From positions 186,001 to 250,000 of the forward strand of contig NZ_JAJFAV010000003.1 of the NCBI RefSeq assembly GCF_020711235.1: DNA of 64,000 bases, read 5' to 3'. Of the stretch, positions 1 through 64,000 are shown piece by piece. Made by a program: the position numbers and the translations under genes. Below the pieces are notes generated by a model. That model did not search any database, was not told where the DNA came from, and saw nothing but the letters and a program-made list of their open reading frames with translations. This DNA comes from Hymenobacter sp. 15J16-1T3B (GTDB taxonomy: Bacteria; Bacteroidota; Bacteroidia; Cytophagales; Hymenobacteraceae). How positions within the stretch are numbered: the first letter of the stretch is position 1; every line of letters begins with the position of its first letter.

Positions 1-22
1 CGTTGATGATCAGGATTTGCAT
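1..22 (-). CDS. aroQ: Start of probable AroQ (partial, runs off window)
   Basis: Read on the minus strand, the first 22 bases give an ATG followed by codons for MQILIIN. That matches the usual N-terminus of type II 3-dehydroquinate dehydratase (M-K-I-L-I-I-N-G-P-N), a shikimate-pathway enzyme. The gene is divergent from xerD. A TAAACTTG sequence on the minus strand between them could be its -7 box. Only seven residues are visible, so the call rests on this short match and on my recollection that aroQ and xerD are neighbours in Bacteroidota. Confidence 0.5.
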
Positions 23-80
23 AGCGGGGGAGAAACCAGTGCCGAAGCCACAAGTTTAGCGAACGGCCGGCGGCGGGCCG

Positions 81-88
81 TACCTTTG
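81..88 (+). promoter_or_regulatory. Bacteroidota -7 box of xerD (TACCTTTG)
   Basis: TACCTTTG fits the TAnnTTTG -7 consensus exactly. It ends 6 nt before the ATG at 95, so transcription should begin at or next to the start codon. This also argues for the 95 start over the in-frame ATG at 17, which lies upstream of the promoter. Confidence 0.75.
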
Positions 89-94
89 CCCGCT

Positions 95-1000
95 ATGGCG
101 CTTACCTGGAACCTCGCCCTGAAGCAGTTTGAAGGCTACCTGCGGCTGGAAAAGTCGCTGTCGGGCCACTCCATCGAAGCCTACGTGCGCGACGTGGACA
201 AGCTGCGCCAGTACCTGGAAATCCGCAAGCTGCCCGCCCGGCCCGACCAGGTGACCAGCGGCATCATCCGCGACTTCCTGGCCTGGCTCAGTGAGCTGGA
301 GCTGACGGCCAACTCGCAGGCGCGCACCCTCTCGGGGCTGCGGGCCTTTTACAAGTTTCTGCTCATCGAAGACCTGGCCCAGCAAGACCCCACCGACACG
401 GTGGAGTCGCCGAAGCTGGGGCGCAAGCTGCCCGACACGCTCAGCTACGAAGAAATCGAGCGGCTGCTCGCCGCCATCGACCTGAGCACCAACGAGGGCA
501 CCCGCAACCGGGCCATGCTGGAGGTGCTCTACTCCTCGGGCCTGCGCGTGTCGGAGCTGGTGGGGCTGCGCCTCTCCAATCTGTACGTCGACCAAGGCTT
601 CGTGCGGGTGCTGGGCAAGGGCTCGAAGGAACGCCTCGTGCCCATCGGCCGCGACGCGCTCAAGCACGTGGGCCTGTACCTGGAGGGCGTGCGCTGCCAC
701 CTCGACGTGCAGCGCGGCTCGGAGGACATCGTCTTCCTGAACCGCCGCGGCGGGGCCCTCTCGCGGGTGATGGTATTCAACATCATCAAGGACACGGCCG
801 TGAAAGCCGGCATCGACAAGGTCATCAGCCCGCACACCTTCCGCCACTCCTTCGCTACCCACCTCATTGAGGGCGGGGCCGACCTGCGCGCCGTGCAGGA
901 AATGCTGGGCCACGAGAGCATCACCACCACCGAAATCTACACCCACCTCGACCGCGACTACCTGCGGCAGGTCATTACCGCTTTTCACCCGCGCAGCTAA
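95..1000 (+). CDS. xerD: Tyrosine recombinase XerD
   Basis: Site-specific recombinase that resolves chromosome dimers at dif at the septum, expected to act with XerC and FtsK, which is encoded 3 kb downstream. The 301-aa product has an N-terminal SAM-like core-binding domain (about residues 5-90) and a C-terminal catalytic domain. All six catalytic residues are visible: R151, K175, H247, R250, H273 and the nucleophile Y282 (in EIYTH). Their spacing equals that of E. coli XerD shifted by three. The start at 95 is chosen because a consensus -7 box ends 6 nt upstream. The protein could instead be called XerC, but the sequence reads closer to XerD. Confidence 0.93.
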   Translation: MALTWNLALKQFEGYLRLEKSLSGHSIEAYVRDVDKLRQYLEIRKLPARPDQVTSGIIRDFLAWLSELELTANSQARTLSGLRAFYKFLLIEDLAQQDPTDTVESPKLGRKLPDTLSYEEIERLLAAIDLSTNEGTRNRAMLEVLYSSGLRVSELVGLRLSNLYVDQGFVRVLGKGSKERLVPIGRDALKHVGLYLEGVRCHLDVQRGSEDIVFLNRRGGALSRVMVFNIIKDTAVKAGIDKVISPHTFRHSFATHLIEGGADLRAVQEMLGHESITTTEIYTHLDRDYLRQVITAFHPRS

Positions 1001-1149
1001 CTGAAGCGGGGTGGCGCTGAACGGGAATACTGGCTTCTGAGTTAGGGAAAGTCGATAAAAGGTATATTTTTAAGGTTAAATATGGCTTGATAAAGTTGCG
1101 GGTTGAGCCCGCAGCTATGGGCCGATACCCCACCTTACCTTTTTCGTCC

Positions 1150-1653
1150 ATGAACCGTTTGTCGTTGCTCCTGGCCAGCCTACTGCTGGCACTGCTGGCC
1201 GTACCGGGCTTCGCCCAGAAAACCAAGCGCACCACCCTGAAAGCCGGCACACTCGTCGTGCTCGAAACCAGCAACCCGCTCTCGTCCAAGGACGCGCAGG
1301 TTGGGCAGAGCGTGACGCTGCGGGTGAAATACGACGTGATGATCAACGGAAGGGCCGTTATCAAGGCCGGGGCACCGGGTAGCGCACAGGTGGTAGCGGC
1401 CGAACAGCGCAAAGGACTGGGCAAGGAGGGCTCGTTGTCCATTCGTCCTACCGTGGTGCAGGCCGTCGACGGGCAAATGGTGCCGCTGACCGGCAACGGC
1501 GTGGGGCAAAACGGGGACGACACCAAGGGCGGCACCATCGCGCTGGCGGTGGTGGTCAGCCCACTGTTCCTGCTCAAGAAGGGCAAGGACGCCACCATCC
1601 CGGCCGGCTACGAAATGCAGGCCAACGTGGCTTCCGAAACCGTCATTCAGTAG
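1150..1653 (+). CDS. Secreted protein of unknown function
   Basis: A 167-aa protein with a clear signal peptide (MNRLSLLLASLLLALLAVPG, cleavage near FAQ-KT), so it is probably periplasmic. The mature part contains LKAGTLVVLETSNPLSSKDA and a repeated glycine/valine beta pattern, and it ends with a hydrophobic stretch (ALAVVVSPLFLL) and a short tail. I do not recognise a named domain. The ATG at 1150 is preferred over 1087 because it begins exactly at the signal peptide and has a TACCTTTT -7-like box about 12 nt upstream. The AT-rich stretch at 1040-1085 may hold further promoter elements. Confidence 0.75.
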   Translation: MNRLSLLLASLLLALLAVPGFAQKTKRTTLKAGTLVVLETSNPLSSKDAQVGQSVTLRVKYDVMINGRAVIKAGAPGSAQVVAAEQRKGLGKEGSLSIRPTVVQAVDGQMVPLTGNGVGQNGDDTKGGTIALAVVVSPLFLLKKGKDATIPAGYEMQANVASETVIQ

Positions 1654-1744
1654 CTGTTGAACGGTTTTTGCCACAAGGCTTGGTCCGCCGACCGGGCCTT
1701 CTGGTTGCTGGCGTGATGTCGCGGCACCCCGCGCGGCCAACGAC

Positions 1745-2176
1745 TCAGGAAGCCGACCCCGGGCCGGCCTGCTGGCTGCGCAACCACTGCTGGGCTTCGG
1801 CCAAGTCGTCGAAAATCTGCAGCTCAAACTGCTGGCCGAAGGGGCGGCGGGCGGCCACGTCGGCGGTGCTGGCCAGCAGGTGCGGGGGCGTCACGTGGGC
1901 CACGTAGCGCAGCCCCCGTTCGGCCGCCACGGGCGCCCAGATGTGCTCCAGCCAGGCAGTGGAGCTAAACCACGGCCCGGACAAGCGGCTGTTATCGTTG
2001 AGCAGGCAGGGCGAGGGGAAGTGCCGCAGCGACGACAAATACGCCTCTGCGCCCCGCTCGGCGTCGCGGGTGGGCACGTAGCCGGCCCAGCTGGCCTGCA
2101 ACCAGCGGTTGACAGGATCGAACTGAATGGAGCAGTACACCTGCTCGTCCTGGTTGTAGAGGTCCTGGAGGCGCAT
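1745..2176 (-). CDS. STAS/SpoIIAA-like hypothetical protein
   Basis: A soluble protein of 143 aa. The pattern (FDPVNRWLQASWAGYVPT, then DNSRLSGPW and a C-terminal LQIFDDLAEAQQWL helix) resembles the small SpoIIAA-like proteins common in Cytophagales. Their function is not known. The ATG at 2176 is preferred over the upstream one at 2278 because the extension is Arg/Pro-rich and overlaps the start of the divergent gene. The gene ends 91 bp from the convergent secreted-protein gene, and I see no terminator hairpin in that gap. Confidence 0.65.
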   Translation of the reverse strand: MRLQDLYNQDEQVYCSIQFDPVNRWLQASWAGYVPTRDAERGAEAYLSSLRHFPSPCLLNDNSRLSGPWFSSTAWLEHIWAPVAAERGLRYVAHVTPPHLLASTADVAARRPFGQQFELQIFDDLAEAQQWLRSQQAGPGSAS

Positions 2177-2276
2177 AACGGATAGCAACGGTCGAAACAA
2201 AGCGGACGGCGGCAGCCGCGTATTTATGCGCACGGCCGGTAAAAAGGTTGGCCGCGGGCTGCGACCTTTGCGGCGC

Positions 2277-4001
2277 ATGAATTCCCTCGCGCTGCCGTTT
2301 TTCCGCCGCCCCGTGCTCTGGGCCCTGCTGGCGCTGCTGCTGCTGTGGCTGCCCGTGGTGCTGCGCGGCCCCGATTCCTACGTCATCCTCGACGACAACC
2401 TCGACGCCGAAGTGAGCGTGCCGGTGCTGCTGCACCGCTTCGGCGTGACCCTCGACTACCGCCCCGAGGCCAGCATTCCGGCCATCATGAACGGGCTGCC
2501 GCGCAGTGCGCAGCGGCCGGGGCTGAACGTGACGGTGGGGTTGTTTGGCCTGCTGCCGCCGCTGGCCGCGTACTGGACCAACGACTTGCTGGTACGCGCC
2601 GCCGCCCTGCTCGGCATCTACCTGCTGCTGCGCCGCTACGGCCTGCCGCGGGCGCAGGACCGCCCGCTGTCCGCCGCCGTGGCCCTGGCCTGGGCGGTGT
2701 TGCCCATGCATTCGATGTACGGCCTTTCGGCGCTGGGCACGCCCTGGCCCGTGCTGGCCGTGCTGAACTTGCGCGCCGGCCGCGGCCGGTGGTGGGACTG
2801 GCTGATCCTGGTCGCGTTTCCGCTCTGGTCCATGCTGGTGCTGGCGGGCTTTTTCCTGCTGGTGGCGCTGGGCGGGCTGCTGCTGGCCGACGCGCTGCGG
2901 ACGCGTCGCATCGGCTGGGCGGCCTGGGGTGGGGTAGCAGTGCTGGCCCTGGGCTACCTGCTGGTGGAGTGGCCGCTGATCAGCAGCACCCTGCTGCACC
3001 CGCAGTTCGTGCCGCACCGCGTCGAATTTCGCCTGGCCGAGCTGACGCCGAAGGGGCTGAAAGCCGGCATCCTGAGCTCCTGGCAGTATTTTATGTGGGG
3101 CCAGTACCACGCCAGCCGATTTTTCCGGGGCATCATCCTGCTGACCTTGCCCGCGGCCGCGTGGTGGCACTGGCGCCGCGGCAGCGCCGACCGGCGCTGG
3201 GAGCTGCCCGTGCTGCTGGGGCTGCTGGGCTTGCTGCTGCTGGCCGTGTTCTGCGGCTTTTACCCCCAGCTCATGGGCCCGGTGCAGCGCGTGGCGCCCT
3301 CGCTCGGGGCGTTCAACCTCAGCCGCTTTCATTTCCTGACGCCGCTGCTCTGGTTTGGCCTTTGGGTGGTGGCCCTGCGCGAGTTGCCCGCCGGCCGCCT
3401 GCGCACCGGCTTGGTAACGCTGCAGCTGCTGCTCGGCCTGGTGCAAAACCCCGAGTGGGCCCAGAACCTGCGCCGCTGGACCGGCCGCCCCGACGCGCAC
3501 GAACCCAGCTGGCAGCAGTTTCTGGCCCCCGAGCTGCTCACGCACGTGCGCCAGCGCCTGGAGCAGCGCAGCGGGCAGCCCGCCAGCGCGTGGCGCGTGG
3601 CCTGCCTGGGCCTGCCGCCCGCCGTGGCCCAGCTCGGCGGCTTCTACACCCTCGACTCGTACCAGAGCACCTACCCGCTGCGCTACAAGCATCGGTTCCG
3701 CCCGCTGATTGCCGGCGAACTGGCCAAAAGCCCCGAACTGCAGCGCTACTTCGACGACTGGGGCAGCCGCTGCTACCTGTTCTCCGCCGAGCTGGGCCGC
3801 AACTTCCGCGTGGCCCGCGCGGATGGCCTGGTCGTTCAGCACTGGCGCTTCGACGCGGCGGCATTTCGGCGGCTGGGCGGGCGCTACGTGCTGGCGGCGG
3901 CCCGCCTGGCCCGGCCGGCGGAGGCGGGGCTGCGGCCGGTGGGCTATTTCACCGAGCCCGGGGCGTACTGGGGGCTGTATATTTATGAAGCGAAGCCGTA
4001 G
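2277..4001 (+). CDS. Polytopic membrane protein, DUF6044/YkoS-like
   Basis: A 574-aa integral membrane protein with about ten hydrophobic helices. An early extracytoplasmic loop carries DDNLDAEV, which recalls the acidic first loop of GT-C glycosyltransferases. It looks most like the YkoS/DUF6044 family, although I cannot confirm that by search. The C-terminal ~180 residues are soluble and contain several aromatic and Arg residues. The start at 2277 is supported by GACCTTTG at 2263-2270, a -7-like box ending 6 nt before the ATG. The gene is monocistronic and divergent from the STAS-like gene. A role in surface glycan assembly is inferred. Confidence 0.7.
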   Translation: MNSLALPFFRRPVLWALLALLLLWLPVVLRGPDSYVILDDNLDAEVSVPVLLHRFGVTLDYRPEASIPAIMNGLPRSAQRPGLNVTVGLFGLLPPLAAYWTNDLLVRAAALLGIYLLLRRYGLPRAQDRPLSAAVALAWAVLPMHSMYGLSALGTPWPVLAVLNLRAGRGRWWDWLILVAFPLWSMLVLAGFFLLVALGGLLLADALRTRRIGWAAWGGVAVLALGYLLVEWPLISSTLLHPQFVPHRVEFRLAELTPKGLKAGILSSWQYFMWGQYHASRFFRGIILLTLPAAAWWHWRRGSADRRWELPVLLGLLGLLLLAVFCGFYPQLMGPVQRVAPSLGAFNLSRFHFLTPLLWFGLWVVALRELPAGRLRTGLVTLQLLLGLVQNPEWAQNLRRWTGRPDAHEPSWQQFLAPELLTHVRQRLEQRSGQPASAWRVACLGLPPAVAQLGGFYTLDSYQSTYPLRYKHRFRPLIAGELAKSPELQRYFDDWGSRCYLFSAELGRNFRVARADGLVVQHWRFDAAAFRRLGGRYVLAAARLARPAEAGLRPVGYFTEPGAYWGLYIYEAKP

Positions 4002-4161
4002 CGCCGGGCAGAAATCGGTAAGTAGGAATGCTACGGCCCGGTGGGCTGGCGTTTACGCGCTAATTTCACTGGCCTTTTGCTAGGCCCGGGCGCCGAGCGG
4101 CCCGCTTTTCGTCCCGGCATCTCGCCCGAAACCCGTAATTTCGGCCCTTTAGTGCGTCTGA

Positions 4162-7161
4162 ATGGCAAAGAATACTTACAAACCCGCCAATGGCGCGGCT
4201 CCCCGCGCCACGAACGAACCCCGCCCGGCGCGCAACCAACCGAAGGCGGAAGCCGCCCCGGCGCCGGCCCCCGCCCGGGAGCCGCGCCGCCCCGCTGCGC
4301 CTGTCGCGCCCAAAGCCCCGCGCAAACCCCTGAAAATGCCCAACTTCGGCGGCGCCCTTGGGTTTCTGCAGGACCGCCGCTTTCAGCTGTTTGCCGGCTT
4401 CTTCTTCCTGATTTTCTCGCTGTTCCTCACCATTGCCTTTTTCTCCTACCTCTTCACCGGCCACGCCGACCAGAGCGTGGTGGAGGGCATGGGGCAAACC
4501 TCGGTGAAGGAAGCCGGCCAGGAAACCGGCAACTGGCTGGGCCTGATGGGCGCCTGGCTGGCCTACAAGCTGATTCAGCAAGGCTTCGGCGTGGCCGCCT
4601 TCGCCGTGATTCCCGTGGCCTTTGCCGCCGGCTACAAAATCGTGTTCCGCCGCCAGGAAGTCTCGCTGAGCTTCGTGTCGGCCGTGTGCCTCTTCGCCAT
4701 GCTCTGGCTGAGCATGCTGCTGGGCTACCTCGTGCTTACGCTGCAAACGCCCGGCGCCGACCCGCGCACCGCCCACAGCCTCGACTTTCTCTGCGGCCGC
4801 GTGGGCTACGAAGCGGCCCTGTGGCTCGACAGCCTCATCGGCTGGGGCACGGTTCTGCTGCTGGCTTTCCTGCTGATTTCCTTCGTAGTGGGCTTTTTCA
4901 ACGTCACCACCATCAACATGCCCCGCCGCAGCGCCGGGCTGGAGGATGAAGAGGACGCCGTGCCTAACGGCGCCGCGCAAATGGGCGCCAACCGCCCCGC
5001 CAAAGCGACCGTGGTGCCGGAAGACGACGAAGAGGAAGCTGGTGACGACCTGGGCTTTACCGTGCGCAATGTCGGCCCGGTGGCGGAAGTCCCGAAGCCG
5101 GCGGTGTCGGCTGAACCCAAGCCCGCCGCCAAGCCGGAGCCCGCCCCGACCCGCCCCAGCCTCGCCCTGACGGTGGAAGGCGCCGACGACGACACGCCGC
5201 CGTGGGAGGTAAGCCCCGCCGCCTCGGCTGGCCATACCGTGGCTGGCAGCGTGGCTTCGCTGGCTATGGGCGGGCTGAGCACGGCTGCCAGTGCCGCGGC
5301 CGCACCCGCCCTGGGCGCCGCCACGACAGCTGCCACCGTGGCCGCTGCCGCCAGCGCGGGACCGAGCTTCTCCATCGAAGCCCCGGCCGCCGAGCCGGTG
5401 GCGACGCCTGCTTCGCGCGTGCCTACGCCGCTGTCCTTGGCCGACTTGGCCGACGACAACGCCCCGCTGCCCGCGCCCGCGGCGCCGACCGTGCCCGCCA
5501 AAGGCCCGGCGTTCGAAGTGGAAGTGGCCCCCGAGCCGGAACTACGCATCGAAAAGACCCCGCCCGGCGAGCTGGACCCCTCGGCCGGCGCCGACATGGC
5601 CGTCATTTCGGAGGAAGACGAGGACGCCGAGCAGATGCCCAACGTCAACTACGACCCGACGCTGGACCTCTCGCGCTACCAGTACCCCACGCTGGAGCTG
5701 CTCAACGACTACGGCGTGCCCAAGGCCCAGGTGAGCAAGGAGGAGCTAGAAGCCAACAAGGACCGCATCGTGGAGACGCTGGGCCACTACGGCATCAACA
5801 TCGCCTCCATCAAAGCCACCATCGGCCCCACGGTCACGCTCTACGAAATCGTGCCCGACGCTGGGGTGCGTATCTCGAAGATCAAGAGCCTGGAAGACGA
5901 CATTGCCCTGAGCCTCGCCGCCCTCGGCATCCGCATCATTGCCCCGATTCCGGGCAAAGGCACCATCGGCATCGAGGTGCCGAACACCAAAAAGGAAATG
6001 GTGTCGATTCGCTCGGTGTTTGCCACCGAGAAGTTCGCCCACACCGAAATGGATTTGCCCATTGCCTTCGGCCGCACCATCACCAACGAGGTGTTCGTGG
6101 TCGATTTGGCGAAGATGCCGCACTTGCTCATGGCCGGTGCCACGGGCCAAGGCAAGTCGGTGGGCCTGAACGTGATTCTGGCCTCGCTGCTCTACAAGCG
6201 CCACCCCGCGCACCTGAAGTTTGTGCTCGTCGACCCGAAAAAGGTGGAACTGAGCATCTTCAACAAGATCGAGCGGCACTTCCTGGCGAAGCTGCCCGAC
6301 ACCGAGGAGCCCATCATCACCGACACCAAGAAGGTGGTGCACACGCTCAACTCCTTGTGCATGGAAATGGACCGCCGCTACGACCTGCTCAAGGACGCCG
6401 GCTGCCGTAACCTGAAGGAGTATAACCGCAAGTTCATCGAGCGGCGCCTGAACCCGAAGAAAGGTCACCGCTTCATGCCCTTCATCGTGCTGGTGATTGA
6501 CGAGCTGGCCGACTTGATGATGACCGCCGGCAAGGAAGTGGAAACGCCCATTGCCCGCCTGGCCCAGCTGGCGCGCGCCATCGGCATTCACCTCATCGTA
6601 GCCACCCAGCGCCCCTCGGTGAACGTGATTACCGGCATCATCAAGGCCAACTTTCCCTGCCGCATCAGCTTCAAGGTGACCAGCAAAATCGACTCGCGCA
6701 CCATCCTCGACGCCGGCGGCGCCGACCAGCTGGTGGGCCAGGGCGACATGCTCATCTCCCAGGGCTCCGACATCATCCGCGTGCAGTGCGCTTTCATCGA
6801 CACGCCGGAGGTGGACCGCCTCTGCGACTTCGTGGGCGAGCAGCAGGGCTACCCCGACGCTTACCTGCTGCCCGAAGTAGCCGGCGCCGACGGCGACTCC
6901 AGCGGCGGCGACTCCGACTTCGACCCGGCCGACCGCGACTCCATGTTCGAGGAAGCAGCCCGCGTCATCGTGCTGCACCAGCAGGGCAGTACTTCGCTGA
7001 TTCAGCGCAAGCTCAAGCTGGGCTACAACCGCGCCGGCCGCCTGATCGACCAGCTGGAGCACGCCGGCATCGTCGGGCCTTTCGAGGGCAGCAAAGCCCG
7101 GGAGGTACTTATTCCGGACGAATACGCTTTGGAACAGTTGTTGAATACGCTCCCCAAGTAA
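4162..7161 (+). CDS. ftsK: DNA translocase FtsK/SpoIIIE
   Basis: Septal DNA pump that moves chromosome termini and activates XerCD. The 999-aa protein has a basic Pro/Ala-rich N-terminus, four membrane helices (about residues 74-98, 137-157, 170-195 and 227-247) and a long low-complexity Ala/Pro/Glu linker to about residue 480. The motor domain follows, with Walker A GATGQGKS at 659-666 and Walker B LVIDELADL around residue 780. It ends with a winged-helix gamma domain (TSLIQRKLKLGYNRAGRLID). TAATTTCG at 4136 is a possible -7 box. The lolA-like gene follows after 114 bp, an order I recall as common in Bacteroidota. Confidence 0.95.
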   Translation: MAKNTYKPANGAAPRATNEPRPARNQPKAEAAPAPAPAREPRRPAAPVAPKAPRKPLKMPNFGGALGFLQDRRFQLFAGFFFLIFSLFLTIAFFSYLFTGHADQSVVEGMGQTSVKEAGQETGNWLGLMGAWLAYKLIQQGFGVAAFAVIPVAFAAGYKIVFRRQEVSLSFVSAVCLFAMLWLSMLLGYLVLTLQTPGADPRTAHSLDFLCGRVGYEAALWLDSLIGWGTVLLLAFLLISFVVGFFNVTTINMPRRSAGLEDEEDAVPNGAAQMGANRPAKATVVPEDDEEEAGDDLGFTVRNVGPVAEVPKPAVSAEPKPAAKPEPAPTRPSLALTVEGADDDTPPWEVSPAASAGHTVAGSVASLAMGGLSTAASAAAAPALGAATTAATVAAAASAGPSFSIEAPAAEPVATPASRVPTPLSLADLADDNAPLPAPAAPTVPAKGPAFEVEVAPEPELRIEKTPPGELDPSAGADMAVISEEDEDAEQMPNVNYDPTLDLSRYQYPTLELLNDYGVPKAQVSKEELEANKDRIVETLGHYGINIASIKATIGPTVTLYEIVPDAGVRISKIKSLEDDIALSLAALGIRIIAPIPGKGTIGIEVPNTKKEMVSIRSVFATEKFAHTEMDLPIAFGRTITNEVFVVDLAKMPHLLMAGATGQGKSVGLNVILASLLYKRHPAHLKFVLVDPKKVELSIFNKIERHFLAKLPDTEEPIITDTKKVVHTLNSLCMEMDRRYDLLKDAGCRNLKEYNRKFIERRLNPKKGHRFMPFIVLVIDELADLMMTAGKEVETPIARLAQLARAIGIHLIVATQRPSVNVITGIIKANFPCRISFKVTSKIDSRTILDAGGADQLVGQGDMLISQGSDIIRVQCAFIDTPEVDRLCDFVGEQQGYPDAYLLPEVAGADGDSSGGDSDFDPADRDSMFEEAARVIVLHQQGSTSLIQRKLKLGYNRAGRLIDQLEHAGIVGPFEGSKAREVLIPDEYALEQLLNTLPK

Positions 7162-7275
7162 GCCGCCTGCGGCCTTTGTGACGACAAAATGAAGATTCGG
7201 GGAGCGTTTTTAAACAATCCCGCGTTTTGTACGTCTCATAGGCGCAGTTCCTTTCCGAACTCCCCAAACTCTCCC

Positions 7276-7923
7276 ATGAAAAAAATCATTGCCCTGCTGG
7301 CCCTGGCCGCCTCGTTCGTTCAGCCGGCCGCCGCGCAGCAGGACCCCAAAGCCGGTAAGATTCTGGACCAGATGAGCGCCAAGTACCAGGCCATGAAGGC
7401 GTTCAAGGCCTCGTTTACTCAGACGCTGGAAAACCAGACCGCCAAGGTGAAGGAAAACATGAGCGGCGACATCCTCGTGAGCGGCACCAAGTTTCGGTTG
7501 AAAGTCAACGGACAGGAGGTCATCAACGACGGCAAGGTGGTGTACGCCTACGACAAGTCGACCAACGAGGTGAACATCTCGGAGTACGACCCGTCGGACG
7601 ACCAGGAAATCAACCCCTCGCAGATTTACTCCCTCTACAAAAAGGGCTATAAATACACCTACGCCGGCACCACCAAGGAAGGCGGCGTGACTTGCGACGT
7701 GATTGAACTCTCGCCCGAGGACCACAACAACCAGGTGTACAAAGTGCGCCTGAACGTGAGCCAGGCCGACAAGTCGGTGAAGAGCTGGAAGATGTTCAAG
7801 AAGAACGGCAACCGTTACACCTTCGCCATCAAGAAGTTTGAGCCTAACGCCCTGGTGGATGCGACGACGTTCACCTTCGACAAGGCCAAGTACAAAGGCG
7901 TCCGGGTTATCGACCTGCGCTAA
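7276..7923 (+). CDS. LolA-like outer-membrane lipoprotein carrier
   Basis: Periplasmic chaperone of the LolA family, which carries lipoproteins from the inner to the outer membrane. The 215-aa protein starts with a signal peptide (MKKIIALLALAASFVQPAAA) followed by the family pattern: DQMSAKYQAMKAFKASFTQ, the GDILVSGTKFRLKVNGQEVI beta strands, and VYAYDKSTNEV. The start at 7276 is chosen at the signal peptide, because an upstream in-frame ATG would add a non-secretory extension. It lies downstream of ftsK in the same orientation. A G+C palindrome at 7943-7979 follows the stop but lacks a U-tract. Confidence 0.85.
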   Translation: MKKIIALLALAASFVQPAAAQQDPKAGKILDQMSAKYQAMKAFKASFTQTLENQTAKVKENMSGDILVSGTKFRLKVNGQEVINDGKVVYAYDKSTNEVNISEYDPSDDQEINPSQIYSLYKKGYKYTYAGTTKEGGVTCDVIELSPEDHNNQVYKVRLNVSQADKSVKSWKMFKKNGNRYTFAIKKFEPNALVDATTFTFDKAKYKGVRVIDLR

Positions 7924-8065
7924 GTTTTTTTGGTTGCGACATGCGGCCCGCTTCTGCCTTTTTGGTGGAGGCGGGCCGCGGTGTTGTTGCGGACTTGGAT
8001 GCTGGGGGCGGAGTGCTAAATTGCTCGGCGCAACTGATTAGCATTTATCCTCAGGCCCGTTATCC

Positions 8066-9373
8066 ATGCAGGAAGATTTTCTCCATTACGTCTGGCAGCA
8101 CCAGTATTTCGACAAAGCCAGCTTGCGCACCGAGCAGGGCGAATCCATCGTGGTGCTCAAGCCCGGTTTCCGCAACGCCGACGCCGGCCCCGACTTTCTG
8201 GGGGCGCGCCTGATGCTGGGCGAGGTAGAATGGAACGGAGCCGTGGAAATCCACCTGCGCGCTTCCGACTGGCACCGCCACCAGCACCAGCACGACAAAA
8301 AATACGACCAAGTGATATTGCACGTGGTGCACACCGCCGACCAGTCCGTGCGCCGCACCGACGGCAGCGAAGTGCCCGCCCTGGCCCTGCAGCCGCGCCT
8401 GGTACCCAGCCTGCTCTACGCCTACGAGGCCCTGATGGCTGCCGAGCAGCCGCAGCTCTTGCCCTGCGCGGGTGCCCTGGCCACCGTGCCCGAGGTGACG
8501 CGGCTGAGCATGGTGGAACGGGTGCTGCTGGAGCGCGTGGAGCAGAAGGCCACGGGCGTGCTGGAGCTGCACGAGTTGAGCGGCCACGACTGGGAAACCA
8601 CTGCGTGGCTGGTGCTGGCCGCGGGGTTTGGCTTCAAAAAGAACGCCGAGCCGCTCACGCGCCTAGCCCGGGCCTTGCCGCTGCCGGTGCTGCGCCGCCA
8701 CCGCCACGAGCTGCGCCAGACCGAGGCGCTGCTGCTGGGCCAAGCCGGCCTGCTGCCCGCTGCCGCCGAAGCCCCGGACGCCTACTGCGCCGAGTTGCGC
8801 CGCGAGTACGACTTTCTGAGCCACAAGTACAACCTGGCCGGCACCGCGCTGGCCCCGCACGACTGGAATTTCTTGCGCCTGCGGCCCGCCAACTTTCCTC
8901 CGGTGCGCCTGGCCCAGCTGGCTGCGTTGCTACACGCGCAGCCCCGCCTGTTTCAGCCCCTGCTCGACGCTCCCGACGTGCCGACCCTGGAACAAATGCT
9001 GCTCACGCCGGTCAGTGACTACTGGCAGCGCCACTACCGGCCCGGCGGGGCGGCGGCCAAGGTGCCGGGCCTCGGCCGCAGCAGTGCCCACCTGCTCATC
9101 AGCAATGTGGTGGTGCCGCTGCGGGTGGCGCACGCGCTGAGCCTGGGCGACCAGGCAGGGGTGGAGGCCGCCGTGGAGCTGCTCAGTCAGCTGCCGCGCG
9201 AGCAAAACAGCGTGTTGGCTCCCTATGAGGCCCTGCACTTCCGCCACCGCAGCGCGGCCGACTCGCAGGGGCTGCTAGCTTTGCAGCGCGGCTACTGTCA
9301 GCCGCGCCGCTGCCTGCACTGCGCCATTGGCAGCCGCATCCTCTACCGCCACGTGCCCCCGTCCGCTTCGTGA
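8066..9373 (+). CDS. DUF2851 family protein
   Basis: A 435-aa protein of the DUF2851 family, which is restricted largely to Bacteroidota and has no known function. Family hallmarks are visible: MQEDFLHYVWQHQYFDK at the N-terminus, GFRNADAGPDFLGARL, EIHLRASDWHRHQHQHD and a C-terminal Cys-containing CQPRRCLHCAIG. The His-rich DWHRHQHQHD and the terminal cysteines could bind metal, but that is inference. The stop overlaps the GTG start of the next gene by 4 bp, which suggests translational coupling. Confidence 0.85.
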   Translation: MQEDFLHYVWQHQYFDKASLRTEQGESIVVLKPGFRNADAGPDFLGARLMLGEVEWNGAVEIHLRASDWHRHQHQHDKKYDQVILHVVHTADQSVRRTDGSEVPALALQPRLVPSLLYAYEALMAAEQPQLLPCAGALATVPEVTRLSMVERVLLERVEQKATGVLELHELSGHDWETTAWLVLAAGFGFKKNAEPLTRLARALPLPVLRRHRHELRQTEALLLGQAGLLPAAAEAPDAYCAELRREYDFLSHKYNLAGTALAPHDWNFLRLRPANFPPVRLAQLAALLHAQPRLFQPLLDAPDVPTLEQMLLTPVSDYWQRHYRPGGAAAKVPGLGRSSAHLLISNVVVPLRVAHALSLGDQAGVEAAVELLSQLPREQNSVLAPYEALHFRHRSAADSQGLLALQRGYCQPRRCLHCAIGSRILYRHVPPSAS

Positions 9374-17188: not shown

Positions 17189-18151
17189 TTAGGCAGGATT
17201 GGGCAACTCGTCAAATCGATAGCCGAGGCGCTGCAGGCGGCTGGTAATGGCCGTGCCGCGTTCGGGGCGGTGGGGGCGGGGCAGGTCGGCCACAATCAGC
17301 TCGCCGGCAAACTCGTTGAACTTGCCTTGGGCGCGGATGCCGCTGGCGTCCACGGCCAGGGAGCAACCAATGCTTTTCTTGCCCTCGTAGGGGCCGCCGA
17401 CAATGTAGCCCACCGAAGTGGTGCCCACCACCACCACGTTGTAGTAAGAGGCCAGAATCTGGTACGGCTTGATCCACTTCTCGCGGTAAGGGTCATCTTC
17501 CTCCGTGATGGAGTAGTCCACCGTCCACGACGAGGGCGAAAGAATGATTTCGGCCCCCATGCGGGCCAGCGTGTGCCCAATCGGCAGCCCGTCGATGTAG
17601 TTGTCGGCGCAGATGTTGAGCCCCAAGCGGCCCAGCGGCGTGTCGATGACGTTGAGGGTGGTGCCGACCTCGTAGAACGGTTGCTCCACCGTGAGCAGGT
17701 TGATCTTGTGGTACTTGAGCAGGATGCGGCCGTCCGGGTTGATGAGCACGGCGGCGTTGTAGATGCGGCCGTCGGCGGCGCGTTCGGTCAGGCCGGCGCA
17801 CACGTAGAGGCCGTGGCGGGCGGCTTCCTGGCAGAGGCGGTCGGAGTAGGGGCCGGGAATCGGCTGAGCTTCGGTCAGGGCGCTGGGGTGGGTCCAAGCG
17901 AAGTCCAGCGTTTCGGGCAGCAAGACCAAGTCGCAGCCTTGCTCGGCGGCCTCCTCAATCATGCGGGCGGCGCGGTCCAGGTTGCGCAGCGGCTCGCCGC
18001 CTTCCACCAACAGCTGGCCCATGCCGATGCGGATGGAGCCTGGGTGTGCAGAATTAGAGGGCAACGGGGCAGCAGAGCCGCTTGCTGGAGCCAGCGCCGA
18101 ACCAGTCGGAGCCGAGTCGTTTTTCTTCCAGCGGCTAAACAAAGACGGCAT
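17189..18151 (-). CDS. Carbon-nitrogen hydrolase (nitrilase superfamily)
   Basis: A 320-aa amidase/nitrilase-fold enzyme. The catalytic triad is visible: Glu in VLLPETLDF, Lys in LKYHKINLL and Cys in GLNICADNYID. The first 40 residues are Ser/Ala/Pro-rich and non-conserved. It hydrolyses an amide or nitrile and releases ammonia. The same fold is the glutaminase domain of glutamine-dependent NAD synthetase, where it feeds a PP-loop domain. Here the downstream operon partner is a PP-loop sugar amidotransferase. TACTTTTA at 18195-18202 (minus) is a probable -7 box. Confidence 0.85.
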   Translation of the reverse strand: MPSLFSRWKKNDSAPTGSALAPASGSAAPLPSNSAHPGSIRIGMGQLLVEGGEPLRNLDRAARMIEEAAEQGCDLVLLPETLDFAWTHPSALTEAQPIPGPYSDRLCQEAARHGLYVCAGLTERAADGRIYNAAVLINPDGRILLKYHKINLLTVEQPFYEVGTTLNVIDTPLGRLGLNICADNYIDGLPIGHTLARMGAEIILSPSSWTVDYSITEEDDPYREKWIKPYQILASYYNVVVVGTTSVGYIVGGPYEGKKSIGCSLAVDASGIRAQGKFNEFAGELIVADLPRPHRPERGTAITSRLQRLGYRFDELPNPA

Positions 18152-18350
18152 CAGATTACGGGCAGCAGTTGACGAAAGGGCAAGTTTTGCTACCTAAAAG
18201 TACGCTAATGGTGTCAAATCCAAACCAGCTTCGGAAGGAGGTAGACAGCAAAACTACTATTCTTGGCAGCGTTCAAAATTAAAGGATGATTAAATGCAAT
18301 GCGTGCTTATTCGATTGGGGCAAGGAGTTCCGGCCCCGGCCCGAAATGCC

Positions 18351-18358
18351 TACTTTTG
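18351..18358 (+). promoter_or_regulatory. -7 box (TACTTTTG) of valS
   Basis: TACTTTTG fits TAnnTTTG, 27 nt before the valS ATG at 18386. It supports that start over an in-frame ATG at 18299 that lies upstream of the box. Confidence 0.7.
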
Positions 18359-18385
18359 CCGATTCCGAACCGATTTCCCCTGACT

Positions 18386-21016
18386 ATGTCCATCCCCAAG
18401 ACCTACCAGCCCGCCGAGGTAGAAGACAAGTGGTACCAACGCTGGCAGGAACAAGGCTTTTTCACCTCGAAGCCCAATCCGCGCAAACCGGCCTACTCGG
18501 TGGTCATTCCGCCCCCGAACGTGACCGGGGTGCTGCACATGGGCCACATGCTGAACAACACCATTCAGGACGTGCTGGTGCGCCGCGCCCGCATGCAGGG
18601 CAAGGAAGCCTGCTGGGTGCCCGGCACTGACCACGCCTCCATTGCCACCGAAGCCAAGGTGGTGCAGATGCTCAAGGAGCGCGGCATCGAGAAAAAGGAC
18701 CTCACCCGCGAGGAATTCCTCAAGTACGCCTGGGAGTGGAAGGAGAAATACGGCGGCATCATCTTGGACCAGCTCAAGAAGCTGGGCGCTAGCTGCGACT
18801 GGTCGCGCACGCGCTTCACGATGGAGCCCGAGCTGACCGAGGCCGTGCTGCGCGTGTTCGTCGACCTGTACCGCAAGGGCCTGATTTACCGCGGTATTCG
18901 CATGGTAAACTGGGACCCGCTGGGCCGCACCGCCATTTCCGACGAGGAGGTAATTCCCAAGGACACCATGGCCAAGATGTACCACCTGCGCTACCCAATC
19001 GTGGGCCGGCCGGGTGAGTTCATCACCGTGGCTACCTCGCGCCCCGAAACCATCATGGCCGACGTGGCCGTGGCCGTGAATCCCAACGATGAGCGGTATC
19101 ACCACCTGCACGGTGCCAAGGTGCAGATTCCGCTGCTGGGCCGCGAAATTCCGGTGATTCTGGACGAGTACGTGACCATCGAGTTCGGTACCGGCGCGCT
19201 GAAGGTAACCCCAGCGCACGACCTGAACGACTACGAGCTGGGCGTGAAGCACAACCTGCCGGTTATCGACATCCTCGACGACGCGGGCTTCCTCAACGAG
19301 AAGGCCGTGCTCTACGTGGGCCAGGACCGCTTTGCCGCCCGCCGCACCATTGTGAAGGACCTCGACGAGGCCGGCTTGCTCGCCAAAGTGGAGGAGTACG
19401 CCAGCATTGTGCAGACCTCGGAGCGCACCGGCGCCGTCATCGAGCCGCGCCTCTCCATGCAGTGGTTCCTGAAGATGGCCGACATGGCCGGCCCCGCCCT
19501 GGAAGTGGTGGAGGACGACCGCGTGAAGCTGCACCCGCCTAAGTTCAAGAATATGTACCGGGTGTGGATGGAAAACGTGCACGACTGGTGCATCTCCCGC
19601 CAGCTCTGGTGGGGGCAGCGCATCCCCGCGTACTACCTGCCCGACGGCACCTTCGTGGTGGCCCTTAGCGACGAAGAGGCACTTCAACTGGCGCGTGAGC
19701 AAAGCGGTAACAGCGCATTGCAGATTAGTGATTTGCGCCAGGATGAAGACGTGCTTGATACCTGGTTCTCGTCGTGGCTCTGGCCCATCTCGGTGTTCGA
19801 CGGCTTCAAGGATCCGGACAACGCCGACGTCAACTACTACTACCCCACGGACGACCTCGTGACGGCCCCAGAAATCCTCTTCTTCTGGGTGGCGCGCATG
19901 ATCATGGCCGGCCTGGAGTACCGCCAGGACGTGCCGTTCCGCAACGTGTACCTCACCGGCATTGTGCGCGACGCCCAGGGCCGCAAGATGAGCAAGTCGC
20001 TGGGCAACTCGCCCGACCCGCTGGACCTCATTGCCCAGTACGGCGCCGACGGCGTGCGCACCGGCATGCTGTTTTCTTCGCCGGCCGGCAACGACCTGCT
20101 GTTCGACATCAAGCTGGTGGAGCAGGGCCGCAACTTCACCAACAAGCTGTGGAACGCCTTCCGCCTTACCCAGGGCTGGGAGGTCGACGCAGCGCTGCCC
20201 TTCGCCAACGAGCGGGCCACGGAGTGGTTCCAGGCCAAGCTGCAGGCCACCCTGGCCGAGCTGGACGAACACTTCGCCAAGTTCCGCATGTCGGACGCGC
20301 TGATGACCGTCTACAAGCTGGTGTGGGACGACTTCTGCTCGGTGTACCTGGAGATGATCAAGCCCGCCTACCAGGCGCCCATCGACGCGGAGACGCTGCG
20401 CCGCACCACTGGCTTCTTCGAGAGCCTGCTGAAGCTGCTGCACCCCTTCATGCCCTTCATCACGGAGGAAATTTGGCACCACCTGGCCGAGCGCGGACCC
20501 AAGGACTACCTCTGCGTGGCGCCCTGGCCCAAGCAACAGCCCGTAGCAGGTGGCGCCGAGCTGCTGAGCCGCATGGACAAGGCCCTGGACATTGTGGGTG
20601 GCGTGCGCACCATCCGCAACCAGAAGGGCCTCGGCCCGAACAAGCCGCTGACCCTGGCTGCCAAAACCGACGACGCCCAGCTGCTGACCGATTACGAGGG
20701 CATCCTGCGCAAGCTGGCCGGCCTGACGGAAATCAACGTGGTAGACGCCGCGCCGGCCGCGGCGGTGGGCTTCGTATCGGGCGGGGCGGAGTTCTTCGTA
20801 CCCATGGAAGGCCAGATTGACCTGGGGGCCGAAAAGGAGCGGCTGAGCAAGGAACTGGAGTACGCCCAGGGCTTCCGCAACTCGGTGATGCAGAAGCTCG
20901 GCAACGAGAAGTTTGTGCAGAACGCCAAGCCGGAGCTGGTGGAAAAGGAACGCCAGAAGCTAGCCGACGCCGACGCCAAGATTTCGGCCCTGGAGCAAAG
21001 CCTGGCAGCGCTGTAA
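18386..21016 (+). CDS. valS: Valyl-tRNA synthetase
   Basis: Class I aminoacyl-tRNA synthetase that charges tRNA-Val, with editing of threonine. The 876-aa length is normal for the family. The HIGH-type motif is in PPPNVTGVLHMGHM near residue 45 and the KMSKS motif in GRKMSKSLGNSPDPLD near residue 535. The CP1 editing domain lies between, and a C-terminal coiled coil (KERLSKELEYAQGF) ends the protein. The start MSIPKTYQPAEVEDKWY is the family N-terminus. A terminator follows, then repeat element D. Confidence 0.97.
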   Translation: MSIPKTYQPAEVEDKWYQRWQEQGFFTSKPNPRKPAYSVVIPPPNVTGVLHMGHMLNNTIQDVLVRRARMQGKEACWVPGTDHASIATEAKVVQMLKERGIEKKDLTREEFLKYAWEWKEKYGGIILDQLKKLGASCDWSRTRFTMEPELTEAVLRVFVDLYRKGLIYRGIRMVNWDPLGRTAISDEEVIPKDTMAKMYHLRYPIVGRPGEFITVATSRPETIMADVAVAVNPNDERYHHLHGAKVQIPLLGREIPVILDEYVTIEFGTGALKVTPAHDLNDYELGVKHNLPVIDILDDAGFLNEKAVLYVGQDRFAARRTIVKDLDEAGLLAKVEEYASIVQTSERTGAVIEPRLSMQWFLKMADMAGPALEVVEDDRVKLHPPKFKNMYRVWMENVHDWCISRQLWWGQRIPAYYLPDGTFVVALSDEEALQLAREQSGNSALQISDLRQDEDVLDTWFSSWLWPISVFDGFKDPDNADVNYYYPTDDLVTAPEILFFWVARMIMAGLEYRQDVPFRNVYLTGIVRDAQGRKMSKSLGNSPDPLDLIAQYGADGVRTGMLFSSPAGNDLLFDIKLVEQGRNFTNKLWNAFRLTQGWEVDAALPFANERATEWFQAKLQATLAELDEHFAKFRMSDALMTVYKLVWDDFCSVYLEMIKPAYQAPIDAETLRRTTGFFESLLKLLHPFMPFITEEIWHHLAERGPKDYLCVAPWPKQQPVAGGAELLSRMDKALDIVGGVRTIRNQKGLGPNKPLTLAAKTDDAQLLTDYEGILRKLAGLTEINVVDAAPAAAVGFVSGGAEFFVPMEGQIDLGAEKERLSKELEYAQGFRNSVMQKLGNEKFVQNAKPELVEKERQKLADADAKISALEQSLAAL

Positions 21017-21037
21017 GCCAGCTGCCAGCCGATACCG

Positions 21038-21075
21038 AAACCGGCTGCCTTCCGTGCGGAGGGCAGCCGGTTTTG
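21038..21075 (+). terminator. Rho-independent terminator of valS
   Basis: AAACCGGCTGCC (21038-21049) pairs with GGCAGCCGGTTT (21062-21073) around an inner TCC-gtgc-GGA. A TTTT tail follows. Confidence 0.85.
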
Positions 21076-21099
21076 CTTGGCTCGGACGTAAAATCGTCT

Positions 21100-21290
21100 G
21101 TCATCCTGAGCACAGCGAAGGATCTTCCTCCGGCCCGGCACCGCCGCTGCGGAAGAAGTGCAGGCTGCTTTTGAGGGAAGTGCATCAACGCAGAAGCGCA
21201 GCCACCAGGCCCAGATGATTGGGCGTCAGTGGCTGCGCTTCCCAGTTGGTGCAGGGTACGAGCAAGGTCCTTCGCTGTGCTCGGGATGAC
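21100..21290. repeat. Nested palindromic element D
   Basis: Arms 21100-21126 (GTCATCCTGAGCACAGCGAA...) and 21264-21290 match in 25 of 27 positions when one is reverse-complemented. The centre is a 13-bp perfect stem (GAAGCGCAGCCAC, 21193-21205, with 21229-21241) enclosing a smaller GCCCA/TGGGC stem. The layout matches elements A-C but the arm sequence is a different family. It lies between the convergent valS and the gene at 21312. Confidence 0.85.
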
Positions 21291-21311
21291 GGGCATTTTC
21301 CTCCTGCCTAA

Positions 21312-21530
21312 CTATTCCTGCTCGCCTGGCACGGGCTGGCCGGCCGCGGCGGCCTTGTCGCGGGCCTGGGCCGTGAGTTGGTTTTGCAGCTGAAAGGTCA
21401 CCTGCTCGCAGTCGGCTACGTGGCGCTTGGCCTGGGCCAGTTCCCGCTCGGCGGCGGAGAGGCGTACGTAGAGGTACACAATCAGGGCCAGCGAAATGAC
21501 CAGGGCCCCGAGGGTGATGAAATTTTTCAT
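21312..21530 (-). CDS. Small single-pass membrane protein
   Basis: A 72-aa protein with one N-terminal membrane helix (ITLGALVISLALIVYLYV) followed by a charged helix, RLSAAERELAQAKRHVADCE, that should form a coiled coil. The C-terminus is Ala/Gln-rich. Function unknown. It lies 68 bp upstream of the E2 gene end on the same strand but is transcribed after it, so it could be the last gene of that transcript. The ATG at 21530 is preferred over a TTG two codons earlier. Confidence 0.6.
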   Translation of the reverse strand: MKNFITLGALVISLALIVYLYVRLSAAERELAQAKRHVADCEQVTFQLQNQLTAQARDKAAAAGQPVPGEQE

Positions 21531-21598
21531 AACCAAAAGGAAGTCAAAAAGAAAAGCCCGCCGAGGTGACGGGCTTCTTCAATCACAAAAGTCGTTGC

Positions 21599-22993
21599 TT
21601 AGATGCTCGTGTTCGGGTCGAACTGCTCGAGGTAGTCGGCCACGCGGCGCACGAACATGCCGCCGAGCGAGCCGTCGACCACGCGGTGGTCGTAGCTATG
21701 CGAGAGGAACATGAAGTGGCGCACCCCGATCAAGTCACCCTGCGGCGTCTCGATGACGGCGGGCTTCTTCTTGATGGCGCCCACGGCCATGATGGCCACC
21801 TGCGGCTGCATGATGATGGGCGTGCCCATCACGTTGCCGAAGGAGCCCACGTTCGACAGCGTGTAGGTGCCGCCTTCCAGGTCCTCGGGTTTGAGCTTGT
21901 TGGCCCGGGCACGGTTGGCCAGGTCGTTTACGCGTTTGGTCAGGCCGTTCAGGTTCAGCTGGTCGGCGCCGTGAATCACCGGCACGATGAGGTTGCCGGA
22001 GGGCAGGGCCACGGCCACGCCCACGTTGATGTCGCGCTTCTTGATGATGTAGTCCCCGTCCACCGACACGTTGATGTTCGGGAAGTCCTGGATGGCGCGG
22101 GCAATGGCCTGCACGAAGATGGGCGTGAAGGTGAGGTTTTCGCCCTCGCGCTTCTTGTAGGCGTCCTTGTGCTTGTTGCGCCAGTTCACAATTTCGGTCA
22201 CGTCGGCTTCCACGAAGCTCGTCACGTGCGGCGAAATCCGCTTGGAATCGACCATGCGCTGGGCAATCATCTTGCGCATGCGGTCCATTTCCACCAGTTC
22301 CTGGTTGCCGCTCACCGACGGGGCGGGCTTGCTGGCTTGCGCTGCCGGGGCCGCTTGCGGGGCCGCGGCGGCCGGAGCGGCCGTAGGCTGCTGCGGAGCT
22401 GGCTGGGCGGCGGGGGCGGCTTGCGGGGCGGGCGCCGCGGCGGCCGGAGCCGGCTGCTGCCCGCGGTGGGCCACGAAGTCGAGGATGTCTTTCTTGGTGA
22501 CGCGGCCGCCCTGGCCGGTGCCGGGCAGGCGCTCCAGGTCGGCCATGGAAATGCCTTCCTCGCGGGCAATGTTGAGCACCAGCGGGGAGTAGAAGCGGCC
22601 GGGCTGGGCTTCGCCGAGCTGGCTGCTGAGCGACTGAGCGGCGGGTACGTGCGGCACCATGGCGGCTTCGCTGGCGCCTTCTTCCTCAGCGGCGGGAGCC
22701 GGGGCTGCCGCGGGCTGGGCGGCCGACGCTTGGCCGTTGGAGGCCGCGGCGGCGTCGGTTTCGACGATGGCAATGGGGGCGCCTACGGCTACCACCTGGC
22801 CTTCTTCCACCAAGATCTGCTGCAGCACGCCGGCGTGGATGGCGGGTACCTCGGTGTCCACTTTGTCGGTGGCCACTTCCAGCACCGATTCGTCCTGCTC
22901 AATGGTGTCGCCCACCTGTTTGAGCCATTTCAGGACGGTGCCTTCCATGATACTTTCGCCCATTTTGGGCATCACCATTTCCACTCGTGCCAT
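21599..22993 (-). CDS. 2-oxoacid dehydrogenase E2 (dihydrolipoyl acyltransferase)
   Basis: A 464-aa core component of a 2-oxoacid dehydrogenase complex, transferring acyl groups from lipoyl-lysine to CoA. The N-terminal lipoyl domain has the modified lysine in VATDKVDTEV (about residue 44). An Ala/Pro-rich hinge follows, then the E1/E3-binding domain (FYSPLVLNIAREEGI to GGRVTKKDIL), a second hinge and the catalytic domain ending in SYDHRVVDGSLGG (HxxxDG). Branched-chain, pyruvate or 2-oxoglutarate specificity cannot be decided here. E1 and E3 are not in the window. The start at 22993 begins the lipoyl domain and has a consensus -7 box upstream. Confidence 0.9.
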   Translation of the reverse strand: MARVEMVMPKMGESIMEGTVLKWLKQVGDTIEQDESVLEVATDKVDTEVPAIHAGVLQQILVEEGQVVAVGAPIAIVETDAAAASNGQASAAQPAAAPAPAAEEEGASEAAMVPHVPAAQSLSSQLGEAQPGRFYSPLVLNIAREEGISMADLERLPGTGQGGRVTKKDILDFVAHRGQQPAPAAAAPAPQAAPAAQPAPQQPTAAPAAAAPQAAPAAQASKPAPSVSGNQELVEMDRMRKMIAQRMVDSKRISPHVTSFVEADVTEIVNWRNKHKDAYKKREGENLTFTPIFVQAIARAIQDFPNINVSVDGDYIIKKRDINVGVAVALPSGNLIVPVIHGADQLNLNGLTKRVNDLANRARANKLKPEDLEGGTYTLSNVGSFGNVMGTPIIMQPQVAIMAVGAIKKKPAVIETPQGDLIGVRHFMFLSHSYDHRVVDGSLGGMFVRRVADYLEQFDPNTSI

Positions 22994-23082
22994 GCGGAGG
23001 TTGCTTTGAAGAATTCGGGGGTGGGAAAGGAAGCTTGGTCTGTTCGGGGTCGATTGGCGGCTGGGGAGGCCGAAATCGGGGC

Positions 23083-23090
23083 CAAAGGTA
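23083..23090 (-). promoter_or_regulatory. -7 box (TACCTTTG) of E2 gene
   Basis: On the minus strand TACCTTTG, an exact TAnnTTTG, lies about 90 nt upstream of the ATG at 22993. Confidence 0.6.
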
Positions 23091-23163
23091 GGGGATTTGG
23101 CAATTGCGGCGTAATCGGACCCGAACACTTGTTAGGCTCGGGCAAAAAAAATCCGCTGGCCGA

Positions 23164-24444
23164 CTACGAAGCCTGGGGCGACAAGGCTTCCGGGGCCGGC
23201 AAATTGCGCCGCACCAGGTCCAGGGCCACGGTGCTGATGTAGCTGATGTTCAGCTCCCGGCCGCGGTTCATGCTCACTTTGCGCGCAATGGTGTGGTGCT
23301 GGTCGGCGTAGGCCAGCCAGAAGGTGCCCACCGGCTTTTCGTCGGTGCCGCCGCCGGGGCCGGCAATGCCGCTGGTGGCCACCGCCACGTCGACGCCGAG
23401 CTGGCGGCGCAGGCCTTCGGCCATTTCGCGCACCGTTTGCTCGCTCACCGCCCCGAACTGCTCCAATGTGTCGGGGCTCACGCCGAGCTGGCTGACTTTA
23501 ACCTGGTTCGAGTAGGCCACCACCGAACCCAGGAAGTAGGCCGACGAGCCCGGCACGCTGGTCAGGCGCTGGGCAATGGTGCCGCCGGTGCAGCTTTCGG
23601 CCGTGCCGATGGTCAGGCCGCGCTCCTGCAGCAGGGCGCCCAGGGCCGCTTCCAGCGTCACTTCGCCCTCGGCAAACAGGTACGGCCCGATGAGGGCGCG
23701 CACGGCCGGCAGCTGGGCTTCGAGGCGGCGGCGCAGGTCGGGCTGGCCGTCGTCGGTGGCGGTGAGGCGCAGGCGCACGGCCCCGAAAGAGGGCAGGTAG
23801 GCCAGTTTCATGTTGGGGGGCAGCTGCGCTTCCCAGTCGGCAATCTGCTCGGCCAGAAACGATTCGCCCTGCCCCACGGTCTGCAGCACCGCGTGCTCGA
23901 TGGGCGGCACCTGGAAGTGCTGCTGCAGCTTGGGCAGCACGTGGGTGGTCATCAGGTACTTCATCTCGAAGGGCACGCCGGGCATGGACACGAACACCAC
24001 GCCGTCCTCGCCGTCGAACCACATGCCGGGCGCCGTGCCCACCGTGTTGCGCAGCGGCGTGCAGGCGGTGGGCAGGAAGGCCTGCTGGCGGTTCACTTCC
24101 AGCATGGGCCGGTTGAAGCGGGCAAAAATGGCCTCCACGTCGCGCAGGGAAGGCTCGTAAAGGGCCAGCTCCGAGTGGAAATACCGGGCCAGCACGTGTT
24201 TGGTCAAATCGTCCTTGGTGGGGCCGAGGCCGCCGGTCATCAGCACCACCTGGGCGCGCCCGCGGGCTTCGTCGAGGGCCCGCACAATTTCTTCGGCCTG
24301 ATCCGACACCGAGCTGATTTGGCGGATGCGCAGGCCGATTTTGCCGAGCTCTTGGCCCATCCAGGCCGAATTGGTGTCGATGACCTGTCCGTAGAGCAGT
24401 TCGTCGCCTATAGTGATGATTTCGACGGCGGGCGTGTGGGGCAT
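23164..24444 (-). CDS. cinA: CinA-like NMN deamidase
   Basis: Two-domain CinA family protein, 426 aa. The N-terminal MoCF/COG1058 domain (EIITIGDELLYGQVIDTNSA, MTGGLGPTKDDLTK) is an ADP-ribose pyrophosphatase in characterised homologs. The C-terminal PncC domain (GTAESCTGGTIAQRL, VVAYSNQVK, GIAGPGGGTDEKPVG) deamidates nicotinamide mononucleotide in pyridine-nucleotide recycling. Both domains look intact. The ATG at 24444 matches the family N-terminus, although the frame stays open far upstream. The gene is divergent from a DUF4197 gene, with the palindrome GCGCAAATTGCGC between them. Confidence 0.9.
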   Translation of the reverse strand: MPHTPAVEIITIGDELLYGQVIDTNSAWMGQELGKIGLRIRQISSVSDQAEEIVRALDEARGRAQVVLMTGGLGPTKDDLTKHVLARYFHSELALYEPSLRDVEAIFARFNRPMLEVNRQQAFLPTACTPLRNTVGTAPGMWFDGEDGVVFVSMPGVPFEMKYLMTTHVLPKLQQHFQVPPIEHAVLQTVGQGESFLAEQIADWEAQLPPNMKLAYLPSFGAVRLRLTATDDGQPDLRRRLEAQLPAVRALIGPYLFAEGEVTLEAALGALLQERGLTIGTAESCTGGTIAQRLTSVPGSSAYFLGSVVAYSNQVKVSQLGVSPDTLEQFGAVSEQTVREMAEGLRRQLGVDVAVATSGIAGPGGGTDEKPVGTFWLAYADQHHTIARKVSMNRGRELNISYISTVALDLVRRNLPAPEALSPQAS

Positions 24445-24582
24445 AGCGAAAGAAAGTGGGAGAGACGGGATTTCGGCGCAATTTGCGCACGGCGTTTGTA
24501 AGACCGCGCCGCGCGGCTTTGGTTTGCCGATTCGGCGCCGGCCCCGGCGCTTTATTTCGACTTCTCTCCACTTTCTCCCTTT

Positions 24583-25428
24583 ATGACCGCACCCCGCTTC
24601 TCCACCTTCCTGCTGGCCCTGGGCCTGCTTTCCGCTGCCACGGCCGCCGAGGCCCAAACCACCAAGAAAACCACCACCACGGCCAAGAAGACCACGACGA
24701 CGGCCAAGAAAACCACGCCCGCCAAGAAAACCACTACGACCAAGCCGGCGACCAAAACCACCACGACCACCACCAAGACCACCACCGCGCCGGTGGTGGC
24801 CACGCCGCCCCCGCTCACCGCCGACGAAGCCACCGCCGCCGTGAAGGAAGCCTTGAACCTGAGCGTGACCCGCGCCCTGGAGGCCGGGGCCCAGGCCGAC
24901 GCCTTCAACGGCAACCCGGACATTCGTCTGGCCTTTCCGCCCGAGGCTGAGTTGGTCAATACCACCCTGCGCGGCCTGCGCATGGGCGCCGTCATCGACA
25001 AGTTTGAGGTGCAAATGAACCGCGCCGCCGAGGCCGTGGCCGCCAATCCGCAGGCCCAGACCATTCTGGCCGCCGCCGCCCAGCGCTACGCCATTGCCGA
25101 CGGGCTGGCCCTGGTCAACACCCGCGAAAGCCGCCTGATTGCCTCGCAGTTCAAAACCCAGCAGCTGGCCCAGGTGCAGCAGGAGCTGCGCCCGCTCGTG
25201 GATGCCGCTCTGGAGCAAACCGGTGCTAAGCAGGCCTACGGGGAGCTGATGCTGCGCTACAAGAAAGTGCCGCTGGTGACGCCCATTGCCACCAACCTTA
25301 CCGATTACAGCACCGGCAAAATCGCCGAAGGCCTCTTCACGCTCATCGCCGACGAAGAAAGCCGCATCCGCCTGAACTCCTCGGCCCGCTCGACCACCAC
25401 GCTGCAGCGCGCCTTTGGGCAGCAGTAA
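24583..25428 (+). CDS. DUF4197 secreted protein with Thr/Lys-rich linker
   Basis: A 281-aa protein with a signal peptide (ending AATAAEAQ) followed by about 45 residues of TTKK/TAKK repeats, then a DUF4197 domain (AAVKEALNLSVTRALEAGAQ, LAFPPEAELVNTTLRGLRMG, VQMNRAAEAVA). The DUF4197 family is periplasmic and of unknown function. The Thr/Lys tract is a low-complexity linker that may bind peptidoglycan or be glycosylated, which is speculation. It is followed 129 bp later by a paralog without the long linker, so the pair is a tandem duplication. Confidence 0.82.
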   Translation: MTAPRFSTFLLALGLLSAATAAEAQTTKKTTTTAKKTTTTAKKTTPAKKTTTTKPATKTTTTTTKTTTAPVVATPPPLTADEATAAVKEALNLSVTRALEAGAQADAFNGNPDIRLAFPPEAELVNTTLRGLRMGAVIDKFEVQMNRAAEAVAANPQAQTILAAAAQRYAIADGLALVNTRESRLIASQFKTQQLAQVQQELRPLVDAALEQTGAKQAYGELMLRYKKVPLVTPIATNLTDYSTGKIAEGLFTLIADEESRIRLNSSARSTTTLQRAFGQQ

Positions 25429-25442
25429 GGCCGACTGCCCCG

Positions 25443-25500
25443 CCAACGGCGCTATTCGACCACCGCTGCGCGGACGAATGGCGCCGTTGGTCGATTTTTT
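25443..25500 (+). terminator. Terminator between DUF4197 paralogs
   Basis: CCAACGGCGCTATTCG (25443-25458) pairs with CGAATGGCGCCGTTGG (25475-25490) with one G-U wobble. TCGATTTTTT follows. It suggests that the two paralogs are separate transcripts. Confidence 0.75.
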
Positions 25501-25557
25501 GGTCCGGTTTCTGCCTTTCGCCGAACTGAAACCGCGTTTCTGGTTTTACTACCGCAT

Positions 25558-26310
25558 ATGAAGAACTTTCGCTCCGCCGCCCTGCTCACCGTGGCCCTGG
25601 CCCTGACGGCCGCTGCCGCCCAAGCCCAGATCAAGCTGCCCGGCCTGGGCACCATCAAGCTGCCGTCGACCACCAAGACCACTACTTCCGGCGGGGCCGT
25701 GACGCAGCAGGAAGCCGCCATGGGCCTGAAAGAAGCCCTGACCCAGGGCATCAGCAAGGGCGCCGACCAGGCTTCCAAGCAAGACGGCTTTTACCTCAAT
25801 AGCCTGATCCGGATTCCGTTTCCGCCGGATGCCCAGCGCGTGGCCACCACCCTGCGCAGCATCGGCCTGGGCTCGGAGGTAGACAAGTTTGAACTGGCCC
25901 TGAACCGCGGTGCTGAGCAGGCTGCCATCAAGGCCAAGCCCATTTTCATTTCGGCCATCAAGAGCCTGAGCTTTTCCGACGTGTGGAACATTCTCACCGG
26001 GCAAAAAGACGCGGCCACCCAATACCTGAAGCGCACCACCACCACGCAGCTCGTGTCGGCGTTTTCGCCCATCATGCAGCAGGCCCTCGACCAGACGCAA
26101 GCCACCCGCTACTACACCGGCCTGGTGACGCGCTACAACCAGATTCCGCTGGTGAAAAAGGTCAACCCCAACCTCAACGAGTACGCCACGGGCAAGGCCG
26201 TCGACGGGCTGTTCACGCTCATTGCGCAAGAAGAGGCCAACATTCGCGAAAACCCGGTAGCCCGCACCACGGAGCTGCTGAAGAAAGTATTTGGCGGCAA
26301 GAAAAGCTAG
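25558..26310 (+). CDS. DUF4197 secreted protein
   Basis: A 250-aa protein with a signal peptide (MKNFRSAALLTVALALTAAA) and a DUF4197 domain (MGLKEALTQGISKGADQASK, IRIPFPPDAQRVATTLRSIG, ELALNRGAEQA). It also contains RYNQIPLVKKVNPNLNEYAT near the C-terminus, parallel to RYKKVPLVTPIATNLTDYST in the upstream paralog. Function unknown. Its short linker has only one TTKTTTS piece. The 3' end faces repeat element E. Confidence 0.85.
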   Translation: MKNFRSAALLTVALALTAAAAQAQIKLPGLGTIKLPSTTKTTTSGGAVTQQEAAMGLKEALTQGISKGADQASKQDGFYLNSLIRIPFPPDAQRVATTLRSIGLGSEVDKFELALNRGAEQAAIKAKPIFISAIKSLSFSDVWNILTGQKDAATQYLKRTTTTQLVSAFSPIMQQALDQTQATRYYTGLVTRYNQIPLVKKVNPNLNEYATGKAVDGLFTLIAQEEANIRENPVARTTELLKKVFGGKKS

Positions 26311-26315
26311 AATTC

Positions 26316-26444
26316 TGGTGCTTGGGGCATAGCGCCTGGTGCTTTGTTCGTTTAATGAGAAAGGCCCCCTGGATTTTTCCAGGGGGCCTTTTTCGTGTCC
26401 GGGTGCTTGGCGCCTAGGCACGGAGCACTACGCACCGAGCACCA
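26316..26444. repeat. Nested palindromic element E
   Basis: Outer imperfect arms 26316-26342 (starts TGGTGCTTGG) and 26418-26444 match at 20 of 27 positions in inverted orientation. The core is a perfect 13-bp stem AAAGGCCCCCTGG (26360-26372) with 26379-26391, loop ATTTTT, flanked by A-run and T-run. It is a bidirectional terminator between the convergent DUF4197 and acidic-protein genes. Confidence 0.8.
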
Positions 26445-26449
26445 AAGTC

Positions 26450-26824
26450 CTAGAAGTCGTCGTCGTCGTCGCGGCCGCCGCGGCGGCTGCGACGCTGGGC
26501 TTCGTAGCTGTCCTCGTCGTCCAGGCCCAGGTCGTCATCATCGTCGTCCAGGCTGCCGTAACGGTTGGAGCCTTCGGGGTCTTCCTGGGCTTCGGCGGCC
26601 GAAAATTCGTCTTCGGTCAGGTTGGCCAGATCCAGCGCCTCGTCGTGCGAGGAGCCGGTGTCGCGCCACATCAGGTAATCGGCGTACTTAGCGCCCAGGG
26701 AGTCTTCCGAGGAAGCACCCTTGCGGCCACCACCGCGGGCCGATTTGGCGCCGGCCGGGGGAGTATCCAGCTCGTCGTCGTCATCGAGCAGGTCATCGTC
26801 GTCGAAGTCGTCGTAGCTTCTCAT
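26450..26824 (-). CDS. Acidic low-complexity hypothetical protein
   Basis: A 124-aa, highly acidic protein: Asp runs at the N-terminus (YDDFDDDDLLDDDDELD) and middle (SLDDDDDDLGLDDEDS), and an Arg/Gly patch RRSRRGGR before a final DDDDDF. The central part (GAKYADYLMWRDTGSSHDEA) looks helical and may be the only folded segment. No family recognised. The consensus -7 box TACTTTTG lies 34 nt upstream of the ATG, which supports expression. Confidence 0.65.
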   Translation of the reverse strand: MRSYDDFDDDDLLDDDDELDTPPAGAKSARGGGRKGASSEDSLGAKYADYLMWRDTGSSHDEALDLANLTEDEFSAAEAQEDPEGSNRYGSLDDDDDDLGLDDEDSYEAQRRSRRGGRDDDDDF

Positions 26825-26857
26825 GTGAGGAGGTAAAGTAAGAAGTTAAAGCGGTGG

Positions 26858-26865
26858 CAAAAGTA
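26858..26865 (-). promoter_or_regulatory. -7 box (TACTTTTG) of acidic-protein gene
   Basis: TACTTTTG on the minus strand, 33 nt before the ATG at 26824. The rest of the 26825-27042 gap shows no gene or strong hairpin. Confidence 0.65.
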
Positions 26866-27042
26866 GGCGCTGGAACCGAATCAAGGCCGAATTAAGCCCG
26901 CAAACGCAGGCACTAGGAGCGGGGTTACAAGGATTTTGGGGCCCGAATCGTGGAATGATTTTTGGGCCGGCTGCACGGCGGAGCGCGTAAGCCGGGCCGT
27001 GGCCGGTAGCCCTAAGCTAAGCAAGCTGCGGCATGTTGCCCC

Positions 27043-27669
27043 TTAGCGGCGCGGCGCGAAATCGGTCACCGTCAAGCGCTCCTGGCAGAAGGTGTATTCC
27101 TCCTCTACGTTGCTCGACACCAGCACCAGCCGGCCCGCAATGGTTGCTTCCACGTGCTCGTGGTACCAGGCCACGCCGGCGCGGTCGAGGTTGGTGGTGG
27201 GCTCGTCGAGCAGCAGCAGCGGGGCTTCGGCGTACAGGGCCAGCCCGAGCTTGACGCGCTGCTTCATGCCCGAGGAAAAGTCGCGCAGCAGCTTGTGGCG
27301 CGCGTGCGGCAGCTGCAGCAAGTCAATGAACTGCGCGGCCGACAGCCCAGCCCGCAGCGGCCGAAACCGGGTGTGAAAATGCACCAGCTCGGCCAGGCTC
27401 AGCTCCTCAATCAGCTCCAGCGCGGGCGCGCACAGGGCCAGGTGCCGGGCCACGTCGTCGGGACGCACCGGTTGGCTGTCCAGCGCGTAGTGCAGCTCCC
27501 CGGCCGAGGGCAGGGTGTAGGCGGCCAGCGTTTGCAGCAGGGTGCTTTTGCCCGAGCCATTCGGGCCCAGCAGGGCCGTGGCCGTACCGGGGCGAAACGT
27601 GTGGGTCAGGTCTCGGAAAATCCAGTCGCGGCCGAAGCGTTTGCCCAGCCCCCGGGCCTCAATCTGCAC
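27043..27669 (-). CDS. ABC transporter ATP-binding protein
   Basis: A 208-aa ABC ATPase with Walker A GPNGSGKST, signature FSSGMKQRVKL (a variant of LSGGQ) and Walker B LLLLDEPT, followed by the D-loop region NLDRAG. It overlaps the 3' end of lpxA by 11 bp, so it is translationally coupled to the lipid A operon. No permease is encoded nearby. It may pair with a membrane subunit elsewhere. The genetic link suggests envelope-lipid or cell-surface transport, but that is inference. Confidence 0.85.
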   Translation of the reverse strand: MQIEARGLGKRFGRDWIFRDLTHTFRPGTATALLGPNGSGKSTLLQTLAAYTLPSAGELHYALDSQPVRPDDVARHLALCAPALELIEELSLAELVHFHTRFRPLRAGLSAAQFIDLLQLPHARHKLLRDFSSGMKQRVKLGLALYAEAPLLLLDEPTTNLDRAGVAWYHEHVEATIAGRLVLVSSNVEEEYTFCQERLTVTDFAPRR

Positions 27670-28456
27670 CGTTGCCGTTGCGCGAGTAGCCCTTCACGAT
27701 GCCGCGCGAGGAGTTGCGCACGAAGTTGACCACCTCGTCGCGCTCGGGCGAGGGCAGCAGCTCCAGCTCGATCTTGTCGAGGGCGTCGCTGGTGTTCAGC
27801 CCGCTCATGAAGAGCAGGCGGAAGCACTGCTGAATCTGCAGGATGGCGGCCTCGGTGAAGCCGCGGCGGCGCAACCCCACCGAATTGACGCCGGCGTAGG
27901 TTAGCGGCTCGCGGCCCACTTTGATAAACGGCGGCACGTCCTTGCGCACCAGAGAGCCGCCGCCTACGAAAGCGTGCTGCCCGATGTTGACGAACTGGTG
28001 CACGGCCGAGGTGCCACCCAGAATGGCCCAGTCGCCGATGACCACGTGGCCCGCCAGCTGGGTGGTGTTGGAGAGGATGCAGTTGTCGCCCACCACGCAG
28101 TCGTGCGCGATGTGCACGTAGGCTTGCAGCAGGCAGTTGGCGCCCACCACAGTTTTCATGCGGTCCACGGTGCCGCGGTTAATCGTCACGCACTCCCGGA
28201 TAACGGTGTTGTCGCCGATGTGGGCGGTGGTTTTCTCCCCCGCGAACTTGAGGTCCTGCGGAATGGCGCTGATGACCGCCCCGGGGAAAATCTTCACGTT
28301 TTTGCCGATCCGGGCCCCGGCCATAATGGTCACGTTGGGGCCAATCCAGGTGCCTTCCCCGATTTCGACATCGTGCGCAATGGTGGTGAAGGGTTCCACC
28401 ACGACGTTCTGGGCAATGCGGGCTTCGGGGTGAATGTAGGCGAGGGGCTGGGTCAT
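27659..28456 (-). CDS. lpxA: UDP-GlcNAc acyltransferase LpxA
   Basis: First enzyme of lipid A synthesis, transferring a 3-hydroxyacyl group from ACP to UDP-GlcNAc in the cytoplasm. The 265-aa protein has the left-handed beta-helix of hexapeptide repeats (VVEPFTTIAHDVEIGEGTWI), the catalytic His in LLQAYVHIAHDCVVG (equivalent of E. coli H125) and the C-terminal helical domain (GLRRRGFTEAAILQIQQCFR). It lies downstream of lpxC-fabZ with a 111-bp AT-rich palindromic gap, and overlaps the ABC ATPase gene. Confidence 0.96.
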   Translation of the reverse strand: MTQPLAYIHPEARIAQNVVVEPFTTIAHDVEIGEGTWIGPNVTIMAGARIGKNVKIFPGAVISAIPQDLKFAGEKTTAHIGDNTVIRECVTINRGTVDRMKTVVGANCLLQAYVHIAHDCVVGDNCILSNTTQLAGHVVIGDWAILGGTSAVHQFVNIGQHAFVGGGSLVRKDVPPFIKVGREPLTYAGVNSVGLRRRGFTEAAILQIQQCFRLLFMSGLNTSDALDKIELELLPSPERDEVVNFVRNSSRGIVKGYSRNGNGAD

Positions 28457-28470
28457 TCTTTCAATGAAGA

Positions 28471-28562
28471 ATTAAAAATTAAGAAGTGAAAATGAGGCAG
28501 TTGCCGCGCCGGTGCTTTGCTGAAACCGGGCCATTTTTACTTCTTAACTCTCAATTTTTAAT
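28471..28562. repeat. AT-rich palindromic element F inside lpx operon
   Basis: ATTAAAAATTAAGAAGTG (from 28471) reappears inverted in the right arm (28532-28562) with a 6-7 nt insertion. The middle is G+C-rich, with a weak CCGGT/ACCGG stem. The element is AT-rich unlike its surroundings. It fills the gap between lpxC-fabZ and lpxA, which are co-directional. Confidence 0.7.
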
Positions 28563-28567
28563 GCACA

Positions 28568-29962
28568 TTACGCGTCTTTCCGGACGATGCTGGCCGACAT
28601 TTCGGCCTCCATCACCACTTTGCCGTTGACGAAGGCCTGGCCGCGCATCTTGGCAATGCCGCGCTTGATGGGCGACACCAGCTGGCACTTGAAGATGACC
28701 GTGTCGCCGGGTATAACCTTGCGGCGGAAGCGACAGTTTTCGATGCCGAGAAAATACGTCCAGTAGTTTTCGGGGTCGGGCACGGTGTTGAGCACCAGGA
28801 TACCGCCGGTCTGGGCCATGGCCTCGATCAGCAGCACGCCGGGCATCACCGGGTTTCCGGGGAAGTGGCCCGTGAAAAACTGCTCGTTCATCGTCACGTT
28901 CTTCACGCCCGTCACCGTGGTGGCGTCGAGGTGAATGATTTTGTCGATGAGCAGGAAGGGGTAACGGTGGGGCAGGATCTGGGCAATCTGGTTGATGTCC
29001 ATCACCGGCGGGCGCGACGCGTCGTACTGCGGCACCGGCGAGGAATCCACCTCCAGCATCTTTTTCTTGATCTTCTTGGCAAAGGCCACGTTGGCCGCGT
29101 GCCCGGGGCGGGCAGCCAGGATCTGACCCTTCAGCGGGCGGCCCACCAGAGCCAAGTCGCCCACCACGTCGAGCAGCTTGTGGCGGGCCGGCTCGTTTTT
29201 GTGGCGCAGGTCCACGTTGTTGAGGATGCCCTCCTTCTTCACGGCCACCTTGGGCTTGCCCAGCATGGTAGCCAGCTCACCCAGCTCTTCCTCGCTCACC
29301 ACGCGGTCCACCACCACAATGGCGTTCGACAAGTCGCCGCCCTTGATCAGGTTGGACTTGTAGAGGGCTTCGAGCTCGTGCAGAAAGCAGAAGGTGCGCG
29401 AGGCGGCAATGTCGTCCGGAAACTGCGTGATGTTGGTCAGCGAGGCGTGCTGCGAACCGAGCACCGGCGAATTGTAATCCACCATCACCGTCACGCGGTA
29501 GTCGTTGAGCGGCAGGGCGGCAATTTCCACGCCCCGGGCGTTGTCCACGAAGCGGATTTCGTCGGGAATCTCGAAGTAGTTGCGCAGCGCGTTCTGCTCT
29601 TCCAGGCCCACCTGCTGCAAGGCTTCCACGAAGGGCAGCGAGGAGCCGTCCATGATGGGCGGTTCGGGGCCGTCGAGCTGAATCAGCACGTTGTCGATTT
29701 GCAGGCCCACCAGGGCGGCCAGCGTGTGCTCCACGGTGTTGACGCGGGCGCCGTTCTGCTCGATGGTGGTGCCGCGCGAGAGGTCCACCACGTTGTCCAC
29801 GTCGGCGTCGACGACGGGTTGGCCGTCGAGGTCCATGCGCTGGAACTTGAAACCGTGGTTAACCGGGGCCGGGCAGAAGGTCATCGTCGCCTGGACGCCC
29901 GTGTGCAAGCCCACGCCGCTCACGGTGACCGGGGCCTTAATCGTATGCTGTTTGTCGAACAT
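28568..29962 (-). CDS. lpxC: Bifunctional LpxC-FabZ fusion
   Basis: A 464-aa fusion. Residues 1 to about 305 are the zinc deacetylase LpxC, the committed step of lipid A synthesis: SGVGLHTGV, zinc ligands in [10 protein letters not shown] and [14 protein letters not shown], and [12 protein letters not shown]. Residues about 320-464 are FabZ, 3-hydroxyacyl-ACP dehydratase: [13 protein letters not shown] and the catalytic [20 protein letters not shown]. This fusion is typical of Bacteroidota and links the competing uses of 3-hydroxyacyl-ACP. It lies second of the lpx genes in the operon, after lpxD. Confidence 0.96.
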
Positions 29963-29989
29963 GATGTCAGTGGGGAGTTGACAGGTGCT

Positions 29990-30047
29990 AGTTGTCAGTG
30001 GTCAGAGCTTGGCGTCAAGGCTCGAAAAGCCCTGCCTACTGACAACT
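29990..30047. repeat. Palindromic element G between lpxD and lpxC
   Basis: AGTTGTCAGT (29990-29999) is repeated inverted as ACTGACAACT (30038-30047) with a GAGC/GCTC mini-stem between. Wider similarity extends to about 29970 and 30065 (GAGTTGACAG, CAACTGATAACTG). The arm family differs from every other element in the window. Confidence 0.7.
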
Positions 30048-30082
30048 CCCAACTGATAACTGCCAACAATCGGCCCGCAAAG

Positions 30083-31132
30083 CTATGACTTTTCCGCCGC
30101 GTCTGCCTTCTCCTGGGCGCGTTCTAGCTTGAGCAGGCGGCGCTCCATCTCCGGCAAATGGCGGAACACGGCGTTGGCCCGCAGGGAGTCGCGCAGGTTG
30201 AAGGCCGGGGCGCCTTGCAGGAAAGTGCCTTCTTCCTTCACCGATTTGCCCACGCCCGACTGCGCCGTGACGGTGGTGCGGTCGGCCAGGGTGATGTGCC
30301 CCACGATGCCCACCTGGCCCGCCAGCACGCAGTAGTTGCCGATTTTGGTGGAGCCCGAAATGCCCGACTGCGAGGCCACCACGGTGTGCCGGCCGATTTC
30401 CACGTTGTGGGCAATCTGCACCAGGTTGTCGATTTTGGACCCCTCCCGGATAATGGTCGAGCCCATGGTGGCGCAGTCGATGGTGGCGTTGGCGCCGATG
30501 CTCACGTTGTCCTCCAGCACCACGTTGCCGATCTGCGGAATGGGGCGGTAGGAGCCGTCGGGCTGCGGGGCGAAGCCGAAGCCGTCGGAGCCGATGACCG
30601 CGCCGGCATGCACCACGCAGCGCGCCCCGATGACCGTGTCGGCGTAAATCTTGGCGCCGGCGTAGATGATGGTTCCGTCGCCGATGCGGCACCGGTCGCC
30701 GATGCTGGCGTGCGGGAAGATGAGTACCCCGCGGCCGATCTGGCAGTTGTCGCCCACGTAGCTAAAGGCCCCGCGGTAGCCCTCGTCGCCGATTTCGCTG
30801 TTCGCGCCGACGAAGGAGGGCTGCTCCACGCCGCGCTTGCCAGCGCGGGTGAATTGCTGGTAGAACTCCAGCAGGGCGGTGAAGCCGAGGTAAGGGTCGT
30901 CGACGCGGATGAGCGCGGCCGTCACGGGCTGCTTTAGCTCCAGCGTCTTGCTGACGATGACCGCCGAGGCCCCGGTGGAGTAGAGAAAAGGCTCGTACTT
31001 GGGGTTCGACAAAAATGCAACGGCGCCCGCCTGGGCTTCTTCGATTTTGGCGAGGCGCTCGACGCGCAGGGAGGCGTCGCCTTCCACCGTGCCGTTCAAT
31101 ACGCCCGCAATCTGGCCTACCGTGAATTCCAT
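30083..31132 (-). CDS. lpxD: UDP-3-O-acyl-glucosamine N-acyltransferase LpxD
   Basis: Third lipid A enzyme, adding the second acyl chain to the product of LpxC. The 349-aa protein has an N-terminal uridine-binding domain ([33 protein letters not shown]) and a hexapeptide beta-helix (for example [20 protein letters not shown], with the catalytic His in [15 protein letters not shown]), ending with a charged helix. The ATG at 31132 is preferred over a TTG 9 nt earlier, because that would sit inside the -7 box at 31139. Confidence 0.95.
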
Positions 31133-31138
31133 AGGCGG

Positions 31139-31146
31139 CAAAAGTA
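31139..31146 (-). promoter_or_regulatory. -7 box (TACTTTTG) of lpxD
   Basis: Exact TAnnTTTG on the minus strand. It ends 6 nt before the ATG at 31132, so the lpxD mRNA should be leaderless or nearly so. It also shows that the lpx operon has a promoter downstream of the HD gene. Confidence 0.75.
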
Positions 31147-31234
31147 GGGCAAAGCGGCGGAATGCCGGTTCAGCTGGCTAACTCGACCGTAACACCAGCC
31201 CTCAGAGTAACGGCGAAGGGCGGTAGCACCGGCC

Positions 31235-31416
31235 GTCATTGGGAGCGAAGCGCGGCAATCCTTCCTCTAGCAGCACCGCCGCAACAATGTCTATCCACCG
31301 AAAACGGCCCCGCTCGAAACCATTGCTACAGGTTTCGAGCGGGGCCGTTTTCAAGCTCTGCCAGTTGGGCCTTCGTGCCGCGAGAGGAAAGATTGCCGCG
31401 CTTCGCTCGCAATGAC
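31235..31416. repeat. Nested palindromic element C
   Basis: Arms 31235-31268 (GTCATTGGGAGCGAAGCGCG...) and 31383-31416 are inverted copies with 32 of 34 positions identical. The core is a perfect 22-bp stem, 31300-31321 with 31331-31352, with a 9-nt loop. Its spacers match elements A and B in reverse orientation (CTGCCAGTTGGGCC on the right side). It lies between the 3' end of the HD gene and the lpxD promoter and fills most of this 302-bp gap. Confidence 0.9.
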
Positions 31417-31434
31417 TACAGAGTGAACCGTGGC

Positions 31435-32667
31435 TCAGGTGATTTCCTTGGGGTAGCACACGTAGTATTTCTCCACGCGCTTGCTCAGGGAGCTGATATT
31501 GGGCAGATCGGAAGCTTGGGCAACGTCGATGACGTGGCCGCGCTTAGTGAGCACGTTGATGGCGTCGTCGCCGGTGGCGTCGTAGGCGTTGTTGCTGATG
31601 CGGCCGGCAATCATGAGCGTGGCGGCCTCGCTCATGGGCAGGTTGAAATGGTCGGCAATGAGCTCGGTGATGCCCAGCTTGAAATCCTCGTCGAGGGGCT
31701 GGTTGTCGAGGGTGATTTTGAAAAGGCGGCGTTCCAGCAGGCTGTGCGCCAGAAACGACAGCACAAAATCGGGGTGGGAGGCCCAGCCTTTCACCGCCGA
31801 CCAGATATCCGTGTCGTCGAGGCGCACGAAGCGCTGGATGATGGCCGCGTCCTGCTCGAAGTCGAGCATGCGCACCGGGTTCAGGAGGAAGTAGCTCAGC
31901 TCGGGCGAAGCGGGCACCAGCACGCCGCTGCGGGCCAGGTCGCGGGCGCGCTCCATGATGCGGATGACCATCTGCTCGGCCGAGGTGACGGCTTTGTGCA
32001 TGTAGACCTGCCAGTACATCACGCGCCGGCTCACCAGGAAGTTCTCGATGCTGTACACCGCCTTTTCCTCCAGCACCAGCCGCTCGTCGGGGCTCACGGT
32101 GAGCATCTTGATGAGGCGGTCGGCGCCGGGCTGGCCTTCTTTCACGCCCGAGTAAAACGAGTCGCGGTTGAGGTAGTCGAGCCGGTCCATGTCGAGCTGG
32201 CTCGATACAAGCTGGTGGAAGAACGGGCGCGGGTAGGAGCCTTGGAAAATATCGATGGCCAATTGCAGGCGGCCGCCGAATTCCTCGTTGAGCAGCTCCA
32301 TCAGGTGCAGCGAAATCCGCTCGTGGGGCACGTCCTCGAACAGGGCGTGCTCGAGGGCGTGGGAGAGGGGGCCGTGGCCGATGTCGTGCAGCAGGATGGC
32401 AATCTGGGCCGCCTCGCCTTCTTGCGCGGTGATGCGCACGCCCTTGTCCTTGAGCGTGCGCAGGGCCAAGGACATCAGGTGCATGGCGCCCAGCGCGTGG
32501 TGGAAGCGCGTGTGCAGGGCGCCGGGGTACACAAAATCCGTCAGGCCGAGCTGCTTGATGCGCCGCAGCCGCTGAAAGTAGCGGTGCTCGATGAGGTCGA
32601 AGATCAGCTCGGTCGGGACGCTGACGAACCCGTAGACCGGGTCGTTCAGGATTTTTCGCTTGTTCAA
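31435..32667 (-). CDS. HD-superfamily phosphohydrolase
   Basis: A 410-aa dGTPase-like/SAMHD-type hydrolase. The metal-binding residues are visible: H in PGALHTRFHHALGAMHL, the HD pair in IAILLHDIGHGPLSHALEH and a later D in QLDMDRLDYLNRDSF. It probably hydrolyses a nucleoside triphosphate or phosphoester, but the substrate is not known. The start codon is TTG: TTGAACAAG gives MNKRKILNDPVYGF, the usual N-terminus of this family, and no ATG fits. TACTTTTC at 32694-32701 (minus) is a near-consensus -7 box. Upstream of lpxD. Confidence 0.88.
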   Translation of the reverse strand: MNKRKILNDPVYGFVSVPTELIFDLIEHRYFQRLRRIKQLGLTDFVYPGALHTRFHHALGAMHLMSLALRTLKDKGVRITAQEGEAAQIAILLHDIGHGPLSHALEHALFEDVPHERISLHLMELLNEEFGGRLQLAIDIFQGSYPRPFFHQLVSSQLDMDRLDYLNRDSFYSGVKEGQPGADRLIKMLTVSPDERLVLEEKAVYSIENFLVSRRVMYWQVYMHKAVTSAEQMVIRIMERARDLARSGVLVPASPELSYFLLNPVRMLDFEQDAAIIQRFVRLDDTDIWSAVKGWASHPDFVLSFLAHSLLERRLFKITLDNQPLDEDFKLGITELIADHFNLPMSEAATLMIAGRISNNAYDATGDDAINVLTKRGHVIDVAQASDLPNISSLSKRVEKYYVCYPKEIT

Positions 32668-33016
32668 GGGGCGCGGAGGGAGGTTTGGCGGCCGAAAAGT
32701 AGTCGGATTCGGTGGTACGGAAAGCAGGGGCGCCCGGGCGAATGGAAAAAAGCGCGTCGGCGCAAATGCCCCGGCGCTCAGCGGGAAAAGGCCGGCGTTG
32801 GTCGATGGATCAGCTACATAGCGCCGCTTGAATGCAACCCTCGGGCCCGGTTTGGGGTTACCTTCTTTCGAAGCATCACACCTAGCCTCCCAGCCGCTGT
32901 ATCATAAATCAGCCCCGATACGTTAGGTTGCGCACCGCAAATCGGGGCGCTGTTTGCCTTCCTTGCTGCAAGTGGCCTTTGCACGCCACGCATCCTCTCA
33001 ACCCGAAACAAACTGC
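32668..33016. promoter_or_regulatory. Divergent regulatory gap, HD gene and porX
   Basis: No credible gene in this 349-bp gap. It holds a TACTTTTC box (32694-32701, minus) for the HD gene, and on the porX side a composite hairpin: GCCCCGAT (32912-32919) with ATCGGGGC (32941-32948), stacked on TTGCG/CGCAA (32928-32932 with 32936-32940). GGCCTTTG at 32974-32981 is a partial -7 box for porX. Confidence 0.55.
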
Positions 33017-34588
33017 ATGCAACGCTACAACATCCTCTGGGCCGACGACGAAATTGACCTGCTCAAGCCGCACATCCTTTTTCTGAAAGAGCGCGGCTAC
33101 GACGTAACCGGGGTCAACTCCGGCTCCGACGCCATCGACGAGGTGCAGGACAAGAACTACGACCTGGTCTTTCTCGACGAGAACATGCCCGGCATCACCG
33201 GCCTCGAAGCCCTGGCCGAAATCAAAGCCGCCAAGCCCACGCTGCCGGTTATCATGATTACCAAGAGCGAGGAGGAGCACATCATGGAGGAGGCCATCGG
33301 CTCGAAGATTGCCGACTACCTCATCAAGCCGGTCAACCCCAACCAGATTCTGCTGTCGGTGAAGAAGGTGCTCGACAACAAGCGCCTGGTGTCCGAGAAA
33401 ACCAACAGCTCCTACCAGCGCGACTTCCGCCAGCTGGGCATGCAGCTTTCCGACCGCCTCTCGCCCGCCGAGTGGGCCGACGTGTACAAGAAGCTCACCT
33501 ACTGGGAGCTGGAAATCAACGAGACGGAGGGCAAGAGCATGGCCGACGTCTTCAACATGCAGAAGGACGAGGCCAATACCTACTTCGGCCGCTTCATCAC
33601 CGAAAACTACGAGGACTGGGTGAACGGCGACGACAAGGACGCCCCCTTGATGTCGCACCAACTCTTCAAGGAGCGCGTGTTCCCGCTCATGAAGCAGACC
33701 GGCGACACCCCGGTCTACTTCGTGCTCATCGACAACCTGCGCTACGACCAGTGGAAGGTCCTGGAGCCCATCATTGCCGATATGTTCACGGTGGACACGG
33801 AGGAAATGTACTACAGCATCCTGCCCACCACCACGGCCTACGCCCGCAACGCCATCTTCTCGGGCATGATGCCCGGCGAGATTCAGAAGAAGTACCCCAA
33901 CCTGTGGGTGTGGGACGACGACGACGAGGGCAAGAACCTGCACGAGGCCGAGTTCATGGAAATCAACTTCCAGAAGAACAACCAGAAGCAGAAGTTCAGC
34001 TACAACAAGGTCACGAACCTGCAGGCCGGCAAGGACTTGCTGGGCAAAATGCCCAACCTGCACAACAACTACAAGCTGAACGTCATCGTCTACAACTTTG
34101 TGGACATGCTCTCGCACGCCCGCACCGACATGGCCATGATCCGGGAGCTGGCGGCGGATGAGTCGGCGTACCGCAGCATCACCCGCTCGTGGTTCCTGCA
34201 CTCACCCTTGTATGAGATGCTGCAGGTCATTGCCGACAAGAAGGGCAAGCTCATCATCACCACCGACCACGGCACCATCCGCGTGAAGCGGCCCTACAAA
34301 ATCGTGGGCGACCGGAACACCAACACCAACCTGCGCTACAAGCACGGCAAAAACCTGGGCTTCGACGAGTCGCGCGACGTGTACGTGGTGCGCAAGCCGG
34401 AGCGCGTGTTCCTGCCCCGCGAAAACGTGTCGACAGCCTACGTCTTCACCCTAGGCGACTATTTCTTCGCCTACCCCAACAACTACAACTACTACGTGAA
34501 CTTCTACAAGGACACCTTCCAGCACGGCGGGATTTCCCTGGAGGAGTGCATCATTCCCTACATCACGCTGAGCCCAAAAGGAGCGTAA
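33017..34588 (+). CDS. porX: Type IX secretion regulator PorX
   Basis: A 523-aa two-domain regulator of the type IX secretion system and gliding. The N-terminal receiver domain (ILWADDEIDLLKPH, phospho-acceptor Asp in LVFLDENMPG, TKSEE, LIKPVNPNQIL) is followed by a helical bundle and a C-terminal PglZ/alkaline-phosphatase-type domain. That domain shows metal-site residues in LIDNLRYDQW, the Thr of TTTAYARNAIFSG and ITTDHGTI. The PglZ domain of PorX is reported to hydrolyse small oligonucleotides. The cognate kinase PorY is not nearby. The start at 33017 begins the receiver fold directly. Confidence 0.93.
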   Translation: MQRYNILWADDEIDLLKPHILFLKERGYDVTGVNSGSDAIDEVQDKNYDLVFLDENMPGITGLEALAEIKAAKPTLPVIMITKSEEEHIMEEAIGSKIADYLIKPVNPNQILLSVKKVLDNKRLVSEKTNSSYQRDFRQLGMQLSDRLSPAEWADVYKKLTYWELEINETEGKSMADVFNMQKDEANTYFGRFITENYEDWVNGDDKDAPLMSHQLFKERVFPLMKQTGDTPVYFVLIDNLRYDQWKVLEPIIADMFTVDTEEMYYSILPTTTAYARNAIFSGMMPGEIQKKYPNLWVWDDDDEGKNLHEAEFMEINFQKNNQKQKFSYNKVTNLQAGKDLLGKMPNLHNNYKLNVIVYNFVDMLSHARTDMAMIRELAADESAYRSITRSWFLHSPLYEMLQVIADKKGKLIITTDHGTIRVKRPYKIVGDRNTNTNLRYKHGKNLGFDESRDVYVVRKPERVFLPRENVSTAYVFTLGDYFFAYPNNYNYYVNFYKDTFQHGGISLEECIIPYITLSPKGA

Positions 34589-34609
34589 CACGCACTGCCA
34601 TGCGCCACG

Positions 34610-34638
34610 AAAAAGCCGGTCGAAAGACCGGCTTTTTT
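34610..34638 (+). terminator. Terminator after porX
   Basis: AAAAGCCGGTC (34611-34621) pairs perfectly with GACCGGCTTTT (34626-34636), GAAA tetraloop and T-tail. The A/T flanks let it also serve the convergent gene at 34701. Confidence 0.9.
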
Positions 34639-34700
34639 AATGACCGGTAGTGCCGAGCAGGGAGTTGCAACGAGTACTGCTTGGGGCAGGGTAGCTCAAC

Positions 34701-35099
34701 TCAGCGCAGTTGCTGCAGGTGCTGTTGTTGGCGTTGCTTCAACAGGGCGGCGTCCTGTTTATGCCGCGGCTTGGAGGTGATGAGCACCACGCCGTTGAGC
34801 CCCCGGTTGCCGTAGAGCGCCGCGCCTTGCTTGGCCGATAGCACATCCATTTTCTCAATGTCGCCGGGATTTAGCTCGGCTAGCTGCTTCGGCGAGGCCA
34901 GCATGCCGTCGATGATGCACAAGGGTTCGTTGCCGGGCGCCGCGCTCATCCGGCATCCAATTACCACCGGCCCGGGCGCTTGGTCAGGTTGGGCCAAGGT
35001 GGCCTGTTGGGTGGCTTGGACGGGTGCCTGGGCCCGGGCGCCCCAGGCAAGCAAGGTGAACAAGGCGGCAGAAAGCAAACGCAGGCTGAGACCAGACAT
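34701..35099 (-). CDS. Secreted free-standing TonB-plug-like protein
   Basis: A 132-aa protein with a signal peptide (MSGLSLRLLSAALFTLLAWG, cleavage near ARAQ). The mature region carries PLCIIDGMLASPKQLAELNP, then IEKMDVLSAKQGAALYGNRG and GVVLITSK. This is the plug-domain signature of SusC-type TonB receptors, but no barrel follows. The C-terminus is a Lys/Gln-rich helix. Such short plug proteins occur in Bacteroidota, with unknown roles. A degenerate paralog lies just upstream. The ATG at 35099 begins the signal peptide. Confidence 0.75.
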   Translation of the reverse strand: MSGLSLRLLSAALFTLLAWGARAQAPVQATQQATLAQPDQAPGPVVIGCRMSAAPGNEPLCIIDGMLASPKQLAELNPGDIEKMDVLSAKQGAALYGNRGLNGVVLITSKPRHKQDAALLKQRQQQHLQQLR

Positions 35100-35264
35100 A
35101 GCGAGGCGGCGAAAGAATACAGTGATACGATGCAGATGCCCGCGGCAGACAAATTCCACAGTTCGCGTTTCGCGGGGCTTCGGAAAACTCGGCTACCCGG
35201 CCTGCGTCGTGCAACGACTTTGGACCAGTAGGAAGGCGGTAGGGTACGAGAAGCGCGCCGCCTG

Positions 35265-35615
35265 CTACGGACGCTTGAGCCAGCGCTTCCGCTTGACGGT
35301 GTCGATGAGCAGGGCTCCGTGTGCGGCCCGCGGCCCGAACCGGGCTACGGCTTGCTCCGGCTCCAACTCCCGCATGGCCAGAATGTCTTCGGCTGCGGGC
35401 AAGTTGGCTGAATCGGGCAGCACGTGGCCGTTGACGACCAGCAGCGGGCCGCGGCGGGGCTGGTGCAACGGGGTGGTAAGGCCCCAGACCGCATCAGCCG
35501 GCACACGCCGCACGTCGACCGGAAGCACTTCCGGCTCCTCCGCGGGCAGCCGGGTGAGCTGAGCAAAGCCGGGAACCGTTGCCAGCAGCAACCCAAGTAG
35601 CATCAGTCGTTTCAT
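35265..35615 (-). CDS. Secreted plug-like protein, paralog
   Basis: A 116-aa protein with a signal peptide (MKRLMLLGLLLATVPGFAQ). It has a degenerate version of the same plug pattern as its downstream neighbour: PLLVVNGHVLPDSANLPAAE, then ELEPEQAVARFGPRAAHGAL and LLIDTVKRK. The two genes are co-directional with a 165-bp gap. They could be an accessory pair that binds a receptor barrel or another TonB-linked component, but nothing in the sequence names the partner. Confidence 0.6.
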   Translation of the reverse strand: MKRLMLLGLLLATVPGFAQLTRLPAEEPEVLPVDVRRVPADAVWGLTTPLHQPRRGPLLVVNGHVLPDSANLPAAEDILAMRELEPEQAVARFGPRAAHGALLIDTVKRKRWLKRP

Positions 35616-35739
35616 GGCCTGAAGCGCGAGGCCGGGATGCGCAGCGGCCGTCGTCGACTAATAGACGCCTAAGGTATAGTTAAGGGTTGCAGGAAGATAG
35701 GTTTGATTTGGACGATAAACGGACGAGGAATAGACAAAA

Positions 35740-35768
35740 AAGTGGCCCTTCCACGTGGAGGGGCCGCG
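35740..35768 (-). terminator. Terminator of GT-C gene (minus strand)
   Basis: GGCCCTTCC (35744-35752) and GGAGGGGCC (35757-35765) form a 9-bp stem with one mismatch around ACGT. On the minus strand it is followed by TTTTTT. Confidence 0.75.
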
Positions 35769-35786
35769 TTGGAGTCGACGGTGGCT

Positions 35787-37541
35787 TTAGTGTTGGGCGG
35801 GCAAGCGGGTAGCGGTTTTGGGGCGAAGCATGGGTCGGGGGCTGGGGGCCGGGGTTGGCTGCAGTTCGTACAGGGCCACCGTGTTGCGGTTGTACTGCAC
35901 CTGCTGCGTCTTCTTGCCCAGGGTGCCGAAGTACGCGTGCAGCAAGCCGGGCGGGCTGAAGTCCTCGCGGTGGTACCACTCCGGCAGGGTCACGTAGTCG
36001 CCGATAGCATTGCGGTTCTGGTTGTCGTAGACGAGCCAGAGGCGGCGGGCTCCCTTCAGGCGGTCGAAGTCGGGTTGCAGGCGGCGTAGGTAGTCGGCCG
36101 GGCCGCTCGCCTCGTTTTTCACAAAGCTGCCCGTCACGGCGGTATACTTCAGCGGGTAGGCCAGCTGGTAGTACTCGTAGCTCTGGTTCATGTTCCAGAA
36201 CACGTACACCGCGTCGCCGGGCCGGTAGTGCTCGTTCACGTACATGATGGCCTCGCGGCTGTACTCGGTGTGCATGGCCAGGCGCGGGTCGGCGGCTTCG
36301 CGGGCCGAGGTGATGACCGTGGGCGCGAAGAACAGGGCCAGCAACAGCCCGAACCAGGCCGGGCGGCGGGCCAGGCGGCGCTGCAGCCACTCCACGCCCA
36401 GGCTGATGACGATGATGAGGGCCGGCAGTAGAAACAGCGTGAACCGCTCGTGGAAGGGGTAGACCTTCACGGCGGAAGCTGCCACTGCCAGCGCCATGGG
36501 CAGCAGCAGCACGGCAAAATTCAGCCGGTCTTTGCGGGCGAAGTACACGGCGCCAATAACGAGGCAGCTCAGGTGCAGCCAGCCCATTTTGAAGACGTAG
36601 CGCAGCGGGTGCTGGTTGAGCACGTCGAGGTTGCCGTCGAGGTCCAGCATCAGGCTCAGCGGGTGCAGCAGGGTCAGGTATACCTTGTGGGCCAGCCATT
36701 TGGCACTTGCCACGGAAGGCGGCATGGGCATGAAGGCTTGGTCCATGCGGTCGAAGTAGTCGATAAGCCAACCCGACTCGTGGTACTTGCTGGTAATGAG
36801 CAGGTATTGCGCGCCAAAGCTGAGCACCCACAGCCCAAAGGGAATGGCATAGAGCAACAAGGTACGCCACTGCCGCCGCGCCAGCGCGTGCACGCTCAAC
36901 CCGATGCCGATGCCCGCCAGCACGAAGATCAGCGAAAACGAAAACCAGAGCAGCGCACTGCCCAGCAGGCCCCACAGCAGCAGGGAACCCACGTCGGTGC
37001 GGGCCCGGTAGCGGGTGTAGAGCCACACGGCCACCACGGCCGCCAGCAGCTCCGTGGCGTATTGCTTGGCTTCGATGGAGTGAAATACGCAGGCCGAGGA
37101 AAACGCCATGATGGCCACGGCCACCACCACCGTCCAGGGCTTGAGGAAGTAGCGCGCCACCGGCACCAGCACCAGCAGGGAGGCAATGCCGGCCAGCAGC
37201 GAAAACAGCCGCAGGGACTTTTCGCCGTAGCCAAACACCAGCGCCAGGGACTTGACGGCCCACAGGTACCCGATGGGCGCCTTCTGCTGGTACTCAAACG
37301 GCTCGGTGGCTAGCGCCCAATAGCCCTTCTTGATAATGTTGACGCCCAAATACAGCTCGTCGGTGACGAAGGAGCGGCTGTAAAAGAAGTGCACCAGCCG
37401 CAGCGCAATGCCCAGGGCCAGCACGAGGTACAGGAGGCGGGACCAGCGGGCAGTGCGCTCCGCCGCCAGCCGGGGCGCCGCCGCGGGGGCGGCGGGCCGG
37501 GGCATAGCGGGGGCGCTGACCTTCAGGGACAGAACTGGCAT
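35787..37541 (-). CDS. GT-C family membrane glycosyltransferase
   Basis: A 584-aa integral membrane protein with about twelve helices, of the ArnT/PMT-like GT-C superfamily that moves a sugar from a polyprenyl-phosphate donor to a surface acceptor. The first periplasmic loop carries the acidic catalytic-type motif SRSFVTDELYLGVNI, then KAPIGYLWAVK. The C-terminal soluble domain includes YRPGDAVYVFWNMNQSYEYY. It is a close paralog of the protein at 39597. It is the last gene of a minus-strand group after ubiA (46-bp gap) and has a terminator. A TTG 9 nt upstream is an alternative start. Confidence 0.8.
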   Translation of the reverse strand: MPVLSLKVSAPAMPRPAAPAAAPRLAAERTARWSRLLYLVLALGIALRLVHFFYSRSFVTDELYLGVNIIKKGYWALATEPFEYQQKAPIGYLWAVKSLALVFGYGEKSLRLFSLLAGIASLLVLVPVARYFLKPWTVVVAVAIMAFSSACVFHSIEAKQYATELLAAVVAVWLYTRYRARTDVGSLLLWGLLGSALLWFSFSLIFVLAGIGIGLSVHALARRQWRTLLLYAIPFGLWVLSFGAQYLLITSKYHESGWLIDYFDRMDQAFMPMPPSVASAKWLAHKVYLTLLHPLSLMLDLDGNLDVLNQHPLRYVFKMGWLHLSCLVIGAVYFARKDRLNFAVLLLPMALAVAASAVKVYPFHERFTLFLLPALIIVISLGVEWLQRRLARRPAWFGLLLALFFAPTVITSAREAADPRLAMHTEYSREAIMYVNEHYRPGDAVYVFWNMNQSYEYYQLAYPLKYTAVTGSFVKNEASGPADYLRRLQPDFDRLKGARRLWLVYDNQNRNAIGDYVTLPEWYHREDFSPPGLLHAYFGTLGKKTQQVQYNRNTVALYELQPTPAPSPRPMLRPKTATRLPAQH

Positions 37542-37587
37542 GGCAGGCAAAACGAGAGGTGGAGAAGACGGGCGCCGGTACCGAGGG

Positions 37588-38619
37588 CTAGCGGCCCAGG
37601 TTGTAGTGGTCTTGCAGCAGGCTGTGCAGGGGCGGAATGTTGATGAACATCAGGCCGGTGAGCAGCAGGCAGAAGAGCACCACGTAGGTCATAAACCAGT
37701 AGCGGGTGTAAAGCTTCTCGGAGCCTTGCACCGGCGAATTGTCCAGCAGGCCGATGCGCAGGTACCAGGAAAACAGCAGCGCGAAGAAGGGGAAGCTCAC
37801 CAGCAGCTCGATGCGGTTTTTGATGAGGAAAATGCCCAGGAAAAACGCGCAGGTGAGGGCGTAGAAGAACATCGAGATGAGCAGGCGGTGCTCGGTGTAG
37901 TAGCGGAACGAGCGGCGGTACAGGCCGGCGCGCTCCGGGTCGCCGATGAGGCGGTATTCGGCGAAGCGTTTGGTGGCCATCAGAAAGGCGCCGCCCATCC
38001 AGTAGGCCACGATGATGCTGCTCGGCGGGAAGCTGTTCAGCAGCTGAAATGAATCCAGGTCGGTCAGGGCCACCACCGGAGCCACCGTAAACCAACCCAG
38101 CGCAAAGCGGATCGGGTTATTAACCGATTCCGATAGCACGTCGATGTAGGCGCGCTCCTTGGTGCGGAAGGGCCGCACGTTGTACATCACGCCCATGAAC
38201 AGCAAGAACATCGACACCAGCAAAAACTGCATGCTGATCTGGTAGGCAATGGCGAAACCCACCAGCGCCAGGCCCAACCACTCGGCGTATACCAGCGCGG
38301 GCTTCACCACCCGCACCACCGAGGTGCGCTTCTTCTTCAGGGGGTGAAACTTGTCGAATTCCGCGTCGAGGTATTCGTTGATGACGTAGTTGGCCGAGGC
38401 CACCAAGCAGGTGCTGATGACGCCCAGGACCACTTTGGTCAGCAGCGCCCAGTCGAGGGTGGGGTTGAATACAATCAGGGCAAACAAGACCCCGGGCATC
38501 ATAAACACGTTTTTCACCCAGTTGTCGGGGCGGGCAATGGCCACGTAGTCCTTGAGGCCGGCCGGAATAATGGCCTGCGGCGTCTCTTCAGCGTTGGAGA
38601 GTACAGGGGTCTGGTTCAT
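37588..38619 (-). CDS. UbiA prenyltransferase, phosphoribosyl-type candidate
   Basis: A 343-aa membrane prenyltransferase with nine helices. RPDNWVKNVFMMPGVLF is the N-terminal signature I associate with decaprenyl-phosphate phosphoribosyltransferase-type members (mycobacterial Rv3806c). The first Asp-rich motif is NYVINEYLDAEFDKFHP (N-x3-D-x3-D). A second acidic region, YIDVLSESVNNPIRFALGW, follows. The family adds 5-phosphoribose to polyprenyl phosphate. The next enzyme in that pathway is a phosphatase, and the upstream HAD gene overlaps this one by 32 bp. The flanking GT-C enzymes could use the lipid-linked pentose. Substrate identity is inference. Confidence 0.78.
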   Translation of the reverse strand: MNQTPVLSNAEETPQAIIPAGLKDYVAIARPDNWVKNVFMMPGVLFALIVFNPTLDWALLTKVVLGVISTCLVASANYVINEYLDAEFDKFHPLKKKRTSVVRVVKPALVYAEWLGLALVGFAIAYQISMQFLLVSMFLLFMGVMYNVRPFRTKERAYIDVLSESVNNPIRFALGWFTVAPVVALTDLDSFQLLNSFPPSSIIVAYWMGGAFLMATKRFAEYRLIGDPERAGLYRRSFRYYTEHRLLISMFFYALTCAFFLGIFLIKNRIELLVSFPFFALLFSWYLRIGLLDNSPVQGSEKLYTRYWFMTYVVLFCLLLTGLMFINIPPLHSLLQDHYNLGR

Positions 38620-39301
38620 GGGTAGTGGTGGTTTGGGTGGCCCGGAGCTGCCGCGTCAGGCCGTGGTAGAAGTCGAACTCAGGCAGGGGTTGCTGCTCGA
38701 CGAGCAGGAAGGGCATGCCGGCGCGGCGGGCGCACTCGCCGTCCAGCTCGGGCCGGTCGCCAATGAAAAGGCACTGCTCGGGCGCCAATCCCAACTCCTC
38801 CGCCAGCAGCAGCAGGCCCCGCGGGTTGGGTTTCAGCCGGTTGACGGCCGCATCGGTGGAGCTGATGACCACGTCCGCCGCCAAGTTCATGGCGGCCAGC
38901 TTGGCGTGGGCGGGGTAGTCGGAATAAATGCCGATGCTGATGCCCCGGGCCCGCAGCGCGGCAAAAAACTCCGGAATGCCGGGGTACATGCAGCCAGACA
39001 GGTACTGGTTGGGGTGCTCAAACATCCAGCGGTTTACCACCCGGCGAATGGCCGGAATAGCCTGCGGGCGGTTGTCGGCGCACCAGGCGTATTGGTCCGC
39101 TTCCAGGTCCGGCCCCTCGTAGGCTACGTGTTTCTCCCGCTCGTGCCGGAAGCGGCGCAGCACCAGCATGTCGCGCAAGCGCCAGGGGCGCAGGGCGTAG
39201 TGGCCGAGCAGGTCGTAGAGCATCTTGCGGCGGAGTTTGCCCTGCGTGTACAAGGTCCCGTCAACATCGAGGATAACGGCCTTTATATGTTGCCATTCCA
39301 T
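38588..39301 (-). CDS. HAD-family hydrolase (phosphatase)
   Basis: A 237-aa haloacid dehalogenase-like phosphatase. Motif I is VILDVDGTLY (nucleophile Asp near residue 12), motif II is IYSDYPAH, motif III Lys is in RLKPNPRG, and motif IV is FIGDRPELDG. It probably dephosphorylates a small or lipid-linked sugar phosphate. Its 3' end overlaps the ubiA start by 32 bp, which is strong evidence of coupled function. In a polyprenyl-phosphoribose route it would remove the 5-phosphate. The upstream 39302-39350 region is AT-rich, suitable for the operon promoter. Confidence 0.85.
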   Translation of the reverse strand: MEWQHIKAVILDVDGTLYTQGKLRRKMLYDLLGHYALRPWRLRDMLVLRRFRHEREKHVAYEGPDLEADQYAWCADNRPQAIPAIRRVVNRWMFEHPNQYLSGCMYPGIPEFFAALRARGISIGIYSDYPAHAKLAAMNLAADVVISSTDAAVNRLKPNPRGLLLLAEELGLAPEQCLFIGDRPELDGECARRAGMPFLLVEQQPLPEFDFYHGLTRQLRATQTTTTHEPDPCTLQR

Positions 39302-39596
39302 GTTGATGTATTAATTGTCCGATGTAATGTTATAGATTTTATTTGAATTGTTAAATAAAAAAGTTGGGAAAAATATATCCGGCAATTCAGCAAGCAGATG
39401 ACTCGATTCGGTGATGACGCATTAGTGTGATAAGCCCTAGCGTAAGGCTTCAAGCCGCCCCAATGCCGTATGTGCCCAGCGGCGGCATGGCTGGTAATGC
39501 TTCTTCGAGCGGCCGACGGGAATCAGGAGCTAGCGAGGCAACAGCGTAAGCCGGCGGCGCTGCTGGCCCGGCACGCCAGCCCCACGCACGTGCAAC
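39302..39596. promoter_or_regulatory. AT-rich gap upstream of HAD-ubiA operon
   Basis: The first ~80 bp are strikingly AT-rich in a ~64% GC context, with TTATAGATTTTATTTGAATT. The remainder, to 39596, has ordinary composition and holds a small AAGCC/GGCTT hairpin (39435-39452 region). I see no gene here. Confidence 0.5.
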
Positions 39597-41294
39597 TCAG
39601 GGAGCCGGCGTTTCGGCGGCGGGCATTTCGTAGAGGCTGGCGGTGTGCGGCCCCAATTGAAAAAAGTCGATGCGTCGGCCGCGTTGGGCGAAGTAGGCTT
39701 CTACCGGCTGGGTGGGCTTAAACGAGTCGACGTGGTACCAGGCGGGCTGGTTGGCGTAGTCGCCGATGGGGTCCCGGTTCACGAAGTCGTACACAAACCA
39801 AACGCGGCGGGCGCCCTGCAGCTGCGCAAAATCGGGCTGCAGCTTGGCCATGAACTCCGCCGCGTCGCGCGCCTCGTTCTTGACGTTGTGGCCTTTCACA
39901 GGCGTAAAGCGCAAGCCGTACGCCGCCTGGTAGTACTCGTAGACGTGGCGCATGTTCCAGAACAGGTACACCGCGTCGCCGGGCCGGTAGTGCTCGTTCA
40001 CGTACATGATGACCTCGCGGTTGAACTCCCGGTTTTTAAACCGGTCCGGATTCAGGGCCTGGGCAGTGGTGTTGTAAATCGGCGGGGCCAGAAACAGCAG
40101 CAGGACCAGCGGCGCGGCGCGGTAGCGGGGCGTGAAAGCGTACAGAAACCGCTCCAGCCCGTAGGCCGCCAGCAGCATCAACAGCGGCGCAATAAACTGC
40201 GTGAACCGCTCGAACACCGGGTACACGCCCAAGCCGGACACCACCAGCATCAGCACAATGGGGGCGGTGAGGAGGGCAAACTTCACCGGCTTGGCGCGCA
40301 GCAGCAGGGCGGCGCCGGCCAGCAAAAAGCCCAGGTGCAGCCAGCCCAGCTTCACCACGTAGCGCCAGGGCGAGGTCAGCAAAAACTCCGAGTTTTCGTT
40401 GTGCGGCATCAGCCCGAGCGGGTGCTGGGTCAGCATGTAGGTCTTGTGCGCCAGCCAGGGCAGCAGGGCCTTCGGCGCCCAGGGCATGAAGGCGTCGTAC
40501 TGCTGGTCGAAAAAGTCCATCAGCCAAGCTGACTGGGGGAATTTGCTGATGTACAGCGCGTACTGCAGGCCGAAGCTGAGCAGCCAGCAGCTGAAGGGCA
40601 GCACGTACGCCCGCACCTGCGCCCAGTCGCGGCGCAGCAGCGCGGCCACGCCGAGCACCGTGCCCAGGCCGGCCAGCACGAAAATCAAGGGAAAGGCAAA
40701 CCACAGCAGCAGCCCGCCGAGCAGGCCCCACTGCAACTGCCCGCGTAGGCTGCGGTCCTCGCGGTAGTGCACGTAGAGCCACAGCGCCAGTAGCGTGGCC
40801 AGCAGCTCCACGGCGTACTGCTTGGCTTCGAGGGCGTGGTAAATGCACGAATCGGAGGCGGCGAGCATGGCCACGGCCGCCACCACGCCCCAGGGCCGCA
40901 GAAAAAACCGCGCCACCGGCACCAGCACAAACAGCGCGGCCACGCCGCTGAGCAGCGAAAACAGCCGCAGCGCCTGCTGCCCCGGCCCGAACAGGACGGT
41001 AAACAGCTTCACCGTCCAGAGGTAGCCCAGCGGAGCCTTTTGCTCGTAGAGCAGGGGCTGCGTGGCCAATTCCCAGAAGCTGCGGGTGGCGAAATTGACA
41101 TTCAGGTAGATTTCGTCGATGAAAAAAGACCGGTCGTACGCAAAATGATACAGCCGGACCAGGGTGCCCAGCGCCAGCACGGCTAGCAACACCGGGCGGT
41201 AGTACGGCAGCGAGGCGGCAGTGGCGGGCTGCGGCCCAGGCACCAGCGTAGCGGCTGCCGACGAAGGGGCAGCTGATTTAAACAGCAACGGCAT
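39597..41294 (-). CDS. GT-C family membrane glycosyltransferase, paralog
   Basis: A 565-aa integral membrane protein, paralogous to the protein at 35787: YDRSFFIDEIYLNVNFATRS (acidic motif), KAPLGYLWTVKL, EAKQYAVELLATLLALWLY and the C-terminal YRPGDAVYLFWNMRHVYEYY. It should transfer a sugar from a polyprenyl-phosphate donor to an envelope acceptor. It flanks the HAD-ubiA pair on the upstream side, with its own promoter region. The ATG at 41294 removes a Pro-rich extension from a TTG start. Confidence 0.8.
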   Translation of the reverse strand: MPLLFKSAAPSSAAATLVPGPQPATAASLPYYRPVLLAVLALGTLVRLYHFAYDRSFFIDEIYLNVNFATRSFWELATQPLLYEQKAPLGYLWTVKLFTVLFGPGQQALRLFSLLSGVAALFVLVPVARFFLRPWGVVAAVAMLAASDSCIYHALEAKQYAVELLATLLALWLYVHYREDRSLRGQLQWGLLGGLLLWFAFPLIFVLAGLGTVLGVAALLRRDWAQVRAYVLPFSCWLLSFGLQYALYISKFPQSAWLMDFFDQQYDAFMPWAPKALLPWLAHKTYMLTQHPLGLMPHNENSEFLLTSPWRYVVKLGWLHLGFLLAGAALLLRAKPVKFALLTAPIVLMLVVSGLGVYPVFERFTQFIAPLLMLLAAYGLERFLYAFTPRYRAAPLVLLLFLAPPIYNTTAQALNPDRFKNREFNREVIMYVNEHYRPGDAVYLFWNMRHVYEYYQAAYGLRFTPVKGHNVKNEARDAAEFMAKLQPDFAQLQGARRVWFVYDFVNRDPIGDYANQPAWYHVDSFKPTQPVEAYFAQRGRRIDFFQLGPHTASLYEMPAAETPAP

Positions 41295-41668
41295 GGCAGA
41301 GTGGATTGTGGGGCGGCCCAACGGCCGTGGCGGTGGCAAACGGACGGTACAAGCGAATAAACCGGCGGTGACGCGCCGCTAATCGGCAAGCAACCTAAGT
41401 CCTTTGTTAATCAAATAAGACAAATATTTCTTGAATAAAGAAATAAAAATTGCGTACTGAAAGTAGCTTGTTAGGAGTGGACGCAATTTGGTAATCAGCT
41501 TTAAACAGGACCACTGGCCGGCTTGAACAAGGGCAGGCGAGGCCACGCGAGTATTCGTGGTTGTCAGACGAGGCAACTCAATGCTTGGGCGGGTTGCCGT
41601 CGGCGTTGTGCGCGGGGAAGCGGCCAAGCCGTTATTTTGCCGGCCGGCCCCATCGGCCGCCGATAGTA
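41295..41668. promoter_or_regulatory. Divergent gap, GT-C gene and ModE-like gene
   Basis: A 374-bp gap with no credible gene. 41395-41460 is AT-rich and contains TTTCTTGAATAAAGAAA, a small palindrome. TTATTTTG near 41632 is a near-consensus -7 box for the ModE-like gene. Confidence 0.45.
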
Positions 41669-42028
41669 ATGAAAGACCTCTTACCCGACCCCGCCACGTT
41701 TCGCATCAACGGCCGCTTGTGGATTGAAGGCCCCGCGGACCGGTTTCTCGGTATCGGGCGGCTGGAATTGCTGCAGCGCATTCAGCAGCTGGGCTCCATT
41801 TCCAAGGCCGCGCAGGCCATGAATATGTCCTACAAGCGCGCCTGGGAATTGGTCAGCTCCATGAACGCCCAGGCCCGGGAGCCGCTGGTGAGTACCCAAA
41901 CCGGCGGGCAGCGCGGCGGCGGGGCCTTTCTCACGGCCGCCGGCGTGCGCGCTGTGGTTGACTTTGAGGCCTTGCAGCTGCGCTTTCAGGCGTTTGTGGA
42001 TGCCGAAACGGCCCGGCTGCACGACTAA
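41669..42028 (+). CDS. ModE-like winged-helix regulator
   Basis: A 119-aa protein that is only the DNA-binding half of ModE: a winged helix-turn-helix with RLELLQRIQQLGSISKAAQA, MSYKRAWELVSSMN and TGGQRGGGAFLTAAGVRAVV, the hallmark of ModE/LysR-type molybdate regulators. It lacks the C-terminal molybdate-binding (MOP/TOBE) domain. The start at 41669 gives the family N-terminus. It is followed by a TonB-dependent receptor whose promoter overlaps a CGTTAT...ATAACG palindrome, so that receptor is its probable target. Confidence 0.85.
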   Translation: MKDLLPDPATFRINGRLWIEGPADRFLGIGRLELLQRIQQLGSISKAAQAMNMSYKRAWELVSSMNAQAREPLVSTQTGGQRGGGAFLTAAGVRAVVDFEALQLRFQAFVDAETARLHD

Positions 42029-42050
42029 TGCAACCCCGGGCAATGGGTTT

Positions 42051-42074
42051 CGTTATGTTTGCTCGGGAATAACG
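42051..42074 (+). promoter_or_regulatory. Candidate ModE operator overlapping -7 box
   Basis: CGTTAT (42051-42056) and ATAACG (42069-42074) form a palindrome with a 12-nt spacer. The -7 box TATGTTTG (42054-42061) overlaps its left half. The half-site resembles the CGTTATAT-type half-sites of known ModE boxes. Confidence 0.55.
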
Positions 42075-42127
42075 ACCTGCGCCGCAAACCTGCCGCTCCG
42101 GTGAGGCATGGCGCAGCCGGTCGTTCC
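42066..42127 (+). ncRNA. Structured 5' leader hairpin (class unknown)
   Basis: AACGACC (42071-42077) pairs with GGTCGTT (42119-42125), TGCGCC (42078-42083) with GGCGCA (42110-42115) and TGCC (42091-42094) with GGCA (42105-42108), with internal loops. Transcription predicted from the -7 box at 42054 would start at about 42066, so the hairpin would open the receptor mRNA. No riboswitch class recognised. Confidence 0.45.
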
Positions 42128-42159
42128 TGCGCGCCCTGAACCACTGACCGGGACCCTGC

Positions 42160-44820
42160 ATGAGTGAAACGCTACGCTGGTGGCGGCCCGCTGCCGCTCT
42201 TTCCTGCCTTGTTGCCTGGCCGATGGGAGCCGCCACGGCCCAATCGGCGCCCGCCGCTGGCAGCACACCACTTGACTCGGCCCGGCGCGCTGCTATTGCC
42301 CTAAGCGAAGTGGTAGTGGCCGCCTCGCGGGTGGAGGAGAGCCTGCTGCAGTCGCCGGTGACGGTGGAAAAGCTGAACGCGCGGGCGCTGCGCCTGACGC
42401 CGGCGCCCTCGTTCTTCGACGCCATCGAGGGCGTGAAGGGCGTGCAGGTGATTACGCCCAGCTTGGGGTTCAAGGTCATCAACGCCCGCGGTTTCACCAA
42501 CACCACCAACGTGCGCTTCGCCCAGCTCGTCGACGGCGTCGACAACCAGGCCCCGCACATCGGCGGGCCGATTGGGAATGCGCTGGGGCCGAGCGACCTG
42601 GACGTGGCCGCGGTGGAAATTGTGCCGGGTACCGCGGCCGCGCTCTACGGGCTGAACGCCATCAACGGGCTGGCCAATTTCAGCACCCGCAGTCCTTTCG
42701 CTTCCGAAGGGCTGAGCGTGCAGCAGAAAACCGGCGTCAACCACCTTCGCGACCCGGGCAGCGCGGCCCGGCTGTTTTCGGAAACCAGCCTGCGCTACGC
42801 CCGGGCGCTGACGCCCAAGTGGGCGTTCAAAGTCAACGGCACCTACACCCGCGGCTACGACTGGATAGCCAACGACCCGACCGACCTCTACCCGCAGGGC
42901 AACGCCAGCGCGGGCCTGCCCGGCGGCCCCGCCAACCCGGCCTACGACCCGGTCAGCGGCTACGGCAACGAGTCGTCGAACCGCAGCACCTTTGCGCTGG
43001 GGGGCAAAGATTACACCGTGGCCCGCACCGGCTACCGCGAGCTGGACGTGGTGGATTACCGCCTGCGCAACCTCAAAGCCGACGCTGCGCTGCATTTCCG
43101 CCCCGGGGCCCGCACCGAGCTTAGCTACACCTACCGCGTGGCCGGCCTCGACAACGTGTACCAGCGCTCCAACCGCTTCCGGCTGGCCGGCTACACCCTG
43201 CAGCAGCACGCCGTGGCGCTGACCACGCCGGTGGTGCAGGCCCGGGCCTACTTCACCCGCGAAAACACCGGCCGCAGCTACAACCTGCGCTCCGCAGCCG
43301 AAAACCTGGACCGCAGCTTTAAGTCGGATGCGCAGTGGAAAACCGACTACACCGCCGCCTGGAACGCCGCCGTGCAGGCCGGGCAGTCGGTGACGCAGGC
43401 GCACGCCGCGGCCCGCCGCGCTGCCGACGCGGGCCGCCTGCAGCCGGGCACGCCGGCGTTTGAGGCCAAGCTGCGGGAGCTGGCCGGCATCAACAACTGG
43501 GACCAGGGCGCGGCGCTGCGGGTAAAGGCCAACCTGGTTCACGCAGAGGCCCAGGTAGACCTGGCCCAGGCCCTGCGCAACGGCCCCTGGTCCGCGCTAT
43601 CCACCCGCTACGACCTGCGCGCCGGCCTCGACCACCGCACCTACGTCATCGTGCCCGATGGCAACTACTTCATCAACCCCGCGCCGGGCCGCGACCAGTT
43701 CAGCAACCTGAGCTACGGCAAGACCGGCGGTTTCGTGCAGGCCGGCGCCCGGCTCTGGCGGGAGCGGCTGCGCCTGACGGCCACCCTGCGCGCCGACAAA
43801 AACGATTATTTCGCCCTGCGCCTGAATCCCCGGCTGACCGCGGTTCTTTCGCCCACCGCGCGGCACAACTTCCGCCTGAGCTACCAGAGCGGCTACCGCT
43901 TCCCGAGCTTGTTCGAGGGCTTTTCGAACGTGAACAGCGGACAGGTCAAGCGCATCGGTGGGCTGCGGGTAATGTCCGACGGCGTGTTTGAGCGCAGCTA
44001 CCTGCGCAGCAGCATCGACCGGTTCAACGCCGCCGTCACGGCCGACCTCAACGCCAACACCAGCGCCCAGCCCTCAGCCGAGAAGCGCCGCCTCGCCATC
44101 GAGCACAACCAAGGGCTGCTGCGGAAAAATCCCTACACCTACCTGCGGCCCGAACACATTCGCTCCCTGGAGCTGGGCTACAAGGCGGCCCTGCTGCCCG
44201 ACGGCCGCCTGCTCATCGACCTGGATGCGTACTCCAACCGCTACCAAGACTTCATTGCGCAGGTGGAAGCCTACGTGCCGCTCGACGCCGCCGGCCAGCC
44301 GCTCGGCCCCGCCGCCGACCCCAATGCCGTAGCTACGGCCCTCAGCGCCCGCGCCACCCAGGCCCGCTACCGCCTCTGGACCAATTCCCAGAGCCGCGTG
44401 CGCAACTACGGCGGCTCCCTGGGCCTGCGCTACGAGCTGCCCGCCGGCCTGCTGGCCGGGGCCAACGCGACCTACGCCCGCCTGCGCCGCACCGAGTCGG
44501 GCGACGGGCTGGAAGACGGCTTCAACACCCCGCGCTGGACCTACAACCTGAGCTTGGGCCACGACAAACTGCCCGGTGGCTTGGGCTTCGGCCTGAACTA
44601 CCGCTGGCAGCAGCGCTATTATTCTCAGACCTTCCTCGTCAACGGCTACGTGCCGGCTTACGGCACATTAGATGCACAGCTAAGCTACACCGTGCCCAAG
44701 CCCGACCTGCGCTTCAAGCTCGGCGCCACCAATGTGCTGAACGACTACTACGTGTCGTTTCTGGGTGGGCCAAGCGTGGGCGGCTTGTACTACCTTACGG
44801 TGACGTACGGGCTGAATTGA
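42160..44820 (+). CDS. TonB-dependent receptor, ModE-linked
   Basis: An 886-aa outer-membrane receptor with a signal peptide (ending GAATAQSAPA), a plug domain (VINARGFTNTTNVRFAQLVD, AVEIVPGTAAALYGLNAING) and a beta-barrel ending in LTVTYGLN. It has no carboxypeptidase-like N-terminal domain, unlike the three receptors at 46-55 kb. The position next to a ModE-like regulator and a ModE-type palindrome suggests uptake of molybdate or a molybdenum chelate, but this is inference. A lipoprotein gene starts 5 bp after its stop. Confidence 0.85.
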   Translation: MSETLRWWRPAAALSCLVAWPMGAATAQSAPAAGSTPLDSARRAAIALSEVVVAASRVEESLLQSPVTVEKLNARALRLTPAPSFFDAIEGVKGVQVITPSLGFKVINARGFTNTTNVRFAQLVDGVDNQAPHIGGPIGNALGPSDLDVAAVEIVPGTAAALYGLNAINGLANFSTRSPFASEGLSVQQKTGVNHLRDPGSAARLFSETSLRYARALTPKWAFKVNGTYTRGYDWIANDPTDLYPQGNASAGLPGGPANPAYDPVSGYGNESSNRSTFALGGKDYTVARTGYRELDVVDYRLRNLKADAALHFRPGARTELSYTYRVAGLDNVYQRSNRFRLAGYTLQQHAVALTTPVVQARAYFTRENTGRSYNLRSAAENLDRSFKSDAQWKTDYTAAWNAAVQAGQSVTQAHAAARRAADAGRLQPGTPAFEAKLRELAGINNWDQGAALRVKANLVHAEAQVDLAQALRNGPWSALSTRYDLRAGLDHRTYVIVPDGNYFINPAPGRDQFSNLSYGKTGGFVQAGARLWRERLRLTATLRADKNDYFALRLNPRLTAVLSPTARHNFRLSYQSGYRFPSLFEGFSNVNSGQVKRIGGLRVMSDGVFERSYLRSSIDRFNAAVTADLNANTSAQPSAEKRRLAIEHNQGLLRKNPYTYLRPEHIRSLELGYKAALLPDGRLLIDLDAYSNRYQDFIAQVEAYVPLDAAGQPLGPAADPNAVATALSARATQARYRLWTNSQSRVRNYGGSLGLRYELPAGLLAGANATYARLRRTESGDGLEDGFNTPRWTYNLSLGHDKLPGGLGFGLNYRWQQRYYSQTFLVNGYVPAYGTLDAQLSYTVPKPDLRFKLGATNVLNDYYVSFLGGPSVGGLYYLTVTYGLN

Positions 44821-44825
44821 CGCTT

Positions 44826-45353
44826 ATGCTGCTGCGATTATTGATCTGGGCTTGCCTGCTTCCGTTAGGTGTTGCCTGCCAATCACCTGAATCACCTGTC
44901 ACTGGTGCAGCACTCGTGGTACCTCCACTGTTGAAAATGGTCAGGTCGCCAGGATTGACCGTGCTGCCGTACGATTCCGCTGAGTATGGGAGCTTTCTAG
45001 AAGGCAAGGCTACCGCATTAAGTGCGCAGGATCTGAATCAAATTGAGTGGTTGCTTCAGGCTTGCATCGGGGAGTACAACCAAGCGGAAGAGCAACGGTT
45101 GCAACGACTGGCTCCTCAAGAATCGGTGGACAAATCGTCGCTTATTTGGCTTCAACACTACAACCGACAGGCAGTGCCAGTAACAAACAAGCGCGGTGAG
45201 AAAGAAGTATGGGTGAATTGTTTTTGCAAAGGGCCCCGCAACTGGCGTACTCAATTGGTCCGGGCCAAGGACGGTGGCAAATGTTACTTCAGCGTCCGAC
45301 TGAATCTAGCCACGAATCAGTGGACCGACCTGCTCATCAACGGTGAAGCCTGA
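44826..45353 (+). CDS. Small secreted/lipoprotein-like hypothetical
   Basis: A 175-aa protein starting 5 bp after the receptor stop. The N-terminus is hydrophobic and ends in a Cys (LIWACLLPLGVACQSPES). The lipobox is imperfect because Gly, not Leu, is at -3. The middle contains LNQIEWLLQACIGEYNQAEE and the C-terminal part WVNCFCKGPRNW, with a final DGGKCYFSVRLNL. I recognise no family. It is visibly less GC-rich than its neighbours. The ATG at 44826 is preferred over a TTG overlapping the receptor stop. Confidence 0.65.
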   Translation: MLLRLLIWACLLPLGVACQSPESPVTGAALVVPPLLKMVRSPGLTVLPYDSAEYGSFLEGKATALSAQDLNQIEWLLQACIGEYNQAEEQRLQRLAPQESVDKSSLIWLQHYNRQAVPVTNKRGEKEVWVNCFCKGPRNWRTQLVRAKDGGKCYFSVRLNLATNQWTDLLINGEA

Positions 45354-45396
45354 TACCCATACGATGCCCGCGGGCTGCTCCGCGCCCCTTCATCGC

Positions 45397-46509
45397 CTAA
45401 TCCCGCTCAAACTTCTCGATGTCCGGTTTCGGCGGCAGCTCGCTGATGTAAAACGCGGCAATGGCGCGGGCGAAGCGCGGCAGCAGCTCCCCGTCGTTGG
45501 AAAGCACAATGAAGGTGTAGCCCTGCTGGGGAAAGCGCCACACGTCGCCGAGGCCGGGGCCACCGCTGTGCCCGCCGTAGGTGGTGCCAGCCTCGGTTTC
45601 CACGGCCCAGCCCACCTGCGAGAACCCCGCGTCTGCGGCTCCGATTTTGCCCCGCTGGTAGATGTAAGTGTCGGCGAAGCTGCGCGGAAAAAGCGTGCCG
45701 TTGTCCAGGCCGGCGGCCCAGTTGGCCAGGTCGCTGATGGAAGCGAAGTAGCCGCCCGCGGGGTAGGTATACTGCGGGTAGAGGAATTTGTAGGCCTGCG
45801 GCTTGCCGTTCAGCTCGTAGTAGGTCGTGGCCTTTTGCGCCAGCACGTCGGTGCGCAGGTACTGGCCCTTCACGCGGTATTCCATGTCGAAGGCGCCGTC
45901 GCGCATGCCCAGGGGCGTGGCCACTTCGTCGCGCAGCAGCTGCACGAAGGGCTTCTGGTAAATCCGCTCCAAAATGTAGGAAAGGATCATGAAGTCGGAC
46001 TGCCCGTACTGTTCCTTGGTGCCCGGCTGAAAGAGCAGGGGTGCCTGTTTGACCAAGCGCACAATGCGGCTGGTGGGCAGGTAGACGTTGCTTTCGTAGT
46101 AGTCCGGAATGCCGCTGGAGTGGCTCACCAGGTGCTTGACGCGCACCGGCTGCCACGCCGCGGGCACCGAATCCAGGTACGTACCGATGGGGTCTTCCAG
46201 GTTGATTTTGCCGGCGTGCATGGTTTTGAGCAGCAGCGTCGAAGTCAGCAGCTTGGTGCAGGAGGCAATCTGGAAGTTGGTGTGCTCGGTCACCTTGTTC
46301 TGCCAGTCCAAGTTGGCGAGGCCGTAGGTGGTTTTCTTAAGGATTTGGCCATCTTTCACCACCGCCACGGCCAGGCCCGGAATGCGCAGCTCGCGCATTT
46401 TCTGCTCCACGAAAGCATCCACTCGTTTGCCGGCGGCCCGCTGGGCATTGCGCCCCAGGCCGGGCAAGCTGAGCACGAGGAGGACAAGGAAAACTAAGGC
46501 AACTTTCAT
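45397..46509 (-). CDS. Serine hydrolase (class C beta-lactamase-like)
   Basis: A 370-aa exported hydrolase of the class C beta-lactamase/penicillin-binding-protein-like family. The SxxK motif is in QIASCTKLLTS (residues about 80-90). The second motif appears as YGQSD in EQYGQSDFMIL, instead of YxN. The third looks like GGHSGG rather than KTG. The N-terminus is a signal peptide (MKVALVFLVLLVLSLPGLG). It follows the receptor at 46558 by 48 bp on the same strand, so the two are probably an operon. An esterase or peptidase role is more likely than antibiotic resistance. Confidence 0.85.
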   Translation of the reverse strand: MKVALVFLVLLVLSLPGLGRNAQRAAGKRVDAFVEQKMRELRIPGLAVAVVKDGQILKKTTYGLANLDWQNKVTEHTNFQIASCTKLLTSTLLLKTMHAGKINLEDPIGTYLDSVPAAWQPVRVKHLVSHSSGIPDYYESNVYLPTSRIVRLVKQAPLLFQPGTKEQYGQSDFMILSYILERIYQKPFVQLLRDEVATPLGMRDGAFDMEYRVKGQYLRTDVLAQKATTYYELNGKPQAYKFLYPQYTYPAGGYFASISDLANWAAGLDNGTLFPRSFADTYIYQRGKIGAADAGFSQVGWAVETEAGTTYGGHSGGPGLGDVWRFPQQGYTFIVLSNDGELLPRFARAIAAFYISELPPKPDIEKFERD

Positions 46510-46557
46510 GGGTAAAATGGTCGGGGAGCAAGGAAGGATGAGGGTTGACCAGGGCCG

Positions 46558-49125
46558 CTAGCCGTTGCTGCCGCCGCCCTGCTTCTGGTCGTCGTTCTGG
46601 ATGGTCTTCTTCGGCCGGCTCTGGTTGTCCATCTTGCCGAAGCGGTAGAAGAAGCTCACCCGGATCTGCCGGTTGTAGAAGTAGCTGTTGTTTTCGTAGT
46701 CGAATGCGGGCGACACCAGGTCGTTGCGGAAGGCTAGGCGGGCGTTGAATGGGTTGATGACGGCCACCACCACGTTGGCTTTCTTGTCCCAGAACTCCTT
46801 CTTGGCCCCCAGGCTGTAGATGCGGTAGCCCGAATTGCGGCCCTGCAAGGTTACTTGGCGCGAGTTGGCGAAGGCGAAGAACTGCGCGCTCCAACCTTTC
46901 TCAAACTGCCAGGAGGAGTTCAGGTTCAGGTTGAACATGCCCCCGCTGTTGGTCAGGCCCAGCGCCGGGCTGCTCACCTTGCGCCAGTAGAAGTTCACGT
47001 TGCCGCTCAGGCTCCATTTGTCCGTCAGCTTGGTCGAGCCGAAGGCGGAGAGGCCGTAGTTGGCGTTGCGGGCCAGGTTGCGGTAGGTGGTGTAGAGGAT
47101 GCGCGTGGTGTCGGCGGTGGCCAGCAGCTCGTTGCCGGGCACCAGGCGCGCCACGCTTTCGATGGCGTTGTTGGTCTGCCGCCAATAGCTCGACAGCGTC
47201 ACCGAGCTTTTCTTGATGAAAGTTGTGTAGCTCAGCTCGTAGGCGTCGGTCAGTTCCGCGTTGAGGGTAGGGTTGCCCGACGACACGTTGCGCCGGTCCG
47301 CCGTATTGACGTACGGGTTCAAATACCAGATGCCCGGCCGCTGAATGCGCCGCGAGTAGCTCAGCTTGAGCGTGTGGTCGGGCGTAACTGCCCAGGCCGC
47401 CATCAGGTTGGGCGCCAGGTTCGTGTAGGTGGTGCGCAGCGAGGTGCCGCTGCTCCGGAACTCGCCGTTGATGCGGGTGTGCTCCAGGCGGCTGCCGGCC
47501 TTGAAAGTCCACTTCTTGCCGAGCGCGAAGCCGTAGGACGCGTAGCCGGCGTACACGTTCTGGTCGTAGCCGAACTCGTTGGAGCGCTGCGGCACCGGCC
47601 GGAAGCCGCGCCCGTCCAGCACGGAGTCCGCCTCGATGCGGTAGTCGCTGTCGACGTGGCGCAGGATGGTTTTTACGCCCGTTTCCAGCGTCTGGGTGCT
47701 GTCGAGCGGCTGCACGTAGTCGGCCTGCAGGGTGATTTCGCGGTTGTGGTTGTCGTTGCGGCTCTTCTCGCGGTAGTCGGTCAGCTCGCCGCGCTGCTGG
47801 TCCAGCTGGTAGCGGGTGCGGCCCAGGTTCAGGCTGTAGAGACCGAGCACGCTCAGCTCCTGCTTGGGCTTGGCAAACTGCTTGGTGTAGCCCAGGTTCA
47901 CGTCCACGTTGCCGTTGCCGTCGCGCGTGTCGATGTCGCGGTTGTAGGCATCCAGGAACAGCGGCCGCAGCGCGTCGGCCTCGGTGCGAAACAGCTGGTA
48001 GGAGGTGTACTGCGACCGGTCGTTGAGAAAGCCGCGGTAATTGCCCTGCACGCCCAAGCTCAGCACGTCCTTCGGGGTCAGGTCGTAGTCCAGCCCCAGG
48101 TTGCCCCAAAAGCCCCAGCCCATGTTGGTGAAGCGCCCGTTTTGCAGCAGCAGGCTCTGGGTCGTGTCGGTGAGGTAGTCGCGGCGGCGGGCCGCGCTCT
48201 TGGCGATGTTGTAGAAGGGGTTGGCGCCCAGCCCGGTGTTCAGGCCCAGCTTGCCGCGGCGCTGGTTGAAGTTGCCGTTCACGTAGGCGTTGCGGTTGCT
48301 CACGCCCGCCCCGAGGTTGCCGTTCTTGCCCTCCAGGTTGTTTTTCTTCAAAATGATGTTGACCACCCCGGCCGTGCCTTCCGCGTCGTACTTGGCCGAG
48401 GGCGCGGTAATCACCTCCACCGATTTGATCTGGTCGGCCGGAATCTGCTTGAGGGCCTCGGCCAGGTTGGTGGCCAGCAGGGTGGAGGGCTTGCCGTTCA
48501 CCAGCACCCGGATGTTGCTGGAGCCGCGCAGCTGCAGGTTGCCGTCGAGGTCCACCGTGAGCAGGGGGGCTTTCTGCAGCACGTCGGCCGCGGTACCGCC
48601 CGAGTTGGTCAGGTCCTTGTCGGCGTTGTACACGATGCGGTCCACCTTGCTTTCTACCAGGGCCCGTTCGCCCGTTACTTTCACCTCGCTCAGCTGCGTG
48701 GCCGTGGCGGCCAGCAGCACCGGCGGCAGCTCCAGCACCAGCCGCTCGGCCGTCACCACTACCGGTACCCGCTGCGCCTGGTAGCCCACGAAGCTCACGG
48801 CCAGCGTGTACTCGCCCACCGGCACGTTGCCGAGCACGAAGGCGCCCTTTTCGTCGCAGGCGCCGGCCAGCACGGCCTTTTCGCTGCCCTGGGCCAGCAA
48901 GGCCACCGTGGCAAACTCCACGGGCTGCTTGGTGGCCGCGTTCTGCACCGTGCCCGTGATGCGGCCGGTAGTTTTGGCGGCCGTGCTGCCGGGCGCCGCG
49001 GCGGTTTGGGCCGCGGCCGGGGCGGCCGCTCCCAGCAGCAGGGTCAGCGTCAAGCCAGCCGCGCCGGTGCGCGAAACCCGGGCCAGTTGCGCCCACGGTT
49101 GGGGAAGCAGGGTAACTCTTTTCAT
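46558..49125 (-). CDS. TonB-dependent receptor, beta-barrel family (1)
   Basis: An 855-aa outer-membrane receptor. Signal peptide, carboxypeptidase-regulatory-like beta domain (GRITGTVQNAATKQPVEFAT, SFVGYQAQRVPVVVT), plug (LSEVKVTGERALVESKVDRI, IRVLVNGKPSTLLATNLAEA, VEVITAPSAKYDAEGTAGVV) and a barrel of the OMP_b-brl_3 type ending with QIRVSFFYRFGKM. The substrate is unknown. Two TACGAA-type palindromes lie upstream (49147 and 49305). The serine hydrolase gene follows by 48 bp. The ATG at 49125 begins the signal peptide. Confidence 0.88.
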   Translation of the reverse strand: MKRVTLLPQPWAQLARVSRTGAAGLTLTLLLGAAAPAAAQTAAAPGSTAAKTTGRITGTVQNAATKQPVEFATVALLAQGSEKAVLAGACDEKGAFVLGNVPVGEYTLAVSFVGYQAQRVPVVVTAERLVLELPPVLLAATATQLSEVKVTGERALVESKVDRIVYNADKDLTNSGGTAADVLQKAPLLTVDLDGNLQLRGSSNIRVLVNGKPSTLLATNLAEALKQIPADQIKSVEVITAPSAKYDAEGTAGVVNIILKKNNLEGKNGNLGAGVSNRNAYVNGNFNQRRGKLGLNTGLGANPFYNIAKSAARRRDYLTDTTQSLLLQNGRFTNMGWGFWGNLGLDYDLTPKDVLSLGVQGNYRGFLNDRSQYTSYQLFRTEADALRPLFLDAYNRDIDTRDGNGNVDVNLGYTKQFAKPKQELSVLGLYSLNLGRTRYQLDQQRGELTDYREKSRNDNHNREITLQADYVQPLDSTQTLETGVKTILRHVDSDYRIEADSVLDGRGFRPVPQRSNEFGYDQNVYAGYASYGFALGKKWTFKAGSRLEHTRINGEFRSSGTSLRTTYTNLAPNLMAAWAVTPDHTLKLSYSRRIQRPGIWYLNPYVNTADRRNVSSGNPTLNAELTDAYELSYTTFIKKSSVTLSSYWRQTNNAIESVARLVPGNELLATADTTRILYTTYRNLARNANYGLSAFGSTKLTDKWSLSGNVNFYWRKVSSPALGLTNSGGMFNLNLNSSWQFEKGWSAQFFAFANSRQVTLQGRNSGYRIYSLGAKKEFWDKKANVVVAVINPFNARLAFRNDLVSPAFDYENNSYFYNRQIRVSFFYRFGKMDNQSRPKKTIQNDDQKQGGGSNG

Positions 49126-49146
49126 AGCAAGTAGGGCAGGAGTTTG

Positions 49147-49162
49147 TACGAAGATTTTCGTA
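49147..49162. promoter_or_regulatory. Palindromic operator candidate Op1 (TACGAA-N4-TTCGTA)
   Basis: TACGAA-GATT-TTCGTA, perfect 6-bp arms with a 4-nt spacer, 22 bp upstream of receptor 1. Same architecture as Op2-Op4. Confidence 0.7.
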
Positions 49163-49555
49163 TAATTTGGTCGGCGGCGGGCCAATGGTCGGTGACCAGG
49201 TGGGTTGGAGGTTGGCAAGTGAGGGAAGGGGCGGAGCCTTAACGGCGGCTCAACGCGCAATTCAGGCCAAAGACCGGGAAGTATTTTCGCCGTTGCATAT
49301 AAACGACGAATAATTTCGTATTATGGGTAAAGCGTTGATTTATAGCTGTAAAAAATGAGTAGTCGGGTGCGAAAGCGCATCACAAGAGCGCATTGCCGCC
49401 GGCCTCCAAGGAAACGCCCGGCCCCCGGCCTCAACCGCCAAGCGCAACCACAGCGTCCCGTTGTTCGGGCCGCGGTGGCTGCGCTGCGGGCACTCAGTCC
49501 TGAAAAAACGACGGCCTTAAGCTGCTTGACGTCGTGCGTGTTGGCGGCAGGGCGG
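49163..49555. promoter_or_regulatory. Regulatory gap upstream of receptor 1
   Basis: About 390 bp with no credible gene. It contains Op2 at 49305-49320 (GACGAA-TAAT-TTCGTA) followed on the minus strand by a degenerate -7-like GTCGTTTA. A long antisense reading frame that runs through here has no promoter or domain support. Confidence 0.5.
49305..49320. promoter_or_regulatory. Palindromic operator candidate Op2
   Basis: GACGAA-TAAT-TTCGTA: 5 of 6 arm positions are symmetrical. It sits just upstream of a degenerate -7 box on the minus strand, the same relative position as Op4 has to its promoter. Confidence 0.6.
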
Positions 49556-52027
49556 CTAGTTGCCGCCGGCGCGGCGCTTTTCGTCCTCGGCGCCGCCGCC
49601 GCGGCGCTTGGTCGGGGCCACCTTGTCGTTGCCGAAGCGGTAGTTCAACGACAGCGTCACCACCCGCGACTCGTAGCGCTGGTAGAAGCGCTCCACGTAG
49701 TTGTCGAAGAGCACCGTTGCCCGGGTTTTGTTGGTGAAGAACACGTCGGTGGCGTTCAGCTTCACGGTGGCCTTGTTGTGCCACACCGATTTCTGTACCC
49801 CAAACGACACCTGCCCCTGCGCCCGGCTCACGAAGTACGCGTAGCGGTTTTTGGAGTCGTAGCTCGCGTTCAGGTCAGCTTTCCAGTCGTGGCCGAGCAC
49901 GAAGGTGCTGTTGGTGTTCAGGTTGAAGGCCGGGCGGCCGGCGTTGAGGCGGGTGCCGGCCAGGTTGCCCTGGAACTGGTTGTAGTAGAGCACCACGTTG
50001 TTGTACACGCTCCACCACTTGGCCAGCTCCACCGGCGCGGTCAGCGTCAGGGCGTAGTTGTACTGGCGGTCCAGGTTCTGCGTGGTCGATACCACCACCC
50101 GGCCACCCTCCGGCGCCGGCTGCACCGTGCCCACGATGGGCCGGGAAGTGACGGCGTAGCTCACCCCAAGGCTGTACTTCTGGGCGAAAGTGTGGGTCAG
50201 CTCCAGGTTGTAGCTGGTCTGCGGGCGCAGGTCGGGGTTGCCAGCCCCGTAGGTTGTCGCGTCGATGTAGCTCTTAAACGGGTTCAGCTGCCCGTAGGAC
50301 GGCCGGTCGATGCGGCGGCTGAGCGAGAGGCTCGTCTCGTTTTTGTCGGAGAACGTGTGCTTCACCGCCGCCGACGGAAACAGCTGGAAGTAGTGGCGGT
50401 TGAAGCGCCCCGAGTCGGCTTCGGGCTTGCCGATGGCGTTGGTTTGTTCCCCGCGCAGGCCCACTTGCAGCGTCCACTGCGGCAGGTTCTGGCTCACGCT
50501 CACGTAGCCGGCCAGGATGTTCTCGTCGTAGCGGAAGCGGTTGGAGCGGCGCGGGTCGCGCACCAGCTCGTCGATAGCACCTGCGCGCACCGGCACTTTG
50601 AAGAGCAGGTCGTTATCGGCCAGTACCCAGCTGACCTTGCTGCCCGCTTCCAGCCGGCTGGTTTTGCTCAGCGGCCGGGTGTAGTCGGCCTTCACCGACT
50701 GAATGGTCAGGTCGTTGCGCTGGTCGCTGGTGAGGCGGTCCAGGGTTTCGGCCGGGTAGGTAAAGCGCGTGTCGAGCTGCTGGTAGCGGCTGGCCTCGTA
50801 GCGGGCGTAGTCGGCGTCGGCCGTCAGCTCGTGCGTGCCCAGCGAGTCTTTAAAGGTGTGGCGGAAGTTGGCGTTCAGCGAGTAGTTCGGCAGGTCACCG
50901 TTGCGCAGGTTGGTCGATTGGTAGCGGCCCGTGGTGCTCCCGTCGGGGGCGTACAGCTCCGAGTTGTTCGTGCCGCGGCTGTCCGTTTGCAGCGCCAGCC
51001 CGTTGGCCACCACGCCCAGCACGGTACGTTCGGTCAGGTAATAGTCCAGGCCCGCTTTCCAGGAGTGGGAGCGGCCGTGGGAGCGGCCTTCGTTGTCCTG
51101 GTACGACTTGCCCACCAGCGTTTTCACGTTATCCGGGTAATCGAAAAAGTCCCGGTTGATGGTCAGCGCGTTCCAGTTGCGGCGGTCGGCGAAGGTGTAG
51201 GTGCCAAACACGTTCAGCTTCTTGCGCCGGTGGTTCAGCGAGAGGCCCGCGGTGTATTTGCCGTAGCGCCCGTAGCCGTAGCTGGTGTTCAACGAGCCGT
51301 TGGTGCCGAGCTTCTGGTCTTTCTTGAGGTTGATGGCAATGATGCCGGCCCCGCCTTGCGCGTCGTACTTGGCCGGCGGGTTGGTGATGAGCTCGATGTT
51401 TTTGACTTGGTCAGCGGGCAAGGCGCGCAGGTAGTCGGCCAGCTCCGAGCCCGTCATGGGCTGGCGCTTGCCGTCGATGAGCACCAGCAGGCCCTGCCGC
51501 CCGCGCAAGGCCAGGTTGTCGTTGTTGTCCACCGTCACGCCCGGCGAGCGGCGCAGCACGTCCAGCGAGGTGTTGCCGGCCGACAGCGGCGAGTTTTCCA
51601 CGTTCACCACCGTGCGGTCGGCCAGGCGCTCGAACTGCGGCCGGGTGCCCGTCACTTTCACCTCCTTGAGCTGGGTGGCGGCGCTGGCAACCAAGGTCAG
51701 GGCGGGCACCGCCACCTTCGCGCTGCCCACCTCGAAGGGCCGCGACCATTGCCGGGCAAAGCCTACCTGCGAGGCCGACACCACGTACTGCCCCGCCGGC
51801 GCCGCCTCAAACGCGAACTGCCCCTTGTCGTCGCTGAATTCGGTTTTGACCACGGTCGAGTCCTGGGCGCGGTGCAGCGTCACGGTGGCGTAGTCGATGA
51901 CGGCGCCGGTCGAGCTGCGCACCGCGCCGCTCACCGTGGCCGCGGATTGGGCGTAGCTCACCTGGGCCAGACCCAGGCCGGAGAGGAGCAGCAAGGCGGC
52001 ACGCGGGGAGGAGTAGGAAGTTTTCAT
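49556..52027 (-). CDS. TonB-dependent receptor, beta-barrel family (2)
   Basis: An 823-aa outer-membrane receptor with a signal peptide (ending QVSYAQ), regulatory-like beta domain (VSGAVRSSTGAVIDYATVTL, DSTVVKTEFSDDKGQFAFEA), plug (LKEVKVTGTRPQFERLADRT, QGLLVLIDGKRQPMTGSELA, YDAQGGAGIIAINLKK) and barrel ending in SLNYRFGNDKVAPTKRRG. The Arg/Lys-rich tail is periplasmic. It is a close paralog of the receptor at 52843, with two near-identical tracts in the N-terminal half. It lies downstream of marR, and its promoter overlaps Op3 and Op4. Confidence 0.9.
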   Translation of the reverse strand: MKTSYSSPRAALLLLSGLGLAQVSYAQSAATVSGAVRSSTGAVIDYATVTLHRAQDSTVVKTEFSDDKGQFAFEAAPAGQYVVSASQVGFARQWSRPFEVGSAKVAVPALTLVASAATQLKEVKVTGTRPQFERLADRTVVNVENSPLSAGNTSLDVLRRSPGVTVDNNDNLALRGRQGLLVLIDGKRQPMTGSELADYLRALPADQVKNIELITNPPAKYDAQGGAGIIAINLKKDQKLGTNGSLNTSYGYGRYGKYTAGLSLNHRRKKLNVFGTYTFADRRNWNALTINRDFFDYPDNVKTLVGKSYQDNEGRSHGRSHSWKAGLDYYLTERTVLGVVANGLALQTDSRGTNNSELYAPDGSTTGRYQSTNLRNGDLPNYSLNANFRHTFKDSLGTHELTADADYARYEASRYQQLDTRFTYPAETLDRLTSDQRNDLTIQSVKADYTRPLSKTSRLEAGSKVSWVLADNDLLFKVPVRAGAIDELVRDPRRSNRFRYDENILAGYVSVSQNLPQWTLQVGLRGEQTNAIGKPEADSGRFNRHYFQLFPSAAVKHTFSDKNETSLSLSRRIDRPSYGQLNPFKSYIDATTYGAGNPDLRPQTSYNLELTHTFAQKYSLGVSYAVTSRPIVGTVQPAPEGGRVVVSTTQNLDRQYNYALTLTAPVELAKWWSVYNNVVLYYNQFQGNLAGTRLNAGRPAFNLNTNSTFVLGHDWKADLNASYDSKNRYAYFVSRAQGQVSFGVQKSVWHNKATVKLNATDVFFTNKTRATVLFDNYVERFYQRYESRVVTLSLNYRFGNDKVAPTKRRGGGAEDEKRRAGGN

Positions 52028-52108
52028 AGCTGAGAAAGGTTGGAACAGGTAGGGCATGCAAGCGAAAACTGGGGCGCCATTAAAAGGGCAGGAGAAGAGG
52101 AGGGATAT

Positions 52109-52126
52109 CTACGAAGTAATTCGTAG
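52109..52126. promoter_or_regulatory. Palindromic operator Op3 at predicted start site
   Basis: CTACGAA-GTAA-TTCGTAG, perfect 7-bp arms, located immediately downstream of the -7 box at 52127-52134 on the minus strand, over the predicted transcription start. Confidence 0.8.
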
Positions 52127-52134
52127 CAAACATA
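52127..52134 (-). promoter_or_regulatory. -7 box (TATGTTTG) of receptor 2
   Basis: Exact TAnnTTTG on the minus strand. A TTTTG -33 element lies at 52153-52157, 18 nt upstream. Op4 fills the interval and Op3 begins right after the box. Confidence 0.8.
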
Positions 52135-52149
52135 CGAATGTGTTCGTAT
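52132..52149. promoter_or_regulatory. Palindromic operator Op4 between -33 and -7
   Basis: ATACGAA-TGTG-TTCGTAT, perfect 7-bp arms, 4-nt spacer. Its centre is 23 bp from that of Op3. A protein bound here would block the promoter. Confidence 0.8.
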
Positions 52150-52209
52150 TTTCAAAACAGGTAGTGGCGGGCGGCTGCTTATTTAAGTCAGAAAGCCCAG
52201 TCCAAAGCG

Positions 52210-52641
52210 TTAGGGCGCCGGGGCGCAGTTCAGGGCAATGCGGTCGAGCAGGGGGCGCATCAGGGTCAGTTCCTCCTCCGAAATGCCGGCCAGGGCCTTG
52301 GCCCGGTTCTGCAGGATGATGGGATGCACCGCGTCGAGGATGCGGTGGCCTTGCTCGGTGACGCGCAACTGGGTGCGGCGCCCGTCGTGGGGCAGCGGAA
52401 TGGCCGACAGCAACCCGCGACGGGTGAGCAGGGCCAGAATCCGGGCCACCGACGCTTGGTCCTTGAACACGCGCTCGGCTATTTCGTGCTGGGTCAGGTC
52501 GTCGTGCTCCAGCAGCACCCGCAGCACCAGCCACTGGTCGATGGTGATGTCGAGGCCGGCGCGGTCGATGGTGGCCTGGGCCATGCGCCGGTAGCTGCGG
52601 ATGGCTTTGTCGAGGGCGTAAAAGACGATGGAAGAGAGCAT
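52210..52641 (-). CDS. MarR-family transcriptional regulator
   Basis: A 143-aa winged-helix regulator. Dimerisation helices at each end and a DNA-binding core (TIDQWLVLRVLLEHDDLTQH, AERVFKDQASVARILALLTR, RRGLLSAIPLPHDGRRTQLR) are typical of MarR. The family usually represses divergent or downstream genes and is released by a small ligand. The downstream receptor gene (ATG at 52027) carries palindromes Op3 and Op4 over its promoter. A separate palindrome, CTATGA-TATG-TCATAG (52666-52681), lies upstream of marR and may mediate autoregulation. The ATG at 52641 is preferred over a TTG seven codons earlier. Confidence 0.9.
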   Translation of the reverse strand: MLSSIVFYALDKAIRSYRRMAQATIDRAGLDITIDQWLVLRVLLEHDDLTQHEIAERVFKDQASVARILALLTRRGLLSAIPLPHDGRRTQLRVTEQGHRILDAVHPIILQNRAKALAGISEEELTLMRPLLDRIALNCAPAP

Positions 52642-52665
52642 GCGTAGCGGGGGTTGGAGCAAAGA

Positions 52666-52681
52666 CTATGATATGTCATAG
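52666..52681. promoter_or_regulatory. Palindrome upstream of marR
   Basis: CTATGA-TATG-TCATAG, perfect 6-bp arms with a 4-nt spacer, 25 nt upstream of the marR ATG. It lies just ahead of a TCTTTG -7-like sequence on the minus strand. The half-site is related to the CTACGA of Op3. Confidence 0.65.
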
Positions 52682-52712
52682 AGGTTGCGTGAAAAATAAA
52701 AGTTCGGCTGAA

Positions 52713-52831
52713 TGGATGAGCGGACGAGTAGACGCAAAGCGCAGCGGTGGGCAGTATTGCGCGCCGGAATGTTGGCAGCGCACCTCTCCGCTCATTTCTA
52801 TATCTACTCTTGTCTGTCGTCCGCTCATCCA
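52713..52831. repeat. Palindromic element H
   Basis: TGGATGAGCGGACGA (52713-52727) is repeated inverted as TCGTCCGCTCATCCA (52817-52831), 15-bp perfect arms around a G+C-rich centre. It follows the 3' end of the receptor 3 gene, upstream of marR. Arm sequence is unrelated to elements A-G. Confidence 0.75.
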
Positions 52832-52842
52832 CTCGGCCGCTG

Positions 52843-55335
52843 TTAGTCGGCCCGGCGTTTTTCGTCCTCGGCCCCGCCCGCGCGCCGCTTGGTGGGGGCC
52901 ACCTTGTCGTTGCCAAAGCGGTAGGCGAAGCTCAGCGTGACCACGCGCGAGTCGCCGCGCTGGTAGAAGTGCTCCTGGTAGTTGTCGTAGGTAGAGCGGG
53001 CGCGGGTGGTGGAGGTATAAAGCAGGTCGGCGGCGCTGAGCTTGAGCGTGCCCTTCCGGTCCCAAAGGGTTTTCTGCACGCCCACGGCCACCTGCCCGCG
53101 GGGGCGCAGGTTGAAAAAGCCGTACACCTCGCGCGACTGGTAGCGGCCGTTGAGCTCCACCGACCAGCCCGGGCCAAAGCCGTAGCTGGTGTTGCTGCTC
53201 ACGTTGAAGGCCGTTTGACCCTTGTTTAAGGAGGTGCCGGCCACCGAGCCGGTAAAGCTGCGGTAAAACAGCACGGCGTTGTTGTAGATGGTCAGGCCCT
53301 TCACCGGCTCCAGCGGCACGGTCAGGTTCAGGGCGTAGTAGTCCTGGCGGCCCAGGTTCTGCACCGTGGCCACCACGATGCGGCTCTCGGCCGACTCGGG
53401 CTGCACGGTGTTGACGATGGGGTTGGCGGTGCGGCTGTAGCTCAGGCCCAGGCTGTACTTCTGCTTGTAGGTATGGGTAAGCTCCAGGTTGTAGGAGGTC
53501 TGCGGGCGCAGCTTGGTGTTGCCTTCCTGGTAGGTGGTGGCATCGGCGTAGCTGCGGAAGGGGTTGAGCTGGTTGTAGGAGGGCCGGTCGATGCGGCGGC
53601 CGAGCGAGAGGCTGGTTTCGTGTTGCTCCGAGAAGCTGTGCTTCACGCCGGCCGAGGGAAAGAGCTGAAAGTAGCGCCGGGCGAAGGTCGGCGCGACGCC
53701 GGGCTGCACCACTTCCTGCCGGCCCCGGGCCTCGGTGTGCTCCCCGCGCAGGCCGGCTTGCAGGCTCCAGTGCGGCAGCGTCTGGCTCAGGCTGGCGTAG
53801 CCGGCCAGGATGCGCTCCTGGTAGTGGAAGCGGTTCGAGCGGGTTTCGTCGTAGCTGGTCACCCCGTTCTGGGCCTGCCAGAAGTCCACGTCGTTGTCGG
53901 AGTCGACCCAGCTGGCCTTGGCGCCGGTTTCGGCCCGCAGCGCCTTGCTGAGCGGGTGCACGTAATCGGCCTTGCCCGAGGTGATGGTTAGCGCGCCGCG
54001 CTGGTCGCCGTCGAGCTGGTAGGGCGCGCGGCTGATGACGTCGTAGGTGGTGTAGAGGCCCTGCCGGCGCTGCCCATCGTAGCGGGCCACGTCGAAGTCG
54101 GCGCTCAGCTCGCGCGGACCGGCCGCCGGGTTCGGCACGGTGTGGCGCAGGTTCAGGTTCAGCGCGTAGTTGGCCGGCGTAGCCGTGAGCCAGTTGCGGG
54201 TGTTGAACACGCTGTCGGGCGCGGCCACGGCCGGGCGGCTGAAGGTGGAGCGGTTCGTGCCGTCGACCTCAAAGCGGTTGTACACCCCGCTGCCCACCGC
54301 CCCGACCACCGTATGGGGCGTCAGGTTGTAGTCGAAACCGGCTTTCCAGGTGTGCGAGCTGCCGATGGAGTGCTGGTCGTTGTCGAGGTCGGAGCGGCTG
54401 AACAGGGGCCGGCTCACGTCGCCGGGCCGGAAAAACTCCCGGTTGATGTCCAGCTTGTTGAACCCCTCGCGGCGGGCGTAGCTGTAGGAACCGAACAGGT
54501 TGAGCTTCTGCTGGCGGTGGTTCAGCGAGAGGCCCGCGGTGTATTTGCCGTAGCGCCCCTGCCCATAGCTGGCATTGACCGAACCGTTGGTGCCGAGCTT
54601 CTGGTCTTTCTTGAGGTTGATGGCAATGATGCCGGCCCCGCCCTGCGCGTCGTACTTGGCCGGCGGGTTGGTGATGAGCTCGATGTTTTTGACTTGGTCA
54701 GCGGGCAAGGCGCGCAGGTAGTCGGCCAGCTCCGAGCCCGTCATGGGCTGGCGCTTGCCGTCGATGAGCACCAGCAGGCCCTGCCGCCCGCGCAAGGCCA
54801 GGTTGTCGTTGTTGTCCACTGTCACGCCCGGCGCCCGGCTGAGTACGTCCAGCGAGGTGTTGCCGGCCGCCAGCGTGGAGCCCTCGACGTTGACGATGGT
54901 GCGGTCGGCCTCGCGCTCGTACAAGGGCCGCGTGCCGGTCACTTTCACCTCCTTGAGCTGGGTGGCGGCGCTGGTGGGCAGGGCCAGGGCGGGCAGGCTG
55001 ACGGCCGCGCCACTCACGGCAAAGGGCTTGGACCACTGGCGCACGTAGCCCAGCTGCGAGGCCGATACCAGATACTGCCCGGCGGCCGGCGCTCCAAAAG
55101 TAAACTGCCCCTTGTCGTCGCTGAATTCGGTTTTGACCACGGTCGAGTCCTGGGCGCGGTGCAGCGTCACGGTGGCGTAGTCGATGGCGGCGCCGGCCGA
55201 GCTGCGCACGGACCCGCTCACCGCGGCCGGCGACTGGGCCTGCGCGGCGGAGCCCAGCAGCAGCGCGGGCAACAGGAAAGCCCAGGCGGCGCGGTGGCGG
55301 CGGGCTGCGGAGCGGGAGTAGAAAGCTTGTTCCAT
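52843..55335 (-). CDS. TonB-dependent receptor, beta-barrel family (3)
   Basis: An 830-aa outer-membrane receptor, paralog of receptor 2: signal peptide (AFLLPALLLGSAAQAQ), regulatory-like beta domain (VSGSVRSSAGAAIDYATVTL), plug (LKEVKVTGTRPLYEREADRT, QGLLVLIDGKRQPMTGSELA, YDAQGGAGIIAINLKK) and barrel ending SFAYRFGNDKVAPTKRRAGG. The first 1.5 kb aligns collinearly with receptor 2, including a 250-nt tract with two mismatches, while the barrel has diverged. It is first in the minus-strand series receptor 3, marR, receptor 2, receptor 1. The substrate is unknown. Confidence 0.9.
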   Translation of the reverse strand: MEQAFYSRSAARRHRAAWAFLLPALLLGSAAQAQSPAAVSGSVRSSAGAAIDYATVTLHRAQDSTVVKTEFSDDKGQFTFGAPAAGQYLVSASQLGYVRQWSKPFAVSGAAVSLPALALPTSAATQLKEVKVTGTRPLYEREADRTIVNVEGSTLAAGNTSLDVLSRAPGVTVDNNDNLALRGRQGLLVLIDGKRQPMTGSELADYLRALPADQVKNIELITNPPAKYDAQGGAGIIAINLKKDQKLGTNGSVNASYGQGRYGKYTAGLSLNHRQQKLNLFGSYSYARREGFNKLDINREFFRPGDVSRPLFSRSDLDNDQHSIGSSHTWKAGFDYNLTPHTVVGAVGSGVYNRFEVDGTNRSTFSRPAVAAPDSVFNTRNWLTATPANYALNLNLRHTVPNPAAGPRELSADFDVARYDGQRRQGLYTTYDVISRAPYQLDGDQRGALTITSGKADYVHPLSKALRAETGAKASWVDSDNDVDFWQAQNGVTSYDETRSNRFHYQERILAGYASLSQTLPHWSLQAGLRGEHTEARGRQEVVQPGVAPTFARRYFQLFPSAGVKHSFSEQHETSLSLGRRIDRPSYNQLNPFRSYADATTYQEGNTKLRPQTSYNLELTHTYKQKYSLGLSYSRTANPIVNTVQPESAESRIVVATVQNLGRQDYYALNLTVPLEPVKGLTIYNNAVLFYRSFTGSVAGTSLNKGQTAFNVSSNTSYGFGPGWSVELNGRYQSREVYGFFNLRPRGQVAVGVQKTLWDRKGTLKLSAADLLYTSTTRARSTYDNYQEHFYQRGDSRVVTLSFAYRFGNDKVAPTKRRAGGAEDEKRRAD

Positions 55336-55725
55336 AGCGGAGAGACAAAAGGGCGGTTTGGCTTGGCAGCTGGCGGTAAGTGCCGCGGTGCATCCGGCTG
55401 AAGTGTCCGGTTTTGCGCCCTGCTGGCGGGTTCTGCTGGGTACATAGCCAAGCGTGATGCCATTTTTGCATCTAGCTATGAGTCAGTTATTTGATGAATA
55501 AAACGTCTTTTCGGACCCGCCAAATCTTGTCCGGAAGCGGACAGGGTGTTCGGTCGTGGAAAGCGGAGAGGGCGTTGCCGGGCACCGCCGCCGCGGCTGC
55601 GCGGACAGTTAGAGGTCCGGCGGCCGGCGGCTAACATCGTCTTGGCCGCCGGGCGTATTAAGCCACGTAGGCACGTTGGGCCCGCCCGGGTGCCTACCTT
55701 TGTCGTCTCTCCTTACCGCGCTGCC
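55336..55725. promoter_or_regulatory. Divergent gap, receptor 3 and VF530 gene
   Basis: 390 bp without a credible gene. It holds a nested palindrome (CATAGC 55443-55448 with GCTATG 55475-55480; GATGC 55456-55460 with GCATC 55468-55472) on the receptor side. On the VF530 side it has an inverted repeat GTAGGCAC/GTGCCTAC (55667-55674, 55690-55697) that overlaps the -7 box TACCTTTG at 55695-55702. Confidence 0.55.
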
Positions 55726-56040
55726 ATGCCCGCCCACCCCGACGAAGTCCGCGACGAACACGGCTACCTCATCCGCGAACTGCACGGCGTCAAGCTCGCC
55801 GAAATCCTGAATTACCTGGTGCAGCACTACGGCTGGCAGGAGCTGGACCGGTTGATCCGCATCAACTGCTTCGCCAACAACCCCACCATCAAGAGCAGCC
55901 TGAACTTTCTGCGCCGCATGCCCTGGGCCCGGGAGAAAGTCGAGCAGCTCTACATCGACACCCGCACCGACGAGGTGCTGCGCCAGCGGCGGGAGGACGC
56001 AAAAAAAGCCGCCGACCCTGACGGGGCCGGCGGCGAGTAG
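55726..56040 (+). CDS. VF530 family DNA-binding protein (DUF2132)
   Basis: A 104-aa protein of the VF530/DUF2132 family. The diagnostic core is visible: LHGVKLAEILNYLVQHYGWQ, RINCFANNPTIKSSLNFLRR and PWAREKVEQLY. The structural family is described as DNA-binding with an unknown role. The Lys/Asp/Gly-rich C-terminus is not conserved. The start at 55726 is supported by the -7 box TACCTTTG at 55695-55702, 23 nt upstream. An open extension upstream is Arg/Pro-rich and improbable. Confidence 0.88.
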   Translation: MPAHPDEVRDEHGYLIRELHGVKLAEILNYLVQHYGWQELDRLIRINCFANNPTIKSSLNFLRRMPWAREKVEQLYIDTRTDEVLRQRREDAKKAADPDGAGGE

Positions 56041-56064
56041 TGCGGATATAAGAACTAAGAAAAC

Positions 56065-56118
56065 AGAACGTCATTCCGACCTCGTCGAGGAATTTGGCTG
56101 CGGTCGGAATGACGTTCT
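56065..56118. repeat. Palindromic element I
   Basis: AGAACGTCATTCCGACC (56065-56081) and GGTCGGAATGACGTTCT (56102-56118) form a 17-bp perfect stem around a 20-nt loop containing GAGGAAT. It lies between the convergent VF530 and aminotransferase genes. A T-run follows, so it can terminate transcription. Confidence 0.85.
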
Positions 56119-56136
56119 TTTAAGTCCTGCTGCTAC

Positions 56137-57393
56137 TTATTGCAGCGCGTCCAGGGCCGCTTTGAGGCGCGGCAGCGCGGCCTGAATGGACTCCAGCGAG
56201 GCCCCGCCCACCGAGGCGCGGAACCACGGCGCCGTGGGGGCCGTGCCGAAGGCGCTGAAGGGCACCAGCGCCAGACGGGCTTCGCCGATGAGGTAGGAGG
56301 TCAGCTCCTGCGTGGTGCGCAGCGTTTGGCCGGCGGGCGTGGTTTTGCCGAGCACATCCAGCTTGATGGTGAGGTAAATGGCGCCCATGGGCTCGACGGC
56401 CTGGACCGGATAGCCCTGCTGCTGCAGCGCCTGCAGGCCGTGGTAGAGCGCGTCGAGGCTGGCCTGGATTTTATCCCGGAAGCCGCTCACGAAGCCGTCG
56501 ACCTGCGCCTGCTGGGGCAGGTAATGGGCCGTGGCCACCTGCTCGGCCTTGGGCGCCCAGGCGCCGATGTGGCCCAGAATGGCCTTCATCTTGTCGATGA
56601 TGAGGCTGGGGCCGAAGGCGTAGCCTACGCGCACGCCGGTGGCGGCCAGGGCCTTCGAAATGCCGTCGATGTAGATGACGTACTCGCGTAGCTCGGGGCG
56701 CAGGTTTACCGGGTCGAAGTGCTCGGTGTCGCCGAAGGTCAGCAGCCAGTAAATCTGGTCGTACATGATGTACAGCGGCTTTTCGTCGGGGCCGCGGCGC
56801 TGGTTTTCGGCAATGACCAGGTCGCAGATTTCCTCCAGGTCGGCCCGGGAGAAAACTGTGCCGGTGGGGTTCAGCGGCGAGCAAAGGGCCAGCAGGGTGG
56901 CACCCGCGAGGTGCGGGGCTACCTCGGCGGCGGTGGGCATGAAGTTGTTTTCGGGCCGGGTTTCCACCAAGCCTTGCTGGGCGCCGGAGAGGTGGCAGTA
57001 GTGGTTGTTGTTCCACGACGGCACCGGAAACACCACTTTGTCGCCCGGGTCAATCAGTGCCATGTAGGTGGCGTAGATGAGGGGCCGGGAGCCGCCGGCC
57101 ACCAGAATATCGTTGGGCGAGTACTGCAGCCCGAGGCGGTCGGCCAGAAACTGGCTGACGGACTGGCGCAAATCGAGCACGCCGTTGGCGGGCGGGTAGT
57201 TGGTGTTGCCGGCCTGGTAGGCGGCCGTGATGCCGGCCTCCAGCTCCTGGGGAATCGGGAAAATGCCGGAGTCGAAGTCGCCGATGGTGAGGTTGCAGAT
57301 CTGCTCCCCCTTGCGGATCATGTCGTTGACCTCGTTGCCGATTTTGATGATTTCGGAGCCAATGAGGCTGCCGGCCATTTTGGAAACTTGCAT
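56137..57393 (-). CDS. Pyridoxal-phosphate aminotransferase class I/II
   Basis: A 418-aa fold-type I aminotransferase. Visible are the NLTIGDFDSGIFPIPQELE opening, PPANGVLDLRQSVSQFL, the PLP-contacting Asn in CSPLNPTGTVFS, the Tyr/Asp pair in YIMYDQIYW and the Schiff-base lysine in DGISKALAATGVRVGYAF. The amino-acid substrate cannot be named. A start of MQVSKMAGSL (57393) matches the family better than the upstream ATG at 57420. The gene is divergent from tsaE. TAACTTGC at about 57450 (minus) is a possible -7 box. Confidence 0.88.
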   Translation of the reverse strand: MQVSKMAGSLIGSEIIKIGNEVNDMIRKGEQICNLTIGDFDSGIFPIPQELEAGITAAYQAGNTNYPPANGVLDLRQSVSQFLADRLGLQYSPNDILVAGGSRPLIYATYMALIDPGDKVVFPVPSWNNNHYCHLSGAQQGLVETRPENNFMPTAAEVAPHLAGATLLALCSPLNPTGTVFSRADLEEICDLVIAENQRRGPDEKPLYIMYDQIYWLLTFGDTEHFDPVNLRPELREYVIYIDGISKALAATGVRVGYAFGPSLIIDKMKAILGHIGAWAPKAEQVATAHYLPQQAQVDGFVSGFRDKIQASLDALYHGLQALQQQGYPVQAVEPMGAIYLTIKLDVLGKTTPAGQTLRTTQELTSYLIGEARLALVPFSAFGTAPTAPWFRASVGGASLESIQAALPRLKAALDALQ

Positions 57394-57527
57394 GAAAATG
57401 GGTGCTGGTACGCGTTGCATGCGCGGCGGCCCCGGCCGGGCCACGGCGCCGCAAGTTAGACGCTCAAACGGTTTTCGCCGGGAAAAGTCACGCCGTGCCT
57501 GATTCGGCACCGGCGGCGTTTCCCTGA

Positions 57528-57535
57528 TACCTTTG
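57528..57535 (+). promoter_or_regulatory. -7 box (TACCTTTG) of tsaE
   Basis: Exact TAnnTTTG ending 5 nt before the tsaE ATG, predicting a leaderless mRNA. Confidence 0.75.
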
Positions 57536-57540
57536 CGCCC

Positions 57541-57978
57541 ATGCTTGCCGATATCGACATTCCGACGCTGGCCGCCCTGCCCGCCGCCGCCCAGCAGCTC
57601 AAAGCCGTCCTCGCCACCGCCGACTGCCCGCTGGTACTGCTGGAAGGGGAGATGGGCGCGGGCAAAACCACCCTCATCAAAGCCTTGTGCGCTGCCCTTG
57701 GCGTGCAGGACGACGTGAGCAGCCCTACCTTCTCGCTCGTCAACGAGTACCGCGACGCCCGGCAGCGCCCCGTCTACCACTTCGATTTCTACCGCATCGA
57801 CTCCGTGGACGAGGCCCTGCGCATCGGGGCGCAGGAGTACTTCGATTCCGGTTATCTTTGCCTGATCGAATGGCCCAGCCGCGTCGGGCCGCTGCTACCG
57901 CCGGATCGGCTGCTCGTCACCGTGGACGTCACGGGGCCCGAGTCGCGCCGGGTCCGGGTGCAGCGCGAGGCGGACTGA
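57541..57978 (+). CDS. tsaE: TsaE, tRNA t6A ATPase
   Basis: A 145-aa P-loop ATPase that with TsaB and TsaD forms threonylcarbamoyladenosine at position 37 of ANN-decoding tRNAs. Walker A is LLEGEMGAGKTTLIKALC, then SSPTFSLVNEY, the family signature YHFDFYRIDS and the Walker B-like LIEWPSRVG. The size is normal for the family. It starts an operon-like run with ald (49-bp gap). PorX, which I recall as a neighbour in other Bacteroidota, is here about 23 kb away. Confidence 0.93.
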   Translation: MLADIDIPTLAALPAAAQQLKAVLATADCPLVLLEGEMGAGKTTLIKALCAALGVQDDVSSPTFSLVNEYRDARQRPVYHFDFYRIDSVDEALRIGAQEYFDSGYLCLIEWPSRVGPLLPPDRLLVTVDVTGPESRRVRVQREAD

Positions 57979-58027
57979 CCCCGACCCGTTACGCCCGCCC
58001 ATCTTCGCTTCGACCACCCCCTCCGCA

Positions 58028-59260
58028 ATGCCCGACCAGCTACCCCCCGGCTTCTCTTCGCTGACCGCGCCCGGCCGGGCCTACGTGCCCCAGGAATCCA
58101 TGCTGGCCGTCGAGACGCGCAAGCGCCGGCTGTTCATCGGGCTGCCCCGCGAAACTTCGCTGCAGGAAAACCGCGTGGGCCTCACGCCCGAAGCGGTGAA
58201 GCACCTCGTCAACGAGGGCCACGAGGTGGTGCTGGAAAGCGGGGCCGGGGAGCCCAGCAAGTACTCCGACCACGACTATTCCGAGGCCGGGGCCAGCATC
58301 GTATACACGCCCAAGGAAGTGTACGAGGCCGACCTGATCCTGAAGATTGCGCCGCCCACGCTGGAGGAAATGGAGCACTTGCACGCGGGCCAGACCTTGA
58401 TTTCGGCCCTGCAGCTTGGCTCCCTGTCGGTGGAATACCTGCTGGCCCTGCAGCGCAAAAAGGTCAACGCCATTGCCTTTGAGCTCATCAAGGACCCCTC
58501 GGGCGCCAAGCCGGTAGTGCGGGCCATGTCGGAAATTGCCGGCTCCACGGTGATGCTGGTGGCGGCCGAGTACCTGGCCCTGGGCAACGAGGGCAAGGGC
58601 ATCATCCTGGGTGGCATCACGGGCGTGCCGCCGTCGCAGGTGGTCATCCTGGGGGCCGGCACGGTGGCCGAGTACGCCGCCCGCGCCGCCATCGGCCTCG
58701 GGGCCGACGTGAAGGTGTTCGACAACCACCTCTACAAGCTGCGCCGGCTCAAGCAGAACCTGGGCGCCCCGCAGCTGTTTACCAGCACCTTCGATTCGTA
58801 CACGCTCAACCAGCAGATTCGCCGCGCCGACGTGGTCATCGGGGCGCTGAACGCCGAGGAGGGCCGCATCCCGTTTATGGTGGCCGAAGACGTGGTCAGC
58901 ACCATGTCGCCGGGCTCGGTCATTATCGACGTGAGCATCGACCAGGGCGGCTGCTTTATGACCAGCGAAATGACCTCGCACGCCCGGCCCGTGTACCGCA
59001 AGTACGACGTGATTCACTACTGCGTGCCCAACATTGCCTCGCGGGTGCCGCGCACGGCTTCCAACGCGCTCAGCAACATCTTCACGCCCATTCTGCAGGA
59101 AATCAGCCAGCAAGGCGGCATCAACGAGGCCCTGTTTGCCGACGAGCATTTCCGCTCGGGCGTCTACCTCTACAAAGGCTCGCTAACCAACGCCATGATT
59201 GCGCGCAAGTACAACCTGCGCTACAAAGAGCTGGGCCTGATGATTGCCGTACGCAACTAA
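58028..59260 (+). CDS. ald: Alanine dehydrogenase
   Basis: A 410-aa NAD-dependent enzyme that interconverts L-alanine and pyruvate plus ammonia. The family N-terminal motif is GLPRETSLQENRVGLTPEAV. The substrate lysine region is FELIKD, and the Rossmann loop is VVILGAGTVAEYAARAAIGL. The C-terminal Y-catalytic region VIHYCVPNIASRVPRTAS is present. It is longer than Bacillus Ald (about 378 aa) because of an N-terminal extension of about 35 residues that I also associate with Bacteroidota homologs. It follows tsaE on the same strand and ends at a strong terminator. Confidence 0.92.
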   Translation: MPDQLPPGFSSLTAPGRAYVPQESMLAVETRKRRLFIGLPRETSLQENRVGLTPEAVKHLVNEGHEVVLESGAGEPSKYSDHDYSEAGASIVYTPKEVYEADLILKIAPPTLEEMEHLHAGQTLISALQLGSLSVEYLLALQRKKVNAIAFELIKDPSGAKPVVRAMSEIAGSTVMLVAAEYLALGNEGKGIILGGITGVPPSQVVILGAGTVAEYAARAAIGLGADVKVFDNHLYKLRRLKQNLGAPQLFTSTFDSYTLNQQIRRADVVIGALNAEEGRIPFMVAEDVVSTMSPGSVIIDVSIDQGGCFMTSEMTSHARPVYRKYDVIHYCVPNIASRVPRTASNALSNIFTPILQEISQQGGINEALFADEHFRSGVYLYKGSLTNAMIARKYNLRYKELGLMIAVRN

Positions 59261-59297
59261 GCACCGCGAATTCCAGCGGCTTTTCGCGGCCCCTCGA

Positions 59298-59324
59298 AGC
59301 CCGCGCCAACGCGCGGGCTTTTTT
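59298..59324 (+). terminator. Terminator of ald
   Basis: AGCCCGCGC (59298-59306) pairs with GCGCGGGCT (59311-59319), CAAC loop, followed by a T-run. Confidence 0.9.
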
Positions 59325-59398
59325 GCGCACTACCGGCCCGTCGTTGCTGAAGGCAGTTGCGGGCGGCCGCAATGGCCGGGTTTGTGCAACTTGCCGCC

Positions 59399-60259
59399 AT
59401 GACTTTCTCCGCCGACCGCCTTACCTCCCGCACGCTGCTGGACTGCTCCGCCGCCGAGCAAGCCGCGGCCATGAACCGCTCCTTCGAGCAATACATCGTG
59501 CCGTTACGCTTCGAAGTGGCCAGCTTTCAGCGCCGCTTCCGCGGGGAGCACCTCGACGCCGAAGCCAGTCGCCTCTGGTACTGCGGCGAGGAGCTGGTGG
59601 GCGTGGTGTACATCAGCCGGCGGGGCCACACGAGCCGGGTAGCCGCCATGGGCTTGGTGGTGGAAGCCCGCGGGCAGGGCCTGGGCCGGCCCATGCTGCA
59701 GACGGCCATAACCGAAGCGAGGCAGCGCGGCGACCAAAACATCATGCTGGAAGTATTCACCAACAACGCGCCCGCTATTCGCCTGTACGAGCGGCTGGGG
59801 TTTCACATCACCCGAACCCTGAGCGGCTTCGCTGCTCCAGCGGAATCCGCCGCGAGTGCCGGCCCGGTAGCCGAAAAGCTGGTGAAAGCCGATCCGGCCG
59901 TGGTGGCTCGGCACATCAGCCGGCACGGCGACGAGGCGCTGCCCTGGATGCTGGCCGGCGAAACGCTGGCCGCCACCACCGCGCCCTACGTGCAGGCCTG
60001 GCAGCTGGCCGACGGCAAGGCGTTTGCCCTGCTGCGCCCCGAGGCCGATAAGACCGTGCTGCTGAGCCTCGTGGTGCCCGCCGAACTGCGCCGGCAGGGC
60101 TGGGGCACGCGCCTGCTGCGGGCGCTGGAGGCGCAGTACGCCGGCAAGCCTTTGCTCATGCCCTGCCTGCTGCCGCCCGGTGCGGGGCAGGAATTCTTGC
60201 GCGCTTGCGGCTGGGCGCAGACTGCGCTGGAGCTGCACGAAATGGAACAGGCGCTGTAG
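59399..60259 (+). CDS. Double GNAT-domain acetyltransferase
   Basis: A 286-aa protein with two GNAT folds. The first has the acetyl-CoA loop MGLVVEARGQGLGRPML and VFTNNAPAIRLYERLGFHI (about residues 80-150). The second is degenerate but keeps LVVPAELRRQGWGTRLL (about residues 225-245), followed by FLRACGWAQTALELHEME. Substrate unknown. The start at 59399 (MTFSADRLT) is preferred over an upstream ATG. GCAACTTG immediately before it is a weak -7-like box that would give a leaderless mRNA. Confidence 0.85.
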   Translation: MTFSADRLTSRTLLDCSAAEQAAAMNRSFEQYIVPLRFEVASFQRRFRGEHLDAEASRLWYCGEELVGVVYISRRGHTSRVAAMGLVVEARGQGLGRPMLQTAITEARQRGDQNIMLEVFTNNAPAIRLYERLGFHITRTLSGFAAPAESAASAGPVAEKLVKADPAVVARHISRHGDEALPWMLAGETLAATTAPYVQAWQLADGKAFALLRPEADKTVLLSLVVPAELRRQGWGTRLLRALEAQYAGKPLLMPCLLPPGAGQEFLRACGWAQTALELHEMEQAL

Positions 60260-60344
60260 CGCGGCTGAACTTCGGGCTTGGTGCTTCCGCCTGGTGTTTG
60301 GCAAAAAAGCTATACTGCTGGCTGAATAACCAGGTCAATTGCCG

Positions 60345-61298
60345 ATGAGCCCTCCGCTGTTCTTTCTTCGTGCTCGTTGCCCTGCTGCGGGCCTGCTGCT
60401 CGCGGGCCTGCTGGGCGCCTGTCAGGCTGGCCCGTCCGAGGCCGAACTGCGCCAATACCAATCCTTGGACCAGACGCTGACGCTGCTGAATCGGCGGCAG
60501 CAGCGGGCCGCCCGGGCTACGGAGCAACGCTTGGCCAAGCAGGTGGAGCACAACCACTGGCTGCGGCAGGACGCGGCCGTGCTCAGCGAGGTGGAGGCCA
60601 TCCGCACGCGCACCGACAGCTTGGTCGGCCAGCTGCAGCAGCTGCGGCAGCAATTGCAGGTGGGTTCGGGGAAGGCAGCCGATCCGGCGGCTACTGCGCC
60701 CGTGGAAGCCCTGCTGGGTGGCCCAGGCGCCGATACGGTGCAACAGCGTTTGAACGCTTACGCCCGCTTTATCCGGCGGTTTGTGCCCCAGGCGGCTCCG
60801 CTGGCGTTGGACGTGCGGGACGAGGCGCGCATCGACCGCGCCGCCCGCAAGCAGCTAGCAGCGTGGCGCTTCGGGCAATTATACTTTCGGGGTGCCCCGC
60901 TGGCATCCGCGCTGGCCATGCTCAGCCAGAAGGAGGCCGAAATAAGGCGTCTGGAGCATGACGCCCTGGCAGAACTCGATCAAAAGGTCGCGGCCCCGTT
61001 CATTGTCTTTGACAAGATCGGGCCCATGGCCGTGCCGGAATCCAACGAAGTACCGGTGGGCGGCACGTACCGGGCGGCTTTGTTTCTGACCAGCAGCGCG
61101 GTGGGCATACGCCCAGTGATGCAGGCCGACGGCCGGCCCGTGCCGCTGACGTTGGACGGCCGGGGCCGGGTGGAGTTTGTGGTGCCGGCAACTGCGCCGG
61201 CGGGTCCGGCATCCTGGGAAGCCAGCATTGCGCTGCGCCAGTACGGCCGCGACACCACGTTTCGGTTGCGCGTGCCCTACACCATTCAACCCCGCTAG
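60345..61298 (+). CDS. GldM-like lipoprotein (1)
   Basis: A 317-aa protein with a lipobox (LLLAGLLGACQAG, lipidation Cys near residue 26). Residues about 40-220 are helical and resemble the first periplasmic domain of gliding protein GldM. The end (EVPVGGTYRAALFLTSSAVG, QYGRDTTFRLRVPYT) resembles the next beta domain of GldM. It is much shorter than GldM (about 510 aa) and lacks its N-terminal membrane-helix signature. The next gene is a paralog 8 bp downstream, so the two form an operon. A TTG 6 nt upstream is an alternative start. Confidence 0.65.
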   Translation: MSPPLFFLRARCPAAGLLLAGLLGACQAGPSEAELRQYQSLDQTLTLLNRRQQRAARATEQRLAKQVEHNHWLRQDAAVLSEVEAIRTRTDSLVGQLQQLRQQLQVGSGKAADPAATAPVEALLGGPGADTVQQRLNAYARFIRRFVPQAAPLALDVRDEARIDRAARKQLAAWRFGQLYFRGAPLASALAMLSQKEAEIRRLEHDALAELDQKVAAPFIVFDKIGPMAVPESNEVPVGGTYRAALFLTSSAVGIRPVMQADGRPVPLTLDGRGRVEFVVPATAPAGPASWEASIALRQYGRDTTFRLRVPYTIQPR

Positions 61299-61306
61299 TC
61301 CTGCTT

Positions 61307-62230
61307 ATGACCGTCTCGTTATCCGAACTAAACCGGGCCCGGCGTATGGTGCGGGCGGCCGTGTGCGCCGGCCTGATCGGCCTGCTGCTGGCGGGCTGCC
61401 AGTCGAAGGAGCGCACGGCTACGCTGCTGCGCCTGCAGTTCATCGATGACACCTTACTCAACAGCAACGACGAGCTGTTGATTGCCAATGGCAACGCGGT
61501 GCGCGGTATTCACGCCCAAGTGGAAAAAAACCGCCGTCAGCCGGCCGACACCCTGGTGCTCCGGCAAGCCGAGGCCGTGCACGATGCTACGCGCGCCCTG
61601 GTCGACCAACTGCGCCGCCTGCGCGAGCGGCTGCTGCGCCAGACCGATAACTGGCAGCGGTTCGAGCACCTGGATGAGCGCCAGGCCGTGGCCGCGTTGC
61701 TGCAGACGGGCCCGCCCGGCGCCCGGGTTGCCGATACGCTGGCCCGCCGCCTACGCGCCCACGCCCGCCTGCTGCAGCCGCTGGTGCCCGCCGCGTCGCC
61801 GTTGCCCAGCTTCGACGAGGCTGAGATGCCGGTGGTCGGGGCCCTGGCCGCGTTGGCGGAGCGCGAAGCCCGGGCTCTGCTTCTGGAGGAAACTGCCTTG
61901 GCGTATTTAAGTCGGCAGGTATCCTCGGGCACGCTCACAACGCGTTGGCGGCCCATGGTGACGGCCCAGGCCAGCACGGTGGCGCCGGGGGCGACGTACC
62001 GGGCCGAACTGATGCTGGCGCGGGTGCTCGTCAGTGCTTCGCCGCGCCTGCTCACCATGACGGCCGATGGCCAGCCGGTGGCGCTGGATTCAGCAGGCGT
62101 GGGCCACGTGGCGTTCGGGGCCGGAGCGCCGCGCCGCGCCACCTGGCAGGGCCGCATTTCCTACCGCAACTACGGCCGCGACACCACGTTTCGCATCACA
62201 GTGCCCTACACCGTGGGGCCCGTGAAATAG
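61307..62230 (+). CDS. GldM-like lipoprotein (2)
   Basis: A 307-aa paralog of the preceding protein with a classical lipobox (GLIGLLLAGCQS). The helical middle has LQFIDDTLLNSNDELLIANG and ALVDQLRRLRERLLRQ, like GldM domain 1. The C-terminus repeats the beta-domain pattern TVAPGATYRAELMLARVLVS and SYRNYGRDTTFRITVPYTVG. Both proteins would sit in a membrane facing the periplasm. Only 2 bp separate its stop from the convergent flavin reductase stop. A link to type IX secretion or gliding is inference from fold resemblance. Confidence 0.65.
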   Translation: MTVSLSELNRARRMVRAAVCAGLIGLLLAGCQSKERTATLLRLQFIDDTLLNSNDELLIANGNAVRGIHAQVEKNRRQPADTLVLRQAEAVHDATRALVDQLRRLRERLLRQTDNWQRFEHLDERQAVAALLQTGPPGARVADTLARRLRAHARLLQPLVPAASPLPSFDEAEMPVVGALAALAEREARALLLEETALAYLSRQVSSGTLTTRWRPMVTAQASTVAPGATYRAELMLARVLVSASPRLLTMTADGQPVALDSAGVGHVAFGAGAPRRATWQGRISYRNYGRDTTFRITVPYTVGPVK

Positions 62231-62232
62231 CG

Positions 62233-63162
62233 TTACGTCAGCAGCAGCGTCTTCCAGGCGTCGAGCAGGCGGCCTTCCTCCAGGAGTTTCTGCCCCAGCA
62301 GCTGCAGCTGCCGGTGCTGTTCGGCGGCGTCGTGCTGGTATTTATGGAGCGTATAGGCCACCAGCGGGTCGGCGCGGTAGGCTTGCACGTCTTCGGCCGA
62401 GGGCAGGGCCGCCCGCTCGATGTTGGCCAAGCGGCCGAGGTTGTTGCCGGTCAGCACCTCGGAGAGGCGGATGTGGGCCGGTAACTCGTCGATGCCGATG
62501 CCCTGGTTGCGGTTGGGCTTGGGCACTTCAAACAAGCTTTCGGGAATGACGCGGCTGTACCAGTCGCCGCCGAGGCGGGCCACCGCGTCGAACTTGTGCG
62601 GGTCGACGCCGCCGTTGCCGGGCAGCAGAATGTCTTCGCGAAAATGGCTCTGCACCACCCGGCAAATGACCAAGTTACCGCCGCCGTTGGAGTCGCCGAT
62701 GGCAATGACCTGCTCGACCACGCACTCGAACGACACCGGGCACTCGGCCACCCGCGGCGGGCGCACCATGTCCGACGGCAGCTCCGTCAGCCCGGCTTTG
62801 CCGAATTCGTTGACCTCGCGCGCGTACTCCGTGGAGGCCAGTGACATCTGCTCCACCAGCGGGTAGTCGCAGATGTTGATGACGCACTCGGGCACCTCGT
62901 CGCGCACGTTGTAGAGCGTGTGCTTCTGGGTGTTGTCGCGCACGCGGTTGGCCGGCGAGAAGATGAGCGTGGCGGGGTTGGAGCTGAACACGTTGAAAAA
63001 CGAGAACGGGCTCAGGTTCACGTGGCCTTCCCGGTCGATGGTGCTGACGAAGGCAATGGGCCGCGGGGCCACGGCGCCGAGCATAAACTGGTGCCACTCG
63101 GGGCCTTTGAGCGTGCCGGGCGTGATGGTGCGAAACGAAGCGGGGGGAACGGGCAGGGGCAT
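62233..63162 (-). CDS. Flavin reductase-like domain protein
   Basis: A 309-aa protein of the flavin reductase-like, FMN-binding split-barrel family. The FMN-binding region is visible as HQFMLGAVAPRPIAFVSTID, LSPFSFFNVFSSNPATLIF and the later CPVSFECVVEQVIAIGD. A C-terminal helical extension (residues about 230-309) is longer than in small reductases. It may be an NAD(P)H:FMN oxidoreductase or a flavoprotein of unknown substrate. The ATG at 63162 is preferred over one 15 codons upstream. CGAACTTCGG upstream is a weak -7-like box. Confidence 0.85.
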   Translation of the reverse strand: MPLPVPPASFRTITPGTLKGPEWHQFMLGAVAPRPIAFVSTIDREGHVNLSPFSFFNVFSSNPATLIFSPANRVRDNTQKHTLYNVRDEVPECVINICDYPLVEQMSLASTEYAREVNEFGKAGLTELPSDMVRPPRVAECPVSFECVVEQVIAIGDSNGGGNLVICRVVQSHFREDILLPGNGGVDPHKFDAVARLGGDWYSRVIPESLFEVPKPNRNQGIGIDELPAHIRLSEVLTGNNLGRLANIERAALPSAEDVQAYRADPLVAYTLHKYQHDAAEQHRQLQLLGQKLLEEGRLLDAWKTLLLT

Positions 63163-63243
63163 GGCAGCGGGTTGGTTCGGCGGCCGAAGTTCGGAGGTTG
63201 GCCGCAATTAGCCCACTCCGCGTCTGCCGGCGCGGCCCGCAGG

Positions 63244-64000
63244 CTAGCGGGCCAGGCTCAGCGTGCTGCTGCCGGCGGCCACGCGCTTGCCCGCTTTGCG
63301 CTGCCCGCGGTGCTGTTTGAGAAAGGCCTCCGCCTCTTCGGCCATGTCCGATGCCGGCTCGGCCTGGGCCCGCACCAAGCTGAAATAGCGCGCCGCCACC
63401 GGCCAGTTCTGCTCTTGCTCGGCCAGCTTGGCCAGGTTCCAGGTGGCGTGCAGGTAGTAGCCGCCCTGCGTGTCGCCGGTGCTTTCGGCGAAGACCACGC
63501 AGCGCTGGTACAGCTCCTTGGCCCGGGCCGCGTCCTTGTACTTGTACTGCGTCAGGTAGCCCAGAAAGTAGCTGGCGTAGCGGCCGCTGATGGCTTCGTA
63601 GCCGGGCAACCCGCGGTTGAGCTTGTCGAGAATGTCGCGGCTGACCTGCTCACACTCGCGGATGTAGCCCTGGTTAAAGCACAGCTGCGCGTAGAAACGC
63701 TGGAAGTAGGCGTTGTCGGGGTACTTCGTGGCCAGGGCGCGGGCCAGGGGCAGGGCCTCGTGGGCGCGGTGCTGCTCGAAGCAGGTAATCTGCAGCAGAA
63801 AGTACTGCGCTTCCTGGGCCGTGTAAAAGCCGTTGGCGGCCACGCTGCGCAGCTGCTGCAGGCCCAGCTGCTGGTTGCCCTTGGGGAAAAACAGCAGCAC
63901 CGGCTTGAGCAGCGGATAGTGTTCGGCTATCCAGGGCGCGTAGTAGTTCAGCAGGCCCTGCCCGAACTGAAACTCGGGGCTGAGGCTGTTGGCTTCCTGG
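63244..64000 (-). CDS. TPR-like hypothetical protein (partial)
   Basis: The frame is open from 63244 to the window edge, so the N-terminus lies beyond 64000. The visible 252 residues are helical tetratricopeptide-like units: AAREL-type patterns in YFLLQITCFEQHRAHEALPL, then NAYFQRFYAQLCFNQGYIRE, KDAARAKELYQRCVVFAEST and NLAKLAEQEQNWPVAARYFS. The C-terminus is basic (KQHRGQRKAGKRVAAGS). A GTG at 63900 is internal, not the start. Function unknown; probably a protein-protein scaffold. Confidence 0.7.
   Translation of the reverse strand, partial: QEANSLSPEFQFGQGLLNYYAPWIAEHYPLLKPVLLFFPKGNQQLGLQQLRSVAANGFYTAQEAQYFLLQITCFEQHRAHEALPLARALATKYPDNAYFQRFYAQLCFNQGYIRECEQVSRDILDKLNRGLPGYEAISGRYASYFLGYLTQYKYKDAARAKELYQRCVVFAESTGDTQGGYYLHATWNLAKLAEQEQNWPVAARYFSLVRAQAEPASDMAEEAEAFLKQHRGQRKAGKRVAAGSSTLSLAR

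Follow-up and report, generated by a model that had tools for sequence, protein, structure and literature searches.

A gene for an outer-membrane receptor of Hymenobacter sp. 15J16-1T3B, here called receptor 2, carries two tandem palindromes in its promoter and lies next to a gene for a MarR regulator, which raises the question of which protein occupies the palindromes. A first-pass annotation of the window, that is, of the whole stretch of 64,000 nucleotides that was analysed, had proposed that this MarR binds both palindromes, designated Op3 and Op4, and represses the receptor. As described below, the repression logic of that proposal stood and the palindromes proved to be conserved like operators, while MarR as the protein did not stand, since the motif tracks a BlaI orthologue encoded on another contig. 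The features discussed are collected in Table 1.

Two palindromes overlap the predicted promoter of receptor 2

Exact TACGAA-N4-TTCGTA cores were found in the window at 52110-52125 and 52133-52148, spaced 23 bp apart, and the extra outer base pairs of Op3 and Op4 were present as first annotated. On the minus strand, TTTTG (52157-52153), a spacer of 18 bp and TATGTTTG (52134-52127) enclose Op4. Judged by the Bacteroidota promoter consensus, which was used to call the -33 and -7 boxes, this predicted promoter is a good fit to the form, and Op3 covers the start expected from it. The layout originally described, with Op4 between the two boxes, Op3 on the predicted start and marR as the next gene upstream (same strand, gap 183 bp), was therefore recovered. 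All 40 marR-receptor loci of the BlaI-operator type carried two operators, 23 bp apart in 29 and 24 bp apart in 11. In 32 of the 40, the TA that ends the upstream operator was part of a TANNTTTG box with no more than one mismatch, against about 6% expected for any one position once the TA is given, and TTG lay 18 bp upstream of the -7 TA in 28. The palindromes are conserved in the manner of operators, a term used here for elements recognised by their sequence, and the overlap of Op3 and Op4 with the promoter predicts repression of receptor 2.

Receptor 1 of the window is also preceded by the motif, and its one-mismatch copy stood at the equivalent place in four relatives; the PF00144 gene downstream probably shares an operon with this receptor. 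Another receptor of the PF14905 family, the third in the window, is encoded upstream of marR (52843-55335), and near it neither a TACGAA site with up to two mismatches nor an exact MarR-type site was found.

Table 1. Genes, promoter elements and motif sites in the window (first eleven rows) and elsewhere in the genome
Feature	Position	Strand	Remarks
PF00144 beta-lactamase-fold serine hydrolase	45397..46509	minus	on the strand of receptor 1, 48 bp downstream of it
Receptor 1, PF14905 family	46558..49125	minus	predicted regulon member
Exact TACGAA-N4-TTCGTA	49147..49162	none	22 bp upstream of receptor 1 start
One-mismatch operator copy	49305..49320	none	upstream of receptor 1
Receptor 2	49556..52027	minus	CarboxypepD_reg, Plug, OMP_b-brl_3 (PF14905 4e-108)
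Op3, CTACGAA-N4-TTCGTAG	52109..52126	none	over predicted receptor 2 transcription start
-7 box TATGTTTG of receptor 2	52127..52134	minus	TA common to box and Op4 end
Op4, ATACGAA-N4-TTCGTAT	52132..52149	none	fills -33/-7 spacer of receptor 2
-33 box TTTTG of receptor 2	52153..52157	minus	18 bp to -7 box
marR	52210..52641	minus	PF12802 5e-13; next gene upstream of receptor 2
MarR-type palindrome CTATGA-N4-TCATAG	52666..52681	none	marR promoter; sole genome copy
blaI	G000:C37, L005:6521-6943		PF03965 7e-24 over 113 positions; three motif copies in promoter
Three motif copies	another contig (C37, locus L005)		directly upstream of blaI, then overlapping M56 gene
Two exact sites	L002		before PF00144 hydrolase
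One exact and one imperfect site	L004		before another PF00144 hydrolase
Two sites	L001		before S41 peptidase
One site	L003		about 500 bp upstream of short CarboxypepD_reg gene, then OMP_b-brl_3 gene

The motif marks a small regulon

Allowing up to two mismatches, the window contained 4 sites, compared to a mean of 0.58 in shuffled sequences, of which 0 of 100 reached 4. The genome (6.33 Mb, 42 contigs) contained 10 exact copies of TACGAA-N4-TTCGTA and 0 of the reversed pattern; with at most one mismatch there were 18 sites against 1 for the reversed control. Since the exact and the relaxed counts both stand so far above their controls, the motif marks a small regulon, and the genome scan that the first-pass annotation had suggested gave something other than random scatter. 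Gene calling was performed around nine further motif places of the genome (Table 1). The single one-mismatch sites at C11:763341, C38:114808, C38:163418 and C41:18892 were excluded from the regulon; the one at C38:163418 stands at a ribosomal-protein gene.

The PF00144 proteins that were checked all had SxxK (4 of 4), and in 3 of the 4 HSG stood where class C beta-lactamases have KTG. Because HSG replaces KTG in 3 of 4, beta-lactam resistance is not inferred for these proteins.

The site before the short CarboxypepD_reg gene is a single exact motif (L003:5868-6384) and was found at the same place in L086, L088, L091, L094, L097, L101, L105, L114 and L118. Its context is kept, with GCAACC or GCATCC before and GTC after (8 of 10 aligned), and where measured it lies about 500-650 bp upstream of the next recognised gene. 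Between site and gene, nearer the gene, there is a second conserved promoter-like block with AAGTACCT repeats. A site of this type may drive an unannotated leader or small RNA; an Rfam search of L003 and L005 returned tRNAs only.

The motif tracks one BlaI orthologue

In a phmmer search, the BlaI protein matched solved BlaI/MecI chains (1sd4, 1p6r, 1okr and others). The overlapping gene encodes an M56 partner (PF05569 8e-29) with the HEXXH motif HELAH, which was recovered in L177-L182. The penicillin-binding domain that serves as a beta-lactam sensor, PF00905, was not detected on the M56 protein at E values up to 0.1. Since the M56 protein appears without such a domain, beta-lactam sensing is not claimed, and the regulon need not concern antibiotics.

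Exact motif copies were present within 200 bp upstream of blaI in all 30 orthologue loci examined, while the stretch downstream of blaI had the motif, with at most one mismatch, in 0 of 30. Among 58 relatives (orthologue threshold of at least 120 bits), 38 had both BlaI and the exact motif, 1 had BlaI alone, 2 had the motif alone and 17 had neither. In 200 family genomes drawn evenly from a larger group, the corresponding numbers were 175, 8, 3 and 14 (Fisher p 1.6e-13, with kinship ignored, and the counts overstate independence). The BlaI loci of 7 of the 8 BlaI-only family genomes and of the order-level exception (G048) all carried at least two one-mismatch copies upstream. The three BlaI-less genomes with the motif had one or two sites each, and the reversed control gave 2, 1 and 0 there.

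Within the window's genus, all eight genomes that were searched have the BlaI orthologue, which also occurs in other families of the order. Its relatives in Hymenobacter edaphi (99%), H. jeollabukensis, H. gummosus, Hymenobacter sp. CRA2, Solirubrum puertoriconensis and H. busanensis occur in genomes that all have the motif (6 of 6), and a Pedobacter BlaI at 49% identity was without it. One genome (G006) holds three blaI copies, each with the motif; two of these, with operators of their own, belong to operons of the form operator-blaI-M56-receptor, and G024 probably also holds such an operon. At the two other BlaI paralogues of the window's genome there was no TACGAA site with up to two mismatches within about 1.5 kb on each side, so the motif link is limited to one BlaI orthologue group. 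One of the two carries another palindrome, ATAACTA-N6-TAGTTAT, close to its start (L010:1427-1460), so that BlaI paralogues seem to have separate operators. The canonical TACA/TGTA operator core was not seen in the present motif, which shares only the outer TAC and GTA with it.

The marR promoter carries a different palindrome

An ATGA-N4-TCAT palindrome stood upstream of marR in 49 of the 62 loci, among them that of the window. The genome of the window has a single copy of CTATGA-N4-TCATAG, at marR, and likewise a single copy of ATGAYAYRTCAT there; in G011 the latter occurs twice, at marR and at the receptor. With a single copy in one genome and two in the other, a genome-wide MarR regulon was dropped. 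The marR promoter of the window has no TACGAA site, so its palindrome differs from that of the target, and marR most likely regulates its own promoter from this different, predicted operator. A MarR orthologue was present in 62 of the 200 family genomes and the exact motif in 178, and all 62 MarR genomes also have BlaI. MarR as the owner of the motif was rejected on the counts given here, among them the frequency of the motif where no MarR orthologue was found and the other conserved palindrome in the marR promoter. In six of the 62 loci (L158, L171, L176, L146, L147 and L175) a TACGAA-type site with at most one mismatch also stood in the marR promoter, beside MarR palindromes in 5 of the 6, and BlaI may control marR itself there.

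A probable exchange of operators at the marR-receptor locus

All 62 marR loci were read, and 7 had no such receptor directly downstream, leaving 55 pairs. In the gap between marR and the receptor, 40 loci had a tandem TACGAA pair and 9 had a MarR palindrome; none of the 55 had both, and 6 had neither. Three of these last six have a gap of 11 bp and, in front of marR, a sequence close to the MarR palindrome; the other three have both operator types before marR and none at the receptor. One genome without a MarR orthologue (G028) kept receptor 2 (61%) together with tandem operators 23 bp apart, adjoining tsaE and ald as in the genus. In G011, marR (82%) and the receptor (60%) are adjacent, and a MarR palindrome stands in front of the receptor; this locus has no TACGAA site with up to three mismatches, and the TACGAA sites of G011 stand at blaI on another contig.

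In a MarR tree, the nine MarR-operated rows fall in two places. One origin is compatible with this tree; the exchange may therefore have happened only once, and the nine loci are not independent. In the same tree, the marR clade of the window's genus encloses nine loci from a different genus of the family, a hint that the locus was transferred from one genus to another.

A BlaI/M56 model and its alternatives

Overall, these results indicate that the protein on the tandem palindromes is very probably a BlaI/MecI-type repressor encoded elsewhere, and not MarR. The best reading of the sequences is that a BlaI/M56 system represses a small set of genes, which encode outer-membrane receptors, beta-lactamase-fold hydrolases and an S41 peptidase, and that in one group of relatives this receptor locus has gone over to MarR control. 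The sequences themselves give the places of the operators, their conservation, the members of the regulon and the co-occurrence with BlaI; from these we infer binding, repression, proteolytic release and a signal, which would be linked as follows. A pair of adjacent BlaI dimers on the receptor 2 promoter, one within the -33/-7 spacer and the other over the start, would block transcription. The M56 protease would sense an envelope signal and inactivate BlaI as BlaR1 does. This would switch on, together, blaI-M56 and the genes for receptors 1 and 2, for the three beta-lactamase-fold hydrolases and for the S41 peptidase.

MarR proteins often regulate their neighbours, and marR is both the next gene upstream and adjacent to a receptor in 55 of the 62 marR loci, as would suit repression of receptor 2 by MarR from Op3 and Op4. 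This reading is nonetheless extremely improbable, since the motif is frequent where a MarR orthologue is missing, accompanies blaI in every one of the 30 loci, and is replaced by the MarR palindrome at the receptor in G011 and eight other genomes, while the marR promoter itself has another palindrome. We also considered a third, unlinked regulator that binds the motif and governs blaI, receptors and hydrolases alike, for which the opening is that we infer the binding of BlaI to it. Such a protein would have to match the presence and absence of BlaI across 200 genomes, and every blaI copy, paralogous ones too, would have to retain two or three of its sites. BlaI relatives, moreover, regulate their own operons through paired inverted repeats (PMC8457756), and we regard the third regulator as very unlikely.

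Both proteins might act on receptor 2, with BlaI at the receptor promoter and MarR through read-through or through binding at the marR promoter. MarR could affect the receptor by read-through, given one strand and a 183-bp gap, and the loci with both operator types before marR and neither at the receptor promoter (three genomes), like those with an 11-bp gap (three others), fit such an arrangement; receptor 2 of the window, however, has a complete promoter of its own. Joint control is conceivable but on balance doubtful here, and it does not conflict with BlaI as the protein on Op3 and Op4.

With BlaI as that protein, the nearest regulator gene need not be the right one. BlaI/M56 pairs occur in many Bacteroidota, and this BlaI is found in 183 of the 200 family genomes. 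Their names suggest beta-lactam resistance, whereas operator and regulon point to outer-membrane receptors and surface hydrolases, and a regulon that can be read from sequence gives a concrete route to the signal. The locus gains interest because its operator type changes from that of one repressor to that of another, unrelated one, and its two natural states, one BlaI-operated and one MarR-operated, could be used to study how a promoter changes its regulator. We think it somewhat probable that the receptor locus was rewired between the two repressors, that BlaI/M56 is a general control of outer-membrane receptors and envelope hydrolases in the family, and that its signal is other than a beta-lactam bound to a penicillin-binding sensor.

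Comparison with known systems

None of the papers listed in our literature searches dealt with a BlaI operator or regulon in Bacteroidota, or with MarR operators at receptors in this phylum. The neighbouring MarR fits the self-regulating MarR repressors, with ATGA-N4-TCAT in its own promoter, a palindrome that is not the one of Op3 and Op4. The CopY/CopR copper repressors (PMC7253601) belong to a related family with a 16-base operator, two of them in tandem, and differ in their KACANNTGTA core, their metal-sensing Cys-X-Cys tail and their copper export genes. BlaI_0696 and BlaI_1845 of Clostridium thermocellum (PMC8457756) likewise have a small regulon, self-regulation and two inverted-repeat pairs at target promoters; there, the GTCTAT inverted repeats are 5 nt apart, an outer membrane is lacking and the targets are mainly the blaI and blaR1 operons.

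A further parallel is provided by BlaI/MecI-BlaR1/MecR1 of staphylococci and bacilli, in which a PF03965 repressor is also encoded beside an M56 protease, and operators lie both in the promoter of the repressor and at distant targets. BlaR1 signalling (PMC9834060) serves as the model for the proposed release of BlaI by M56. The operator here is TACGAA-N4-TTCGTA instead of the TACA/TGTA core cited for Gram-positive BlaI/MecI (PMC7253601). Unlike those systems, the present M56 protein has no detected penicillin-binding sensor domain, and the predicted targets are outer-membrane receptors, PF00144 hydrolases and peptidases.
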